From NCBI RefSeq assembly GCF_019711655.1, contig NZ_JAIGNU010000001.1:248001-312000 (forward strand): a DNA stretch of 64,000 nucleotides. Reading direction: 5' to 3'. Source of the stretch: Qipengyuania mesophila (GTDB lineage Bacteria; Pseudomonadota; Alphaproteobacteria; Sphingomonadales; Sphingomonadaceae). Positions 1-64,000 of the stretch are shown here, piece after piece (the first letter of the stretch is position 1; each line of letters starts with the position of its first letter). A program made the translations under genes and the position numbers. Below the pieces are notes generated by a model. That model ran no database searches, was not told where the DNA came from, and worked only from the letters and a program-made list of their open reading frames with translations.

Positions 1-444
1 TATGCCGCGATGAAGGCGCGCTACGACCATTTGCTCGGCACCGAACGGCCCGAAATCGTCGAGATCGTCAGCTGGGCGGCGGGCAATGGCGACCGCAGCG
101 AGAACGGCGACTACCTCTATGGCCGCAAGCGCATGCGCGAGATCGATCGCGAACTCGGCCATCTCGCGCGGCGGATGAAGGCCGCGCGCGTAATCGACCC
201 CTCCGAACAGCCCGACAAGTCGCGCGCCTTCTTCGGCGCCACGGTAACGCTGGCCGACGAGGACGACGAGGAACGCGTGGTGACGCTGGTGGGCGACGAC
301 GAGCAGGACGCGAGCGCCGGCCGGATCGGCTGGTCCTCCCCGCTCGCGCGCGCGCTCAAGGGTGCGGCGGTCGGGGATTTGCGCAGCGTGAGGCTTCCCG
401 GCGGGCTCAAAGAATGGGAAGTCGTTGCCATAGACTATGCGTAA
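1..444 (+). CDS. greB: Transcription elongation factor GreB (5' partial)
   Basis: GreA/GreB family factor that enters the RNA polymerase secondary channel and stimulates cleavage of backtracked transcripts. The visible 147 codons carry the N-terminal coiled-coil region with the family signature around RSENGDYLYGRKRMREIDRE, followed by the C-terminal FKBP-like globule ending in KEWEVVAIDYA. The reading frame is open to base 1 (Tyr-Ala-Ala before the first Met at base 10), and the family has residues such as a GY before this point, so the true start lies left of the window and roughly ten residues are missing. The GDRSENGDY form fits GreB better than GreA. The stop overlaps the start of the next gene by 8 bases. 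Confidence 0.9.
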   Translation, partial: YAAMKARYDHLLGTERPEIVEIVSWAAGNGDRSENGDYLYGRKRMREIDRELGHLARRMKAARVIDPSEQPDKSRAFFGATVTLADEDDEERVVTLVGDDEQDASAGRIGWSSPLARALKGAAVGDLRSVRLPGGLKEWEVVAIDYA

Positions 445-919
445 ATCCGCCGTCCTGCTGCTGATCGTCCTCGCCGCTCCGCTCGCGGCCAAGGACAGCC
501 TCGGCGTGTTTTCCGACTGGGGCGCCTTTCGCGATGCCTCGGTTCCACGCTGCTACGCCATCGCCGTCCCGGCGGCGAGCCAGGCGAGCCGCGAGTTCGA
601 ACCCTTCGCCACCATCGGCACCTGGCCACGACGGAATCTGCGCGGTCAGGTCCATTTCCGTCTGTCGCGCGGCTTGGCCGACAAGGCAAACGTCGTCCTT
701 CTGGTGGGCGGCAAGAGCTTTCGCTTGACCGGCGGCGGGGCCGATGCCTGGGCCGAAGACCGCACGATGGATGCCGCGATCGTCGCGGCCATGCGCTCGG
801 CCAGCCGGATGACCGTCCGCGCGACCGACACGCGTGGGCGGCGCTTCGCCAACAGCTATTCGCTCGCCGGCGCTGCGACCGCGATGGATGCCGCCACGCT
901 CGCCTGCGCGCGCAGGTGA
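437..919 (+). CDS. Small exported protein, IalB-like
   Basis: 160-residue protein with a clear N-terminal signal peptide (positive MRKS, hydrophobic core to about residue 18, AAA-type cleavage region). The mature part has one conserved-looking Cys near residue 34 and a second near the C-terminus (LACARR), spaced as in invasion-associated locus B (IalB)-type periplasmic proteins; the family name is an inference from this pattern. The ATG lies inside the last codons of greB (8-base overlap), so the two are almost certainly cotranscribed. A strong hairpin follows the stop. No enzymatic motif is visible. Confidence 0.6.
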   Translation: MRKSAVLLLIVLAAPLAAKDSLGVFSDWGAFRDASVPRCYAIAVPAASQASREFEPFATIGTWPRRNLRGQVHFRLSRGLADKANVVLLVGGKSFRLTGGGADAWAEDRTMDAAIVAAMRSASRMTVRATDTRGRRFANSYSLAGAATAMDAATLACARR

Positions 920-932
920 ACGCAAAAGACAA

Positions 933-965
933 GGGGCCGGAGAGCGCCTGACGCTCCCCGGCCCC
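933..965. terminator. Intrinsic terminator between convergent genes
   Basis: A 14-bp stem (one A/C mismatch) with a 5-base loop CCTGA sits between the + gene ending at 919 and the - gene ending at 988. Read on the minus strand the stem is followed by TTGTCTTTT, so it is best as the terminator of the outer-membrane protein gene; the G+C-rich stem would serve both directions. Confidence 0.75.
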
Positions 966-987
966 CGATCATGACAGGCGCAATCGC

Positions 988-1653
988 TTAGAAGCGCACG
1001 CCAACGCCAGCCATGATCTGGTGACGGTCGAGATCGACGTCGAAACGGTCGCCATCGGCCAGGTCGCCGTTGAGGTCGACTTCGCCCTTGCTGTAGTTCG
1101 AATAGCGATATTCGACGTTCATGAAGGTGCTCGGGTTGATGGCATATTCAACGCCCGCGCCCGCGCGCCAGCCGTCGAGGTCGAAGGTTTGGTCATATTC
1201 GGTGGTGCCGTCGTTCGAGAGGATGTTGAGCTTGGCATTGGTGTACCCGCCCTTGGCGTAGAGCAGCAGGTCGGGAGCGACCTTGGCACCGACGCGCGCG
1301 CCGAGGAACAGGTCGCGGCCGGCATCCACCTGGCCGAAGCCGAAGCCTTCGAAATCGCCATTGGTGTATTCGGTCTTGGCAGTCGAATCCGAAAGCTCGG
1401 CCTCGAGCCCGACGACAGCGCCGCCGAGATCGAAATCGTAGCCAGCCTGGACGCCGTAGACGACGCCGTCGATCGACTGGTCGTTGTTGTCGACACCGTC
1501 GTCGTCAACGCTGCTGCCGGCCTGCAGCGCATCGTAACCGGTCACGCCCTGGACTCGGAAACCGTCGAAATTGCTGTCCGCATCCTGCGCCATGGCAGGG
1601 GCGGCAAAGGCGACCATTGAACCGGCGACGAGGAGGGTTGATATCTTATTCAT
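988..1653 (-). CDS. Outer-membrane beta-barrel protein (OmpA/opacity-like porin)
   Basis: 221-residue protein with a signal peptide (cleavage after APAMAQ) and alternating-residue amphipathic strands, many Gly/Asp-rich turns, and a C-terminal aromatic residue (VGVRF) as required for BAM-dependent insertion. The pattern, including GVQAGYDFDLGGAVVGLEAEL and GAGVEYAINPSTFMNVEYRYSNYS, matches the 8-stranded outer-membrane barrel (opacity protein/Omp25-like) family. The ATG at 1653 was chosen because the signal peptide begins there and CGGAG lies 8 bases upstream; the frame stays open further upstream but is not protein-like. Monocistronic, with its own terminator at 933-965. A short hairpin (GCAGC/GCTGC, 1678-1693) lies in the leader. 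Confidence 0.85.
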   Translation of the reverse strand: MNKISTLLVAGSMVAFAAPAMAQDADSNFDGFRVQGVTGYDALQAGSSVDDDGVDNNDQSIDGVVYGVQAGYDFDLGGAVVGLEAELSDSTAKTEYTNGDFEGFGFGQVDAGRDLFLGARVGAKVAPDLLLYAKGGYTNAKLNILSNDGTTEYDQTFDLDGWRAGAGVEYAINPSTFMNVEYRYSNYSKGEVDLNGDLADGDRFDVDLDRHQIMAGVGVRF

Positions 1654-1944
1654 GTGCGAACTCCGTTTTTGTGACCCGCAGCTTTCATGCTGCATGGACC
1701 GGGAGAACGTGACTCGTGCAGGAACAGTTTCATGAACCTCCCACAACAGGAAATTGTGGCATATTGAGCACATATTGCGCGACGAAAGGTGCGCAGCCGG
1801 CGGTGAATTGTGCTCTGGAACAGGCTCGGAAATCTGCAGCCTGATTTGCGACGGAGCGTGGGAACGGCTGCGTGAATGCGGAGTTCTGCCCGCCCGCGCA
1901 CATGCTTTGCTTTCGTCGCGGAAGACACTATATGCGCGGCTCCC

Positions 1945-3186
1945 ATGGCCGATACGACACTCATGAGCATCCCCGGGCAGGTGGACCCGGTTCCCGTCGC
2001 GCGCGACATCACTCCGCGCGAGGACGGTCGCGTCGACCTGATCGGCCTGCCCAAGGACCGCATCCGCGAACTGTTCGAAGAGGCGGGTCTCGATCAGAAG
2101 CAGGCCAAGCTGCGCGCCAAGCAGGTGTTCCACTGGCTCTACCACCGCGGCGTGACCGATTTCGAGGCGATGACCGACATCGCCAAGACCATGCGCCCGT
2201 GGCTCGCCGAACGCTTCTTCATCGGAAGGCCCGACGTGGTCGAGGCACAGCATTCGAGCGACGGCACACGCAAGTGGCTGCTCCGCACCTCCGACGGCCA
2301 CGAATTCGAGATGGTCTTCATCCCCGACGCCGATCGCGGGACGCTGTGCGTGTCGAGCCAGGTCGGCTGCACGCTCAACTGCCGCTTCTGCCACACCGGC
2401 ACCATGCGCCTTGTCCGCAATCTCACCCCGGGCGAGATCGTCGGTCAGGTCATGCTTGCGCGCGATGCACTGGGCGAATGGCCCAAGGGCTCGATGGCCG
2501 GGCTCGACGCAGTCGAGGACAGCGCCGAATACACGTCGGACGGACGCCTGCTGACCAATATCGTGATGATGGGCATGGGCGAACCGCTCTATAATTTCGA
2601 CAACGTCAAGGGCGCGCTCAAGCTGGTCATGGACGGCGACGGCCTCGCACTATCGAAGCGCCGCATCACGCTCTCGACCAGCGGCGTGGTGCCGATGATG
2701 GACCGCTGTGGCGAGGAGATCGGCGTGAACCTCGCGGTCTCGCTCCACGCGGTGACGAAGGAAATCCGCGACGAGATCGTCCCCATCAACAAGAAGTACG
2801 GCATCGAGGAACTGCTGCAGGCCTGCGCCGACTATCCGGGCGCAAGCAATGCGCGGCGGATCACCTTCGAATATGTCATGCTCAAGGACAAGAACGACAG
2901 CGACGAGCATGCGCGCGAACTGGTGCGCCTGCTCAAGGCCTACAAGCTGCCCGCCAAGGTCAACCTCATCCCGTTCAACCCGTGGCCGGGCGCGGTTTAC
3001 GAGTGCTCGACGCCCGAACGGATCAAGCGCTTTTCCGAGATCGTCTTCGAACACGGCATCAGCGCCCCGGTGCGCACGCCGCGCGGGCGCGACATCGATG
3101 CCGCCTGCGGCCAACTGAAGACCGCCGCCGAGAAGAAGAGCCGCGCCCAGCGCGACCGCGAAGCTGCCGAGGCTGTCCAATCGTGA
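1945..3186 (+). CDS. rlmN: Dual-specificity RNA methyltransferase RlmN
   Basis: Radical-SAM enzyme that methylates C2 of A2503 in 23S rRNA and of A37 in some tRNAs. The radical SAM cluster CTLNCRFC (CX3CX2C) is at about residues 142-149; the conserved partner Cys ([10 protein letters not shown], about residue 135) and the methyl-carrying Cys near the C-terminus (DAACGQL, about residue 388) are both present, so the enzyme looks fully active. It is 413 residues long, slightly longer than E. coli RlmN because of an N-terminal extension. The ATG at 1945 is taken as start; ATG 1963 is an alternative. The stop overlaps the GTG of the next gene (GTGA), making it the first gene of a translationally coupled set. 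Confidence 0.95.
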
Positions 3187-3896
3187 AGTTCGTGCTGCCG
3201 GACACGCAGGCAGCGCGCGCCACGCTCAAGGACGAATTCTACGAGACAGGCCGCTGCTCCATCGCTCCGATCCTGAGCGACGAGAACGCACTGGCCCTCG
3301 AGACCTTCCTGGCCGAATTCGAGGACTGGCACCGGATGCGCGGCTTCCAGAGTCGCCGCTTCGACATGCCGCCCCGCCGCACATGGGAGGGCAATCCCGA
3401 TGCGGTCGCCGAAAGCGACCAGATCGAACGCGCCATCGCGACCGACAGCGGCAAGGCCTTTGCCTATCGCTACGATGCGATCTCGATGGTCCCGGACGAG
3501 CTCGCCGCGATGGGCGAAACGCCGCTTGCCGCCCTGCGCAAGGCGTTCACCGACGAAAGCACCCTCGCTTTCATTCGCGAACTCAGCGAGGAGGAAGCAG
3601 TGCGCGAGGTCGAAATCCAGGCCACGCGTTTCCGCGAGGGCGATTTCCTCTCCCAGCATCACGACGGGCCCACCCACGACCGCAAGGTCGCAACCGTGCT
3701 CGGCCTGTCGCGCGACTGGATCGCCGACTGGGGCGGCAACCTGCTCTTCCCCTCGGTAGACGAGCGGATCGAAGGCCTCTCGCCGGGCTTCAACCGGCTC
3801 GACCTGTTCGGCGTACCGCAGTTCCATCTCGTGACCGCCGTCGCCGCGAGCGCACCGCGCCCGCGCATTGCGGTCTCCGGCTGGTTCGTGTCCTAG
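3183..3896 (+). CDS. 2-oxoglutarate/Fe(II) oxygenase, prolyl-4-hydroxylase type
   Basis: 237-residue non-haem iron dioxygenase. The iron-binding HxD is in QHHDGP (H159, D161), the distal His is in PQFHLVTAV (H215), and the 2-oxoglutarate Arg is in RPRIAVSGW (about 228), in the correct order for the double-stranded beta helix. The fold and spacing resemble prolyl 4-hydroxylase-like proteins such as OGFOD1/Tpa1, which act on ribosomal protein; the substrate here is not known. The GTG start at 3183 was chosen because it overlaps the rlmN stop by four bases and is where family-like sequence begins. Coupling to rlmN makes a role in ribosome modification attractive but unproven. Confidence 0.8.
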
Positions 3897-3915
3897 CAAT
3901 GCCGGGTGGCCTCGC

Positions 3916-4518
3916 ATGAGCGCCGACCCGGCCACCATCGCCTTCTACGAGGCGAACGCGCCGCGCTACACGCTGAGCTTCGGGCAGGCGCCCAGCAGGC
4001 ATCTCGACAGCTTCCTCGACCGTCACGAGCCCGGCGCGCGCGTGCTCGAGCTAGGCTGCGGCGGGGGCCGTGATTCGGGACGCATTCGCGAACGCGGCTT
4101 CGATCTCGACGCCACCGATGGCACGCCGGCCATGGTCCGCAAGGCCAACGAGCGCTTCGACGTCGGCGCGCGGGTGATGCGGTTCGACGAGCTCGATGCG
4201 GTCGCGGCCTATGACGCAGTCTGGGCGCATGCCTGCCTGCTCCATGTCGCGCGCGCGGACCTGCCGGGTGTTCTCGCCGCGATCCACCGCGCGCTGCGCC
4301 CGGGCGGGTGGCATTTCGCCAATTACAAGCTCGGCGATGGCGAAGGACGCGACCCGCTGGGCCGCTTGACCAACCTGCCCGACGAGGCCTGGCTCGAGCG
4401 CGTCTATCGCGACAGCGGTTTCGCCATCGTCGCGACCGAACGCTATCGCGGCGAAGGTGCGGACGGCGTGCAGCGCGACTGGTCTGCACTGACCTTGCGC
4501 AAGGAAGACCGTCCGTGA
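3916..4518 (+). CDS. Class I SAM-dependent methyltransferase
   Basis: 200-residue Rossmann-type methyltransferase. Motif I is VLELGCGGGRDS (residues ~45-57), the acidic residue after strand 2 is in FDLDATDGTP, and a DAVWAHACLLHV block follows as in the methyltransferase-11 type. No substrate domain is recognisable, so the acceptor cannot be named. The ATG at 3916 starts 19 bases after the oxygenase gene. The stop overlaps the GTG of the MOSC gene (GTGA), so the four genes from rlmN to the MOSC protein look like one operon. Confidence 0.82.
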   Translation: MSADPATIAFYEANAPRYTLSFGQAPSRHLDSFLDRHEPGARVLELGCGGGRDSGRIRERGFDLDATDGTPAMVRKANERFDVGARVMRFDELDAVAAYDAVWAHACLLHVARADLPGVLAAIHRALRPGGWHFANYKLGDGEGRDPLGRLTNLPDEAWLERVYRDSGFAIVATERYRGEGADGVQRDWSALTLRKEDRP

Positions 4519-5159
4519 CCGAGGTCTTCGCGATCTGCACCGGCCAGCCGAAGTCCTTCAGGGGCAACGAGACCAGCGCGATCGACAAGCGGCCAGTCGA
4601 GGGACCGGTCGGCATCGGAGTCCTCGGCATTGCCGGCGACAGCGTCGCCGATACGAAGCACCACGGCGGCGTCGACATGGCGGTCCACCACTACCCGCAC
4701 GATCATTATGCGGTGTGGAACGCGTGGCTCGGCGAGCATCCGCTGCTGGCAGGCCCCGCGGCCTTCGGCGAGAACCTGATGGTCACCGGACTTACCGAGG
4801 ACGGCGTCCATATCGGCGACCGCTTCCGGCTAGGCAGCGCGTTGCTCGAGATCAGCCAGCCGCGCCAGCCCTGCTGGAAGGTCGAACACCGGTTCGGGCG
4901 CATGGGCATGGTCGCGCGCATTATCGAACGCCACGATTGCGGCTGGTACTACCGTGTGATCGAAGCAGGTGAGGCTCAAGCGGGAGATGTGCTCGAATGT
5001 GTCGAGACCGGACCCGAAGACTGGACCGTCGCGCGTCTGTTCGCCGCACTCTACGATCCCGCGCACCGCCCCTCGCGTGCCGAACTGCAGGACATCGCCG
5101 CGCTCGAGCGGCTGTGCCAACCATGGCGCGACAAGGTCCGGAAACGGCTCGAAGCCTAG
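4515..5159 (+). CDS. MOSC-domain protein, YiiM type
   Basis: 214-residue protein of the MOSC family, which transfers or uses sulfur bound to a molybdenum cofactor. The hallmark Cys is in PRQPCWKVEHRFG (about residue 120), preceded by the typical GENLMVTGL stretch and HHGGVDMAVHHYPHDHY. Family members such as YiiM confer resistance to N-hydroxylated bases by molybdo-enzyme activity. GTG at 4515 is used as start because it overlaps the previous stop and begins the family-like sequence; the longer upstream frame belongs to the antiparallel codon bias of the methyltransferase gene. Confidence 0.87.
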   Translation: MTEVFAICTGQPKSFRGNETSAIDKRPVEGPVGIGVLGIAGDSVADTKHHGGVDMAVHHYPHDHYAVWNAWLGEHPLLAGPAAFGENLMVTGLTEDGVHIGDRFRLGSALLEISQPRQPCWKVEHRFGRMGMVARIIERHDCGWYYRVIEAGEAQAGDVLECVETGPEDWTVARLFAALYDPAHRPSRAELQDIAALERLCQPWRDKVRKRLEA

Positions 5160-5287
5160 CGGTTCGTCGCGCAGGATCGGTCGGCTCATCGCTAATTTCG
5201 GCTTAAGACCGCCCGTTAATCCGAGGTTGTGGACCTCCCCAGCAGGGTCGTCGTTGACAAGCCGATACAGGCAATGAGGTAGCAACG

Positions 5288-5674
5288 ATGAAGAAACTCA
5301 CCCTCGCATTCGCAGCCGGCACCATGGCGCTGACCGGCCTCGGCATGGCCGCTCCCGCGGCGGCGGATCCGCCGCGCTGGGCGCCGGCTCACGGCAAGCG
5401 CGCGAAGGACCGCGCGATCTACGACAGCCGCGGCTACTACGTGCAGCCGCGCCGGATCACGCGCAACAGCCGCATGTGGCGCGGTAATGACGGACGCTAT
5501 TACTGCAGGCGCGACAACGGCACGACCGGTCTCGTGATCGGCGCCGGGGTCGGCGCGCTCGCGGGCCACGAACTCGCCGGACGCGGAGACAGGACGCTCG
5601 GCGCGATTCTCGGCGGCGCGGTCGGCGCGCTGGTCGGTCGCGAGATCGACCGCGGTAGCCTGAGCTGCCGCTAA
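5288..5674 (+). CDS. Glycine-zipper envelope protein
   Basis: 128-residue secreted protein: signal peptide ending near APAAA, then a basic, Tyr/Arg-rich segment (RYYCRRDNG) and a glycine zipper (GLVIGAGVGALAGHELAG and GAILGGAVGALVG, residues ~78-118) that probably inserts into a membrane as two short helices, finishing with a Cys (LSCR). This is the glycine-zipper 2TM / RcnB-like architecture common in sphingomonad envelopes; function unknown. GAGGT 6 bases upstream supports the ATG. A perfect terminator follows. Confidence 0.75.
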   Translation: MKKLTLAFAAGTMALTGLGMAAPAAADPPRWAPAHGKRAKDRAIYDSRGYYVQPRRITRNSRMWRGNDGRYYCRRDNGTTGLVIGAGVGALAGHELAGRGDRTLGAILGGAVGALVGREIDRGSLSCR

Positions 5675-5707
5675 ACGGATAAGCCAGCCGCGAGGTTGCG
5701 CATCGGG

Positions 5708-5750
5708 CGCGCCGTCACCCCTCCCTCTGGTGACGGCGCGTCTTTTCTTT
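5708..5750 (+). terminator. Rho-independent terminator
   Basis: A perfect 12-bp stem (5708-5719 with 5729-5740) and a 9-base loop is followed by TCTTTTCTTT. It ends the glycine-zipper gene, 34 bases after the stop, and separates it from the SDR operon. Confidence 0.9.
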
Positions 5751-5778
5751 GCCCGGCGCACCGCTATGGTCGCGGGCG

Positions 5779-6549
5779 ATGACCGACAGCAGGCCAGCAG
5801 TGCTCGTAACCGGCGGGGCGAGGCGGATCGGCGCGGCGATCACCCGCGCCTTCGCCGCATCGGGCTGGCACGTGGCGATCCACTACGGCTCTTCGCGGGA
5901 CGAGGCCGAAGCGCTCGCCGCCAGCTTGCCCTCAGCCGAGGCGGTGCAGTGCGACCTTGCCGATGGCCACGCCGCGGTGGCGATGGTCGAGATTCTGGCC
6001 GAGCGCCTCCCCGACTGGCGCGCGCTGGTCAATTGCGCGGGCGTGTTCAAACCAGATGCTGTAACCGAACTCGATCCGCCGACGAATGTCCGGGCGATGC
6101 AGATCAATGCCCGGACTCCGGCGCGCATGGCGCAGGCCTATCTGGCGCATGCCCGCGCGCAGGGCGGGCGGCACGTGATCCAGCTGACCGATCAGAAGCT
6201 CGCCAATCCCAATCCCGATTTCTTCAGCTACACGATGAGCAAGCACGCCATCGCCGCCACAATCCCCATGCTTGCAATGGGCGCTGGGGGGCCGGAGGAC
6301 CGCGTCTATGCCCTCGCCCCCGGCGCAATCCTCGCCAGCCACGACCAGCATGAGGCCGAGACCGAAGTCTCGCATCGCATGAACCTGCTCCGCCGCAAGA
6401 CCGGCGCCGACGAAGTCGCCGATGCCGCGCTGTTCCTCGCGCAGGGCCACCTCGCCAGCGGGCAGACACTCTATGTCGACAGCGGCCAGCACCTGCTGGC
6501 GCAACCACGCGACGTGATCTACCTCGCGCGCGAGGAGTGCGCCCGGTGA
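5779..6549 (+). CDS. Short-chain dehydrogenase/reductase, pteridine-reductase-like
   Basis: 256-residue classical SDR that uses NAD(P)H. The dinucleotide motif is VTGGARRIG at the N-terminus, the NAG-equivalent is NCAGVF (about 80), and the catalytic YxxxK is in FFSYTMSKHA (Y~151, K~155). The TGGARRIG form and the LTDQKLANPNPDFFSYTMSK block are like the PTR1/FolM pteridine reductase subgroup, which would fit a molybdopterin or folate link given the molybdo-enzyme two genes downstream. ATG 5779 is 30 bases downstream of an alternative in-frame start. The stop overlaps the next gene by 4 bases. Confidence 0.82.
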   Translation: MTDSRPAVLVTGGARRIGAAITRAFAASGWHVAIHYGSSRDEAEALAASLPSAEAVQCDLADGHAAVAMVEILAERLPDWRALVNCAGVFKPDAVTELDPPTNVRAMQINARTPARMAQAYLAHARAQGGRHVIQLTDQKLANPNPDFFSYTMSKHAIAATIPMLAMGAGGPEDRVYALAPGAILASHDQHEAETEVSHRMNLLRRKTGADEVADAALFLAQGHLASGQTLYVDSGQHLLAQPRDVIYLAREECAR

Positions 6550-7211
6550 AGCGCCACGCCCTCTCCACGCGGGTTTGGCACTGGCTCAACCTCGTTTGCG
6601 TGGTCGTGCTGTTCATGTCGGGGCTGACGATCTCGAACGCGCACCGCCGGCTCTATTGGGGCGACTGGGGCTTTTCCGCCGAGCAGGCCTGGCTGGCCGT
6701 GCCGCGCTTCCCCGACTGGATTACCATTCCGGGCTATTACAGTCTCGCGGTGGCGCGCGACTGGCACATCCTGATGGCCTGGCCCTTCGCGCTCGGCCTC
6801 GCCTTCATGTGGATCGCCATGCTCGCGAACCGGCACTTCGCGCGCGACATCGCGACCAGCCGCGAGGAATGGCGACCCGCTGCCGTCTGGCACGATGTGG
6901 TCGAGCACCTCAAGCTCCATTTCGAACACGAGGGCAGCAAGTACAATTTCCTCCAGAAGCTCGCCTATGGGCTCGTCCTCGGCGTCTTCCTTCCGATGAT
7001 GGTGCTCACCGGAATGTCGATCAGCCCCGGCATGGAGCCGACGCTCGGCTGGCTGGTCGAATTGTTCGGTGGGCGGCAATCGGCCCGTTCGCTGCACTTC
7101 ATCTTCGCCTTCGCTATCGCCGGCTTCTTCGTCGTCCACGTCTTGCTGGTGCTGCTCTCGGGTCCGGTTCACCAGATCCGCGACATGATTACCGGCGGAC
7201 GCGCGCAATGA
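6546..7211 (+). CDS. Membrane cytochrome b (b561/FdnI-like)
   Basis: About 221-residue integral membrane cytochrome b of the Ni,Fe-hydrogenase/thiosulfate reductase type, expected to move electrons between quinol and a periplasmic partner. Four hydrophobic segments are visible, with haem-ligand candidates in STRVWHWLN, ARDWHIL, SARSLHFIF and FFVVHVLL. The start is GTG 6546 (GTGA overlap with the SDR stop); GTG 6537 is equally possible and adds three residues. It is followed with a four-base overlap by the molybdopterin enzyme, its likely redox partner. Confidence 0.87.
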   Translation: MKRHALSTRVWHWLNLVCVVVLFMSGLTISNAHRRLYWGDWGFSAEQAWLAVPRFPDWITIPGYYSLAVARDWHILMAWPFALGLAFMWIAMLANRHFARDIATSREEWRPAAVWHDVVEHLKLHFEHEGSKYNFLQKLAYGLVLGVFLPMMVLTGMSISPGMEPTLGWLVELFGGRQSARSLHFIFAFAIAGFFVVHVLLVLLSGPVHQIRDMITGGRAQ

Positions 7212-7948
7212 AACGTCGCAATTTCCTCGTCGCGGCCGGCGCCGCCTTCGTCGCTGGATGCAACCGGATCGCCGAAAGCAAGGCAGGCAAGTCGCTGCTC
7301 GATGCGGCCGAAGGCTGGCACCAGGGCGCGCAGCGACTGCTGACCGGTCGCCGCGCGCTCGCCCCCGAATACCCCAAGAGCGCGATCTCGCCCTTCTTCC
7401 GCGGCAACGGCTCGACCGACCCGCAGAACGGCGATTATCCGCGGCATGTCGAGGAGGGCTTCGCCAACTGGCGGCTCGAGGTGCGCGGGCTGGTCGACCA
7501 TCCGCTCAGCCTCAGCCTCGAGAATATCCGCAAACTTCCGCAGCGCAGCCAGATCACGCGCCACGACTGTGTGGAAGGATGGAGCGCGATCGGCGAATGG
7601 ACCGGCCCGCAACTCGCGGTGCTGCTCGAGGCGGCGGGACTCAAGCCCGAGGCGAAGTTCGTCGTCTTCCGCTGCGCCGACGAATACAAGGGCGGGCGCT
7701 ATTACGAGAGCGTAGACATCGAAGACGCCTTCCACCCGCAGACCATCGTCGCACACAGCCTCAACGGCGAACCGCTCCCGGTGCGCAACGGCGCACCGCT
7801 GCGTATGCGGATCGAGCGCCAGCTAGGCTACAAGCACGCCAAGTATCTCACCGCGATCGAAGCGGTCGCCAGCCTCGACGAAATCGGCGAAGGCCAGGGC
7901 GGATACTGGGAGGACCGTGCCGGCTACCAATGGTACGCCGGCATCTGA
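7208..7948 (+). CDS. Molybdopterin-dependent oxidoreductase, Tat-exported
   Basis: 246-residue enzyme of the sulfite-oxidase/YedY (MsrP) Mo-binding fold. The Mo-coordinating Cys is in RHDCVEGWSAIGEW (C121). The N-terminus is a twin-arginine signal (KRRNFLVAAGAAFVAGC) that ends in a lipobox-like AGC, so the enzyme may be a Tat-exported lipoprotein. It is shorter than MsrP and lacks a second domain. It overlaps the cytochrome b gene (ATGA), and the pair parallels MsrP/MsrQ and related periplasmic reductases, though cytochrome b is of a different type. Substrate unknown; a periplasmic oxide reductase is the best guess. Confidence 0.87.
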   Translation: MKRRNFLVAAGAAFVAGCNRIAESKAGKSLLDAAEGWHQGAQRLLTGRRALAPEYPKSAISPFFRGNGSTDPQNGDYPRHVEEGFANWRLEVRGLVDHPLSLSLENIRKLPQRSQITRHDCVEGWSAIGEWTGPQLAVLLEAAGLKPEAKFVVFRCADEYKGGRYYESVDIEDAFHPQTIVAHSLNGEPLPVRNGAPLRMRIERQLGYKHAKYLTAIEAVASLDEIGEGQGGYWEDRAGYQWYAGI

Positions 7949-8383
7949 TCAGTCCGCATATTTGGCGAGCGAGCGCTTCCAGCCGAGTGCGATCATCTCC
8001 TCCAGCACCGCCAAGTCGATGTCCGCGAGCTTGTTGACATAGAGGCACGCCGCGCCGCGCGCATGCTTGCCGAGCCGCTCCAGCAGCGGGGCGAAGGCCG
8101 CCTCCTCGCTCTCCTCGCCGCACTTCAGGATGTAGAGCGAGTGCTTCGCCTTGCGCGGGCTGAAGCCCTGGCGGCACATGTCGCCTTCGCGCCCGCTCTC
8201 GTAGCGATAGTGGTAGCGACCGTAGCCGATGATGCTCGGCCCCCACATTTTCGCCGGCTGGCCGGTCACCTTGCGGAACAGCGAGTCGAGCACTTCCGCT
8301 TCCTCGCGCTTCCTCTCGGGCTCGACCGCGGCGATGAAATCGGCCGGGTCGACCGGCGTTTCGACCGTTTTCGCTTCCGCCAT
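7949..8383 (-). CDS. DUF1801-domain protein
   Basis: 144-residue protein with the DUF1801/YdhG-like pattern: the N-terminal VDPADFIAAVEPERKREEA helix, then GPSIIGYGRYHYRYESGREGD and KHSLYI strands. The family has an SRPBCC-unrelated alpha/beta fold and no established reaction. Its stop directly abuts that of the molybdopterin gene (convergent, no spacer). The start at 8383 precedes family-like sequence; the longer upstream frame is antisense noise. Confidence 0.8.
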   Translation of the reverse strand: MAEAKTVETPVDPADFIAAVEPERKREEAEVLDSLFRKVTGQPAKMWGPSIIGYGRYHYRYESGREGDMCRQGFSPRKAKHSLYILKCGEESEEAAFAPLLERLGKHARGAACLYVNKLADIDLAVLEEMIALGWKRSLAKYAD

Positions 8384-8466
8384 GGTGAACGCCTCGCTTC
8401 GATTGACACCACCATCCTTGTGCCACAGACCCCCCTCAGGGGAAACTGCGGAGAGGACCGGCGCCG

Positions 8467-9780
8467 ATGTGGCTGCTCGACAAATTTCTGAAATCGGCGA
8501 TCCGGCGCGGACGCATGGTGGTGACCGACCACGACGGAAAGACCTTCGAATACGGTAGCGACGATGACGACGGGTCTCCCCCGCTCCGCATCCGCCTCAC
8601 CGACAAGCGAGCCGCCAACCACATCGCGCGCTATCCGCAGGTCGGCGCGGGCGAGGCTTTCATGTGGGGCTGGCTCGAGGTCGAAGAGCCGCACGACATC
8701 CGCGACCTGGTGTTGTTCGTGACGATGAACGCCAAACGCGTGGCGGGCGCATCGCTCAAGCCCAAGGGGCCGCTGCGCAAGGCGGCGCAGAAGCTCCTCG
8801 CCAAGGCGGACAGCGTCAACCTGCGAAGCAAGGCGCGCAAGAACGCCGAGCACACCTACAATCTCACGCGCGAACTCTACGAACGCTTCCTCGACGAAGA
8901 CCGCCAATACACCATGGCCTATTATCGCGAGGATCCGGACAGCACCTCGCTGGAGAAGGCGCAACTCGACAAAAAGGCGCATCTCGCCGCCAAGATGTAC
9001 ATCCAGCCCCCCAAGGACGGAAAACGCCAGCGGATCCTCGACATCGGCTGCGGCTGGGGCGGCTTCGCGCTGTATCTCGCAAGGCATTACGACGTCGAGG
9101 TCATGGGTGTCGCGCTCGCGCCCGACCAGATCGCCTTCTGCAAGGAGCGCGCCGAGGAAGCCGGTGTCGCCGACAGGGTAACGTTCGAGCTGATGGACTA
9201 TCGCGACGTGCAGGGGCAGTTCGACCGGATCAGTTCTGTGGGCCTGCTCGAACATGTCGGCACGCCGCATTACCCGCAGTTCTATCAGCACACGGCGCGC
9301 CTGCTCGCGCGCGACGGGGTAATGATCAGCCACTGCTGCGGGCGTGCCGGGCCGCCGGGCTTCACCGACAAATGGACCCGCAAGTACATCTTCCCCGGCG
9401 GCTATATCCCCGCGCTCTCCGAACTCGTCACGCAGAGCGAGAAGCACGGCTGGCAGGTGATGGATGTCGAGGCGATGCGCTTCCACTACAGCCACACGCT
9501 CGAGGAATGGTACAAGCGCACCGTATTGCACCGGCGCGAAATCACCGAACTTTACGACGAGCGCTTCTACCGCATGTGGCTGTTCTACCTCGCCGGCGCC
9601 GAACAGAGCTTCCGCCACGGCAATATGGTCAACTGGCAGATCCAGTATGTGAAGGACCGCGCCGCGATCCCGATGACGCGCGAGTATATCGAGGCGGAGA
9701 GTGCCCGTCTGCGCGCAGCGGACGAGGACAAGGTGCCGCAATGGCGCTTCGACCCGGCGCTGAAGGAGGCGGCGGAGTAG
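8467..9780 (+). CDS. cfa: Cyclopropane-fatty-acyl-phospholipid synthase family methyltransferase
   Basis: 437-residue SAM-dependent methyltransferase that adds a methylene group across double bonds of phospholipid acyl chains (or a close relative). The SAM motif is ILDIGCGWGGFALYLA (residues ~190-205); the conserved SHCCGRAG with a Cys pair is near residue 289; FIFPGG-type sequence (KYIFPGGYIPALSE) follows as in CFA synthases. The N-terminal lipid-binding domain is present, so length fits the long form. It acts at the inner membrane face. Monocistronic; it ends 37 bases before the convergent lipase gene. Confidence 0.87.
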   Translation: MWLLDKFLKSAIRRGRMVVTDHDGKTFEYGSDDDDGSPPLRIRLTDKRAANHIARYPQVGAGEAFMWGWLEVEEPHDIRDLVLFVTMNAKRVAGASLKPKGPLRKAAQKLLAKADSVNLRSKARKNAEHTYNLTRELYERFLDEDRQYTMAYYREDPDSTSLEKAQLDKKAHLAAKMYIQPPKDGKRQRILDIGCGWGGFALYLARHYDVEVMGVALAPDQIAFCKERAEEAGVADRVTFELMDYRDVQGQFDRISSVGLLEHVGTPHYPQFYQHTARLLARDGVMISHCCGRAGPPGFTDKWTRKYIFPGGYIPALSELVTQSEKHGWQVMDVEAMRFHYSHTLEEWYKRTVLHRREITELYDERFYRMWLFYLAGAEQSFRHGNMVNWQIQYVKDRAAIPMTREYIEAESARLRAADEDKVPQWRFDPALKEAAE

Positions 9781-9816
9781 CGCGCGCAGGCACGCGGCTC
9801 CGGCACCGCCGACCCT

Positions 9817-10857
9817 TCAACCGAGGATGGCCTCGAACTCGACCCTCAGTTCCTCGATCTCCGGTTGCGGCCAGTTTCGCCGGGTTACCGCGGGCCAATA
9901 GGAATTGATAGCCGAATGCGCCCCGGCAATGGTTTCGCTGTGGTCGCCCTGGATCGCCGCGAGGATGACGGATTGCGAATGGGAGATGGCGATCGCGCCG
10001 GTGTCTATGACACTCGTCGCGGGGTCGGGGCCATCGTAAAAGACCAGATCGCCGCAAAGATGGTAGCCGGCATACATCTGGTCGAAGATCGGGCGCAGAG
10101 CGTAGGACAACACGCTGCTGCAATATTGCGCATTCATATCGCGGATGTTGAAGCTGTCGTAGGGCGGGACGAAGGGCACGATATCGCTCCACCGCTGGAA
10201 CCGCACCGCCCTGGTGATCGCCCTCTGGCTTGCGAAGTACGTCACGAAGGTGCCGTCGCCCAGCAGCGGACAGGCGTAGGAATAGACCTCGATCGCAGCG
10301 GGCCTGCTCCCGTTCACTCCGGTCAGTTCGGTTGCGATGATCACCGCCAGCAATTGCGATAGCGCGGCGCCCTTCGAATGACCGGTGACGCGGATACCCT
10401 TCACCTTCGCATAGTCGATGCTGGCGAGCCCGGCCTGGAATCTGCCGCCGAAATAGCCTCCCAGCAGCAGATAGGGCCACAAGGTGAAGGCGGCGCGGCG
10501 AAAGCCGCGATGCACCCTGCCCGATTGCGGGTCGGGATAGAGCGGCTCGAGAAAGGTCTCGTCGTCCTCGTACCAGTCCTCGATCGTCGCGATCAGTTCC
10601 CAGAAGCTGTTCGTGTCGAGCAGGGTCCCGCGGATGGAAAGGGTGATCCAGCCATCGTCGGAAAGCGTCCAGAAAGCCGCATCGATATCGCTCTCCCCGA
10701 GCTGGAAGGCGTTGACTTCGCCGACTATTCCCGCGTGCGACCAATAGGGTTCGATCTGGCCGACCTGATCCTGCGCAATGAAGTAGGCAAGTATCGCATT
10801 GGCCAACATCTTCGTTTCGATCGTTGACGCCGTTGCCGAATTTCCATTCGCCATCAT
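9817..10857 (-). CDS. Lipase (class 3)-like alpha/beta hydrolase
   Basis: 346-residue protein with the fungal-lipase-like class 3 pattern. The nucleophile elbow is VTGHSKGAAL (Ser ~160), an Asp candidate is in SDIVPFVPPYD, and a His candidate is in GDHSETIAGAHSAI. No signal peptide is visible, so it is probably cytoplasmic or exported by another route. Two adjacent ATGs (10855-10857 and 10852-10854) follow GGGGAGGGG; the second is better spaced from the ribosome site. The upstream 180 bases are AT-rich compared with surroundings and hold the divergent promoter region shared with the zinc-finger gene at 11041. Confidence 0.75.
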   Translation of the reverse strand: MMANGNSATASTIETKMLANAILAYFIAQDQVGQIEPYWSHAGIVGEVNAFQLGESDIDAAFWTLSDDGWITLSIRGTLLDTNSFWELIATIEDWYEDDETFLEPLYPDPQSGRVHRGFRRAAFTLWPYLLLGGYFGGRFQAGLASIDYAKVKGIRVTGHSKGAALSQLLAVIIATELTGVNGSRPAAIEVYSYACPLLGDGTFVTYFASQRAITRAVRFQRWSDIVPFVPPYDSFNIRDMNAQYCSSVLSYALRPIFDQMYAGYHLCGDLVFYDGPDPATSVIDTGAIAISHSQSVILAAIQGDHSETIAGAHSAINSYWPAVTRRNWPQPEIEELRVEFEAILG

Positions 10858-11040
10858 CCCCTCCCCATATGCGGTCCAAGAACTGCGCCCTCGACCACTA
10901 TTAGTTCCTTTTATTGTGGTAATATTATGGTCTAGCGAGGATTCTTGAGCCGGAATCGGCTTGAACGGGGACCCATCGCACTTGCGCACCGTTGTTGGTA
11001 TCAATCGAGGAACGGTACTCACCCGCAAGAAGGATGCAGC

Positions 11041-11304
11041 ATGGCAGGTGGATGGGCGCGCGACGGCGCCGTTCAGGACCAGATCGACGACACGGTAACC
11101 GATGCAGTGAGCGCCGCGCGGGCGCGCATGCCCTCGGGCGAGAGCGAGCAGTGGTGCGTCGAATGCGGCGAGGAAATCCCCGAGAAACGGCGCGCGGCGC
11201 TGCCCGGAGTGAAACGCTGCGTCGCCTGCCAGAGCGGAAAGGACGCAAGTCAGCGCCAGGCGGGCATCAACCGGCGCGGCAGCAAGGACAGCCAGCTCCG
11301 CTGA
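11041..11304 (+). CDS. DksA/TraR-type C4 zinc-finger protein
   Basis: 87-residue protein whose central region holds a four-cysteine zinc finger, CVECG (residues ~38-42) and CVACQ (~60-64), in the TraR/DksA arrangement EQWCVECGEEIPEKRRAALPG. These small proteins bind RNA polymerase in the secondary channel; the long coiled coil of full DksA is missing. AAGGA 8 bases upstream of the ATG supports the start. Confidence 0.82.
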   Translation: MAGGWARDGAVQDQIDDTVTDAVSAARARMPSGESEQWCVECGEEIPEKRRAALPGVKRCVACQSGKDASQRQAGINRRGSKDSQLR

Positions 11305-11426
11305 CGGCGCAATGCATCGCCGCGGGTGGTTCGCCAAACTGCGCTTCCGCCCGGCCAAGCGTGAATCGATTGCCTTTCCGCCCCCTCCCCTGCTAGCGGC
11401 GCGCGCAAAGCAGCAAGGTGCCCTCA

Positions 11427-12641
<1,215 letters not shown>

Positions 12642-12670
12642 TTGCGCTGCAGCACGTTTGTGCAGCGCAA
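12642..12670 (+). terminator. Hairpin after argG
   Basis: A 10-bp perfect stem (12642-12651 with 12661-12670) directly follows the argG stop. No T-run follows, so it may be a weak terminator or an mRNA 3' stabiliser rather than a classical one. Confidence 0.5.
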
Positions 12671-12729
12671 TATTGCGTGATCGGCGCGGCGACTATTCCA
12701 TTTTTGCGACGAGCGGTTGAGTTATCCAC

Positions 12730-13333
12730 CCCCCTCCACAGCGAAAAGCGGGGAAAGTGGAAAACTCGGCCCTTGCGCGCTGGACGAATCGCCCGATCAG
12801 GCGCAGCTTCAAGTCATCGGAACGGCGAGGGACTTCCACCGGATCGACGGCCTAACGGCCTGAAATCAAGGAGAAATTCCACACCGGAAAGACATGGAGA
12901 ATGCTGTCCATGTGTTTTCGAGACCGTCATGCGGAGGACTTCGGTCCAAGGCAAGAGGGTCGATGACGGAACACAATGTACGTCTTTCATGGATCGGGCC
13001 AACCCGGTCGGATGCCGAGGTGGCATTGCAGAGACGGTCTTCGGACCTGATGGGCGATGCAACCGTTCGAGGCTCCGGCCATCAACGGAAGGTTTGATCG
13101 CGGAGCCGCCTGTCGAAGGCCGGCCTGCGACGGAAGCGAGGGTCTTCGGACCTGGCGCACCAGAGCGGGGCGACTGGAGGGTGGAGCCGGATGCCGGTGC
13201 GAGCGCCGGTGACAGAACCGGAAGCGGTGCCTTCGGGCGCAGCGGAAGGGAAAACATCGGATGCCAAGTTCCTGTCTTCGGACACGACCACGCATCGGTG
13301 AGAGTGGGGTCGGCAGCAATGCCGGCCCCATTT
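12730..13333 (+). ncRNA. Candidate structured RNA rich in UUCG tetraloops
   Basis: About 600 bases between argG and rlpA hold no recognisable protein but many stable hairpins. Five are capped by perfect C(UUCG)G tetraloops with different stems: 12936-12947, 13036-13047, 13141-13152, 13227-13240 and 13273-13284. The first lies inside a 7-bp outer helix (12924-12930 with 12963-12969); the last lies inside a 5-bp helix (13260-13264 with 13292-13296). Others: 12892-12913 (7 bp), 12992-13009 (7 bp), 13011-13027, and 13071-13107 (two stacked helices). The run ends in an 11-bp GNRA-capped stem at 13305-13330. Strand is inferred from the UUCG loops, which only form stable C(UUCG)G caps when read on +. 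The 5' end is a guess. No RNase P, tmRNA, SRP or 6S signature was seen. Confidence 0.6.
13305..13333 (+). terminator. GNRA-capped terminator-like stem
   Basis: An 11-bp stem with one G-U pair (13305-13315 with 13320-13330) closed by a GCAA tetraloop and followed by TTT. It probably marks the 3' end of the candidate RNA; the T-run is short, so efficiency is uncertain. Confidence 0.55.
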
Positions 13334-13551
13334 GCCATACGCCCTCCCCGGATGCCGAGAGCGATTCGGACTCGCGCCGATCCACGGCTTGTACAGACGC
13401 CTCCCAAGACCCGCTAAATGCTGTGCGGCGCGACGTGATCGTTCCCCAAGCGCGATGAACTGTGGCAGGAATGGGGCGACCGCCCGCCGTCCTAGCGACT
13501 TGGCTGGCAGGCTCGCCTATAGACCTTCCAACCGAACGGGAGGTCCAGATC

Positions 13552-14070
13552 ATGGCCAAACGCGCGTTTCGCAGCTTGTGTTTCCTTGCCGCCGTAGCGC
13601 TGCCCGCAACCGCGGCGCAGCCCAAGGAGCACGTTCACACCGCCCAGCCCCAGGCCGCCGAGTTCGAAGCCAGCTTTGCCGGTTTCGAGGTGCTGCCGCC
13701 CGCTCCCGAACCCGCCGCCCGCGCGGTCGACCTGCGGACGATCGAGCCGGCGGTCGAAGCCCCGCGCACCACCACGCCCATCGAGGGCGGCGTCGCCTCC
13801 TATTACGGCCGTCGCTTCCACGGCCGCCGTACCGCCAGCGGCGAGACCTTCGACATGCATGCGATGACCGCGGCGCACCGCACTCTGCCCTTCGGTTCGC
13901 TCGTCGAGGTGACCAATCCGCGCACCGGCAAGTCGGTGACCGTGCGGATCAACGATCGCGGCCCCTTCCACGGCGGCCGCGTGATCGACGTCAGCCGCGC
14001 CGCGGCGGAAGAGCTCGGGCTGATCGCTCACGGCCGCGACACGGTCGAGCTCGCGCTCCTCAACGGGTAG
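13552..14070 (+). CDS. rlpA: RlpA-family septal ring lytic transglycosylase / DPBB protein
   Basis: 172-residue secreted protein: signal peptide (ending near PATAAQ), a linker, then a C-terminal double-psi beta-barrel with GGVASYYGRRFHGRRTASGE, MTAAHRTLPFGS and INDRGPFHGGRVIDVS, the RlpA signature. RlpA cleaves naked glycan strands at the septum; the SPOR domain of E. coli RlpA is absent, as in many short alphaproteobacterial forms. GGGAGG upstream of ATG 13552 fixes the start; the frame upstream is open but not protein-like. Confidence 0.88.
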   Translation: MAKRAFRSLCFLAAVALPATAAQPKEHVHTAQPQAAEFEASFAGFEVLPPAPEPAARAVDLRTIEPAVEAPRTTTPIEGGVASYYGRRFHGRRTASGETFDMHAMTAAHRTLPFGSLVEVTNPRTGKSVTVRINDRGPFHGGRVIDVSRAAAEELGLIAHGRDTVELALLNG

Positions 14071-14101
14071 GCATTGCATCGCCCGCTCGCGGGCGACGGC
14101 G

Positions 14102-14734
14102 TCAGGCGGCGAGTTCCTGCTCGTCGGGCGACCCCAGCGACGGGGCCATTTCGGCTTCGACCGACAGGCGCACCGCGGCGGCGAGATTGCGTACGCCGAG
14201 CTTGGTCAGCACATTGGCGCGGTGGAGTTCGACGGTCCGCGGGCTGATCCCCAGCGTGCGCGCGACTTCCTTGCTCGAATAGCCCTCGCAGACCCCGTGG
14301 AGGACTTCCTTCTCGCGCGGCGAGAGCGCGCCGATGCGCTGCTTGGCCTGCGCCTGCTCGAGCGTCGCGGTGGCCCCCTGGCGCCGGCGCGTCATGATGT
14401 TCGCGAGGCAGCGCTGCAGTTCCTCGCCAGCGGCCGGCCATTCGAGATAGCCCACCGCGCCGCTGCCGAGGACGTCCATCACCCGCGCGATGCTCGCCTG
14501 CTCGGCATAGGCCACCATCGGGTAGAACTTGCCCGCCGCCTCGAGCGCCTGCTGCGTCTCGGCGAGGAGGTTGCCCCCGTCGTGGACCAGCATCCAGGCC
14601 TGGTCGGGCCAGCGCCCGCCGAGATCCTCGAGCGTATCGGCGGGGACGACATAACCCACGTCCCCCAGTGCCAAAGTCAGTTCGTGACGATTACGATAAT
14701 TTCCATCGACGACAATAAACGTGGTGCCATGCAT
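14102..14734 (-). CDS. LuxR/FixJ-type regulator with degenerate receiver
   Basis: 210-residue DNA-binding protein. The C-terminal LuxR HTH is canonical (LSPREKEVLHGVCEGYSSKEVARTLGISPRTVELHRANVLTKLGV). The N-terminal half resembles a response-regulator receiver but lacks a convincing phospho-acceptor cluster (VDGNYRN, WMLVHDGG), so it may be phosphorylation-independent. ATG 14734 is preferred to an in-frame TTG at 14761. It is divergent from a second LuxR-type gene and shares a 320-base intergenic region with a long dyad, which suggests auto- or cross-regulation. Confidence 0.8.
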   Translation of the reverse strand: MHGTTFIVVDGNYRNRHELTLALGDVGYVVPADTLEDLGGRWPDQAWMLVHDGGNLLAETQQALEAAGKFYPMVAYAEQASIARVMDVLGSGAVGYLEWPAAGEELQRCLANIMTRRRQGATATLEQAQAKQRIGALSPREKEVLHGVCEGYSSKEVARTLGISPRTVELHRANVLTKLGVRNLAAAVRLSVEAEMAPSLGSPDEQELAA

Positions 14735-14847
14735 CCCGTTGCGATCCCGTACCTGTGTCAAGCCCCCAGCCCGGGAATGCGATGAATTCCCCCAACTGTC
14801 GGATGAATAGCTATCCGGACCCCTGTGTTTACCCTAGTCACCCTGTT

Positions 14848-14873
14848 GGAGGTCATCATATCGGATGACGTCC
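14848..14873. promoter_or_regulatory. 26-bp dyad, candidate LuxR-type operator
   Basis: Two 10-base arms (14848-14857 and 14864-14873) separated by ATATCG are complementary at 9 of 10 positions; the inner six (GTCATC/GATGAC) are perfect. It lies between the two divergent LuxR-type genes, 114 bases from one start and 182 from the other. Apart from this dyad I see nothing specific in the 320-base spacer. Confidence 0.5.
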
Positions 14874-15054
14874 ATCTTAGGTAGATTTCGCGCGCGGATC
14901 GAAGTCCCACGTTAACCATGCGGTATAGGGTTACCGGATCGGCAAGCTTGTTCGCAGTTCGCAGCGCCGCAAAACTTGCCTGTAATCCTTTTGGATGACA
15001 TTCACTCGAATCACGCCCTCCCGACGTTTCGACCTGAGAAAGGATGAGCCCGCG

Positions 15055-15759
15055 ATGGACGACAGCAGAGCGATCCGCCGACTCGCGGCCGCCGAGACCC
15101 GCGACGATGCGCTGGCGATCGCCCGCGCCTTCTTCCGCAACCACGGCTTCCACGCGCTGAGCTACGTCCGCCCCTCGCGCAAGTATCCCGGCCGCGCCGA
15201 GGTCGAGACCTTCGGCTTTCCCGAGGCCTGGACCGCGCTCTACGACGCGGAGCTCAACCGCATCGACCCCTTCCCCGCGCTGGTCGCGCGTGCCGGCCGC
15301 GCGGTCCGCTTCGCCGAGATTGCCGACGTGCGCCCGATCAATGCCGACCACCTGCAGTTCGTCGAGCGCGCGCGCGAGCACGGGGTAACCGACGGCTACA
15401 TGTTCCCCACCTTCGGCCCGCGCCAGCACCTCGCGGCGGTGGGCATCTCGATGGTCGACCACCCCGACCGGGTCGATCATGCCGACGTCCCGATCTACCA
15501 TAGCGTGGCACAGGCGCTGCACCTGCGCATCGACCAGCTCGATCAGGGCCACTTCGAGCGCCCGCACCTCGCCCCGCGCGAGGTCACGATCCTGCACTGG
15601 ATCGCGCACGGCAAGAGCAATGACGAGATCGCGCTGATCCTCGGCAACAAGCGGCCGACGATCGCCACGCATATCAAGCGGATCTTCGCCAAGCTCGACG
15701 TCACCGACCGCGCCTCGGCCGCGGTCCAGGGGATCAAATACGGGATCATCAGCGTCTAG
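15055..15759 (+). CDS. LuxR-type regulator with autoinducer-binding domain (solo)
   Basis: 234-residue quorum-sensing-type regulator. The N-terminal autoinducer-binding domain keeps the invariant pattern (W59, Y63, D71-P72 in EAWTALYDAELNRIDPFP, and a Gly in TDGYMFP), and the C-terminal HTH (PREVTILHWIAHGKSNDEIALILGNKRPTIATHIKRIFAKL) is complete. No luxI synthase is nearby, so it is a solo in this window. ATG 15055 has AAGGA upstream; an in-frame start at 14995 is poorer. Its stop overlaps the convergent gene by four bases within a CTAG. Confidence 0.85.
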   Translation: MDDSRAIRRLAAAETRDDALAIARAFFRNHGFHALSYVRPSRKYPGRAEVETFGFPEAWTALYDAELNRIDPFPALVARAGRAVRFAEIADVRPINADHLQFVERAREHGVTDGYMFPTFGPRQHLAAVGISMVDHPDRVDHADVPIYHSVAQALHLRIDQLDQGHFERPHLAPREVTILHWIAHGKSNDEIALILGNKRPTIATHIKRIFAKLDVTDRASAAVQGIKYGIISV

Positions 15760-16748
15760 GGCGCGTCGTCCTCCAGCTCCGCGATCCGCCCGGCCAGCTC
15801 CTCCTCGCTGGCGACCCGCCACCATTCCTCCACCCCGGCGCAAAAGGCCTCCATCTGCAGCGCCTCGACCGCATTGGCATCGCCGAGGTGATGGAGCAGC
15901 GGGGCATCGGCAGGCCGCTGCTCGGCCATTTCCTCGATCACGCGCGACACCGGCGGGTAATGCGGGCAGTGGCGGCACTGCGGCCAGGTGGGCGCATCGC
16001 AGCACGGCCCTTCGCCCGCGACATTGACGACCGGTTCGGGCCCGTCCGGCCCGCGCCGGAAATGCGGCTGGCCGCGATCGGTCCCGAAGCGCGCGCCGGC
16101 GCAGCGGCAGGGGGGCTCGGCGGGCGGCTCGGGCGCCTCTTCCGCAGGAGACATGGACCGGGTGTTACACTGTCCAGGCGATAAACTTTCCTGCTCACCC
16201 TGAGCCTGTCGAAGGGTCCCCGCGCCAGGCCGTCCTGCTTCGACAGGCTCAGCATGAGCGGGATCCTGTGCCGCATCCGCCACCTCGATCGGCTCGCCCC
16301 GCCGCAGGCGCAGCACCATGGCGTCGAAATCCTCCGCGAGGGCCTCGATCCGCTCGTCGCCGCGCATCCGGTCGAGCCGAGCGAGATGCGCCAGCAGCAG
16401 GCGGTCGGAGAAGCGCCGCCGCTGGCCGACGAGATCGCCGTGATACCACACCTCCTCGACCACTCCGTTCATGGCGAGATCGGCGAGCTTCGCCTCGGCC
16501 GCGCCGCGCGCGACCACCAGCGCCGCGTCCCAGGCGCGCCCGAAGGCGGCGCTCGAGCGGCGCGCGCGATAGCAGGTCTGGTGCGAAACCTTCACCCGCC
16601 GCGCCGCCGCGCGCACGCTGCCGGTCACCGCGAGCGCCTCGAGGAAGGCGACCTGCCGCTCGGGCACGAACTGCGTCTGCGGCGCGCGCTCGTCCTCGGC
16701 ATAGAGGTCGGCGTGGAGGATGATCGGGTGATTGCTCATGTCGGTCAT
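15756..16748 (-). CDS. HTH protein (terminase-small-subunit-like) with in-frame repeat
   Basis: 330-residue protein of unknown function. The N-terminal part (RQVAFLEALAVTGSVRAAA followed by KVSHQTCYRARRSS) looks like a terS/resolvase-type helix-turn-helix. Residues ~163-187 (AHAEPVEAGRPGAGTLRQAQG) are the translation of a palindromic repeat. The C-terminal part is Cys-rich (CRCAGARFG, CCDAPTWPQCRHCPHYPP), suggesting a metal site. AGGGAGG 8 bases upstream supports ATG 16748; a nearby in-frame ATG is 16739. No phage genes surround it. Likely a sphingomonad-specific DNA-binding protein; no process can be assigned. Confidence 0.65.
   Translation of the reverse strand: MTDMSNHPIILHADLYAEDERAPQTQFVPERQVAFLEALAVTGSVRAAARRVKVSHQTCYRARRSSAAFGRAWDAALVVARGAAEAKLADLAMNGVVEEVWYHGDLVGQRRRFSDRLLLAHLARLDRMRGDERIEALAEDFDAMVLRLRRGEPIEVADAAQDPAHAEPVEAGRPGAGTLRQAQGEQESLSPGQCNTRSMSPAEEAPEPPAEPPCRCAGARFGTDRGQPHFRRGPDGPEPVVNVAGEGPCCDAPTWPQCRHCPHYPPVSRVIEEMAEQRPADAPLLHHLGDANAVEALQMEAFCAGVEEWWRVASEEELAGRIAELEDDAP
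16193..16259. repeat. Palindromic REP-like repeat inside a coding gene
   Basis: Two 22-base arms (16193-16214 inverted to 16238-16259) match at 20 of 22 positions around the core CTTCGACAGGCTCAG, with a 23-base loop. The element is read in frame as part of the HTH protein gene. A second copy of the same family is at 49509-49586. Confidence 0.85.
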
Positions 16749-17114
16749 GCCGCGCCTCCCTGAAAAAGGTGGGAGGGTCGCGCAAGAATCCGAGCCGAAG
16801 GCGAGGCAAGGCCGGAAGCGTAGTCGAAGACGCAGCTGGCCAAAGGCCACCTGCACGGCCGCCCGAGCTTATGCGAGGAAGCCAAGGCGCACGGACGTGC
16901 GCCGCCCGGCGTCTGAGGGACAAAGAAAAAGGAAAACATGGTTCACCTGTGCGTTGGGAGCAGGGGAACCGGGCTATTTATACAGATGGAGGCGTGTAGG
17001 ACAGGACTACCCGTCCAACACGGCCGAGGCGATGCGATCACAGCGCGCCCGCAAATCCGTCAGCAAAAATGGTTTACGCGCAAGGTGCCGGAGCCGCGCC
17101 CCGCGCGCACCCGC
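16749..17114. other. 366-base spacer with two hairpins, possible dispersed repeat
   Basis: No convincing gene. Hairpins at 16832-16854 (10-bp stem, one mismatch, AAA loop) and 16886-16903 (7 bp) sit in a stretch that stays open in several frames, as mobile or repeated intergenic elements often do. The + frame across 16830-16919 translates to a basic His/Gly-rich tail ending in a stop, with no start of its own. Confidence 0.35.
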
Positions 17115-17345
17115 TCAGCTCGCGAAGTAGAGCGCGACCTTGAACACGGCGAAACCGATCGCCAGCAGCGAGACGAGCGAGACCACCACCGGCTGGAACA
17201 GGCCCCCGGCGATATCCGCAGCCGCTTGGTCGAGCGCGGCATCGAAGGACAGCGCCCCCTCGCCCGCGAGATCGGCGACGGCGCTCTGCGACGCGGCCAC
17301 CCGGAGCGTATCGGCGACGATGCTGGTGTGTTCGACCTCGGACAT
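17115..17345 (-). CDS. Small single-span membrane protein
   Basis: 76-residue protein: a soluble acidic N-terminal helix (residues 1-45) and one strong C-terminal membrane helix (FQPVVVSLVSLLAIGFAVF). AGGGAGA about 8 bases upstream of ATG 17345 supports translation. No family recognised. It lies divergent to the membrane gene at 17525, which also carries only membrane segments; a shared role is possible but unsupported. Confidence 0.55.
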   Translation of the reverse strand: MSEVEHTSIVADTLRVAASQSAVADLAGEGALSFDAALDQAAADIAGGLFQPVVVSLVSLLAIGFAVFKVALYFAS

Positions 17346-17524
17346 ACAGGCTCTCCCTTGTGCACATGCCTAGCGCACAACCCGTCGCCGCGCGGTTAAT
17401 CCGGATGGTTACCATGGGGTGGAGAACGGGGCTCGCCTGCAAGGCGGGAAGCGGGAAAACCGCTCGACGCGCGCGCCGCGCCGCGTGTAGGCCTGCTGAC
17501 GGTCGCCCTGGGGGAGGACGACGC

Positions 17525-18196
17525 ATGTCGGGGTTCGATTTCGCATTCACGCTGTTCGGGCTGGTGCTGGGGCTGGCGATGGCGGAGGTGCTGGCGGGCT
17601 TCGTCCGCGTGCTGAAGGCGCGAAGCCTCCCGGCCTCAAGCAGCAAGGCGGTAGGCCGGACCAAGAAGGCCTCAAGCAGCGCAGCGGTAGGCCGAAAAAG
17701 TCGCTCGATACGCATAGGCTGGATGACGCCCGTCATGGGCGGGATCGTGGTGGTCGACCTCGTCACCGCGTGGAACCTCGCCTGGCTGACGCTGCAGGAG
17801 GTGTCGATCAGCATCCCCGTGCTGGTGGCGGGAATGGTCGAAACGGGGCTCTACTTCGTCGCCGCGAGCCTCGTCTGGCCCGACGAGGCGAAGGACTGGG
17901 CCGATCTCGACAACTGGTTCGACCGGCACAAGGCGCAGATCGGAATCTGCCTCGCCTTCGCCAATGTCGGCTTCTGGCTGCTCTACAATGCCAGCGGCAT
18001 CTACAACGGCTTCCCGCCCGCGCTCGCCCCCTACATCCTGGCCACCGCCGCCCTCCCCTTCACCCGCACCCGCCGCGAGAGCGCACTGGCGCTGGCCGTG
18101 CTGGTGACGTGCCTGACATGGGTGGTCGGGATCAGCACGCTGCGCCTGCTGGGCTGGACACCCTGGGCAACGGGGATGGTGCCGCTGGCGGGGTGA
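17525..18196 (+). CDS. Multi-span membrane protein with a 12-codon tandem repeat
   Basis: 223-residue protein with about six hydrophobic segments (MSGFDFAFTLFGLVLGLAMAEV at the N-terminus, then five more). Between the first two segments is a basic insert made of two 36-base tandem repeats (17632-17667 and 17668-17703) encoding ASSSKAVGRTKK and ASSSAAVGRKSR. GGGGGAGGA precedes ATG 17525. A truncated second copy of its N-terminus lies at 20459. Function unknown; the AMAEVLAGFVRV core is shared by both copies. Confidence 0.65.
   Translation: MSGFDFAFTLFGLVLGLAMAEVLAGFVRVLKARSLPASSSKAVGRTKKASSSAAVGRKSRSIRIGWMTPVMGGIVVVDLVTAWNLAWLTLQEVSISIPVLVAGMVETGLYFVAASLVWPDEAKDWADLDNWFDRHKAQIGICLAFANVGFWLLYNASGIYNGFPPALAPYILATAALPFTRTRRESALALAVLVTCLTWVVGISTLRLLGWTPWATGMVPLAG
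17632..17703 (+). repeat. 36-bp tandem repeat, two copies, in frame
   Basis: Two head-to-tail 36-base units; the first 27 bases of each differ at three positions. Twelve codons per unit, so the reading frame of the membrane gene is preserved. Placed in a cytoplasmic or periplasmic loop after the first membrane helix. Confidence 0.8.
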
Positions 18197-18263
18197 CTAG
18201 GCTGTCTGCTCCGCAACCCGTGCCGCCGCGCCGCAGTGCACGCGTTGTAGTGGAGGCAAAGAT

Positions 18264-20177
18264 TCAAGTCTGCTTCTTTTTCTTCGTATTTGACGTCCTT
18301 GGAGGCTTGAGGTCCAACTTCTCACTCAACTTTCTGATGAGGAGTTCAAAAGATGTCGCTGTTCGAGCGACTGGCGCCTGATAGTCGCTTAATGCAATGA
18401 GATGCTGAAAGAGTTGAGAGGCTTCCTGTTTAAGTTTCCGACCTTTTTTGAAGCCATGTTTTTCGACAAGCTTCTCAACGTCACCGCCATAAAGCGCTTC
18501 GAATGCCTTACCCTTTGTCTTTGGGACAAGTTCACCAAGATTAACAAGCTCATCGTCAGTCAATGCATAATTGTCCTGATAGCGCTTTGCCTCCCGCCTT
18601 CCCGCAACATCATCGTCAAGTAGAATGACGAATGGGACTGCCCAACCGCGAAAAAGACTTATCAGCGTAGCCATATCGCCTGCACCATTTGCGGGGAATA
18701 CCGCCATCTGCGGATCGGCCCCGATACGTTTTGCAAAATATGCAAAGGGGTGAAAATCGAACTTCCCTTCTAGAAAGATCGCTGGCCCACGGAATGACAG
18801 CGGACTTATCTGATATCGAAGAGCATCGAAAACAGGCTGGAAATATGTTGTCCTGCTAGGATTGTCGGAAACGAATGTTCGATATCTTATTGCTTCAATC
18901 TCGTTTGGTTTTGTAGAAAATTGATCGAAATCATCACTGGCTAAATCAATAGCTTTATTGTCAACTATATAGGCCTTTTCCAACCATAAAGGATTAACCA
19001 TATAATGACTATGAGTCGAATAGACGATTAAATCGTCGGGCCCGCAAATTTTTTCAAAGCTCTCAAGAAGCTTTATTTGCGCTCCAGAGTGCAAATGAGA
19101 AGCCGGTTCGTCGAACAGGTAAATTGATGGACGTCCCTCAAGTCCCGATCGACGAAACTGAGTAAAAAGTAGAAAGCTAAAAAACCATCGAAAACCCAGC
19201 GATCTTTCTTTTAGAAGATACTTTGATTGCCCATCGATGATGTATAATTCGACATACACCGCATTGTTATGATTGGGATCAAAATCCCACGCAAACTCGA
19301 TGCGCTTATTGAGCAGCTTTCTCCCAAATATTTCATCCCAAGCACCAATGATCACCTTACTCGCTTCATTGGACACCTCCCGCACGACGGTATCGATATC
19401 ACCTTCGATGCTCGCACCGAGCAGAGCTCGGAAAAATTTCTCAGCCCCGGATGCCTCCGCAGCCTCCTTTACTCGTTTAACAATGTGTTTTTGAATGGAA
19501 TATTCCGGGTCGACCGTCCGCAAAATATCTTGAAAAACCTTTCGATAGTAGGCGTTCTGAATTGATTCGCCCTCAATTTCCTCTAGATAAATTCGGTCCG
19601 GGACATCGAAAAGAAATGTGGGGAAATATATGATAGCAGGAAGCATAGGGTTAAGTCTTTTAACCAGAGCCATCCAAACAGGATCTGAATTTAGTCTGCC
19701 CTTATATTGCTTTGTTCCGTTTTTCTTCTTATATTCTACGGTAAACGTCCAATAATTTCCCTGATTTATCAACTTCGAATCGGAAAAGCTATACCGCTTC
19801 TCAACGGTGATTGCTCGAGGAAAAGCATCCTGATCGATTATCGCGTTGGTCCGAATCAAAGCTGTTTTGGCCAAAATTTTGACGTCATCCTCGTTGAGTT
19901 CGACCTCACAAATGATTGAGACAGAATCTGTGAAACGACCCCTACGGTGTTTTGGTACGAAGCCGCTCGAATCGATCTTGGTGTAATAATTTTCGACCAA
20001 AGTCTGCGTGTCTGTGTCAGTAGAGACGAAGTTTGAAATCGCCTCCAAGATCGTTGTTTTGCCGCTCTCGTTCAAACCAATCAGCGTGATGACTTGTCCG
20101 GGAACGTCGTTATCCAAGTCGATCGTAGTGTCCACAATACCGCGGAAATTTCTGATGCGCGCGCTTAGAATTTTCAT
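18264..20177 (-). CDS. OLD-type ATP-dependent nuclease (ABC ATPase + TOPRIM)
   Basis: 637-residue protein of the overcoming-lysogenization-defect (OLD) class. Walker A is GLNESGKTT (residues 34-42), Walker B is SIYLFDEPASHLH (~350), followed by an H-loop-like YSTHSHYMV; a C-terminal TOPRIM nuclease domain has the acidic FLEGKFD (~467) and LLDDDVAGR (~519). Such proteins cut nicked or foreign DNA; GajA of Gabija belongs to this class, but no GajB helicase or other partner is adjacent. Base composition is clearly AT-richer than its neighbours, and it sits inside a duplicated segment, both signs of acquisition. ATG 20177 (GGGGGGG upstream) is preferred to TTG 20189. Confidence 0.85.
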   Translation of the reverse strand: MKILSARIRNFRGIVDTTIDLDNDVPGQVITLIGLNESGKTTILEAISNFVSTDTDTQTLVENYYTKIDSSGFVPKHRRGRFTDSVSIICEVELNEDDVKILAKTALIRTNAIIDQDAFPRAITVEKRYSFSDSKLINQGNYWTFTVEYKKKNGTKQYKGRLNSDPVWMALVKRLNPMLPAIIYFPTFLFDVPDRIYLEEIEGESIQNAYYRKVFQDILRTVDPEYSIQKHIVKRVKEAAEASGAEKFFRALLGASIEGDIDTVVREVSNEASKVIIGAWDEIFGRKLLNKRIEFAWDFDPNHNNAVYVELYIIDGQSKYLLKERSLGFRWFFSFLLFTQFRRSGLEGRPSIYLFDEPASHLHSGAQIKLLESFEKICGPDDLIVYSTHSHYMVNPLWLEKAYIVDNKAIDLASDDFDQFSTKPNEIEAIRYRTFVSDNPSRTTYFQPVFDALRYQISPLSFRGPAIFLEGKFDFHPFAYFAKRIGADPQMAVFPANGAGDMATLISLFRGWAVPFVILLDDDVAGRREAKRYQDNYALTDDELVNLGELVPKTKGKAFEALYGGDVEKLVEKHGFKKGRKLKQEASQLFQHLIALSDYQAPVARTATSFELLIRKLSEKLDLKPPRTSNTKKKKQT

Positions 20178-20237
20178 ACGCCCCCCCAAAGCATTTCTTA
20201 GAAGGTTGCCACTTTAGCTTGGCTACGTCGAGCGCAT

Positions 20238-20401
20238 TTACTCCGCCGCCTGGCGCTGCCTGTCCGACATCGGCTTGAGATACTGCCCGGTGTAGTTCCG
20301 ACCGCCACCACCTCCTCGTGCGTGCCCTGCGCGACCACCTAACCGCCGCGCACCCCGCCGCCGGGGCCGAGGACGAGGATTTGGTCGGCAATCTTAATGG
20401 C
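20238..20401 (-). pseudogene. Remnant of the uvrA 3' end
   Basis: This stretch is a degraded copy of the last ~170 bases of uvrA (intact copy at 20598-20800): matching words include GGTACTGCCCGGTGTAG-like, GTGCCCTGCGCGACCACC and CCGCCGCCGGGGCCGAGG. Where intact uvrA encodes GGKVVAQGT, the copy has a TAG in place of the Lys codon, so it cannot be functional. It ends with its own TAA at 20238. It marks one edge of a former tandem duplication. Confidence 0.85.
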
Positions 20402-20458
20402 TTGCGCCCCCTCCCCGCCCCGCGCTAGCTCTCGGCGGGGGACCGGTGGGCGCGGGCG

Positions 20459-20577
20459 ATGAGCGAATTCGATATCGGTTTCGAGCTGTTCACGCTGCTG
20501 CTCGGCCTCGCCATGGCCGAGGTGCTCGCGGGCTTCGTGCGCGTCTTCAAGCTGCGCAGCCGCATCCGCCACGGGCG
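20459..20577 (+). pseudogene. Truncated copy of the membrane gene's N-terminus
   Basis: The first 34 codons (MSEFDIGFELF, LLLGLAMAEVLAGFVRVFK) are about 75% identical to the start of the membrane gene at 17525, then similarity stops at a Gly/Arg-rich stretch and the frame runs antisense into the end of uvrA. It keeps the hydrophobic helix but none of the remaining five segments. Read together with the uvrA remnant, it is the second half of a decayed duplication. Confidence 0.8.
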
Positions 20578-20597
20578 CGGCGGCGGGCGGCGGGGCG

Positions 20598-23564
<2,967 letters not shown>

Positions 23565-23646
23565 GGCGGGTCACTTGGGGTTTGAGTGGGCGAGAGTCCA
23601 GCGGGGCTGCGGATGACCGCCTGAAAGGGAGGTATCGGGCAGGAAT

Positions 23647-23661
23647 GTTCTTGAAATGTTC
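23647..23661. promoter_or_regulatory. LexA (SOS) box
   Basis: GTTC, seven bases, GTTC: an exact match to the alphaproteobacterial LexA site GTTC-N7-GTTC, located in the divergent spacer upstream of uvrA. On the uvrA strand it reads GAAC-N7-GAAC. It could also affect the divergent lipoprotein gene at 23781. Confidence 0.7.
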
Positions 23662-23780
23662 GCACCGTTCAGCGCGGAGGTCAAGTTTCCGAGAGACAAC
23701 AATTCGCAGGTGTGACGAGGATCACAGCTTCGTCGACGTGCGGATGATACCAAACTCTCGATCCGCAACGGAGTAGTACA

Positions 23781-25451
23781 ATGAAATTGCATGCAGCAGC
23801 TATTGGGATTCTCGCTGTTTTGGCGGGAGGTTGCACTACAACGCTGGAGAGTACCAAACCTCCGGGCATCCACGAGATCGCACGCGGCATCGAATACCGC
23901 TTGCCGGAAACGCAGATCGAGGTTGAGGCCAATTGGGCACTGGTCGATTGCAAGACAATCACCTTTACGCGTGACCCGAATGATGCGGGGGCGCTCACTT
24001 CGGCGAAAATCTTCTCACTCGAGTCGGGGACAAGCCGGTTTCTTCGCAAGTTCGAGGGCGGTGAAATTCGCACAGCCGCGCTGGCGAGCGACGGTATCGG
24101 CTGGCCGAAGGTGAACGAGCTCGGAGCCCAGATGGAAATCGTCCTGAAGCCGACCGCGACGTATGCAGCAAGAACCATCGAGGGCGAGAGGTTGCTGATC
24201 GACTACGAAAAGCTGACCGAGGCATTCAAGACCGGCTCAATCACGGCCGAGTATTACTCTGACACCCTCATCCTCAAGTCGATCAACGCGAAGCTGGAAG
24301 GCCAGGAAGGCGAGGCTCTAAAGAGTGCGATCGGCTTTGCAGGTAATGTTGCCCGGATCGCATTCGGCCTTGGCGGTGCCGTTCCGGCGGGCGCTGGTCC
24401 GGCTGCGGCAGGCGACGTATCGGTCACAATGGAGCAATGCACCGAGAGGACCAAAGGCCTGGTCAGGCAGCGCAACGACGTGCTGAAGTCCATCAAGGAC
24501 AATGAGAACAAGCTCAAGCTGATCGGTGCGAAAATCGGCGAAATCAATGTGAAGCTTGCGACCGGCACGCTCGACGAGGCTGCGATCGAGGCCCTGAAAG
24601 CGCTACTCAAGGGCGAGAAAGGCAAGCTCGAAACGGTCGATGGCACCCTGAAAGCGCAAAAGGAGGCCCTTGCCTACCTGAACGGAAAGCTGTCGGTTTC
24701 GGCGAAGCAAATGGTCGGGCAGAGCGGTAGCTTCCGGACGACCATCCAACCCAGCGTCGAATCACTCGAGGAGACCTTTTCCGGTGCATTCGAAGAGAGC
24801 GAACCCGATTTTCCTTCGCTCGCGAACGAGGTTCGTCTTCTAGCGAGCATTTTGCCTCAACAGCAGGGAGAGCCGATCTGCGATGGCGACGGCGCTTCTG
24901 TAGGTTGCAGCGTCGAAGCCAACAAGTCGTTCGATGGGATAGTCTACCGCTCAGCTGTACCCGCACGTCTCGAGGTCACCACCACGGGCAAGGACCATCA
25001 GGAGGTCTTGAAGAAATCATTGCGCGTCATCCAACTTGGTCGATTGCAGTTGCTGCCGCTCAAGAACAAGTTTGCGGAAAGCAATTCGCTTGAAGTGCTG
25101 TTCGACCAGGCCGGTACACCGTCAAAGGTATCGTACGAAAAAACGAAGAGCGGTGCCAAGGAAGCGTTGGACCTGCTTACAACGGCATCGGGGGAGGTGC
25201 TCAAGGTTCAGCAAGAAGTGGCAGCCTACAAAAAGGCCAAGCTAGATGCGGAGAAGGCGCTCGCCGGGGAAGTGCTTACCGAATTGCAGCGAAAGCGTGA
25301 TCTGCTGAAAACCCAACAGGAAATTGACACTCTTACCTCGCCTAAGCCGAGCGAGATTGCGGTACTCGAAGCGGAGGTGGACATGCTGACGCTCAAAGCC
25401 AAGATCGCTCAACTCGAAAAGCAAATCCGCGAAGCCGAAGACGACGAGTAA
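23781..25451 (+). CDS. Large coiled-coil lipoprotein of unknown function
   Basis: 556-residue lipoprotein: signal peptide with lipobox LAGGC (Cys18). Residues ~35-200 are mixed strand/helix; two helical coiled-coil stretches follow (about 215-310, with Lys/Glu/Asn-rich heptads such as SIKDNENKLKLIGAKIGEIN, and about 470-556). A beta-rich segment lies between them. No family recognised. It heads a three-gene set on the + strand, five bases before a papain-like protease, and its base composition is lower in G+C than the chromosome around it. The coiled coils suggest an oligomeric periplasmic scaffold; this is inference. Confidence 0.7.
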   Translation: MKLHAAAIGILAVLAGGCTTTLESTKPPGIHEIARGIEYRLPETQIEVEANWALVDCKTITFTRDPNDAGALTSAKIFSLESGTSRFLRKFEGGEIRTAALASDGIGWPKVNELGAQMEIVLKPTATYAARTIEGERLLIDYEKLTEAFKTGSITAEYYSDTLILKSINAKLEGQEGEALKSAIGFAGNVARIAFGLGGAVPAGAGPAAAGDVSVTMEQCTERTKGLVRQRNDVLKSIKDNENKLKLIGAKIGEINVKLATGTLDEAAIEALKALLKGEKGKLETVDGTLKAQKEALAYLNGKLSVSAKQMVGQSGSFRTTIQPSVESLEETFSGAFEESEPDFPSLANEVRLLASILPQQQGEPICDGDGASVGCSVEANKSFDGIVYRSAVPARLEVTTTGKDHQEVLKKSLRVIQLGRLQLLPLKNKFAESNSLEVLFDQAGTPSKVSYEKTKSGAKEALDLLTTASGEVLKVQQEVAAYKKAKLDAEKALAGEVLTELQRKRDLLKTQQEIDTLTSPKPSEIAVLEAEVDMLTLKAKIAQLEKQIREAEDDE

Positions 25452-25456
25452 ACTCG

Positions 25457-26071
25457 ATGTCGATGGACGATTTAGTATATGACGCACTCGCGACGGAAAA
25501 ATTCTCGGCCGTGCCATTGGCGACCGCCCACAGGTCCATCGCCATCGACTTCGACGACCAACAATGTTCCAACTGGTGCTGGGCCGCGGTTGGCCTTGAG
25601 CTCTGCCGCGTCAATCCCGGTACCAGCTTCGGGCATCGCTCCAGCCGTTCGCAAGCCGACCTCGTCATGCTCGTCCAAGGCTCGCTCGATGATACGCCGC
25701 GCAAGGTGGGTTCGGTCGTTTCGCAACTTCGTAACGCAGGCTGGTTGGGTGCGAGATACTACCGCAGGAGCTATCACGGCGATCAACTTCGGAAGGAGCT
25801 GCGCGACAGCATCGATGCGGGAAATCCGGCTTCCGCCGTCATCACATGGAGGACTGGCCTGTCCCATAACGTATGTGTGTTCGGCTACATCACGGCGAGC
25901 GACGGTAGCTACTCTTTTTGGGTGTACGATCCGTCGGCAACAGACTTAAAGTCGGACAACCGCTACTTGCTGAGCGGAACCGAATTTGATCGCTATCCCG
26001 GCTGGGATGCTGAGACTGGGCGACAAATCTTCGGATTTGTTGACGCGGTTTATACGGCCGCGAGAGAATAG
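25457..26071 (+). CDS. Papain-like cysteine protease, AvrRpt2 type
   Basis: 204-residue predicted cysteine protease. The catalytic set is complete: Cys in DDQQCSNWCWAAVGLELC (C41, with the preceding Gln), His in GLSHNVCVFGY (H137) and Asp in FWVYDPSAT (D158). This is the AvrRpt2/C70 (PF12385-like) pattern QxCSNWCWAA, also found in bacterial conflict and effector proteins. No signal peptide. It starts five bases after the lipoprotein gene and is followed by GTG 26074, so the three genes appear to be one operon. The target is unknown. Confidence 0.85.
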   Translation: MSMDDLVYDALATEKFSAVPLATAHRSIAIDFDDQQCSNWCWAAVGLELCRVNPGTSFGHRSSRSQADLVMLVQGSLDDTPRKVGSVVSQLRNAGWLGARYYRRSYHGDQLRKELRDSIDAGNPASAVITWRTGLSHNVCVFGYITASDGSYSFWVYDPSATDLKSDNRYLLSGTEFDRYPGWDAETGRQIFGFVDAVYTAARE

Positions 26072-26073
26072 CC

Positions 26074-26625
26074 GTGGCGCGTATCCTCAAGGTGCGGCTA
26101 TCCAAGATCGCGCGAGCGCAGGCGGTACTGGACTTGTCGAACACCTATGCGAATACGACGAGTTCGAGGCTTAACGGAAAACTCGCCGGCCTGCCGATCT
26201 ACACCGGGCCTACCGGTCGCGTAGCGCTGGCCAATTTATCGAATGGCCGAATGCCCGAATTTCGCCGCGTAGGTTGGCGGTATGTGGCGACATTTGAGGA
26301 TTTCACTGGTTCACTACCCTGCCCTGCGACCGCAGATTACGCCAGGTCGAGCGGCGGAACCCATCGCTGTTGTCGAATTGACCATAGTGCCGCGACCTTT
26401 GTGAATGCTGTGCAAGTCGCATGCCGCCATGCTGCGTCTCGCGAGAACAATCTTCGCTTCGCCCCGCGTTTGCTGCTTTATCCGGTACTGCGATGGAGCG
26501 CTGTCTGGATGGCTGAGCGTCATCAGGAGAATGACTTCTTCGTCGTCGACGACCGCGGTATCAGCGATCGGCTATCCTGCTTGAAGGATCTCGAACATGC
26601 GCTGAAGGGTATCATCGCGCTCTAG
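26074..26625 (+). CDS. Unknown protein of the protease cassette
   Basis: 183-residue protein with a GTG start two bases after the protease stop. It has no signal peptide or membrane helix. A basic N-terminal helix (VARILKVRLSKIARAQAV) precedes a mixed region with three Cys (SLPCP, HRCCRIDH, VACRH). I recognise no family. Tight coupling to the protease suggests a substrate, inhibitor or activator; this is inference only. Confidence 0.6.
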   Translation: MARILKVRLSKIARAQAVLDLSNTYANTTSSRLNGKLAGLPIYTGPTGRVALANLSNGRMPEFRRVGWRYVATFEDFTGSLPCPATADYARSSGGTHRCCRIDHSAATFVNAVQVACRHAASRENNLRFAPRLLLYPVLRWSAVWMAERHQENDFFVVDDRGISDRLSCLKDLEHALKGIIAL

Positions 26626-26628
26626 TCG

Positions 26629-26826
26629 ATGTGGAAGGCGGCTAACGCCAAGCCGGCGCCCGCGCGACCGGAAGAGGGCCTCGAAGGGATGCCCGGTGCG
26701 CCGATCGACCTCATCAAGGCCTTGCCCGGGCTGATCGACTAGCTGGCCAAAGCACCCGCGGCGACCATCCTGATCGCCCTCGGGCTGCTGCTGGTTTGGG
26801 CGCCGACACGCGAACTGCCGCAGGCG
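26629..26826 (+). pseudogene. Small membrane ORF interrupted by TAG
   Basis: An ATG four bases after the preceding gene opens a frame of 37 codons (MWKAANAKPAPARPEEG..., ending GLID), then TAG at 26740-26742, and the same frame continues at once as LAKAPAATILIALGLLLVWA, a good membrane helix. Without the TAG it would be a small single-span protein. Frame and amino-acid style decay after about 26826. Together with the next spacer it accounts for the 370 bases before 26996. Confidence 0.55.
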
Positions 26827-26995
26827 CGCAACGCGATCCCGCGATGCCAAATTGCAACGCCTCGGAAACAAACGGGAATGGCTGCGACCGGCCGCACCGG
26901 AGCAGCGACAGCCTGCGTAGCCGGAGAATGTTTCGTTCATATTCCCCGCGCTATCGCTCGGGCGGGATCGAAAACTTGAGGGAAGGTCGCACTTC

Positions 26996-27307
26996 ATGAA
27001 TGCTCGTCTGCTGGCCGGTGCAATTGCACTCGGCTCCATTGCCCTGTCCACGCCTGTCCTGGCCGACGACCCGAACGATCCGTCGATGCGTTCGAGGCAG
27101 GCGCGCGAGCGCGATGCGGCGATCATCCGCCAGCTCAATCTCGAACAGCTGCGCTACGTCCAGAAGCGCGATGCCGAACAAGCCAAGGGCTGGCAGGCGA
27201 CCCGCGATTATCCCAACCAGCTGGCCGAGCATGAAAAGCGCATGGCCGCCTGGCGCCACGCGGTGCGCATGTGCGAAAGCGGCCACTACGAATATTGCGC
27301 GCGCTGA
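26996..27307 (+). CDS. Small periplasmic protein
   Basis: 103-residue protein with a signal peptide (ending near STPVLA) and a helical, charged mature part (RSRQARERDAAIIRQLN, then KRMAAWRHAVRMCESGHYEYCAR) with two Cys at the C-terminus that could form a disulfide. No family recognised. It precedes the M13 peptidase gene by 161 bases on the same strand. Confidence 0.65.
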   Translation: MNARLLAGAIALGSIALSTPVLADDPNDPSMRSRQARERDAAIIRQLNLEQLRYVQKRDAEQAKGWQATRDYPNQLAEHEKRMAAWRHAVRMCESGHYEYCAR

Positions 27308-27468
27308 CGCGAGCGGTCGTACATCGTCGTATTCCGGCCCCGCCGGTGGGCGATGGTGCGCCACAGCCTGCCGCTCGCAGAGGCATCTGCACCGTTCGCC
27401 GACTAGTCTTGCTCCGGGCGAAAGAAGCGCGCTAGCAGGCGCGCGACTGTAATCCAGGGGACTCAAAC

Positions 27469-29538
27469 ATGCTTCGCACCCGTTCACTCGCCCGTGGCGC
27501 CGCCGTTTCGGCGCTGGCGCTGGGCCTTGCCCTGTCCGCGCCCGCCTACGCGCAGGGAGAAGACACTACCGCCGCTTCGAATGGCGAGAACACCATCGTC
27601 GTCACCGGCCAGGCCAAGATCGGCGACTACGGCCTCGACCTGACTGCGCGCGACACCGCCGCCAAGCCCGGCGACGACTTCGAACGCTATGCCAGCGGCG
27701 CCTGGATCGACCGCACCGAAATCCCCGGCGATCGCCCCTCGGTCGGATCGTTCTACAATCTGCGCGAAGACGTGACCGAGCAGGTCAACGGCCTCATCAC
27801 CGAAGCGCCCGCGGGCACGCAATACGGTGCGCTCTACAGCAGCTTCATGGATGAAAAGGCGATCGAGAAGGTCGGTATCGCTCCGCTGAAGCGCGAACTG
27901 GCGCAGGTCGATGCGCTCGCCGACAAGGTCGAATTCGCCCGCTACATGGGGTCGACCTACGGCAAGTTCGGCGGCTCGCTGTTCGGCGCAGGCCCCTATG
28001 CCGATCCCGACGATCCGACGATGAACTCGCTGTGGCTGTTCTCCGCGGGCCTCGGCCTGCCGGAGAAGGACTATTACTTCAACGAGAAGTTCGCCCCGCA
28101 GCGCGCCGCCTACCTCGCCTATCTCGAGCGTACCTTCCGCAACATCGGCGAGAAGAACCCGCGCGAGGCGGCGAGCCGCGTGATGACCTTCGAAACCTAT
28201 GTGGCGGAGCTCAACTGGGACGTCGAGCTGACGCGCCAGATCGAGAAGATCAACAATCCGATGTCGGGCGCCGAACTGGCCGCCTATGCGCCGGGCATCG
28301 ACTGGGATGCTTTCTTCGAAGGCAACAACATCCCACCGCAGGACCGCATCATCGTCACCGACAACACTGCCGTTAAGGGCATTGCGGCGCTTTACGGCAG
28401 CACCGACCTCGAAACGCTGAAGCTGTGGCAGAAGGTCCGCATCAGCCACCAGGCATCGCCCTATCTCAACAAGAAGATGGTCGACAGCCGGTTCGAGTTC
28501 ACCAGCGCGCTGAACGGCACCAGCGAACAGCGCGCCCGCTGGAAGCGCGCGGTCGACACCATCGACGGGCAGCTCGGCGAGCTGGTCGGCGAAGCCTATG
28601 TCGCCGAATACTTCCCCAGGATCGCCAAGACCCGCATGGACGAGCTGGTCACCAACCTGAAGCTCGCCATGGGCGACCGCATCCGCGAAAACGACTGGAT
28701 GAGCGCCGAGACCAAGGCCGCAGCGCTCGAAAAGCTCGAGCGGATGGACGTGATGGTCGGCTACCCCAAGGAATTCCGCGACTATTCACAGCTGCCGATG
28801 TCGCCGGACGACCTCTACGGCAACATGGTCGCCGCGACCAAGTTCAACGCCGACTACCAGATGAGCGACCTCGGCAAGCCGGTTGATCGCAGCAAGTGGG
28901 GCATGAACCCGCAGACGGTGAACGCCTATAACGGCGGGCTGGAGAACAAGATGGTCTTCCCGGCCGGCATCCTGCAGCCGCCCTTCTTCGACCCCTGGGC
29001 CGACCCGGCGGTGAACTATGGCGCGATCGGCGTGGTCATCGGCCATGAAATCAGCCACGGCTTCGACGACCAGGGCCGCAAGATCGACGCCACCGGCGCG
29101 ATCAGGGACTGGTGGACCGCGGGCGATGCGGAACGCTTCAATGCCGAAGCCAAGAAGTTCGGCGACCAGTATGCCAAGTTCGAAGTCGTCCCCGGCAGCT
29201 TCATCAATCCGGACCTGACGATGGGCGAGAACATCGCCGACCTCGCCGGCGTTCTAGTGGCCTACGATGCCTACAAGAAGTCGCTGAACGGCGAGGAAGC
29301 GCCGGTGATCGACGGGCTGACCGGCGACCAGCGCTTCTTCCTCGCCTATGCGCAGGTGTGGCGGGCCAAGGCGCGCGAAGACAGCCTGCGCAACCAGGTC
29401 GCCACCGACCCGCACAGCCCGGCGCGCTATCGTACGATCGCGCCGCTGCGCAATGTCGATGCGTGGTACGAAGCCTTCGGCATCACGCCCGACGACGAGA
29501 TGTATATCGCGCCCGAGGATCGCGCGCGGATCTGGTAA
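27469..29538 (+). CDS. M13-family zinc metallopeptidase (PepO/neprilysin-like)
   Basis: 689-residue secreted oligopeptidase. Signal peptide ends near APAYAQ; the mature enzyme has the M13 zinc site HEISH (about 525-529), the third ligand Glu in GENIADLAG (about 586), the substrate-binding NAYNG (NAYNGGLEN) and the C-terminal family block ARYRTIAPLRNVDAWYEAFG. It cleaves short peptides in the periplasm. Second of three secreted or periplasmic metallopeptidases in this window (the others at 34538 and 51847). A GGGG site lies before ATG 27469. Confidence 0.95.
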   Translation: MLRTRSLARGAAVSALALGLALSAPAYAQGEDTTAASNGENTIVVTGQAKIGDYGLDLTARDTAAKPGDDFERYASGAWIDRTEIPGDRPSVGSFYNLREDVTEQVNGLITEAPAGTQYGALYSSFMDEKAIEKVGIAPLKRELAQVDALADKVEFARYMGSTYGKFGGSLFGAGPYADPDDPTMNSLWLFSAGLGLPEKDYYFNEKFAPQRAAYLAYLERTFRNIGEKNPREAASRVMTFETYVAELNWDVELTRQIEKINNPMSGAELAAYAPGIDWDAFFEGNNIPPQDRIIVTDNTAVKGIAALYGSTDLETLKLWQKVRISHQASPYLNKKMVDSRFEFTSALNGTSEQRARWKRAVDTIDGQLGELVGEAYVAEYFPRIAKTRMDELVTNLKLAMGDRIRENDWMSAETKAAALEKLERMDVMVGYPKEFRDYSQLPMSPDDLYGNMVAATKFNADYQMSDLGKPVDRSKWGMNPQTVNAYNGGLENKMVFPAGILQPPFFDPWADPAVNYGAIGVVIGHEISHGFDDQGRKIDATGAIRDWWTAGDAERFNAEAKKFGDQYAKFEVVPGSFINPDLTMGENIADLAGVLVAYDAYKKSLNGEEAPVIDGLTGDQRFFLAYAQVWRAKAREDSLRNQVATDPHSPARYRTIAPLRNVDAWYEAFGITPDDEMYIAPEDRARIW

Positions 29539-29545
29539 GGAGATC

Positions 29546-29585
29546 GGGGGCGGCATCGGACCGGTAGGTTCGGGATGCCGCCCCC
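29546..29585 (+). terminator. Strong hairpin after M13 peptidase
   Basis: A perfect 12-bp G+C-rich stem (29546-29557 with 29574-29585) starts 8 bases after the stop. No T-run follows, so it may need Rho or act as a transcript 3' end stabiliser. Confidence 0.65.
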
Positions 29586-29688
29586 GGCTCATTCCGCAAA
29601 AATATGAACATGGCAGGCGATTTCGTTAAGGATTTCTCGTTACGGGTGCTATTTGCCCGTCAGGAGAGGGACTTAGGGACGCCAGCAC

Positions 29689-30867
29689 GTGCAGATCGCC
29701 AAGCCATCTGACGACGATTCTGTCGGCGTGTTTTCGCGCATCCCGGTCGATTCCTCCGAGATCGAGCGCGAGGCGGTTATTGCCATGCTCGAGCGCGAGC
29801 GGCGTTCGCTGCCCTCGAGCCTGATCGCGATGGCGCTGATGGCGCTGGGGGTGGCAATGCTGCCCGACGTTGCTTTCATGGCCGGCCTGCTGGCACTGCG
29901 GCTTGCCTCTTTCCTGTTCACGCGCACCGCCGCATCGATGCTCGAGCGCCGGGTGCGTGCGCGCACCCCGCTGAAGAATTCGCGCCGGATCCTGATCCTC
30001 GCCATGGTACTGACCGGGGTGACGCTGGCCCTGCTCCTGTGGCCGCAGCCGGCCGACAGCCCGCTGGGCGCGGTACGGATGATCCAGCTGGTGGTGGTCG
30101 TCGCCGTCACGCTGATCTCGGTGACGCTGGCGGCCCTCCCCCGCTCGGTCGATGCCATGCTGGGGAGCTTCTGGGTGACCGCCTGCGCGCTGATCCTGTT
30201 CCATCCCGCGAACGGCGACCTGGCGATGATCGGCGTCGTCACGCTGGTCCTGCTCGGCATACGTCTCTACAGTTCGTCGGCCGGGCTGCACATGCGCAGT
30301 GCGGCGCAAATCCTGGTCGAGAACCGGCAATTGTCCGAAGACCTCGCCGATGCCCTGGCGCATGCAGAATTCCTCAGCTGGCGCGATCCGCTGACCGGGC
30401 TGTTCAACCGGCGCAAGCTGTTCGAGGAAACGCGCCTCGACGGCAGCGGGCTCTCGCGCCACCTGCTCACGATCGACCTCGACCGCTTCAAGGCGATCAA
30501 CGACACTTATGGCCATGCGGTCGGGGACCGCGTCCTGATCGCGACTGCCGATGTCATTCGCGATTGGTGTCGCGCGCTCGGCGAGGACGGCGCGCACCAG
30601 TGCTTCCGGCTCGGCGGAGAGGAATTCCTCGTCTTTGCGCGCGGCTTCGACGATGCCGAGATGATCGAAGCCGCCGAACAGCTCCGCGGGCGTATAGCCG
30701 AGCTCGGCCAGCTTTTCCCCGATCATCCCGAAATCGCCATCTCGGCCTCGATCGGCCTGACCTGCTGGCGTTTCGGCGAAGGCCTCGACGATGCGCTGCA
30801 GCGCTCCGATGGCGCCTGCTACGAGGCGAAGGACCACGGTCGCAACCGGGTGCGCCGCGCCGCCTAA
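29689..30867 (+). CDS. Membrane diguanylate cyclase (GGDEF)
   Basis: 392-residue enzyme that makes cyclic di-GMP. Six hydrophobic segments (residues ~45-200) form an uncharacterised membrane sensor, followed by a linker helix (ILVENRQLSEDLADALAHAEF) and a GGDEF domain with DPLTGLFNRR, DLDRFKAINDTYGH and active-site RLGGEEF. The product-inhibition RxxD site is replaced (DGAH), so feedback control is probably absent. GTG 29689 is taken as start because it gives a full N-terminus; the first internal ATG is at 29785. A paralogue lies at 32014. Confidence 0.88.
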   Translation: MQIAKPSDDDSVGVFSRIPVDSSEIEREAVIAMLERERRSLPSSLIAMALMALGVAMLPDVAFMAGLLALRLASFLFTRTAASMLERRVRARTPLKNSRRILILAMVLTGVTLALLLWPQPADSPLGAVRMIQLVVVVAVTLISVTLAALPRSVDAMLGSFWVTACALILFHPANGDLAMIGVVTLVLLGIRLYSSSAGLHMRSAAQILVENRQLSEDLADALAHAEFLSWRDPLTGLFNRRKLFEETRLDGSGLSRHLLTIDLDRFKAINDTYGHAVGDRVLIATADVIRDWCRALGEDGAHQCFRLGGEEFLVFARGFDDAEMIEAAEQLRGRIAELGQLFPDHPEIAISASIGLTCWRFGEGLDDALQRSDGACYEAKDHGRNRVRRAA

Positions 30868-31042
30868 CCCGCGCGGGCTGCCGCCCGGGCGTGGCACGGC
30901 AGCGACGAACCGGGGACCGATCCAGCCCCGTCGACCGTTCTCCCCATGAAACCGCCACCCGCACCGCGCGTGCAGATTTGTATTCCCTGCGCCGCAACGC
31001 TGGCTTGGCAACCCGATCGATCCGACGAAAGGTTCCCGCCCC

Positions 31043-31966
31043 ATGGCCACGGACTTCGCGCGGACGGGGGACCAGCCCGACCGCCCGGGCCAATCCCCGG
31101 CGCGCGCCGACACATCAAGCGAGACGCTCAAGTCCATCCTTGCCGAGCTCAACCGTCCCCTCGACGATGTCGAATGGTCGGCCTCGCCGCAGCGGACGAA
31201 GGGCGAAAGCCCGCAGAGTTTCTTTGCCCGGCTGAGCCGCGAACGCCGCCATCGCCGCGAGTTGCGGCGTGCGCGCAAGGCCGCGTCGCAGGCCTTCGGC
31301 GTGCGGCCCAAGCTCTCCAACCGCAGGCGCGCGACGTTGATGCTCGGCGCCGGGGCGCTCGGCCTGACGGCGTTCACCGGCCCGCCCAAGGCCCGCAAAC
31401 CGAGCACCGATGGCGTTGCCCAGCTGGTCGTCGATCAGGTCGATGTTGCGCGCATGCCCGCCGCGCTGCTCAAGGCGAGCGACTCCTTCAAGCGGACGCT
31501 GCTCGAAGAGGAAGGCGTGCGCTACACAGTCTATCGCGACGTCGCCGGATACAAGACCGTGGGGGTGGGCCATCTGGTCCGGCCCGAGGACGGGCTGGAG
31601 GTCGGCGACCGCGTGAGCGAGCGGCAGATGCGCGAGTTCCTCGCCTCCGACCTCACCGAGGCCGAGCGCGGCGTCCGTCGCCTGGTCGGCGACCTGCCGC
31701 TGCACCAGCACGAGTTCGATGCCCTGCTCGATCTCGTCTACAATGTCGGCTTCGGCAATGTTGCCGAGAGCGAGAGCCCGCGTCTCAACGCGGCGATCGC
31801 GGAAGGCGACTACGAGGCGATCGCCGCCGAGCTCGACTATACCCATGCCGGCGGCCGGTTCGCCCGCGGCCTGATGCATCGCAGCGACCGGCGCGAACGC
31901 ATCTTCACCAATTCTGCCTATGGCGATCCGCGCGAAGCGGGAAAATCCCCCGACAATTCCGCCTGA
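31043..31966 (+). CDS. GH24 lysozyme-like muramidase
   Basis: 307-residue protein with a T4-lysozyme-type (glycoside hydrolase 24) domain. The catalytic pattern EEGVRYTVYRDVAGYKTVGVGH keeps E157, D166 and T172 with T4 spacing (9 and 6). It is preceded by a basic, unstructured N-terminal third and a hydrophobic stretch (~97-112) that could be a membrane anchor or export signal. No holin, spanin or other phage genes are near, so it looks like a domesticated autolysin, placed between two diguanylate cyclase genes. ATG 31043 is chosen; the long N-terminal extension is unusual. Confidence 0.87.
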   Translation: MATDFARTGDQPDRPGQSPARADTSSETLKSILAELNRPLDDVEWSASPQRTKGESPQSFFARLSRERRHRRELRRARKAASQAFGVRPKLSNRRRATLMLGAGALGLTAFTGPPKARKPSTDGVAQLVVDQVDVARMPAALLKASDSFKRTLLEEEGVRYTVYRDVAGYKTVGVGHLVRPEDGLEVGDRVSERQMREFLASDLTEAERGVRRLVGDLPLHQHEFDALLDLVYNVGFGNVAESESPRLNAAIAEGDYEAIAAELDYTHAGGRFARGLMHRSDRRERIFTNSAYGDPREAGKSPDNSA

Positions 31967-32013
31967 TCGTTCGAAGTTACACTGTTTTTACATTAACCGG
32001 CTAACACTCGCTC

Positions 32014-33192
32014 ATGTCAGCGAGGAAAATGAGCGACGTGGCCGGGAAGACCAGCGAGCGGGACGAGCAGTGGCGCCGGGAGCGCCTGCGCGTGCTCGTG
32101 CACTCGGTCGCCGACCTTGAAGGCCGCACCTTTCTCGCCAATGTGATCGGGACGGCGCTGATCGTCGGCGCCGCCCAGTGGCTGCCCAACGCGCGCGACT
32201 TCCTGTTCCCGCTGGTGCTGCGTCTCGCGGCGATCCTGTGCAACGCCATCCTCTACCAGCATATCCGCAGACGCCTCCGCGCAGGCACCGACATACGCGT
32301 TTCGTTGCGCTCCGCCGCCGTCCTCGCGGCCTTCGGCGGGGCCAGCTGGGCCGGGCTGATCATTCCGGTGTTCCTCCGACCCCATCTTCACCCGGCCTCC
32401 TATATCGTCACGGCGGGTGTCTTCATCGGCGTTTCGCTCGTTCTGGCGAACACCTCGGCGATCAAGCGCATCGCCCTGCCCTTCGCAGCCGGGTTCGTGG
32501 TGACCTTCCTCGGCGCGGCCGCCCTGACCCCGTGGAACACGGCGGTCTGGCTGTTCGGCGGGCTGGCCTTCATCGCCACGGGTGTCGGCACCTTCAGCAT
32601 CGGCAGCGCGCACCAGCGGCTCGACGCAGCCGATACGCTGGTCGAGAACCAGCGCCTGTCCGAGGAGCTGGAGGAGGCGCTGGCGCGCGCAGAATTCTTC
32701 GCCGACCACGACCCGCTGACCGGGCTGTTCAACCGCCGCGCGCTGTTCGATCGCCAGATCCACCTCGATGCCCCGGGCGACAAGCATCACATGCTCCTGA
32801 TCGACCTCGACAATTTCAAGCAGGTCAACGATCGGTTCGGCCATGAGACGGGCGACCGCGTGCTGATAGAGGTGGCGCAGGTGCTGGGGGACTTCGTCGC
32901 CAGGTCACCGGGCGATGGCCATTTCGCCGCGCGTCTGGGAGGCGAGGAATTCGCCGTCTTCCTCGCGGTCTCGGACGATGACGAGGCGGACCGCATCGCC
33001 GCGCAGCTGCATCTGGCGATGAGCGGCGTTGCGGTCAGTATCGGCCTGCCGCCCAAGCTGGGCACCGCCTCGATCGGCATTTCGCCGATCTATCGCGGCG
33101 AACAGGTCTGCGATGCCTTGCACCGCGCCGACCATGCGCTCTATCAGGCGAAACGCGACGGCCGCGACCGGATTTGCCGCGAGGCCGCCTGA
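32014..33192 (+). CDS. Membrane diguanylate cyclase (GGDEF), paralogue
   Basis: 392-residue paralogue of the protein at 29689: six hydrophobic segments, the near-identical linker LVENQRLSEELEEALARAEF, DPLTGLFNRRALF, DLDNFKQVNDRFGHETGDRV and active-site RLGGEEF. The RxxD inhibition site is also missing. ATG 32014 is used; ATG 32029 with GAGG close upstream is an alternative that drops five residues. The two cyclases clearly share one ancestor and bracket the lysozyme gene. Confidence 0.87.
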   Translation: MSARKMSDVAGKTSERDEQWRRERLRVLVHSVADLEGRTFLANVIGTALIVGAAQWLPNARDFLFPLVLRLAAILCNAILYQHIRRRLRAGTDIRVSLRSAAVLAAFGGASWAGLIIPVFLRPHLHPASYIVTAGVFIGVSLVLANTSAIKRIALPFAAGFVVTFLGAAALTPWNTAVWLFGGLAFIATGVGTFSIGSAHQRLDAADTLVENQRLSEELEEALARAEFFADHDPLTGLFNRRALFDRQIHLDAPGDKHHMLLIDLDNFKQVNDRFGHETGDRVLIEVAQVLGDFVARSPGDGHFAARLGGEEFAVFLAVSDDDEADRIAAQLHLAMSGVAVSIGLPPKLGTASIGISPIYRGEQVCDALHRADHALYQAKRDGRDRICREAA

Positions 33193-33232
33193 TCCTCTAG
33201 CCATGCGCCGACCGAAACGGCGCCACCCGACC

Positions 33233-33778
33233 ATGTCCCACCGCCTTTTCGTCGGAATCCGCCCGCCCACCCCGATCCGCGATGCGCTGATCGACCTGAT
33301 GGAGGGCGTCGACCATGCCCGCTGGCAGGACGAGGAGCAGCTGCACCTGACGCTGCGCTATATCGGCGAGGTCGACACCCACATCGCCGACGACCTGGCC
33401 GAACGGCTGCGCGCCGCTGCCACGCCGGGCTTCGAACTGGCGATCGAGGGAACCGGCATCTTCGAGCGCAAGGGGCATGCGCATACGCTCTGGGCGGGTA
33501 TTGCGCCCTCCCCTGCGCTCGCCCGGTTGCAGCAGCGCATCGAGAGGCTGTGCATCACCGCCGGGCTCGAACCCGAGCCGCGCAAGTACCACGCGCATGT
33601 CACGCTGGCGCGGCTCAACCGCGCAACCGGACCGCTCGCCCCGTTTCTCGCCCGCACCGCAGCACTGCGGTTGGGTCCGTGGCCGGTCGATTCCTATATC
33701 CTCTACGAAAGCACGTTGCATCCAGGAGGCTCGCTTTACGAGCCTGTCCTGCGCTATCCGCTCGAACCCGCACCATGA
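33233..33778 (+). CDS. thpR: RNA 2',3'-cyclic phosphodiesterase (2'-5' RNA ligase family)
   Basis: 181-residue 2H phosphoesterase. Both His motifs are present: LHLTLRYIG (HxT, about residue 43) and YHAHVTLARL (HxT, about 123), in the bilobal ThpR arrangement, with RLFVGIRPP at the N-terminus. It hydrolyses 2',3'-cyclic phosphates at RNA ends and can ligate 2'-5'. ATG 33233 is chosen; an in-frame ATG at 33203 is also possible. The stop overlaps the next gene (ATGA). Confidence 0.92.
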   Translation: MSHRLFVGIRPPTPIRDALIDLMEGVDHARWQDEEQLHLTLRYIGEVDTHIADDLAERLRAAATPGFELAIEGTGIFERKGHAHTLWAGIAPSPALARLQQRIERLCITAGLEPEPRKYHAHVTLARLNRATGPLAPFLARTAALRLGPWPVDSYILYESTLHPGGSLYEPVLRYPLEPAP

Positions 33779-34404
33779 CCCGCACCTCCTTCGTCCTTGC
33801 CGCCTGTTCCGCCGCCCTCATCGCCGGTTGCGCGCCCACGGATGAAACCCCCGCCGAACGCCCGACCGAAGCGCCCGAAGCCGCCGAGCCGCAGGCGGAC
33901 GATTGCCTGCTGCTGGTGTGGTCGAACCAGAAGGAACGCAACGCGCGCTTCGATCGCGACCATGATTTCGTCGACGGCGGGGCCATTTCCTGCGCCACCG
34001 GGACCAGCGCGAGCCAGTTCGACGCCGCGATCCAGGCGCTGCGTGAGGCTGCGAAGAGCGGCAACAAGGCCCGGCTTCTCGAACAGCTCGGCCTGCCGCT
34101 GCTCTATATCGACGCACAGGGCGAGCGCCGCGAGATCGAGGATCGCGCCGAAGTGGAGGCGGTCTTCGACGAGATCTTCGATCCTTCCATGCTCGCGCTG
34201 CTCCAGCGCCTCGACCTTTCGCGGATGAGCGTGGCGAAGGATCAGGGCGGCTATTTCGAACTCGGCGCGCTGTGGCTCGTGGTCGATCAGGGAGGCGGCC
34301 GGCCGCGACTGATGACGGTTAACCGGCAGGTGCTGGACGAAGCGCTCGAGGCCGCGCGCGACCAGGCCGAGCGGAACCAGGGCGACCCCGTCCCGTTCGA
34401 CTAA
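33775..34404 (+). CDS. Lipoprotein of unknown function
   Basis: 209-residue lipoprotein with lipobox LIAGC (Cys19), then a Pro/Glu-rich low-complexity spacer (PTDETPAERPTEAPEAAEP) and a folded domain with a helical middle (SQFDAAIQALREAAKSGNKARLLEQ) and a strand-rich end (YFELGALWLVVDQ). No family recognised. Four-base overlap with thpR implies cotranscription, although a link between cytoplasmic RNA processing and an envelope lipoprotein is not obvious. Confidence 0.7.
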   Translation: MTRTSFVLAACSAALIAGCAPTDETPAERPTEAPEAAEPQADDCLLLVWSNQKERNARFDRDHDFVDGGAISCATGTSASQFDAAIQALREAAKSGNKARLLEQLGLPLLYIDAQGERREIEDRAEVEAVFDEIFDPSMLALLQRLDLSRMSVAKDQGGYFELGALWLVVDQGGGRPRLMTVNRQVLDEALEAARDQAERNQGDPVPFD

Positions 34405-34537
34405 CGTCAACTTTGCGCCGACCGGCGACTTGCACGTCCTTGCCTGGGCGTGCGAAGCGGTCCAAGCGCGCATCCATTATCGCATTCCTGCGCCCGGCGT
34501 CCGCCGCGCGCACTCACATCAGTAAGAGGGGAAAAGC

Positions 34538-36787
34538 ATGAAGGCCCGCATTTTGGCCACCACCGCCGCAACCGCACTGTCGCTTGTCGCATTCACGGGA
34601 ACCCCGGCCATGGCCCAGAGCAAGCAGGACAGCCAGTCGCTCGACTGGGACGTCGCCTATTTCGCCAACGACAGCGTGCTGCCGTTCAACGCGCCCGATT
34701 TCACCAAGATCTCGGAAGACGCCTATCTCCCGGCGTTCGAGAAGGGCATGGCGATCCAGAAGGCGGAGATCGACGCGATCATCAACAATCCCGCCGCGCC
34801 GACCTTCGAGAACACCATTGTCGCGCTGGAGAGGTCGGGCCGCATGCTCGGCCGCGTGGCGCGGGTGTTCTTCGCGCTGACCGGATCGAACACCACCGAC
34901 AAGCTCGACGACATCAACACCGAAGTCAGCCCCAAGCTGACTGCGCATGGCGATGCCATTGCCCTCAATCCCGAGCTCTTCGCGCGGGTGAAGGCGGTCT
35001 ATGACCAGCGCGCCGCGATGACGATGACCCGCGAAGACGCCAAGCTGCTCGAAGACACCTATGAAGGCATGGTCCATGCCGGCGCCTTGCTGACCGCGGC
35101 CGAGCGCGAGCGGGTGAAGGAAATCAACACCGAGCTGTCCGAAATCACCACCGAGTTCGGCCAGGCCGCACGCGATGCGATGGCCGACCAGCCGGTGATC
35201 TTCGACACCCGCGAAGAGCTCGCGGGCCTGTCCGATTCCGACATCAAGGCAGCCGCCGATCTCGCCACCGAGAAAGGCTTCGAAGGCAAATATGCCGTCG
35301 CGCTGCAGAACACCACGCAGCAGCCCCTGCTGCCGAGCATGAGCAATCGCGCCGCGCGCGAGAAGCTGTTCCAGGCAAGCTATCACCGCGCCGACGGCAC
35401 CACCGACATCGACACGCGCGAACTGGTGGCGAAGATCGCCGCGCTGCGCGCCGAGAAGGCCGCGCTGTTCGGTGAGTCCGACTGGGCGAGCTACGCCATG
35501 TGGGACCGGATGGCCGAAAAGCCCGCCACCGCGCTGGGCTTCATGGAGCGCATGGTCCCCGCCCTCGCCGCGACGCAGCGGCGCGAGGCGGAGATGCTCA
35601 ATGCGGCAATCGCGGCCGACGGCGGCAATTACGAAGTCCAGCCGTGGGACTGGTACCGCTATGCCAACAAGGTCAAGGCAGAGCGCTACGACCTCGACGA
35701 GGATGCGGTGGCCGAGTACTTCCAGCTCGACAAGGTGCTGGAAGACGGCGTGTTCTATGCCGCGAACAAGCTCTACGGGCTCAACTTCAAGCGTCGCACC
35801 GACCTGCCGGTCTACCACCCCGACGTGTGGACCTACACCGTCTACGACCGTGACGGCAGCGAGCTCGGCCTGTTCTACTTCGATCCCTTCCAGCGCGAGT
35901 CCAAGCGCGGCGGGGCGTGGATGAGCAATTTCGTCGACCAGAGCCACATGTGGGGCACCAAGCCGGTGATCTACAATGTGCTCAACATCCCCAAGGCGCC
36001 CGCGGGCGAGACGCAGCTGGTCAGCTTCGACAACGTCAACACCATGTTCCACGAGTTCGGCCACGCGCTGCACGGCTTCTTCGCCAACCAGCGTTACGAG
36101 AGCCTCTCGGGCACGGCCGTGGCGCGCGACTTCGTCGAATATCCGAGCCAAGTGAACGAGATCTGGGCGACCTATCCCGAGGTGCTGGCCAATTACGCCA
36201 AGCACTACAAGACCGGCGCCCCGATCCCGACCGAGATGATCGACAAGATCGACGCCGCCTCGAAGTTCAACCAGGGCTACGACTTCGGCGAGGTAGTCGA
36301 AGCCGCGCTGCTCGACATGAAGTGGGCGGCCCTGTCGAAAGACGAGGCTGCGGCGATCGACACGCCGGAGAAGGTCGATGCCTTCGAACGCAAGTCGCTC
36401 GAAGAGCTCGGGCTCGAGATCGACCTCGTCCCGCCGCGCTATCGCACGACCTATTTCAACCACATCTTCAGCGGCCCTACCGGCTATTCGGCGGGCTATT
36501 ACAGCTATCTGTGGACCGAAATGCTCGACCGCGACAGCCGCAAGTGGTTCCTCGACAACGGCGGGCTGACGCGCGCCAACGGCGACCATTTCCGCGAAAC
36601 GGTGCTGAGCACCGGCGGCACGATGGATTACTTCGAGATGTTCCGCAATTTCGCGGGCCGCGAACCCGACGTGACCCCGATGCTCGAAGCACGCGGCCTT
36701 ACCGGAGGCGATGCGGCTGCCGATAGCGAGGTCTCCGACGACGGCCCGGCCGAAGTCGGCGATGCGGCTACCGACGTAACCGAATGA
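34538..36787 (+). CDS. dcp: M3-family metallopeptidase (peptidyl-dipeptidase Dcp)
   Basis: 749-residue zinc dipeptidyl carboxypeptidase. The M3 zinc site TMFHEFGHALH is at about residues 504-514, the third ligand is in the downstream EYPSQVNE block, and the C-terminal FNHIFSGPTGYSAGYYSYLW family signature is present. Unlike E. coli Dcp it has a signal peptide (ending near PAMAQ), so it is probably periplasmic. An acidic, low-complexity tail (EVSDDGPAEVGDAATDVTE) follows the catalytic domain. AGAGGGG upstream of ATG 34538. Confidence 0.93.
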   Translation: MKARILATTAATALSLVAFTGTPAMAQSKQDSQSLDWDVAYFANDSVLPFNAPDFTKISEDAYLPAFEKGMAIQKAEIDAIINNPAAPTFENTIVALERSGRMLGRVARVFFALTGSNTTDKLDDINTEVSPKLTAHGDAIALNPELFARVKAVYDQRAAMTMTREDAKLLEDTYEGMVHAGALLTAAERERVKEINTELSEITTEFGQAARDAMADQPVIFDTREELAGLSDSDIKAAADLATEKGFEGKYAVALQNTTQQPLLPSMSNRAAREKLFQASYHRADGTTDIDTRELVAKIAALRAEKAALFGESDWASYAMWDRMAEKPATALGFMERMVPALAATQRREAEMLNAAIAADGGNYEVQPWDWYRYANKVKAERYDLDEDAVAEYFQLDKVLEDGVFYAANKLYGLNFKRRTDLPVYHPDVWTYTVYDRDGSELGLFYFDPFQRESKRGGAWMSNFVDQSHMWGTKPVIYNVLNIPKAPAGETQLVSFDNVNTMFHEFGHALHGFFANQRYESLSGTAVARDFVEYPSQVNEIWATYPEVLANYAKHYKTGAPIPTEMIDKIDAASKFNQGYDFGEVVEAALLDMKWAALSKDEAAAIDTPEKVDAFERKSLEELGLEIDLVPPRYRTTYFNHIFSGPTGYSAGYYSYLWTEMLDRDSRKWFLDNGGLTRANGDHFRETVLSTGGTMDYFEMFRNFAGREPDVTPMLEARGLTGGDAAADSEVSDDGPAEVGDAATDVTE

Positions 36788-37516
36788 TCAGCCGGTAACC
36801 AGGGCGCGGTGGCCCGGTTCGCCGATCCACCGCACCGGCACTTTCCAGACGCGCTCGATCACTTGCTGGTCGAGCGCGTTGTCGCATGCGCCGTCGGCGG
36901 CGATCCGCCCCTCGTCGAGCACGACCACGCGGTCGGCATTGTTCATCGCATGCGCGAGGTCGTGGAGCACGAGGACCACGCCCGCACCTGCGTCGGCCGC
37001 GCTGCGCAGATGCCGCAGCAGTGCGAGCTGGTGCGCGATGTCGAGCGCCGCCAGCGGCTCGTCGGCGAGGATCCAGCGCGGCTCGCCCGCCAGCACGCGC
37101 GCCAGCAGCACGCGCGCGGTCTCGCCGCCCGAGAGCGATTGTGCCCGGCGATCGGCGAGATCTGCGATGTCGAGCGCGGCGAGCGCGGTGTCGACAGGTT
37201 CGGCGCGTCGGTCGCCATGCGGCAGGCGGCCCAGCTCGACCAGGCTGCGCACCGGAACATCCCACGCGATTTCATGCGCTTGCGGGAGGTATCCGAGAAG
37301 CCGTGCGCGCTCCTTTGCAGGCGTCGAATGCAGGTCACGGTCGCCGAGCGCCACGCTGCCGGCATCGGGCGGCAGGAGCCCCGCGAACGCTTCGAGCAGG
37401 GTCGACTTGCCCGCGCCGTTGGGGCCGCAGATGGCCGTGATCGAACCGGGTTCGAGCGTGAGCGAAACGCCGGACAGCCGCTCCGCGATCGACAGATCGT
37501 GCGCCACCAGCCTCAT
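36788..37516 (-). CDS. btuD: Vitamin B12 ABC transporter, ATP-binding protein
   Basis: 242-residue ABC ATPase: Walker A CGPNGAGKST (~30-39), Q-loop PQAHE, signature LSGGETAR, Walker B WILADEPLAALD and a His switch LHDLAHA. Of the siderophore/haem/B12 class. ATG 37516 overlaps the permease stop by four bases (ATGA). Assigned to cobalamin by operon context: the same minus-strand operon starts with a TonB receptor behind a cobalamin riboswitch. Its stop abuts that of dcp. Confidence 0.85.
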   Translation of the reverse strand: MRLVAHDLSIAERLSGVSLTLEPGSITAICGPNGAGKSTLLEAFAGLLPPDAGSVALGDRDLHSTPAKERARLLGYLPQAHEIAWDVPVRSLVELGRLPHGDRRAEPVDTALAALDIADLADRRAQSLSGGETARVLLARVLAGEPRWILADEPLAALDIAHQLALLRHLRSAADAGAGVVLVLHDLAHAMNNADRVVVLDEGRIAADGACDNALDQQVIERVWKVPVRWIGEPGHRALVTG

Positions 37517-38466
37517 GCGAGCCCCCGGCGCAGGCGCAGCAGCAGCCACAGGAAGAAGGGTGCGCCGAGCAGGCTCAAGGCGATGCCCAACCGCAGTTCG
37601 GTGACGAGCGGCAGGATCCGCACCACGCTGTCGGCGACGAGGACGAGCAGTGCCCCGGCAAGCGCGCTGGGCACGATCAGTTGCGACGGGCGGCGATCGG
37701 TCAGCGGGCGGACGAGATGCGGCACGATCAGCCCGACGAAGCCGATGATCCCCGCCACCGCCACGCTCGCGCCGACGGTCAGCCCGATACCGGCGATGAG
37801 CAGCCACAGCAGGCGCCGCGTATCGACACCGAGCGAGCGCGCCACCGGCTCGCCCAATGTCAGCGCGTCGAGCGCGCGCCCGCTGCGCCAGAGCAGGACG
37901 ACGCCGAGCGCCACGAGCGGCGCGGCGAGCCAGACCTCGCGCCAGCTGCGGTCGGTCAGCGCGCCGTTGAGCCACATCACGATCTCGCTCATCGCGAAGG
38001 CGTTGGGCGCGAGGCTGATCGCCAGCGCTGTCAGCGCGCCGGCGAGGCTGGCCACCATCAGCCCGGCGAGCGTGAACAGCGCGATCCCGCCGGTGCGCCC
38101 GGCAATCGCGGCGAGCAGCGCCATCGCCCCGCCCGCGCCGACGAGCGCGAACAGCGGCAGGAGGAAGGGCGCGGCGGCATAGCCGAACCACAGCGCCGCG
38201 ACTGCGCCGAGCGCGGCGCCGGGCGCAATGCCGAACAGTCCCGGATCGGCGAGCGGATTGCGCAGATAGCCCTGCATCGCCGCGCCGCTCGCCCCCAGCC
38301 CGGCGCCGACCACCACCGCGAGCAGCGCGCGCGGCAGGCGCAGGTCGGCGAGGATCAGCGCGGCATTGGGGGTGGTCGCGGGATCGAGCCAGACGCGTCC
38401 TGCCAGAAGTGAGAGCGGCAGCGCGAGGGCCAGCAACGCGGCGAAGATGAGCGTTGCGCGCGTCAC
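37513..38466 (-). CDS. btuC: Vitamin B12 ABC transporter, permease
   Basis: 317-residue BtuC/FecCD-type permease with nine to ten membrane segments. Family blocks are RLPRALLAVVVGAGLGASGAAMQ, NPLADPGLFGIAPGAALGA and the cytoplasmic coupling region GFVGLIVPHLVRPL. The GTG start at 38466 overlaps the stop of the binding-protein gene (GTGA) and is where transporter-like sequence starts; the longer upstream frame is rejected. Confidence 0.87.
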   Translation of the reverse strand: MTRATLIFAALLALALPLSLLAGRVWLDPATTPNAALILADLRLPRALLAVVVGAGLGASGAAMQGYLRNPLADPGLFGIAPGAALGAVAALWFGYAAAPFLLPLFALVGAGGAMALLAAIAGRTGGIALFTLAGLMVASLAGALTALAISLAPNAFAMSEIVMWLNGALTDRSWREVWLAAPLVALGVVLLWRSGRALDALTLGEPVARSLGVDTRRLLWLLIAGIGLTVGASVAVAGIIGFVGLIVPHLVRPLTDRRPSQLIVPSALAGALLVLVADSVVRILPLVTELRLGIALSLLGAPFFLWLLLRLRRGLA

Positions 38467-39278
38467 GAAGCATTCTCGCGGATTTCGGCCAGCCGTTCGG
38501 CGGCGCGGATGATCGTCGGACCGCCGCAATAGAGCAGGCTGGTGTCGAAGGCCTCGCGGCGCATCTGCGGCAGGCGGTCGAGCACCGGGTGACGCTGCCC
38601 CACCTCGCCGCCCGCGACCAGCAGCACGCGCGGCGGCGTGGCGACCACATCTTCGAGCGCGACGTAGTCAGCCTGGCCAAGGCCGCGCCTGGGCGCGACA
38701 TTGGCGAAGCCGGTCCGGCGTAACAGGTCGCTGACCAGCTCCTGCTCGCCCGCGACGATCCCCCCCGGCTGCCACAGGAGGATTTCGACCGGTTCGCCTG
38801 TCGCGGGTGCCGCCTCGCTCAGGGCATGCTCGATCTGCGCCACCAGCGCCTCGCCCGCCTCCGGGTCGCCCGCCAGCGCGGCGAGGTCGCGCACCTGCGC
38901 CTCGCTCGAGGCAACGTCGCGCGCAATGTCGAAGGTCGCCACCTCGACCCCGAAATCCTCGAGCGCGGCGCGCGTGGCGGGGGCAAGGAAGCTCCCCGCC
39001 ACCACCAAATCGGGATCGAGCGCGAGCACTTCCTCGACGGTGCCGCCGGTCGCGGCGAAGCGCGCGGCCGTGCGTGCATCCATCGAGCTCGAGCGCGGAT
39101 CCTTGCTGTAGTGCGAGATCGCCAGCAGCTGACCGGGCACGGTGACCTCGGCGAGCACCGCGTCGGTGCAGGGATTGAGGCTGACGATGGTGGGCCGCTC
39201 ACTTTCCGCGACCCGCGTCGGCTCCGCGCCCGCGCATCCCGCAAGCAGGAGTACCAGCGCGGGCAGGAGGCGCCTCAC
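38463..39278 (-). CDS. btuF: Cobalamin ABC transporter substrate-binding lipoprotein
   Basis: 271-residue class III (BtuF/FhuD-like) binding protein. N-terminal signal with lipobox LLLAGC, then PTIVSLNPCTDAVLAEV and TGGTVEEVLALDPDLVVAG, the usual helical-backbone hinge sequence. The start is GTG 39278, overlapping the TonB-receptor stop (GTGA). The stop overlaps the permease start. It would bind cobalamin in the periplasm and dock on BtuCD. Confidence 0.85.
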   Translation of the reverse strand: MRRLLPALVLLLAGCAGAEPTRVAESERPTIVSLNPCTDAVLAEVTVPGQLLAISHYSKDPRSSSMDARTAARFAATGGTVEEVLALDPDLVVAGSFLAPATRAALEDFGVEVATFDIARDVASSEAQVRDLAALAGDPEAGEALVAQIEHALSEAAPATGEPVEILLWQPGGIVAGEQELVSDLLRRTGFANVAPRRGLGQADYVALEDVVATPPRVLLVAGGEVGQRHPVLDRLPQMRREAFDTSLLYCGGPTIIRAAERLAEIRENAS

Positions 39279-41152
39279 ATCCGCGCCCTCACCCCGACGA
39301 AGGCGCCGCGACCGGGGGAATTGTATCCCGCGACGCTCTGGTAGTCGGCATCGAAGACGTTCTCGATCCGGCCGTAGATCTCGACCGCGTCGGACAGCGG
39401 CATGGCGGCGCGCAGGTCGAAGACCTCGTATCCATCGAGCCGCACCGCATTGCCGGCATCGTCGAAGCTCGCGCCGACCAGCCGCAGGTCGGTGCCGAGC
39501 TTGAGCCCGAAGGGCGCCTCGTAGTCGGCGAAGAGCGTGGCCGTGTGGCGCGGCCGGCGCGCGAGGTCGAGGCCGGTGGTACGGTCCTCGGTATCGACGA
39601 AGCTGTAGACGCCCGAGAGGCGCAGGCCCGGCGCGAGGTCGAACCCCGCTTCTGCCTCGATCCCCTGCGCCCGCGCACGCGCGGTGTTGTCGTAGGTGCC
39701 GAAGGGGCGGTCGGTGCAGATCCCGCCGCTCACCCCGAAGCAGGAGACGAAGCCGATCAAATCCTCGCTGTCACGACGGAAGGCAGTGAGCGCCAGATGC
39801 GTCCCGCGCCCGCGTGTCCCCTTCTCGATACCGAGGTCGAAGCTGGTGCTTTCCTCGGGCTGGAGCAGCGGGTTGCCGTAATCCGACAACAGCTGGAACA
39901 GCGTGGGGGCCTTGAAACCTTCGCCAAGGCTCGCCCGCAGCCGCCAGTCGGTGCCGAAACCATAGGACAGGTCGGCGCCATAGCTGGCATTGCTGCCGAA
40001 CAGCGAATGGTCGTCCACCCGCGAACCGACATGCGCGGCGACGCGGCCCATGGCGAAGCCGAGCTGGACATAGGCGCCGAAGATGTCGGCCTCGCCCGCG
40101 GGGCTGAAGCTCGCCGCATAGTCGGTCCATTCCTGCTCCGCGCCGAAGGCCACGGTGACCGGGCCGATGGCGCGATATTCGCCGCGCAGCGCCACGCGCT
40201 CGGAATGGCCGTCGGAAGCGAAGGTGGTCGCGCCGGTTGCGTCGCGATTGTCGCGCTCGGTGTCGGAGAGGCTGTAGGAGCCGCGCAGCGTCAGGTCGTT
40301 GCCGTACCAGGCGAAGCCGAGATCGCCCCAGTGGCGGCGCGTCTCCTGCGTCTCGAGCGTGTCGGCGAAGGCGTAGGTCGGCGGCGGGAAGCCGTCGAGA
40401 TCGAGATCGCCCTCGCTCCAGTTGGCATGGGCGAAGACTTCGAGATTGCTGGTGACGTCGACGAACAGCTGGCCGCCGAGCGCGAGCTGCTCGAACCCGT
40501 CGGGCTCGGTTCCCGAAGCCGCGGTCGAGAAGCCATCGGTGCGGTACCACGAGCCAGTGAGGCCGGCGTAATAACCTTCGCCGCTGAGCCCGCCCGCCGC
40601 GCTGGCGAAGAGCGTGTCGCGCGCGCCATATTCGATATTGCCGCTGGCACCGGTCTCGCCGCGGGTCGAGATGTCGATCACCCCGCCGATTGCGTCGGAA
40701 CCCCAGATCGTGCTGTTCGACCCGCGCAATATGTCGAGCTTGCCCGCCGTGCCGAGGAGGAGGTTGCCGAAATCGAACCCGCCGCCGGGCGCGGCCGGGT
40801 CGGCCACGCGCACGCCGTCGACCAGCACGAGCAGCTGTTCGGCATTGGCCCCGCGGATATTGACCGCGGTGAAGCCGCCGACCCCGCCGCTACGGCTGAG
40901 CGAAAGCCCAGGCGTACGTTGCAGCACGCGCGTTGCATCGCCGCCCTGGACGGCCTCGATTTCGGCGCGATCCACCACAATGACCGCCTGCCCAGTGTTC
41001 TCGACATTCGTGCTCAGGCCATTGGCGGTGACGGTAATCGTCGGCTGCGTGGCATCGGCAAGGACGATTGCGCCATCCTCATCCTCCACCGATTGAGCGA
41101 AGGCAGTCGAGGAAAACAGCGAAACCGAAGCAAGAAACAGATATTTACGCAC
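39275..41152 (-). CDS. btuB: TonB-dependent vitamin B12 receptor
   Basis: About 625-residue outer-membrane receptor. Signal peptide (MRKYLFLASVSLFSSTAFAQ), a plug with VNIRGANAEQLLVLVDGVRV and GGVIDI, and a 22-strand barrel with a terminal Met after Arg/Ala. GTG 41152 is chosen: GGGAGG lies four bases before it and the signal peptide begins there; ATGs at 41164 and 41167 lack a ribosome site and would add four or five residues. A cobalamin riboswitch precedes it. The receptor leads btuB-F-C-D with GTGA/ATGA overlaps throughout. Confidence 0.88.
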   Translation of the reverse strand: MRKYLFLASVSLFSSTAFAQSVEDEDGAIVLADATQPTITVTANGLSTNVENTGQAVIVVDRAEIEAVQGGDATRVLQRTPGLSLSRSGGVGGFTAVNIRGANAEQLLVLVDGVRVADPAAPGGGFDFGNLLLGTAGKLDILRGSNSTIWGSDAIGGVIDISTRGETGASGNIEYGARDTLFASAAGGLSGEGYYAGLTGSWYRTDGFSTAASGTEPDGFEQLALGGQLFVDVTSNLEVFAHANWSEGDLDLDGFPPPTYAFADTLETQETRRHWGDLGFAWYGNDLTLRGSYSLSDTERDNRDATGATTFASDGHSERVALRGEYRAIGPVTVAFGAEQEWTDYAASFSPAGEADIFGAYVQLGFAMGRVAAHVGSRVDDHSLFGSNASYGADLSYGFGTDWRLRASLGEGFKAPTLFQLLSDYGNPLLQPEESTSFDLGIEKGTRGRGTHLALTAFRRDSEDLIGFVSCFGVSGGICTDRPFGTYDNTARARAQGIEAEAGFDLAPGLRLSGVYSFVDTEDRTTGLDLARRPRHTATLFADYEAPFGLKLGTDLRLVGASFDDAGNAVRLDGYEVFDLRAAMPLSDAVEIYGRIENVFDADYQSVAGYNSPGRGAFVGVRARM

Positions 41153-41189
41153 AAAACCTCCCATCATAGACGAAGTGCCGTCCATGACG

Positions 41190-41214
41190 GGAAAGGGCGG
41201 AATTGCGCCTTTCC
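41190..41214 (-). promoter_or_regulatory. Hairpin in btuB leader (expression platform)
   Basis: A 9-bp stem with a one-base bulge lies between the aptamer and the btuB start, about 40 bases upstream of GTG 41152. Its position suits the switching helix of the riboswitch; I cannot tell whether it terminates or sequesters. Confidence 0.4.
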
Positions 41215-41257
41215 ACGTTTGCCATCGGTACACCCCGCCCGCGGCCGAACGACGGTC

Positions 41258-41442
41258 ATGGGCAGGTCTCCTGGCTCCCGGATCGACGCTCTCCCGCCGC
41301 CTTCCCGGGCTTGTGCCCAGTGGCCTGTGGCGGGATCGCTCCCCGGTCACAGTTGCGGGGGCAGCGAGGGCCTACGGAGACAGGTCTCCACCCTCTTCCC
41401 TTCTTCGGGCCTGCGCGAACAGGCCAACCCGTGACACGCGGT
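41258..41442 (-). promoter_or_regulatory. Cobalamin riboswitch
   Basis: On the minus strand the B12-aptamer landmarks appear in order: GGTGGCACC near the 5' end, a GGGAA block, the B12 box core CCCCCGCAACTGT, GCCACTGGGC, and the 3' CGGGAGCCAGGAGACCTGCC. Length (~185 bases) and position, 105 bases upstream of the TonB receptor, are as expected. It should repress btuBFCD when adenosylcobalamin is plentiful. Confidence 0.93.
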
Positions 41443-41589
41443 GCCACCTACCGTCCGATTTCACATCGCACAAGACGCTCTTCGTTAAGCTCTGCGATGC
41501 TAGGGATCGGCGCAGGCGCCGTCCCGCATCGGGATGGCGTGCGCGCGCGCCTACCGGAATGGCGCGCAAACGCCTATGTTCGGGAAGCA

Positions 41590-42684
41590 ATGCGAGGAAG
41601 CGATTTGGCCAGGACGCAAGCGAAGAAGGGGATGGCGCCGCGCACAGCGGACGCTTCCTCGCCGCGCGTCCAGCGCCGCCAGGCGCGCCAGCGCGACCGG
41701 CGCCAGCTGTTCGCGCGCGGCGCGCTGCTGGCCGGCGCGGTCGCGCTTCCGACGGTCGCCGCGCAGGGCGAATGGGGCGAATTCGGGCGGTCGCTGGGGC
41801 TCGGGGACGAGCGCGTCGCGCTGGCGCCCATGCCGTTCGAGACCGCGGGCGAGAGCTTCCCGGGCTCGGCCTTCTATTATCTCGACGATGCTCCGCGACT
41901 GACGATGGACCTTGCCGACCTGCGCGAGAGTGAAGGAACGCTGGAGACGGTCGAGTTCGCCGAGAGCCACGGTGCGGGCGCGGCGGCGCAGGCCTTCCGC
42001 CAGGCGGGCAGCGGGCTCGACAAGGCGCGCGCGCTGCAATGCCTGTCGATGGCGGTCTATTACGAAGCGGCGAGCGAGAGCTATTCGGGCCAGCAGGCGG
42101 TGGCGCAGGTGGTGCTCAACCGCGTCGCGCATCCCGCCTATCCGGCGAGCGTCTGCGGGGTGGTGTTCCAGGGTTCCGAGCGCAAGACCGGCTGCCAGTT
42201 CAGCTTCACCTGCGACGGCTCGATGGCGCGCAAGCCCTCGCGGCGCGGCTGGGCGGTGGCGCAATCGGTCGCGCTCGCGGCACTGGCGGGCGAAGTCTAC
42301 AAGCCGATCGGCCTGGCGACGCATTACCACACCAATTACGTCAATCCCTATTGGGCGGCGAGCCTCGACTATATCGGCGCGATCGGCGCGCACCGCTTCT
42401 ATCGCTGGAAGGGTGGCGCCGGCACTGCGGGTGCCTTCAGCGACGCCTATGCCGGCAGCGAACCGCTTGCCGCGCCGAGCGTGCGCCGCGCCGAAGCCGA
42501 CGTGCCCGGACCCGTGGCCCCCGCCCCCCCTTCGAACGATGCGATCGGCCTCGGCCCCTCAGGCGATCCGCCGGTCGGCGCTGCTGCGGCGGCGCCAGCG
42601 AACGGCAAGCTGCCGCAATCGGGCCGTATCCGCGAGGAATATGCCAATTCGGGCAAGTGGATCAGCCAGCCGGGCAAGCAGTAG
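41590..42684 (+). CDS. Cell-wall hydrolase, SleB type
   Basis: 364-residue protein with the SleB/CwlJ hydrolase domain (PF07486-like): ALQCLSMAVYYEAASE, QQAVAQVVLNRVAHPAYP, CGVVFQG, GCQFSFTCDGS and THYHTNYVNPYW, with the catalytic Glu in YYEA. It also has a membrane or export segment (about residues 38-55) and a Pro/Ala-rich C-terminal tail. It acts on peptidoglycan. ATG 41590 is used; ATG 41632 with AGAAGGGG just before it is a good alternative. It is divergent from the btu riboswitch. Confidence 0.87.
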   Translation: MRGSDLARTQAKKGMAPRTADASSPRVQRRQARQRDRRQLFARGALLAGAVALPTVAAQGEWGEFGRSLGLGDERVALAPMPFETAGESFPGSAFYYLDDAPRLTMDLADLRESEGTLETVEFAESHGAGAAAQAFRQAGSGLDKARALQCLSMAVYYEAASESYSGQQAVAQVVLNRVAHPAYPASVCGVVFQGSERKTGCQFSFTCDGSMARKPSRRGWAVAQSVALAALAGEVYKPIGLATHYHTNYVNPYWAASLDYIGAIGAHRFYRWKGGAGTAGAFSDAYAGSEPLAAPSVRRAEADVPGPVAPAPPSNDAIGLGPSGDPPVGAAAAAPANGKLPQSGRIREEYANSGKWISQPGKQ

Positions 42685-42799
42685 GCGCGCAGCCTCGGAA
42701 ATTATCCTTTACGGCTCCACAACCATGTCACAACACCGAAGCTTAGCGCGGCCCCGCTAGAAGCGCCGGTACCCCGGTCGTTTCCATAGGAATCCAGGC

Positions 42800-43138
42800 A
42801 TGCCCCTCCGTTTTGCCGCCGCCCGCACCCCCGCCACTTCCCCGATCGCCCGTGCCCTGGCGCGAAAATCCCCCGGTCGCCCCGCAAACGACAATGGCGA
42901 TGCGCCGCTGGTCTCGCCGACTTCGCGGATCGATCCCGCGATGCGCGCCGCGCTGAGGCAATTCGCCTCGCACGGCATGGCGGCGGCGGGAATTGCCCGC
43001 CACCAGGCCGAGAAGGCCCATTTCGCGGGCGAAGGCGATGCCTATCGCTGGTGGCTCGACATCTGCCGCACGCTCGACCGGCGCCTCGCCGAACGGCTCG
43101 AACGCTCGCTTGCCATCGAGGATCTGCTGGCCCACTAG
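42800..43138 (+). CDS. Conserved-looking small cytoplasmic protein
   Basis: 112-residue protein with a disordered basic N-terminus (AAARTPATSPIARAL) and a helical C-terminal half (MRAALRQFASHGMAAAGIAR, then AYRWWLDICRTLDRRLAERLERSL). No domain recognised. AGGA upstream of ATG 42800 supports translation. It lies alone between the cell-wall hydrolase and mdh. Confidence 0.6.
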   Translation: MPLRFAAARTPATSPIARALARKSPGRPANDNGDAPLVSPTSRIDPAMRAALRQFASHGMAAAGIARHQAEKAHFAGEGDAYRWWLDICRTLDRRLAERLERSLAIEDLLAH

Positions 43139-43216
43139 AGCCCCGGCGCCGAGCTGCCGCCCACAACCCGTTCGCGCGGTACCGAGGGCACTGGACAGCC
43201 ATGTAAAACGCCATTA

Positions 43217-44376
<1,160 letters not shown>

Positions 44377-44410
44377 ACGGCGAATCCCACCGAACAGGAG
44401 TAGAGACTCA

Positions 44411-45301
44411 ATGAGCATTCTCGTCGACAAGAACACCAAGGTCATCACCCAGGGGATGACCGGCGATACCGGCACCTTCCACACGCAGCAGGCGCTCGCC
44501 TATGGCACGCAGATGGTTGCGGGCGTGACTCCCGGCAAGGGCGGCACCACCCATATCGACCTGCCGGTGTTCAACACCGTCGCCGAAGCCAAGGCCGAAA
44601 CCGGCGCGACCGCTTCGTGCATCTACGTGCCGCCGCCGTTCGCCGCGGATTCGATCCTCGAGGCGATCGACGCCGAGGTCGAGCTGATCGTGGCGATCAC
44701 CGAGGGCATTCCGGTGCTCGACATGGTCCGCGTCAAGCGCGCGCTGCAGGGTTCGAAGTCGCGCCTGATCGGCCCGAACTGCCCCGGCGTCCTCACCCCC
44801 GGCGAATGCAAGATCGGCATCATGCCCGGCAGCATCTTCAAGAAGGGCAGCGTCGGCGTCGTCAGCCGCTCGGGCACGCTGACCTATGAAGCCGTCCACC
44901 AGACCACCATGGTCGGCCTCGGCCAGACCACCGCGGTCGGCATCGGCGGCGACCCGGTCAACGGCACCAATTTCATCGACGTGCTCGACCTCTTCCTCGA
45001 CGACGAGGAAACCAAGAGCATCATCATGATCGGCGAGATCGGCGGCAGCGCCGAGGAAGAAGCCGCCGAATTCATCAAGCAGGAAGCCGCCAAGGGCCGT
45101 TCGAAGCCGATGGTCGGCTTCATCGCGGGCCGCACGGCGCCTCCGGGCCGCCGCATGGGCCATGCCGGCGCGATCGTCTCGGGCGGCCAGGGCGGCGCCG
45201 AGGACAAGATCGCGGCGATGGAAGCCGCGGGCATCCGCGTCAGCCCCTCGCCGAGCGAACTCGGCACCACGCTCGACGCGCTGCTCAAGGAACTCGCCTG
45301 A
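44411..45301 (+). CDS. sucD: Succinyl-CoA synthetase alpha subunit
   Basis: 296-residue alpha subunit that carries the phospho-His ([14 protein letters not shown]) and the CoA-binding Rossmann domain ([18 protein letters not shown]). [12 protein letters not shown] is also canonical. It needs the SucC beta subunit, which is normally encoded immediately upstream; here mdh is upstream at 34 bases and no sucC is in the window. GGAGTAGAG precedes ATG 44411. Confidence 0.97.
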
Positions 45302-45305
45302 CATA

Positions 45306-45344
45306 CGGCGCGGACCGCCCTCCTCCCCGGGACCGTCCGCGCCG
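45306..45344 (+). terminator. Hairpin between sucD and sucA
   Basis: A perfect 10-bp stem (45306-45315 with 45335-45344), 19-base loop, no T-run. It may be an attenuator or an RNA-processing site inside the operon rather than a full terminator. A second small hairpin (45365-45381) lies just before the sucA ribosome site. Confidence 0.45.
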
Positions 45345-45400
45345 CTGAGGCATTGCCATTAGGAGCCGACAACGAGTCGGCGCGAGTAAGGTGACCCCGG

Positions 45401-48232
45401 ATGGGCAACGAAAGCCACGATTTCATCCCCGAACTGGGCGACCAGGACGGTCCGCAGCAGGGCCCGAGCTGGGGCAACCCGCGCTGGCTGGCCGAAGTGG
45501 TCGACAGCGGCGCCGACCTGACCGCCGCGCTCGATCCGACGCAGATGCGCATCGCCGTCGCCCAGGCGGCGGAGAAGGCGGGCAAGGCGACCGATCCCAA
45601 GGCGATCGAGCAGGCGGCGGACGATTCGATCCGCGCCATGCTGCTCGTGCGGCTCTATCGCGTGCGCGGCCACCTCGCGGCCAATCTCGACCCGCTGCAC
45701 CTGTCGCACCGCGAGGTGCCCGAGGACCTGACGCTCGAATGGCACGGCTTCGCCGGCCAGGAGGCCAAGGAAGTCTATGTCGGCGGCGTGTTCGGCTTCG
45801 AATGGATCACCGTCGGTGAGTTGTTCGACGCGCTGCGCGCCACCTATTGCGGCAATGTCGGCCTCGAATACATGCACATCTCGGACACCGAGGAACGCCG
45901 GTTCCTGCAAGACAAGTTCGAGACACCCGAAGAGACGATCCAGTTCACCGACGAAGGCAAGAAGGCGATCCTCGCCGCCGTGATCCGCGGCGAGCAATAC
46001 GAGGCCTTCCTCGGCAAGAAATACGTCGGCACCAAGCGCTTCGGCCTCGACGGCGGTGAATCGATGATCCCCGCACTCGAGGCGGTGATCAAGTACGGCG
46101 GCCAGCTGGGCGTGCGCGAAATCATCTACGGCATGGCCCACCGCGGGCGCCTGAACGTGCTCGCCAACGTCATGGGCAAGCCTTACAAGGTCATCTTCCA
46201 CGAATTCTCGGGCGGCAGCGCCAACCCCGACGATGTCGGCGGTTCTGGCGACGTGAAATACCACCTCGGCACCAGCACCGACCGCGAATTCGACGGCATC
46301 AACGTGCACATGTCGCTGGTCCCCAACCCGAGCCACCTCGAGGCGGTCAATCCGGTCGTGCTCGGCAAGACCCGCGCGCAGCAGGCGATCCGCGACGATC
46401 TCAAGCAGCACGAGCAGGTCCTTCCGGTCCTGCTGCACGGCGACGCCGCCTTCGCCGGCCAGGGTATCGTCTGGGAATGCCTCGGCTTCTCGGGCGTCCG
46501 CGGCTACAACACCGGCGGCTGCCTGCACTTCGTCATCAACAACCAGATCGGCTTCACCACCAGCCCGCAATTCGCGCGGTCTTCGCCTTACCCGAGCGAC
46601 GTCGCGAAGGGCGTCCAGGCACCGATCCTCCACGTCAACGGCGACGATCCCGAAGCGGTGACCTTCGCCTGCAAGCTGGCGGTCGAATACCGCCAGACCT
46701 TCGGCCGCGACATCGTGATCGACATGTGGTGCTATCGCCGCTTCGGCCACAACGAGGGCGACGAACCCAAGTTCACCCAGCCGCTGATGTATGACGAGAT
46801 CCGCAAACACCCGAAGGTGAGCGAGATCTACTCGGCGCGCCTCCAGGAAGAAGGCGTGATCGAGGCCGGCTATGCCGACGGGCTGTGCGCCGAATTCACC
46901 GACCTGCTCGAAAAGGAATTCGCGGAGGCGAAGGACTACAAGCCCGACCAGGCCGACTGGTTCGGCGGACGCTGGTCGGGCATGAACAAGCCCGCCGATC
47001 CCGAGACCGCGCGCCGCAATGTCGAGACCGCGATCGAGAAGAAGCTGTTCGACAGCCTCGGCCGCACGCTCACCGCCGTCCCCGACGATCTGACGATCCA
47101 CAAGACGCTGGGCCGCGTGCTCAAGGCCAAGAACGACATGTTCGACAGCGGCGAAGGCTTCGACTGGGCCACCGCCGAGGCGCTCGCCTTCGGCAGCCTC
47201 GTCACCGAAGGCTTCGGCGTGCGCCTGTCGGGCCAGGATTCGGGCCGGGGCACCTTCAGCCAGCGCCACGCCGTCTGGGTCGACCAGAAGGACGAGCACA
47301 AATACATCCCGCTGACCACGCTGCCGCACGGCAAGTTCGAGGTCTACGACAGCCCGCTGTCCGAATACGGCGTGCTCGGCTTCGAATACGGTTTCGCCAT
47401 GGCGGACCCGAAGACACTGGTTCTGTGGGAAGCACAGTTCGGCGACTTCGCCAACGGCGCGCAGATCATGATCGACCAGTTCATCGCCGCGGGCGAGGTC
47501 AAGTGGCTGCGCGCGAACGGACTGGTCCTGCTGCTGCCGCACGGCTTCGAGGGCCAGGGGCCCGAGCACAGCTCGGCGCGTCTCGAGCGCTTCCTGCAGC
47601 TGTGCGCCAACGACAATATGTGCGTGTGCAACATCACCACGCCGGCGAACTACTTCCACGTGTTGCGCCGCCAGATGCTGCGCAGCTTCCGCAAGCCGCT
47701 GGTCATCATGACTCCCAAGAGCCTGTTGCGGCATCCGCTGGCGAAGTCGGAAGCGAAGGAGTTCATGGGCGACCATCACTTCATGCGGATCAAGTCCGAC
47801 ATGAAGGAAATCGCCGACGAGAAGGTGAAGCGCCTCGTGCTGTGCAGCGGCAAGGTCGCCTACGACCTGATGCAGCGCCGCGACGAAGCGGAACTCGAGG
47901 ATGTTTCGGTGGTTCGCATCGAACAGCTCTATCCCTTCCCCGGCGAGCCGCTCGCCGCACGTCTGAAGCGGATGACCAAGCTCGAGCAGATCGTCTGGTG
48001 CCAGGAAGAGCCCAAGAACAACGGCGCCTGGTTCTTCGTCGATCGCGCGATCGAGGAAGCCGCCGAGGCTGCGGGCAAGAGCGGCATGCGCCCCTGCTAT
48101 GCCGGCCGCGAAGTCGCCGCCTCGCCCGCCACCGGCTATGCCAGCCGCCACCAGGTGCAGCAGGAAGCCCTCGTCAACATCGCGCTCGGACTGAACGGCC
48201 ACGCGCCGAACGTCCGCAGTGACTGCAAGTAA
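45401..48232 (+). CDS. sucA: 2-oxoglutarate dehydrogenase E1
   Basis: 943-residue thiamine-diphosphate E1 of the 2-oxoglutarate dehydrogenase complex. The N-terminal E2-docking helix, the TPP-binding [16 protein letters not shown] block, [10 protein letters not shown] and the C-terminal [15 protein letters not shown] and [14 protein letters not shown] blocks are all present. AAGGTGA lies 8-10 bases upstream of ATG 45401. It converts 2-oxoglutarate and passes the succinyl group to SucB. Confidence 0.97.
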
Positions 48233-48249
48233 TCCGGGAAAACGAAGTT

Positions 48250-49488
<1,239 letters not shown>

Positions 49489-49508
49489 CTCCAACGTCGC
49501 ACAAGATC

Positions 49509-49586
49509 CTTCGACAGGCTCAGGATGAGCGGATGATGTGCGTAGACGCTTTGAACCCAGAACCGCTCGGCCTGAGCTTGTCGAAG
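49509..49586. repeat. Palindromic REP-like repeat between sucB and lpd
   Basis: Arms 49509-49530 and 49565-49586 share the core CTTCGACAGGCTCAG of the repeat inside the gene at 15756, inverted with a 34-base loop. Transcribed, it makes a long hairpin in the operon mRNA. Confidence 0.85.
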
Positions 49587-49608
49587 GCCACGCGGAACGG
49601 AGGCCAAA

Positions 49609-51018
49609 ATGGCTGAATACGACTACGACGTCCTCGTCATCGGCGCTGGCCCGGGTGGCTATGTCGCCGCGATCCGCGCTGCGCAGCTGGGCCTCAAGAC
49701 CGCCTGCGCCGAAAGCCGCGAGACGCTGGGCGGGACCTGCCTCAACGTGGGCTGCATTCCCTCCAAGGCGATGCTGCACGCGAGCGAGTTCTTCGACGCC
49801 GCCGCCAACGGCACGATGGAGCACATGGGTATCGAGGTGAAGCCGAAGCTCAACCTCGACAAGATGCACGCGCAGCGCCGCGACGCCGTGAAGGGCCTCA
49901 CCGGCGGGATCGAGTTCCTGTTCAAGAAGAACAAGGTCGACTGGAAGAAGGGTCACGCGACCTTCCAGGATGCGCACACGATCAAGGTCGGCGACGAGAC
50001 GGTCACCGCCAAGAACGTGATCATCGCCACCGGCTCCTCGGTCACGCCGCTGCCCAACGTCGAGGTCGACAACGACAAGCAGGTGGTCGTCGATTCGACC
50101 GGCGCGCTCGAACGCGCTTCGGTCCCGAAGAAGATGGTCGTCATCGGCGGAGGCGTGATCGGGCTCGAACTCGGCTCGGTCTGGCGCCGTCTCGGCGCGG
50201 AAGTCATCGTGGTCGAATATCTCGACAAGCTGCTGCCCGGCATGGACGATGATGTCCGCAAGGAAGCGGCCAAGATCTTCAAGAAGCAGGGCATGGAACT
50301 GCGCCTGTCGACCAAGGTCACTGGCTGCACCGTCAAGGGCAAGAAGGCGATTCTGACGCTCGAACCCGCGGCGGGCGGTGACGAGCAAACGCTCGAAGCC
50401 GATTGCGTGCTCGTCTCGATCGGGCGCCGCCCGAACACCGATGGTCTCGGCCTCGAAAATATCGGGCTGGAGCTCAACAAGCGCGGCCAGATCGAAACCG
50501 ACCACGATTTCCGCACCAAGGTCGACGGCGTGTGGGCCATCGGCGATGTCGTCCCCGGCCCGATGCTCGCGCACAAGGCCGAAGACGAGGGCATCGCCTG
50601 CGCCGAGAACGTGGCCGGCCAGACCGGCATCGTGAACCACGACGTCATCCCCGGCGTGGTCTATACCTGGCCCGAATTCGCCGGTGTCGGCCTGACGCAG
50701 GAGGAAGCGATCGAGAAGTTGGGCGACAAGGCCAAGGTCAAGGTCGGCAAGTTCCCGATGATGGCCAACAGCCGCGCCAAGACCAATCACGAGCCCGACG
50801 GCTTCGTGAAGGTCATCGCCGATGCCGAGACCGACCGCGTGCTCGGCGTCTGGGCGATCGCCAGCGTCGCCGGGACGATGATCGCGCAGGCCGCGCAGGC
50901 GATGGAATTCGGCGCCACCAGCGAGGATATCGCCTATACCTGCCACGCCCATCCGACGCATTCCGAGGCGATCAAGGAAGCGGCGATGGCGGTCCAGGGC
51001 AAGCCGATCCACATCTGA
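49609..51018 (+). CDS. lpdA: Dihydrolipoamide dehydrogenase E3
   Basis: 469-residue FAD flavoprotein that reoxidises lipoamide. FAD motif VLVIGAGPGGYVA, redox disulfide GGTCLNVGCIPSKA (C44, C49), NAD motif VIGGGVIGLELG and the C-terminal His-Glu pair in CHAHPTHSEAI are present. It completes the 2-oxoglutarate dehydrogenase set and may also serve pyruvate dehydrogenase. ATG 49609. Confidence 0.97.
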   Translation: MAEYDYDVLVIGAGPGGYVAAIRAAQLGLKTACAESRETLGGTCLNVGCIPSKAMLHASEFFDAAANGTMEHMGIEVKPKLNLDKMHAQRRDAVKGLTGGIEFLFKKNKVDWKKGHATFQDAHTIKVGDETVTAKNVIIATGSSVTPLPNVEVDNDKQVVVDSTGALERASVPKKMVVIGGGVIGLELGSVWRRLGAEVIVVEYLDKLLPGMDDDVRKEAAKIFKKQGMELRLSTKVTGCTVKGKKAILTLEPAAGGDEQTLEADCVLVSIGRRPNTDGLGLENIGLELNKRGQIETDHDFRTKVDGVWAIGDVVPGPMLAHKAEDEGIACAENVAGQTGIVNHDVIPGVVYTWPEFAGVGLTQEEAIEKLGDKAKVKVGKFPMMANSRAKTNHEPDGFVKVIADAETDRVLGVWAIASVAGTMIAQAAQAMEFGATSEDIAYTCHAHPTHSEAIKEAAMAVQGKPIHI

Positions 51019-51064
51019 CATGATGCAACCCGCGGGCCTCAACACCGATTGCATGGCCCGATAG

Positions 51065-51865
51065 ATGCGCGGGCGCGGGATCTCGATCCTGTCGCTCGCG
51101 CTTCCCGTTCTGGCGGGCATCGCCTATCTCGCGCTCACCGGTGCGCCCCAGTCCTATGCCCTGATGAACGCATTGGCCGTGCTGTTGGCGAGCGCGGCGG
51201 TCCTTTTCCTACCCGGCATTGAGAGCGAAAAGGCGCGCCGCGTGCTCGTGGTCGCTCTCATCATCGGGCTCTTCGTTCCGCTCGCCAGTGGTCCCTACGT
51301 CAATGGCATCGCCCGCTGGCTGCCGCTCGGCGGTGTCATCCTCCATTCGGGCGCGCTGATCTTTCCCGCGATCACCGTCCTCGCGGCGCGCGACGAGGAC
51401 TATGCCCCGCCGATCCTGCTCGCCGCTCTGCTCGCCGCCTCGCTCCAGCCCGATGCCGCGCTCGGTCTCGCGGTGATGATGGCCGCGGTCGGGCTGTACA
51501 ATGCGACGCGCGACTGGCGGCTCGTCCCGGTCGCGGGGATCGCCTTCTTCGCCAGCATGGTGGCCGGGCTTCGCGGCGAATTGCCTGCCCAGCCGCATGT
51601 CGAGCGCATCCTCGTGCATCTCGCGATGGTCATGCCGCTCGCCGCCTTCGCCCTGGCGCTCGCCCTGCTCGCGAGCTTCTTCCTGATGGCGCATACCATC
51701 GCTGCGCCGAAGCCCGTCCGCCATGCGCTGGCGGGCAGCCTGTTCGGCTTCTCGCTCGCAGCGCTGGTCTCCAACTATCCCAGCGTGCTCATCGGCTACG
51801 GCGCCGCGCCGATCCTGGGCTACGGGCTGGCGCTGGCGCTCGCGCGTCAGACCTCGTCGGGATAG
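51065..51865 (+). CDS. Membrane protein, SEDS-like fragment fold
   Basis: 266-residue protein with about eight membrane segments. The stretch GPYVNGIARWLPLGGVILHSGALIFP followed by LQPDAALGLAVMMAAV parallels the FtsW/RodA blocks RWI.LG...QPSE and LQPDLGTA, but the conserved acidic and Arg residues of the active polymerase are not all visible and length is two-thirds of FtsW. I infer a diverged SEDS-like protein; it could be unrelated. ATG 51065. It overlaps the convergent peptidase gene by 19 bases. Confidence 0.65.
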   Translation: MRGRGISILSLALPVLAGIAYLALTGAPQSYALMNALAVLLASAAVLFLPGIESEKARRVLVVALIIGLFVPLASGPYVNGIARWLPLGGVILHSGALIFPAITVLAARDEDYAPPILLAALLAASLQPDAALGLAVMMAAVGLYNATRDWRLVPVAGIAFFASMVAGLRGELPAQPHVERILVHLAMVMPLAAFALALALLASFFLMAHTIAAPKPVRHALAGSLFGFSLAALVSNYPSVLIGYGAAPILGYGLALALARQTSSG

Positions 51866-53526
51866 ATCGGCTGGATGTCGACCGGGATCTCGTCCATCGC
51901 GGCAAAGCGACCGCGCGCCCAGTCGTCGAGCTTAGCGTAGCGCGCGAAGAAGGCCTTGGTGCCTTCGTAATCACCGTTGGCCTGCAGCATCAGCTGGTCG
52001 TGCAGCAGGTCGCGCAGCCCGCTTTCCATCTTCGCGTAATCGACGACGTAGCGATTGGCCGAAGCGTCCCAGGTGAAGGCGCCCTTCTCCTTGAGATAGC
52101 CGTATTGCAGCGCCGCGCCCTTGCCATGTGCCTCGTCAATGCCGAAGCGCATCGCGCGGAAGATGCCGGCGAAATAGGTCGCGTAGAGCTGCTGCTTCTC
52201 GGCCGCGGGGATTTCGCCCTTGTCCATCATGTAGAGGATATTCCACACACCCATGACGTCGGCCTTGCTTTCCTCGAGCGCCGAATACTGCTCCTTCAGC
52301 TCCTCGTTGACCGTAGTCTCGCGGCCGTCGACCGTGATCGTGCCCGGCCCGAGGCTGTGCGACAGCTCGTGGAACAACGTTTCCAGTTCCATATACTTCT
52401 TCGCCACTAGCGCCGCCTGCTCCTGCTTGAGGACGACGTCGCCGATCGGATCGAGGATGCGCTCGTATTTCGCGCCGAGGACATTGGCGAGGATGACCTT
52501 CTTCGCGCCCTTGGCCTCGCGCACGCGCTCGTCGTTCGGCAGGTTGAAGGCGATCGTCTGGACGCCCGGGACATTGTCGCCGCCGCCATGGATCTGGTCG
52601 GCCACCGCGATCGGACTTTCGAAGCCGCGCTGGAAGTTCTTGTAGCGGTCCTCGATCGGGAGGTTGCCCTCCATGTCGCGCAGATAATGCTTGTACTTCG
52701 CCAGCGCCGCGCTCTCTTCCGGGTTGCGCAGGGTGACGAAGCTTTCGAAGGCGGTCTTGGTGCCGTAGAGCCGGTCGGTATAGACCTCGTAGGGCCCGAT
52801 CGCGACCTCGATCGGCGTATCGGCGAGGTCCATCCACGCCATCTCGCTCTCATAATAATCGTCGGTCAGGAAGCTTGCCGCGCGCAGCGAAAGGAACTTC
52901 TTGAGGCTCGGATTGCTGGTGCGTTGCGCCGCCTGTTCGAGCAGCCGCGCCGCGGGCACCAGGAATTCGCGATACTTGACCGAATAGGGCACGGCGACCA
53001 GCCGGTCGCCCTCGCGCTTGACCACCGTATAGGGGCTCAGCAGCGCCTCCTTCTGGTCGGGATGCGCGGCGAGATAGGCGTCGAACTCCTCGCGCGTCAG
53101 GTCGGCGGGATAGAATCCCGCCCCCTCGGGCAGCGGATCGCTTCCCCAGAAGGGGTGGAATTCCTCGAGGTCGTCCCATGCGCCGTAGTAGCGGTCGAAC
53201 ATCTTGAGCAGCAGGTCGCGATCGGCGCGACGGCTGCGTTCGATGGCGCTGCGGATCTGCGGATTGGCGGCGAAGCGCTGGCGCAGGTAGATTTCGTCCA
53301 TGTAGCCGCTGGCCTGGATCAGCAGGTTGACGACGTCGCGCTCTTCCGCGCTGAGATAGGAGGTGTCGGGCGCCATCTCGATCCGCGCCAGCTTGGCGTA
53401 TTGCGCGGCGAGGTCGTAGCTGTCCTGCGCCGGCGGCGGCGCCTCGGTCGAGACGACGTCGGTTTCGCTGGCGATGGGGGCGCAGGCGGTGCTGGCGAGC
53501 AGCAGGGGCAGGATGGCGCGGCGCAT
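51847..53526 (-). CDS. M49-like zinc dipeptidyl peptidase (secreted lipoprotein)
   Basis: 559-residue protein with a lipoprotein signal (LLLASTAC) and a large helical domain. The zinc motif is LFHELSHSLGPG (about residue 386-397) with the third ligand in EESKADVMG (about 415-423), the HExxH/EExxAD combination of dipeptidyl-peptidase III-like (M49) enzymes, in which the first motif is shortened from HExxGH. GGAGG 7-8 bases before ATG 53526 fixes the start. Periplasmic or outer-membrane-anchored peptide hydrolysis is likely. Confidence 0.88.
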   Translation of the reverse strand: MRRAILPLLLASTACAPIASETDVVSTEAPPPAQDSYDLAAQYAKLARIEMAPDTSYLSAEERDVVNLLIQASGYMDEIYLRQRFAANPQIRSAIERSRRADRDLLLKMFDRYYGAWDDLEEFHPFWGSDPLPEGAGFYPADLTREEFDAYLAAHPDQKEALLSPYTVVKREGDRLVAVPYSVKYREFLVPAARLLEQAAQRTSNPSLKKFLSLRAASFLTDDYYESEMAWMDLADTPIEVAIGPYEVYTDRLYGTKTAFESFVTLRNPEESAALAKYKHYLRDMEGNLPIEDRYKNFQRGFESPIAVADQIHGGGDNVPGVQTIAFNLPNDERVREAKGAKKVILANVLGAKYERILDPIGDVVLKQEQAALVAKKYMELETLFHELSHSLGPGTITVDGRETTVNEELKEQYSALEESKADVMGVWNILYMMDKGEIPAAEKQQLYATYFAGIFRAMRFGIDEAHGKGAALQYGYLKEKGAFTWDASANRYVVDYAKMESGLRDLLHDQLMLQANGDYEGTKAFFARYAKLDDWARGRFAAMDEIPVDIQPIYPDEV

Positions 53527-53655
53527 GAAGGGACCTCCGAAAATTGTCTTTATCGTGCTGGGGAAACGCCATGCGGCGGTGATGTGTCCCGTGCAAGTGC
53601 GCGATTGACCGAAGCGCAGGCATCGCCGACATTGGAGGCCAAGGGGGATACACGC

Positions 53656-54990
53656 ATGGCCTATCCGAGACTGACCGACAAACCCGGTGCCATCGAGACC
53701 GCGGCGCAGATCGCACGCGGCGAAATCTCGCCGATCGAGGCGGTCGAGGCGGCGATTGCGCGAATCGAGCACCTCGATGCGCATATCAACGCGGTTGTCG
53801 TGACCGATTTCGACCGCGCACTGGAGACCGCACACGCGATGACCGAGCGCGGTCCCCAGGGCGACCAGCCGCTGTTCGGCGTGCCCATGACGGTCAAGGA
53901 GAGCTTCAACGTCGCGGGCCTGCCGACGACCTTCGGGCACGAGCGGTTTGCCGACAATATCGCCGCGAAGGACTCGGACGTCGTGCTGAAGCTCAAGGCG
54001 GCAGGCGCGATCATCCTCGGCAAGACCAATGTCCCGCCCGATCTCGCCGACCTGCAGAGCAACAATCCGCTCTATGGCCGGACCAACAACCCGCACGATC
54101 ACGCCCGCGTCGCCGGCGGATCGTCGGGCGGCAGCGCGGCGGCGGTCGCGAGCGGCATGGTCCCCTGCGAATACGGCAGCGACATCGGCAGCTCGATCCG
54201 CAACCCGGCGCATTTCAACGGTATCTATGGCCACAAGACCAGCTTCGGCCTCGTCAGCCGACGCGGACACACGCATCCCATGGCCGGCGGCAAAGATGTT
54301 CACGACGGGCCGCTCTCGGTCGTCGGCCCCCTCGCGCGCTCGGCCGCCGATCTGCGCCTGCTGCTCGAGATCACCGCCACGCATCCGATGACATCCCGCA
54401 GCAAGCCGATCGAGCAATGCCGCTTCCTCGCGCTGCTCGACCATCCGCTGAGCGAGGTCGACGCAGCCGTGCGCACTCCCATCGAGGCCGCGCTCGAGGC
54501 GATTGCGGCATCCGGCGCGACGGTCGATCGCAGCAGCGAGCTGGTGCCCGACCTGGTCGAACAGCAAGAGGATTATCTCCGCCTGCTCAATGTCGCGATG
54601 GCACGGGGGCAACCGGCCCCCGACGGCAAGGCGATGACGCTGGCCGACTACTACCTGCTGCTCGACCGGCAGGCACGCTGCGAATATGCCTGGCAGGCGC
54701 TGTTCGACACCTACGACTTCGTGCTCGCCCCGCCGCTGCCCTTCCTCGCCTTCGAGCACGACGCGACGCCCATCGGCGAGCGCCGGATCACGATCAACGG
54801 CAAGGACAGCGCCTTCGCCGACGGGCTCGCCTGGGCGGGCCTGGCGACCTATCCCAACCTGCCGTCCACCATCGTTCCTGTGGGCGAGACGGGAGGCCTC
54901 CCTTGCGGGATGCAGGTCATATCGCGCAGGTGGGCGGACCTCGATTGCATTGCCGCGGCAGAAGCGATCGGACACATTCTGCACGGATAA
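53656..54990 (+). CDS. Amidase-signature hydrolase
   Basis: 444-residue enzyme of the amidase-signature family. The Ser-cisSer-Lys triad is present: Lys in VPMTVKESF (about 80), the Gly/Ser block VAGGSSGGSAAAVASGM (about 152-168) and the nucleophile Ser in GSDIGSSIRNPAHFNG. The GatCAB-specific partner subunits are absent, so it is a stand-alone amidase; substrate unknown. ATG 53656 begins the family-like sequence. Confidence 0.88.
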   Translation: MAYPRLTDKPGAIETAAQIARGEISPIEAVEAAIARIEHLDAHINAVVVTDFDRALETAHAMTERGPQGDQPLFGVPMTVKESFNVAGLPTTFGHERFADNIAAKDSDVVLKLKAAGAIILGKTNVPPDLADLQSNNPLYGRTNNPHDHARVAGGSSGGSAAAVASGMVPCEYGSDIGSSIRNPAHFNGIYGHKTSFGLVSRRGHTHPMAGGKDVHDGPLSVVGPLARSAADLRLLLEITATHPMTSRSKPIEQCRFLALLDHPLSEVDAAVRTPIEAALEAIAASGATVDRSSELVPDLVEQQEDYLRLLNVAMARGQPAPDGKAMTLADYYLLLDRQARCEYAWQALFDTYDFVLAPPLPFLAFEHDATPIGERRITINGKDSAFADGLAWAGLATYPNLPSTIVPVGETGGLPCGMQVISRRWADLDCIAAAEAIGHILHG

Positions 54991-55005
54991 GGGATCGCAC
55001 GAAAA

Positions 55006-55707
55006 ATGGGTCATCAGCGTACGATGCGACGCTTCGCGAAATGGCATATCTGGCTGGGATGGCTGGTCGGCTTTCCGGTACTGATGTGGACCGTCACCGG
55101 GCTCGTCATGGTCGCCAAGCCGATCGAGGAAGTGCGCGGCAACCATTTGCGCAAGGAAGTGCCAGAGCGCGCCCTGCCTTCGGATACGCAGATCGCAGTG
55201 TCCCTGCCGGCCGAGAGCACAAGGCCCGTGCGTTCGGTCACCACGCAAGTCGAGCGCGGCGAGACGGTGACCCGCATTGCCTATATGGACGGGTCCACTG
55301 CCCGCTTCCGGCCCGACGGCAGCGCCATGGGGCCGCTTTCCGAAGTGGAAGCGCGCCTGATCGTCGCGGAGAGTATCGACGGTGGCGACAAGGTCGTCAG
55401 CAGCACCCGCTTCGACGCCGATGCCGTGCCGTTCGACTTCCGCCGCCCAATGCCGGTGTGGCAGGTGGCGCTGGAGGACGGCACCCATGTCTATGTCGGG
55501 GCCGACACCGGCCAGATCGAGGCCGTGCGCACGCGCTGGTGGCGGGTCTTCGATTTTGTCTGGGGCCTGCACATCATGGATTTGCAGACGCGCGAGGACA
55601 CGCATCATCCGATCCTGATCTTCTTCGCCCTGCTGTCGGTGATCGGCGCGCTGCTCGGCTGCGTCCTCATGTTCCGCCGCCGCAAGGCGCGCATAGTCGC
55701 GAAGTGA
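55006..55707 (+). CDS. PepSY-domain membrane protein
   Basis: 233-residue protein with an N-terminal membrane helix (WLGWLVGFPVLMWTVTGLVMV), a periplasmic part with a PepSY-like pattern (VERGETVTRIAYMDG, VWQVALEDGTHVYVGADTGQIEAVR), and a C-terminal helix (HPILIFFALLSVIGALLGCV) followed by a basic tail. PepSY-TM proteins often accompany iron or siderophore uptake. ATG 55006 or ATG 55024 could be used. The stop overlaps the channel gene by four bases (GTGA). Confidence 0.82.
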   Translation: MGHQRTMRRFAKWHIWLGWLVGFPVLMWTVTGLVMVAKPIEEVRGNHLRKEVPERALPSDTQIAVSLPAESTRPVRSVTTQVERGETVTRIAYMDGSTARFRPDGSAMGPLSEVEARLIVAESIDGGDKVVSSTRFDADAVPFDFRRPMPVWQVALEDGTHVYVGADTGQIEAVRTRWWRVFDFVWGLHIMDLQTREDTHHPILIFFALLSVIGALLGCVLMFRRRKARIVAK

Positions 55708-56327
55708 ATCCCGAGGTCCTCACCCCCGTCCTCGACTGGCTCGACCTGGCGGGCGTGGCGATCTTCGCACTGACCGGCGCGCTGGTCGCCGCCAAGGAGC
55801 GCCAGACCTTCGTCACGCTCGCCTTCTTCGCGCTGCTGACGGGTGTCGGTGGCGGCACGGTGCGCGACATACTGATCGGCGCCCCGGTATTCTGGATTCA
55901 CGACGCCTGGGTCGCCGCGATCTGCCTCGCCATGGCCTTGTTCGCCTGGTTCACGCCCACGCGTTGGTGGGAGGGACGGCGATTTCTCTCGATCGCAGAC
56001 GGTCTCGGCCTCGCGGCCTATGCCGTGCTCGGATCGGCCAAGGCGCTCGAATACGGCCTGCCGCCGACCCCGGCGATGCTGATGGGCGTGATCACGGGCT
56101 GCGTCGGCGGGATCATCCGCGACGTCATCGCCGGGCGTCCCTCAATCCTCATGCGGCCCGAGCTCTACGTGACCGCGGCGGCGCTGTCGGCGAGCGTGAC
56201 CGTGCTGGGCGACCTCGCGGGGATCCAGCGCGAATGGGCATGGCTGGCCGCGACGGGCGCAGGGTTCGGCCTGCGCCTCGCCGCGATCAAGTGGAACCTG
56301 GCTCTACCCGCCTACGAGCGGAACTAG
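55704..56327 (+). CDS. TRIC-type / UPF0126 membrane channel protein
   Basis: 207-residue protein with two homologous three-helix repeats, each carrying the UPF0126 (YicG/TRIC) signature: GVGGGTVRDIL in the first and GCVGGIIRDVIAGRPS in the second. Bacterial TRIC proteins are trimeric K+ channels. GTG 55704 overlaps the PepSY stop. Its stop overlaps the convergent gene by four bases (CTAG). Confidence 0.9.
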   Translation: MNPEVLTPVLDWLDLAGVAIFALTGALVAAKERQTFVTLAFFALLTGVGGGTVRDILIGAPVFWIHDAWVAAICLAMALFAWFTPTRWWEGRRFLSIADGLGLAAYAVLGSAKALEYGLPPTPAMLMGVITGCVGGIIRDVIAGRPSILMRPELYVTAAALSASVTVLGDLAGIQREWAWLAATGAGFGLRLAAIKWNLALPAYERN

Positions 56328-57055
56328 ATCGAGCGGCCCTGGTAGCCGGTGCCGATGTCGAGATCGGCATCGACCTCGCCCTCATCCTCGCCGGGCAACG
56401 GCCCGCCCGGATAGGCAGGCTGCGCATCGTCGGCGCGGGCCCGCGCGGCGGCATAGGAATCGTCGGCGTACTGGCGGTCCTCATCGGCGCCATAGTCGGC
56501 ATCGGCGCCCGAATAGCCGCTCGTGCCCTGCCCGTAGTCGAGCGCCTCGATGCGGCCGTCTTCGCCGATCGAACAGGTAAAGCCCTGCCCGTCGTAGAGC
56601 GAGCCGCTGACGCTCCAGCCGTCGGCATTGCGGTTGACGGCATCGACCGTTTCCACCCGCGCATTGCGCTCGATTTCGTCGACGCACATCGACACCGCGC
56701 GATCGATCCCCCGGCCGTCGTCATAGCGATAGTCGCCACGGCGCGGATCGGGATAGCGCGGTACGGGCTGCGGGTAGCGGTCGCGCGACCCCTTGGCCGC
56801 GTTGGCCACGGCGGCAATGCCGCCGAGAATGAGGACACCGGCAAGAACGTCGCCGGCGCTCACGCCCCGGTGGCGGCGGTAACGATAATAGCGATGATCG
56901 TATGCGACATCGTCGCCGGGCGCCCAGGCAGGAGCAGCGCGCGATGCGGTCGGAGCAGCAGGGCGCGGCAGTTCGGCGGCCTGCGCGGGAATGGCGGTGA
57001 GCGAGACGAGCGCAAGCAGTGCCGGCGCGGTGGAAAGCTTCTTCATGGACGGCAT
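56324..57055 (-). CDS. Glycine-zipper, Tyr/Arg-rich envelope protein
   Basis: 243-residue secreted protein: signal peptide ending near AIPAQAAE, Tyr/His/Arg-rich segment (DHRYYRYRRHRG), a glycine-rich hydrophobic stretch (GDVLAGVLILGGIAAVANAA), then a charged C-terminal domain with one Cys pair (SMCVDEIE, GFTCSIG). Paralogue of the protein at 57173, with the same order of segments. GAGGGG 9 bases before ATG 57055 favours that start over ATG 57046. Convergent with the TRIC gene (CTAG overlap). Confidence 0.75.
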   Translation of the reverse strand: MPSMKKLSTAPALLALVSLTAIPAQAAELPRPAAPTASRAAPAWAPGDDVAYDHRYYRYRRHRGVSAGDVLAGVLILGGIAAVANAAKGSRDRYPQPVPRYPDPRRGDYRYDDGRGIDRAVSMCVDEIERNARVETVDAVNRNADGWSVSGSLYDGQGFTCSIGEDGRIEALDYGQGTSGYSGADADYGADEDRQYADDSYAAARARADDAQPAYPGGPLPGEDEGEVDADLDIGTGYQGRSI

Positions 57056-57172
57056 GGTCCGGTACCCCTCTGAGCGAGCCTCCACCAAAGCACGCAATTG
57101 TCGATTGCATGGAAATAGGCGGTCCAGGCTAAATGATAGCTGAACCGCCCATTCTGGTTTTTGCGGAAGCGA

Positions 57173-57763
57173 TCAACGCAGGCCGCGGATCCCGTGGAAG
57201 TCGAGATCGGTCACCCGGCCACGCTGGACATCGCAGGTGAAGCTGCCGCTGTCGCGGTCGTTCCAGCGCTGGTAGCGATTGTAGCGATCGCGATAGCCAT
57301 AGCGGTCGTAGCGACCGCCGCGATAGTTGCCATCGACGACCATCCGGCCCTTGACCCGCCAGCCATAGCGCTTGTCGTCGACATCGCGGATGTCGGTCAC
57401 CTGAGCATAGCGATACCCATAGCGGCGCGCGTCGCTCCGGGCGGCGTTGATGCACTGCTGCACGGCGGCGCGCGGGTTGCCGCGATAGGAATAGGCGTTG
57501 CGGCGATAGTCGTCGCCGTTGCGATAATAGCGGCCATCGCGATAGTAGCGGCCGTCGCGATAATGATCGCGATCCTTGCTCGCCGCGCTGGCGATAGCGG
57601 CGATGCCGCCGATGATGACTGCGCCGGCGATCACGTCACCGACCGAAATTCCATCGTCGTTGCGGTCGCGGGCCTGGGCAGGGGTGGCTCCGGCCAGCGC
57701 CATAGCGCCGACGGCAGCCGTTGCGATCCCACCCTTCGCGAACGTCTTGGTCAAAAGTTTCAT
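57173..57763 (-). CDS. Glycine-zipper, Tyr/Arg-rich envelope protein, paralogue
   Basis: 196-residue secreted protein: signal peptide ending near ATPAQARD, glycine-rich hydrophobic segment (GDVIAGAVIIGGIAAIASAAS), repeated YRDGRYY units (DGRYYRDGRYYRNGDDYR), and a C-terminal domain with two Cys (VQQCINAARS, GSFTCDVQRG) like its neighbour. RYR/YRDR-rich RcnB-like composition. GGAGGACC precedes ATG 57763. The two genes are tandem, 117 bases apart, and probably arose by duplication. Confidence 0.75.
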   Translation of the reverse strand: MKLLTKTFAKGGIATAAVGAMALAGATPAQARDRNDDGISVGDVIAGAVIIGGIAAIASAASKDRDHYRDGRYYRDGRYYRNGDDYRRNAYSYRGNPRAAVQQCINAARSDARRYGYRYAQVTDIRDVDDKRYGWRVKGRMVVDGNYRGGRYDRYGYRDRYNRYQRWNDRDSGSFTCDVQRGRVTDLDFHGIRGLR

Positions 57764-57896
57764 CTCGAGGTCCTCCTCATTGGGGCCGCGGCGGGACTGC
57801 CCCGGCTCTGAATAGGGTTCTAGAGGAGTCGCACTGAGATGACGCTGAACTCTGGCTACAGCCGATGTTCAGCTAAATGCCCATTTTTCTGAATGT

Positions 57897-59330
57897 CTAT
57901 TTTTCCAGGGATTCAAGCACATCGCGCGTGAATGCCGCGATATCGAAGCGCGATCCGGTCGGATCCTCGCCCCTGCGCACGATCACGACGTTCAGGCTCG
58001 GAACGATGACGATATACTGCCCGCGATTGCCCATGGCGGCGAAGGTGTCGGCGGGGACGCCGTCCGACTTGTTGAGCAGCCAGAAGCCCGCGCCATAGCC
58101 GAACGGGCCATCTGGCTGCGGGCCCGAAGGCGCGGATACATAGTCCACCCAGCCCTCGGGCAGGATGCGCGTGCCGTCGCTCAACACGCCGTCGTCGAGA
58201 TAGAGCTGGCCGAGCTTCGCGAGGTCGCGCGCGGTCGACCAGACCTGGCTCGAGAGGATGTAGTCGCCGCGCCAGTCGGTTTCGGCGACCGTGTCGTGCA
58301 TTCCGAGCCGGGCGAACAGTTCGGCAGGCGGGTGATCCTTCAGCGAGGCCCCGATCGCCTTCACCGCCGCAAGCGTGTCGTTGTTGGCATAGCGGTAGAC
58401 CGTGCCGGGCCGGTGGAGGAGCGGCCAGTGCAGCGCGGTCTCCTCGACCGTCGCGCCGCCGAAATAGAGCGGGTCGGTGCGATTGCCCGGGGTATCGGAA
58501 TAGCGACCCGACGCCATGCGCAGCAGATTGTCGATGGTGATCTGCTTGCGTCGATCGTTGAAGAAGAGGCCCAGCCCCGCCGATTTGGTGACATCCGCTT
58601 CGCCGCGCTGCACTGCCGTGCCGACGAGCGTCGCCGCGATACTCTTGGCGACCGACCAGGTGCGTTGCGGGGTCTGTGGATCGAAGCCTTCCGCATATTG
58701 CTCCACGAGCGCATCGCCCCGTTTCACCAAAACTGAGGTTGTACGAGTCCCTTCCCCGAAGTGTTCGGTAAAGGCATTATTCAAAGGGTCGGCTAGATTG
58801 CGCGCGATCATCAGGCTTGCTGTCTCGCTGCTAGAACCCGGACGAGCAGTCTGAACAGACCGTTCGACAAATTTGTCGGAAGTGGGAGGGTAGGAACGGT
58901 ACGATCCGGAAACTTCGACCGTGCCGCTGTCGGTGTCCAACCTACTAGGCTCGAATCCTATCGGCTGGATTGAACAGCCACGTCCATTCTCGGCCACCGC
59001 CACACGTGGCGGCATATCGATTTCCCAGTCGACCTCAACTGCTCCTAATCCTTCACCATCAGGAATGGGTAGCAGGCGATATTCGAGATTGTGCACGATC
59101 TCATCCAAGGGCGCCTGGATGCCCGTCAGTTCCCACTGCTCGACGCTCTCGGGTGTCCGCGTCGCACCATTGCGTTCGGCATTGGCGATCGCGCTGCACA
59201 GGAACAGCGCCTTGTAGCCTGCAGCCAGAGCGCGGTCGTAACGGGTGTCGAGCTGCTCCTGCGTGGTCGACTGGGCGGCGAGCGGGGCGGCGGCGAGCAG
59301 CGCGGCGGCTGCGAAGGCGTGTCTGATCAT
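57897..59330 (-). CDS. Serine hydrolase, beta-lactamase/class C PBP fold
   Basis: 477-residue secreted hydrolase. Signal peptide ends near APLAAQ. An N-terminal domain of ~160 residues precedes a beta-lactamase-like domain with the SxxK nucleophile in RTWSVAKSIAAT (about 227) and a Tyr-Ala-Asn motif (RYANND) for the second site; the third KTG-like motif is less clear. EstB-type esterases and D-aminopeptidases share this fold, so the substrate cannot be named. AAGG six bases before ATG 59330. Confidence 0.8.
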   Translation of the reverse strand: MIRHAFAAAALLAAAPLAAQSTTQEQLDTRYDRALAAGYKALFLCSAIANAERNGATRTPESVEQWELTGIQAPLDEIVHNLEYRLLPIPDGEGLGAVEVDWEIDMPPRVAVAENGRGCSIQPIGFEPSRLDTDSGTVEVSGSYRSYPPTSDKFVERSVQTARPGSSSETASLMIARNLADPLNNAFTEHFGEGTRTTSVLVKRGDALVEQYAEGFDPQTPQRTWSVAKSIAATLVGTAVQRGEADVTKSAGLGLFFNDRRKQITIDNLLRMASGRYSDTPGNRTDPLYFGGATVEETALHWPLLHRPGTVYRYANNDTLAAVKAIGASLKDHPPAELFARLGMHDTVAETDWRGDYILSSQVWSTARDLAKLGQLYLDDGVLSDGTRILPEGWVDYVSAPSGPQPDGPFGYGAGFWLLNKSDGVPADTFAAMGNRGQYIVIVPSLNVVIVRRGEDPTGSRFDIAAFTRDVLESLEK

Positions 59331-59361
59331 GCAGCCCTTGTGGCATGCCGCGCGCAGAGCG

Positions 59362-59397
59362 CAAAACAAAAGGGCCGGAAGGTTTCCCTCCCGGCCC
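59362..59397 (-). terminator. rplQ terminator
   Basis: On the minus strand the stem GGGCCGG/CCGGCCC (59372-59378 with 59391-59397) is followed by TTTTGTTTT. It lies 25 bases beyond the rplQ stop and separates it from the serine hydrolase gene, which reads the same way. Confidence 0.88.
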
Positions 59398-59421
59398 CGC
59401 TTGTCTCTATCGAGAGGCGCC

Positions 59422-59841
59422 TCAGGCGTCTTCGAATTCTTCCTCGGTCATCACCGGGCCCGAATCCTGGCCCTTGGCGTCGACGTCGCGGTCGACGAAC
59501 TCGATGACCGCCATCTGGGCGGCGTCGCTCGAGCGGTAGCCGGCCTTGATGATGCGGGTGTAGCCGCCGTCACGGTCGGCATAGCGCTCGGCCAGGACGT
59601 CGAACAGCTTCTTGAGCTGCGTTTCGTCCTGCAGACGGCTTTGCGCCAGGCGACGGTTCGAAAGACCGCCACGCTTCGCCAGCGTGATCAGCTTTTCGAT
59701 GTACGGGCGCATTTCCTTCGCCTTGGGCAGCGTGGTGATGATCTGCTCGTGCTTGATCAGCGCGGCAGCCATGTTGCGGAACATCGCATTGCGGTGACCG
59801 GTCTTGCGCTGCAGCTTGCGGCCGGAAATCTTGTGACGCAT
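59422..59841 (-). CDS. rplQ: 50S ribosomal protein L17
   Basis: 139-residue L17 with the family N-terminus [20 protein letters not shown] and the [20 protein letters not shown] block. Last gene of the alpha operon; it is preceded by a 224-base spacer with three large hairpins and followed by a strong terminator. Confidence 0.98.
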
Positions 59842-59890
59842 TTCAACTTGTCCTTCGTTCGTAAGGGGCCCGTTCTAGGTAGCCCGGTAC

Positions 59891-59914
59891 GGGCCGGAAT
59901 AAGGGGTCCGGCCC
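59891..59914 (-). terminator. Hairpin near rplQ start
   Basis: An 8-bp stem (59891-59898 with 59907-59914), 50-75 bases upstream of rplQ. No T-run. It is the last of three hairpins in the rpoA-rplQ spacer. Confidence 0.35.
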
Positions 59915-59948
59915 AATCCCCATTTCTTGGCCAACCTCGCGGTCGGGT

Positions 59949-60029
59949 CGGTGCCGGCCCACTCCCCCACCCGGCCACCCACGGGACCATCCTGATCGGG
60001 TGGCTGGGTGGGGGAGTGGGTTGGTGCCG
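59949..60029. other. Very long hairpin in rpoA-rplQ spacer
   Basis: Arms of 23 bases (59958-59980 with 59998-60020) pair with one G-U; the stem extends to about 32 bp (59949-60029) with further G-U pairs. Loop 17 bases. It sits in the transcribed spacer between two essential genes. Confidence 0.85.
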
Positions 60030-60032
60030 CAA

Positions 60033-60054
60033 GGATCGGACGGAGGTCCGATCC
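60033..60054 (-). terminator. Hairpin right after rpoA
   Basis: Perfect 9-bp stem (60033-60041 with 60046-60054), GGAG-type loop, 12 bases beyond the rpoA stop. Terminator-like in position but without a T-run. Confidence 0.5.
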
Positions 60055-60065
60055 GCACCTTCAAA

Positions 60066-61121
60066 TTAGCCGAGCAGCTCCTGTTCGAGCTTCTTGGCCA
60101 TTTCCTCGATGTTCTCCGGCGGCCAGCCGGGGATGTCCATGCCGAGGCGCAGGCCCATCGAGGAAAGGACTTCCTTGATCTCGTTGAGCGACTTGCGGCC
60201 AAAGTTCGGCGTGCGGAGCATCTCGGCCTCGGTCTTCTGGACCAAGTCGCCGATGTAGATGATGTTGTCGTTCTTGAGGCAGTTCGCCGAACGCACCGAC
60301 AGTTCCAGCTCGTCGACCTTCTTGAGGAGGTAGCGGTTGAGCTGGTTGGTGTCGCTTTCCTGCGGTTCCGCGGCCTGGCCGATCATGGCCGAGGTGGGCT
60401 GCGGGATGCCGTCTTCGAAGTGGACGAACAGCGTCAGCTGGTCCTGGAGGATGCGCGCGGCATAGGCCACGGCGTCTTCCGGGGTGACGGTGCCGTCGGT
60501 CTCAACGGTCAGCGAAAGCTTGTCGTAGTCGAGTTCCTGGCCGACGCGAGCGTTCTCGACCTTGTAGCTCACCTGGCGAACCGGCGAATACAGGCTGTCG
60601 ACGGGGATGAGGCCGATCGGCGCATCGGCCGGGCGGTTCATCACGGCCGGGCGGTAGCCCTTACCGGTGTCGGCGGTGAGCTCCATGTTGAGCGTCGCGC
60701 CTTCGTCGAGGTGGCAGATCACGAGATCCTTGTTCATCACCTCGATATCGCCCGAAACGGCGATGTCGCCGGCCTTCACTTCGGCCGGGCCGGTGGCGGA
60801 AAGCTGCAGGCGCTTCATGCCCTCGCCTTCCATCTTGAGCGCGATCTGCTTCACGTTGAGGACGATGTCGGTCACGTCTTCGCGCACGCCGGCGAGCGAG
60901 CTGAATTCGTGGAGCACGTTCTCGATCTTGATCGAGGTGATCGCGGCGCCCTGGAGCGAGCTGAGCAGCACGCGACGCAGCGCATTGCCGAGCGTCAGGC
61001 CGAAGCCACGCTCGAGCGGTTCGGCCACGAAGGTCGCCTTGCGCGCCTTGTCGCCGGAATCCTTGATATCAAGGACATTGGGTTTCTTGAGTTCCTGCCA
61101 GTTCTTGATGTTGACGGACAT
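60066..61121 (-). CDS. rpoA: RNA polymerase alpha subunit
   Basis: 351-residue alpha subunit. N-terminal domain with the dimerisation and assembly blocks ([28 protein letters not shown]), linker, and C-terminal DNA/activator-binding domain ([21 protein letters not shown], then [11 protein letters not shown]-like [21 protein letters not shown]). Typical length for alphaproteobacteria. ATG 61121. Confidence 0.99.
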
Positions 61122-61148
61122 GAAAATCCCCTGGTTCGGATGCGGGCA

Positions 61149-61181
61149 GGACCGGAGCTCTTCGATGAGAGCGTCCGGTCC
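61149..61181 (-). other. Hairpin in rpsK-rpoA spacer
   Basis: A 13-bp stem with a one-base bulge and short loop (61149-61181), plus a second 6-bp stem (61194-61215), fill most of the 107-base spacer between rpsK and rpoA. They may be operator structures for ribosomal-protein feedback or remnants of repeats. Confidence 0.55.
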
Positions 61182-61228
61182 GTGAGGAGTGTCGGCGGCC
61201 CGCTAGCGAGCCGCCAGGCAGGTACGGA

Positions 61229-61618
61229 TCAGACGCGACGACGTTTGGAAGGACGGACCCCGTTGTGCGGGATCGGCGTCACGTCGCGGATCGAGGTGAT
61301 CGTGAAACCGACTGCGGCGAGACCGCGCAGTGCGCTTTCACGGCCCGAGCCCGGGCCCTTCACTTCGACTTCGAGGGTGCGCACGCCGTGTTCGGCGGCC
61401 TTGCGGCCCGCGTCGTCGGCGGCGACCTGCGCGGCATAGGGAGTCGACTTGCGGCTGCCCTTGAAGCCCATCATGCCGGCGCTGGACCAGCTGATCGCAT
61501 TGCCCTGCGCGTCGGTGATGGTGATCATGGTGTTGTTGAAGCTGGCGTTGATGTGCGCGACGCCAGAAGAAATGTTCTTCTTGTCGCGGCGCCGAATACG
61601 GCCGGGTTCGCGTGCCAT
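61229..61618 (-). CDS. rpsK: 30S ribosomal protein S11
   Basis: 129-residue S11 with [41 protein letters not shown] and [14 protein letters not shown] blocks. It lies in the platform of the small subunit. Second in the rpsM-rpsK-rpoA-rplQ order. Confidence 0.99.
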
Positions 61619-61672
61619 GGTGTGTGTTCCTCTATATTCTCAAGAAGGGAAAAGCGTACGGACGAACCGCGC

Positions 61673-62041
61673 TTACTTCTTCTTGCCGGCGATCGGCTTG
61701 GCCTTGCCCTTGCGGGTGCGGGCGTTGGTGTGGGTGCGCTGGCCGCGAACGGGCAGACCGGCACGGTGACGCAGGCCGCGGAAGGACTTGAGGTCCATGA
61801 GCCGCTTGATGTTCATCGCGGTTTCGCGACGAAGGTCGCCTTCCACGGTGAAGTCCGCATCGATCGTTTCGCGAACACGCAGGATTTCCTCGTCGGTCAG
61901 GTCCTGCACGCGGCGCGCGTGATCGATGCCGAGCTTGTCGGCGATCTCGACGGCCTTGGTCCGGCCGATACCGTGAATATAGGTGAGCGCGATGATAACG
62001 CGCTTGTTGGTGGGGATGTTTACCCCGGCAATACGAGCCAC
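61673..62041 (-). CDS. rpsM: 30S ribosomal protein S13
   Basis: 122-residue S13: [20 protein letters not shown] at the N-terminus, then [24 protein letters not shown] at the C-terminus. The start is GTG 62041 with GGAG 6 bases upstream. It is first in the alpha operon here; secY and adk, which often precede it, are absent and a gdhA gene lies upstream instead. Confidence 0.98.
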
Positions 62042-62241
62042 TTAAATCTCCATGCTCCACAGGGGCCGAACAGTCGGGATCCCCTATCTCATCGCTCAAT
62101 TCACCGGCATTGGCGGGACTTGCCTAACGCAAAAAGCCCGGATGGCGCACATAGGCTGCCGCCTGCCGGACTCACCGCAATGTCGAATGAACCGCGCGCT
62201 TAGGCGGATTCGCAGGACGCGTCAACCGTCCAGCGCACGCA

Positions 62242-62268
62242 AAACGACGGAGCCGCCGTAGCGGCGGC
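62242..62268 (-). terminator. gdhA terminator
   Basis: A 7-bp stem (62252-62258 with 62262-62268) is followed on the minus strand by TCGTTTTG. It lies about 50 bases beyond the gdhA stop and so separates gdhA from rpsM. The rest of the 278-base spacer should contain the rpsM promoter; I cannot place it. Confidence 0.65.
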
Positions 62269-62319
62269 CGCCAGTCGCTGGGCATCTTGTAGCGCAGAGC
62301 GCCGGAAACGTCAAAGCCC

Positions 62320-63678
62320 TCACATGACTCCGAAGGCGAGCATGGCGTCGGCGACCTTCTTGAAGCCCGCGATATTGGCCCCGCGCACGTAGTCTACATG
62401 GCCGCCCTTCTCGCCAAACTCGACGCATTTGCCGTGAATGCCCTCCATCAGTTCGGTCAGCATCTGGCCGAGCCGTTCGTGGTTCCAGCTGATCCGCTCG
62501 GAATTCTGGCTCATCTCGAGGCCCGAGACCGCCACCCCGCCGGCATTGGCCGCCTTGCCGGGACCGTACAGGATCCTGGCATCGTGAAACACCTTCACGC
62601 CCTCGAGCGTGGTCGGCATGTTGGCGCCCTCGGCCACCGCCATGCAGCCGTTGCCGACCAGCTCGCGTGCCTCGGCCTCGTTGAGCTCGTTCTGCGTCGC
62701 GCAAGGCAGCGCCACGTCGCAGGGGACGTCCCAGGGACGCTTGCCCTCGTGGAAGCTGGCGCCGGTGAAATGATCGACATATTCGCTGATGCGCCCGCGG
62801 CGCTCGTTCTTGAGCGCCTTGACCCAGTCGATCTTCTCCTGGTCGATGCCGTCGGGATCGTGGATGAAGCCGCCGCTGTCGGACAGTGTCAGCACCTTGC
62901 CGCCGAGCTGGACGATCTTCTCCGCCGCATGCGTGGCGACGTTGCCCGAGCCCGAAACCACGGCAGTCTTGCCCTCGACGTCCTGCCCCTGGTGCTGGAG
63001 CATGTTGCGCAGGAAGTAGACCGCGCCGTAGCCGGTCGCCTCGGGTCGCATCTTCGAACCGCCGTATTCGGTCCCCTTGCCCGTCAGCACGCCTTCCCAG
63101 CGATTGGTGATGCGCTTGTACTGGCCGAACATATAGCCGATCTCGCGCGCGCCGACGCCGATGTCGCCCGCGGGCACGTCGGTATCGGGGCCGATGTGGC
63201 GATAGAGTTCGGTCATGAAGCTCTGGCAGAAGCGCATGACCTCGCTGTCGCTCTTGCCCTTGGGGTTGAAGTTCGCCCCGCCCTTGCCGCCTCCCATGGG
63301 CAGGCCGGTGAGCGAATTCTTGAAGGTCTGCTCGAAGGCAAGAAACTTGAGCACGCTCTCGTTGACGCTGGGATGGAAGCGGATGCCGCCCTTGTAGGGC
63401 CCGATCGCATTGTTGTTCTGAACCCGCCAACCGCGCTGCACGCGGACGCAGTGGTTGTCATCCTCCCAGCAGACGCGGAAGCTGACGATCCGGTCGGGCT
63501 CGACGATCCGGCGCAGAATCTGCGCTTCGTGGTATTCTTCCTTGTCCTCGATGAAGTCGAAGACGTCCTGCGCCACTTCCTGGACCGCCTGGACGAACTC
63601 GTCCTGCCCCGGATTGCGCTTCTTCACCCCTTCCATGAAGGTCGGAAGGTCCACGTGCCTGTCGTAAACGGATGCCAT
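62320..63678 (-). CDS. gdhA: NADP-specific glutamate dehydrogenase
   Basis: 452-residue hexameric-type enzyme that aminates 2-oxoglutarate. The substrate Lys block LPMGGGKGGANFNPKGKS, nucleotide-binding SGSGNVATHAAEK and C-terminal NHERLGQMLTELMEGIHGKC are all present. ATG 63678 is chosen because GAGGGGG lies 9 bases upstream; the frame extends only six codons further. It links the TCA intermediate 2-oxoglutarate to nitrogen assimilation. Confidence 0.96.
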   Translation of the reverse strand: MASVYDRHVDLPTFMEGVKKRNPGQDEFVQAVQEVAQDVFDFIEDKEEYHEAQILRRIVEPDRIVSFRVCWEDDNHCVRVQRGWRVQNNNAIGPYKGGIRFHPSVNESVLKFLAFEQTFKNSLTGLPMGGGKGGANFNPKGKSDSEVMRFCQSFMTELYRHIGPDTDVPAGDIGVGAREIGYMFGQYKRITNRWEGVLTGKGTEYGGSKMRPEATGYGAVYFLRNMLQHQGQDVEGKTAVVSGSGNVATHAAEKIVQLGGKVLTLSDSGGFIHDPDGIDQEKIDWVKALKNERRGRISEYVDHFTGASFHEGKRPWDVPCDVALPCATQNELNEAEARELVGNGCMAVAEGANMPTTLEGVKVFHDARILYGPGKAANAGGVAVSGLEMSQNSERISWNHERLGQMLTELMEGIHGKCVEFGEKGGHVDYVRGANIAGFKKVADAMLAFGVM

Positions 63679-63761
63679 GTCGCAATTCCCCCTCATACCC
63701 TTGCGGGCCAGTTGACCATTGCGACCCCGGCGCCCTTGTGACGGGCGCTCTTCAGTCTGTG

Positions 63762-64000
63762 TTATTCGGTATCCTGCAAGGCATCGATCTGCGATTCGAT
63801 GCTCGGCTCCTCGCCGGCGTCGCCCTCGTCCGATCCGGCATCGGGCGCGTCCCCGCCCGCCAGCGCGCCAAGATGGTCGCGCAATGCCGCAAGCTGCTGG
63901 CTCATCACGCCATCGACCGCCTTGGCGATCGTCGGAATCTCATAACGCATGTGGCCGCCGACGACATACTCCCAGCGAATCCTCGTCCCGCCGTCGATCT
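63762..64000 (-). CDS. SRPBCC-family protein (5' partial)
   Basis: C-terminal 79 codons of a protein that continues off the right edge. The visible part is strand GGTRIRWEYVVGGHMRYE followed by the long C-terminal helix IAKAVDGVMSQQLAALRDHLG and an acidic tail (GDAPDAGSDEGDAGEEP), as in START/SRPBCC lipid- or polyketide-binding domains. The frame is open to the end of the window, so the start is not shown. Confidence 0.7.
   Translation of the reverse strand, partial: IDGGTRIRWEYVVGGHMRYEIPTIAKAVDGVMSQQLAALRDHLGALAGGDAPDAGSDEGDAGEEPSIESQIDALQDTE

Follow-up and report, generated by a model that had tools for sequence, protein, structure and literature searches.

A predicted structured RNA between argG and rlpA in Qipengyuania and its relatives, with promoter signals that may tie it to the replication and methylation cycle

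Introduction

Large structured RNAs are few in bacteria, and several of the known ones are unusual machines. In Qipengyuania mesophila, the spacer between argG and an rlpA-like gene carries a cluster of hairpins capped by CUUCGG, which raises the question whether they belong to a folded RNA and, if so, what kind of genetic unit encodes it. The sequence under study is a window of 64,000 nucleotides (the whole stretch of DNA that was analysed), in which an initial annotation had placed an undescribed structured RNA at 12730-13333. The locus was compared here with its counterparts in related genomes as regards fold, promoter signals, gene neighbourhood, coding potential and resemblance to known RNA families. 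The features recognized are collected in Table 1.

Table 1. Features of the argG-rlpA locus (window coordinates) and of related loci (coordinates of each locus)
Feature	Position	Strand or direction	Remarks
argG, upstream neighbour	11418-12641	+	same-strand argG match upstream in 93 of 94 loci
Upstream element, three DnaA-box-like boxes	12722-12764	+	near-fixed 43-bp layout
Box 1, TTATCCAC	12722-12729	forward	part of upstream element
Box 2, TCCAC(A)	12735-12739	as box 1
Box 3, GTGGAAAA	12757-12764	reverse	points towards boxes 1 and 2, 17 bp on
-35 element	12781-12786	+	TGGACG in the window; TTGNNN in 67 of 72 relatives
GANTC site (GAATC), CcrM methylation/GcrA word	12786-12790	+	conserved within promoter
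-10 element, CAGCTT (CANNNT)	12804-12809	+	17 nt after TTGNNN
Predicted non-coding RNA	12816-13333	+	about 518 nt; start inferred from -10 element
UUCG hairpin 1	12936-12947	+	pair 12938/12945 covaries, E 0.000
UUCG hairpin 2	13036-13047	+	pair 13038/13045, E 0.05 (first null test)
UUCG hairpin 3	13140-13153	+	core stem same as hairpin 2
Helix HA, 5' strand, closes 3' domain	13192-13201	+	10 pairs, 95.5% of cells paired
Helix HB, 5' strand	13203-13211	+	9 pairs, 89.1% of cells paired
UUCG hairpin 4	13227-13240	+	contains one G-U pair
Helix HB, 3' strand	13255-13264	+	bulge at 13261
UUCG hairpin 5 (variable hairpin HV)	13271-13286	+	6 of 6 pairs changed on both sides; 13274/13283, E 0.017
Helix HA, 3' strand	13291-13300	+	pairs with 13192-13201
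Terminator hairpin	13305-13330	+	11 pairs, GCAA loop, then TTT
rlpA-like gene, downstream neighbour	13552-14070	+	same-strand match downstream in 93 of 94 loci
argG-rlpA spacers without RNA, same genus	L254, L256, L257, L258, L259		genomes G001, G008, G010, G024, G519
argG-rlpA spacers without RNA, others	L255, L260, L261, L264, L266, L111		genomes G145, G069, G122, G139, G079, G096
Stretches of similar build at other loci	L293 1500-2190, L297 1700-2210, L288 1570-2260, L294 1430-2075, L295 1480-2120

UUCG-Capped Hairpins and a Conserved 3' Domain

Counting both strands, the window contains 87 copies of the word CTTCGG, where shuffled sequences contain 55.3 (sd 6.9). Three or more additional standard pairs (G-U included) flank 11 of the 87. 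Five of these eleven lie within 12939-13281 on the + strand, at 12939, 13039, 13144, 13231 and 13276, so that the annotated cluster of five capped hairpins in 343 bases was found where it had been placed. All five are standard-paired with at least three further pairs, 13231 only with one G-U pair, and the statement that every stem is different does not hold for 13039 and 13144, which have a common GGTC/GACC stem. The enrichment extends to the relatives: in the stretch matching 12790-13300, 72 non-redundant copies contain on average 2.65 CTTCGG, against 0.23 in dinucleotide shuffles. The sequence also folds better than its shuffles, both over 12700-13360 (z -3.95, 20 shuffles) and over the predicted RNA with its flank, 12816-13336 (z -3.71, 100 shuffles).

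The copy set was derived from 94 loci, which were reduced to 87 (7 had been fetched twice) and, after near-identical copies were dropped, to 72. A structural alignment, A1, comprises 54 of these, without some copies of the same genus and those of unusual length. A1 supports a multi-branched architecture of the 3' part of the RNA, as had been suggested from the window, in which helix HA encloses helix HB, a small helix HC and the variable hairpin HV, and is followed by the terminator. In this domain 93.6% of the cells hold standard pairs, a share that falls to 34.9-42.3% after sliding of one strand. Of its 38 pairs, 21 show changes on both sides, and the cells changed on both sides number 159, against 48.8 in shuffled and 25-39 in slid alignments; the slid-strand comparison leans towards the structure because the latter was drawn from the same alignment. 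Helix HA illustrates the pattern, with columns 16/171 read as CG in 25 sequences, UA in 17 and UG in 10. The GNRA-capped, terminator-like stem of the initial annotation is real: it is paired in 100% of cells in the 54 sequences, five of its pairs are changed on both sides, and in three A1 relatives (L059, L047, L082) its loop is UUCG rather than GCAA.

Covariation was also assessed, more strictly, against null alignments, columns with more than half gaps being left out. With 40 tree-simulated nulls, five pairs reached E<0.5, all within the RNAalifold fold of the same alignment. In a re-aligned version (60 nulls, 515 columns), three pairs remained at E<=0.3 and only two at E<0.05, namely 12938/12945 and 13274/13283; the hairpin 2 pair 13038/13045 was not among the three. 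The pair 12938/12945, in the first UUCG hairpin, scored above all 60 tree-simulated null alignments and occurs across relatives as GC (39), AT (14), TA (10) and CG (4). The compensatory changes that abound in the 3' domain thus support the reading of the locus as a folded RNA; in the middle part the alignment is poor and the fold less certain.

Promoter Signals and an Upstream Element of Three Boxes

Upstream of the RNA, a pattern of three boxes (TTWTCCAC-N4..7-TCCAC-N16..26-GTGGAWAA) was detected in 82 of 298 genomes of the family, once in each, whereas the reversed-pattern control gave 0; it is 43 bp long in all but five of the rows listed. The inverted repeat formed by the outer boxes had been a candidate for an RNA hairpin at the 5' end, which was rejected for lack of covariation: 12721/12765 is paired in 40 copies against 35.5 expected, and 12724/12762 in 45 against 45.0 (n=72). 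Because the arms vary independently, the conserved signal lies in the DNA and not in an RNA stem, and the repeat was reassigned to the promoter. The annotated interval stands as to its end at 13333; its first ~85 bases are promoter and the predicted RNA begins at ~12816. According to the available text of PMC10380432, the DnaA consensus is TTWTnCACA; boxes 1 and 3 match the first eight of its nine bases and, in the pattern rows, the ninth is mostly not A. The exact word TTATCCACA occurs only 4 times in the organism's own genome, scattered, compared with 6 for the reversed control, and no clustered perfect boxes were found there. The ninth base and this lack both speak against DnaA.

Next to the boxes, sigma-70-type signals are arranged at fixed distances. 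The spacing TTGNNN-N17-CANNNT is exactly 17 in 66 of 72 relatives and 18 in one, against one in 3,600 control windows, and the five copies with TGG in place of TTG are that of the window and four others of its genus. The promoter is offset from box 3 by 16 nt in 63 copies, 17 in 1 and 5 in 3; in these last three (L051, L065, L089) it lies 11 bp nearer to the boxes, equal to one helical turn, as expected if a protein touches RNA polymerase from one face. Downstream of box 3, at a distance of 8-36 nt, 67 of the 72 relatives have a GANTC word, so that the combination of sigma-70-type signals with GANTC inside is present across the relatives (67/72 and 66/72); it is absent in 5 of 72, and its background is 0.00064 per base. 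The distance from box 3 to its start is 21-23 nt in 58 copies, 11 nt in the three with the nearer promoter and 28-29 nt in six. The extended word YGAKTCK, given in the accessible part of PMC7987155 for GcrA-activated sites in Caulobacter, fits in 60 of 72 copies on the opposite strand and in 4 on the same strand; this is weak evidence, since the same source describes no base preference around GANTC in Brevundimonas. GcrA itself is encoded in the own genome, as judged from a model that also matches one archaeal control.

These boxes bring to mind a locus in which the DNA element is primary and the RNA secondary, recharging or titrating DnaA as DARS or datA do. Like DARS and datA of E. coli, which PMC10380432 describes as clusters of DnaA boxes at a set place away from oriC, the locus has a cluster of DnaA-like boxes. 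There are three, almost invariant in arrangement and present once in each genome with the pattern, and in 21 genomes they are separated from parB by 0.29-0.46 of the chromosome, contig 1 being taken as the whole circle. The same text states that DARS needs a head-to-head pair of boxes (I and II, plus III), and boxes 2 and 3, which face each other here, may correspond to such a pair. However, the boxes, at about -94 to -52 of the predicted promoter, stand in fixed phase to it and beside a structured RNA that is conserved in fold, and a primarily DNA-based role is considered unlikely. An origin of replication was rejected as a candidate, as parB is 0.29-0.46 of the chromosome away in the relatives (21 of 22 genomes, G318 being left out).

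Distribution and Gene Neighborhood

By DNA search, relatives were found in 33 of 61 genomes tested: 33 of the 37 from the same genus (the own genome counted), mostly near full length and with 69-84% identity, and none of the 24 from other families of the order. A family-wide search returned relatives in 125 of 397 genomes and 37 of 96 genera. Many of these BLAST matches cover the two ends only, which are joined by a profile of the genus; in each of the 94 loci, which represent 87 distinct places, this profile covers 516-686 nt, in three of them as two pieces. Of at least 119 matched stretches, the 80 listed mostly bear names such as Erythrobacter, Qipengyuania, Altererythrobacter, Porphyrobacter, Croceicoccus and Croceibacterium. 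Plasmids gave no match. At E<=0.001, a covariance model of the 3' domain (R1) matched 172 of 298 genomes of the family, and 124 of 246 in another tally, both of which overstate; only the matches of at least 52 bits, in 96 of 298 genomes among the rows listed, are relied on here.

The position of the unit invites the alternative of a cis-acting element, either the 3' untranslated region of the argG mRNA or an rlpA leader. The argG match ends 1-168 nt ahead of the profile, rlpA lies downstream in the same orientation in almost every locus, and the promoter of several genera leaves hardly any space for an argG terminator before it. In the window, a hairpin, TTGCGCTGCA...TGCAGCGCAA followed by TATT, lies just after argG (12640-12680), and similar ones occur in several members of the genus and are absent where the RNA closely follows argG. 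Against a cis element speak the fixed-spacing promoter and the terminator that the unit has of its own, the distance to rlpA, whose match starts 152-672 nt past the RNA end, and the boxes of L114, ~660 nt after argG. Moreover, neither boxes nor RNA were detected between argG and rlpA in eleven genomes in which the two genes adjoin, and the RNA of L041 (1-1061) has no argG before it even in a laxer search, which points to a changed neighbor. The unit is thus not bound to argG or rlpA, and a cis-acting role appears quite unlikely. In L071, a laxer search likewise found no rlpA after the RNA.

Of the eleven genomes lacking the RNA between argG and rlpA, G069 keeps in its spacer (L260) the word TTTGCGACGAACCG, which precedes the boxes in other genera and suggests a deletion there. 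Losses in some genomes argue against an essential role. Diverged units are kept at argG in genera g117, g83, g30 and g108, the last with a promoter without GANTC; in the remaining lineages examined, both within the family and in the order, searches of the ~1.5 kb beyond argG found nothing. Relocated copies were sought in the members of the genus without the argG copy and rejected. Three of the eleven genomes gave weak model matches elsewhere, of which that in G010, at 42.8 bits, and that in G519, at 30.1 bits, are the ends of long open frames (303 and 746 codons) plus a terminator of the same type, and that in G024 scores 25.0 bits. Hence R1 scores below ~45 bits were not counted alone. Terminators of the form GGGGYCGGC-loop-GCCGGCCCC at other gene ends, as in L280 2029-2191 (G010) and L281 2013-2194 (G519), inflate the model scores.

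A separate observation concerns stretches of ~0.4-0.6 kb with 57-60% purine that lie away from argG in genera g99 and g112, each with a weak model match at its end. All five such stretches (Table 1) end in a GGCAGC-type terminator; a TTATCC-type start box was found in L288, L293, L295 and L297 and not in L294, and only L293 shows TTGNNN-N17-CANNNT with GAATC. Open frames were listed for L293 and L295 only. Homology of these stretches to the argG-rlpA unit is suggested by their similar build.

Coding Potential and Known RNA Families

No sign of coding was found in either the alignment or the frames of the relatives. Within the genus, the length of a gap run is divisible by three in only 98 of 2,058 cases, and the three forward frames are free of stops in 1, 1 and 4 of 72 copies. 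The reverse frames are stop-free in 24, 18 and 24 copies, and their similarity suggests an effect of composition and not of coding.

The sponges CsrB and RsmZ have many hairpins and GGA words. The argG-rlpA RNA resembles them in both respects, with 20.8 GGA per copy against 16.1 in shuffles, and might likewise sequester a CsrA-type protein through GGA loops. Yet the own genome has no match to CsrA (PF02599), which was found in 3 of 14 controls; CsrA was therefore discarded as the bound protein, another one would be required, and a sponge of this kind is very unlikely. CGGA is in surplus as well (11.6 per copy against 5.5 expected), which may be partly due to the hairpin stems.

Among the 4,227 families of Rfam, none matched window 12000-14200 at E<=5 or any of 10 related loci at E<=0.1. 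A strongly diverged housekeeping RNA (RNase P, tmRNA, 6S or SRP) would agree in size and folding but is scarcely credible, given this lack of matches at lax thresholds and the failure to find a convincing copy in close relatives, where such RNAs must be present. No description of the argG-rlpA RNA was found in the literature searched, which included few subscription journals, so that its absence in print is not established; in the available portion of PMC4741004, a Sphingopyxis genome was searched for RNAs by Rfam models only. Within this partial coverage of the literature, the RNA is rated as new and as the first member of a family not described before, within the GTDB family to which Qipengyuania belongs.

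A Model for the argG-rlpA RNA

Comparison of the relatives shows a conserved unit with its own predicted sigma-70-type promoter signals, its own terminator and a conserved fold of the 3' domain. The explanation preferred here, in which we place moderate confidence, is a stand-alone gene for a trans-acting structured non-coding RNA of ~0.52 kb that represents a new family and is probably timed by the replication/methylation cycle. In the proposed mechanism, a protein, most likely DnaA, would bind the three phased boxes and aid RNA polymerase. The GANTC site inside the promoter would make transcription dependent on CcrM methylation and GcrA and, for this reason, synthesis of the RNA would occur at a fixed point in the replication cycle, given by the moment at which the fork passes the locus, which lies in the half of the chromosome towards the terminus. 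Acting in trans, the RNA would then provide a folded scaffold, or a decoy, for an RNA-binding protein, a role that would explain both the UUCG-capped hairpins and the CGGA surplus; this is the weakest step of the model, in particular the binding of the protein through exposed CGGA words.

A bolder version, which is tentative and rather doubtful, pictures a replication-clocked RNA that is produced by DnaA-like boxes and a CcrM/GcrA site in one burst per cycle and forms a scaffold feeding back on replication, division or translation. The stretches of similar build at other loci in two genera would make it a wider, place-changing system.

Relation to Known Systems

CcnA of Caulobacter crescentus is much shorter than the argG-rlpA RNA, and Rfam holds models of the large RNAs OLE, GOLLD and ROOL. 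As described in the accessible text of PMC8959179, CcnA is a non-coding RNA at the replication origin, with a proposed action via a CCCC loop. The present RNA would resemble it as a non-coding RNA of Alphaproteobacteria linked to the CtrA/GcrA/CcrM cell cycle circuit, and differs in location, as in relatives the argG-rlpA RNA is 0.29-0.46 of the chromosome from parB. OLE, GOLLD and ROOL are likewise long, highly folded bacterial RNAs (PMC12286853, in its available part), whereas the argG-rlpA RNA has no Rfam match. Promoters controlled by GcrA and CcrM share the GANTC in the promoter and the YGAKTCK word on the opposite strand (PMC7987155 and PMC2877005, as far as their texts were available); here, by contrast, dependence on methylation and GcrA is a prediction, and GANTC is combined with DnaA-like boxes.

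Concluding Remarks

To the hairpins reported initially, the comparison adds a promoter, a distribution across many genera and losses in some genomes. The argG-rlpA RNA, with its predicted promoter and fold, occurs widely in a group of which many members are in culture, and its natural presence and absence within one genus offers a ready comparison. Its promoter signals would tie a non-coding RNA of this family to the replication and methylation cycle.
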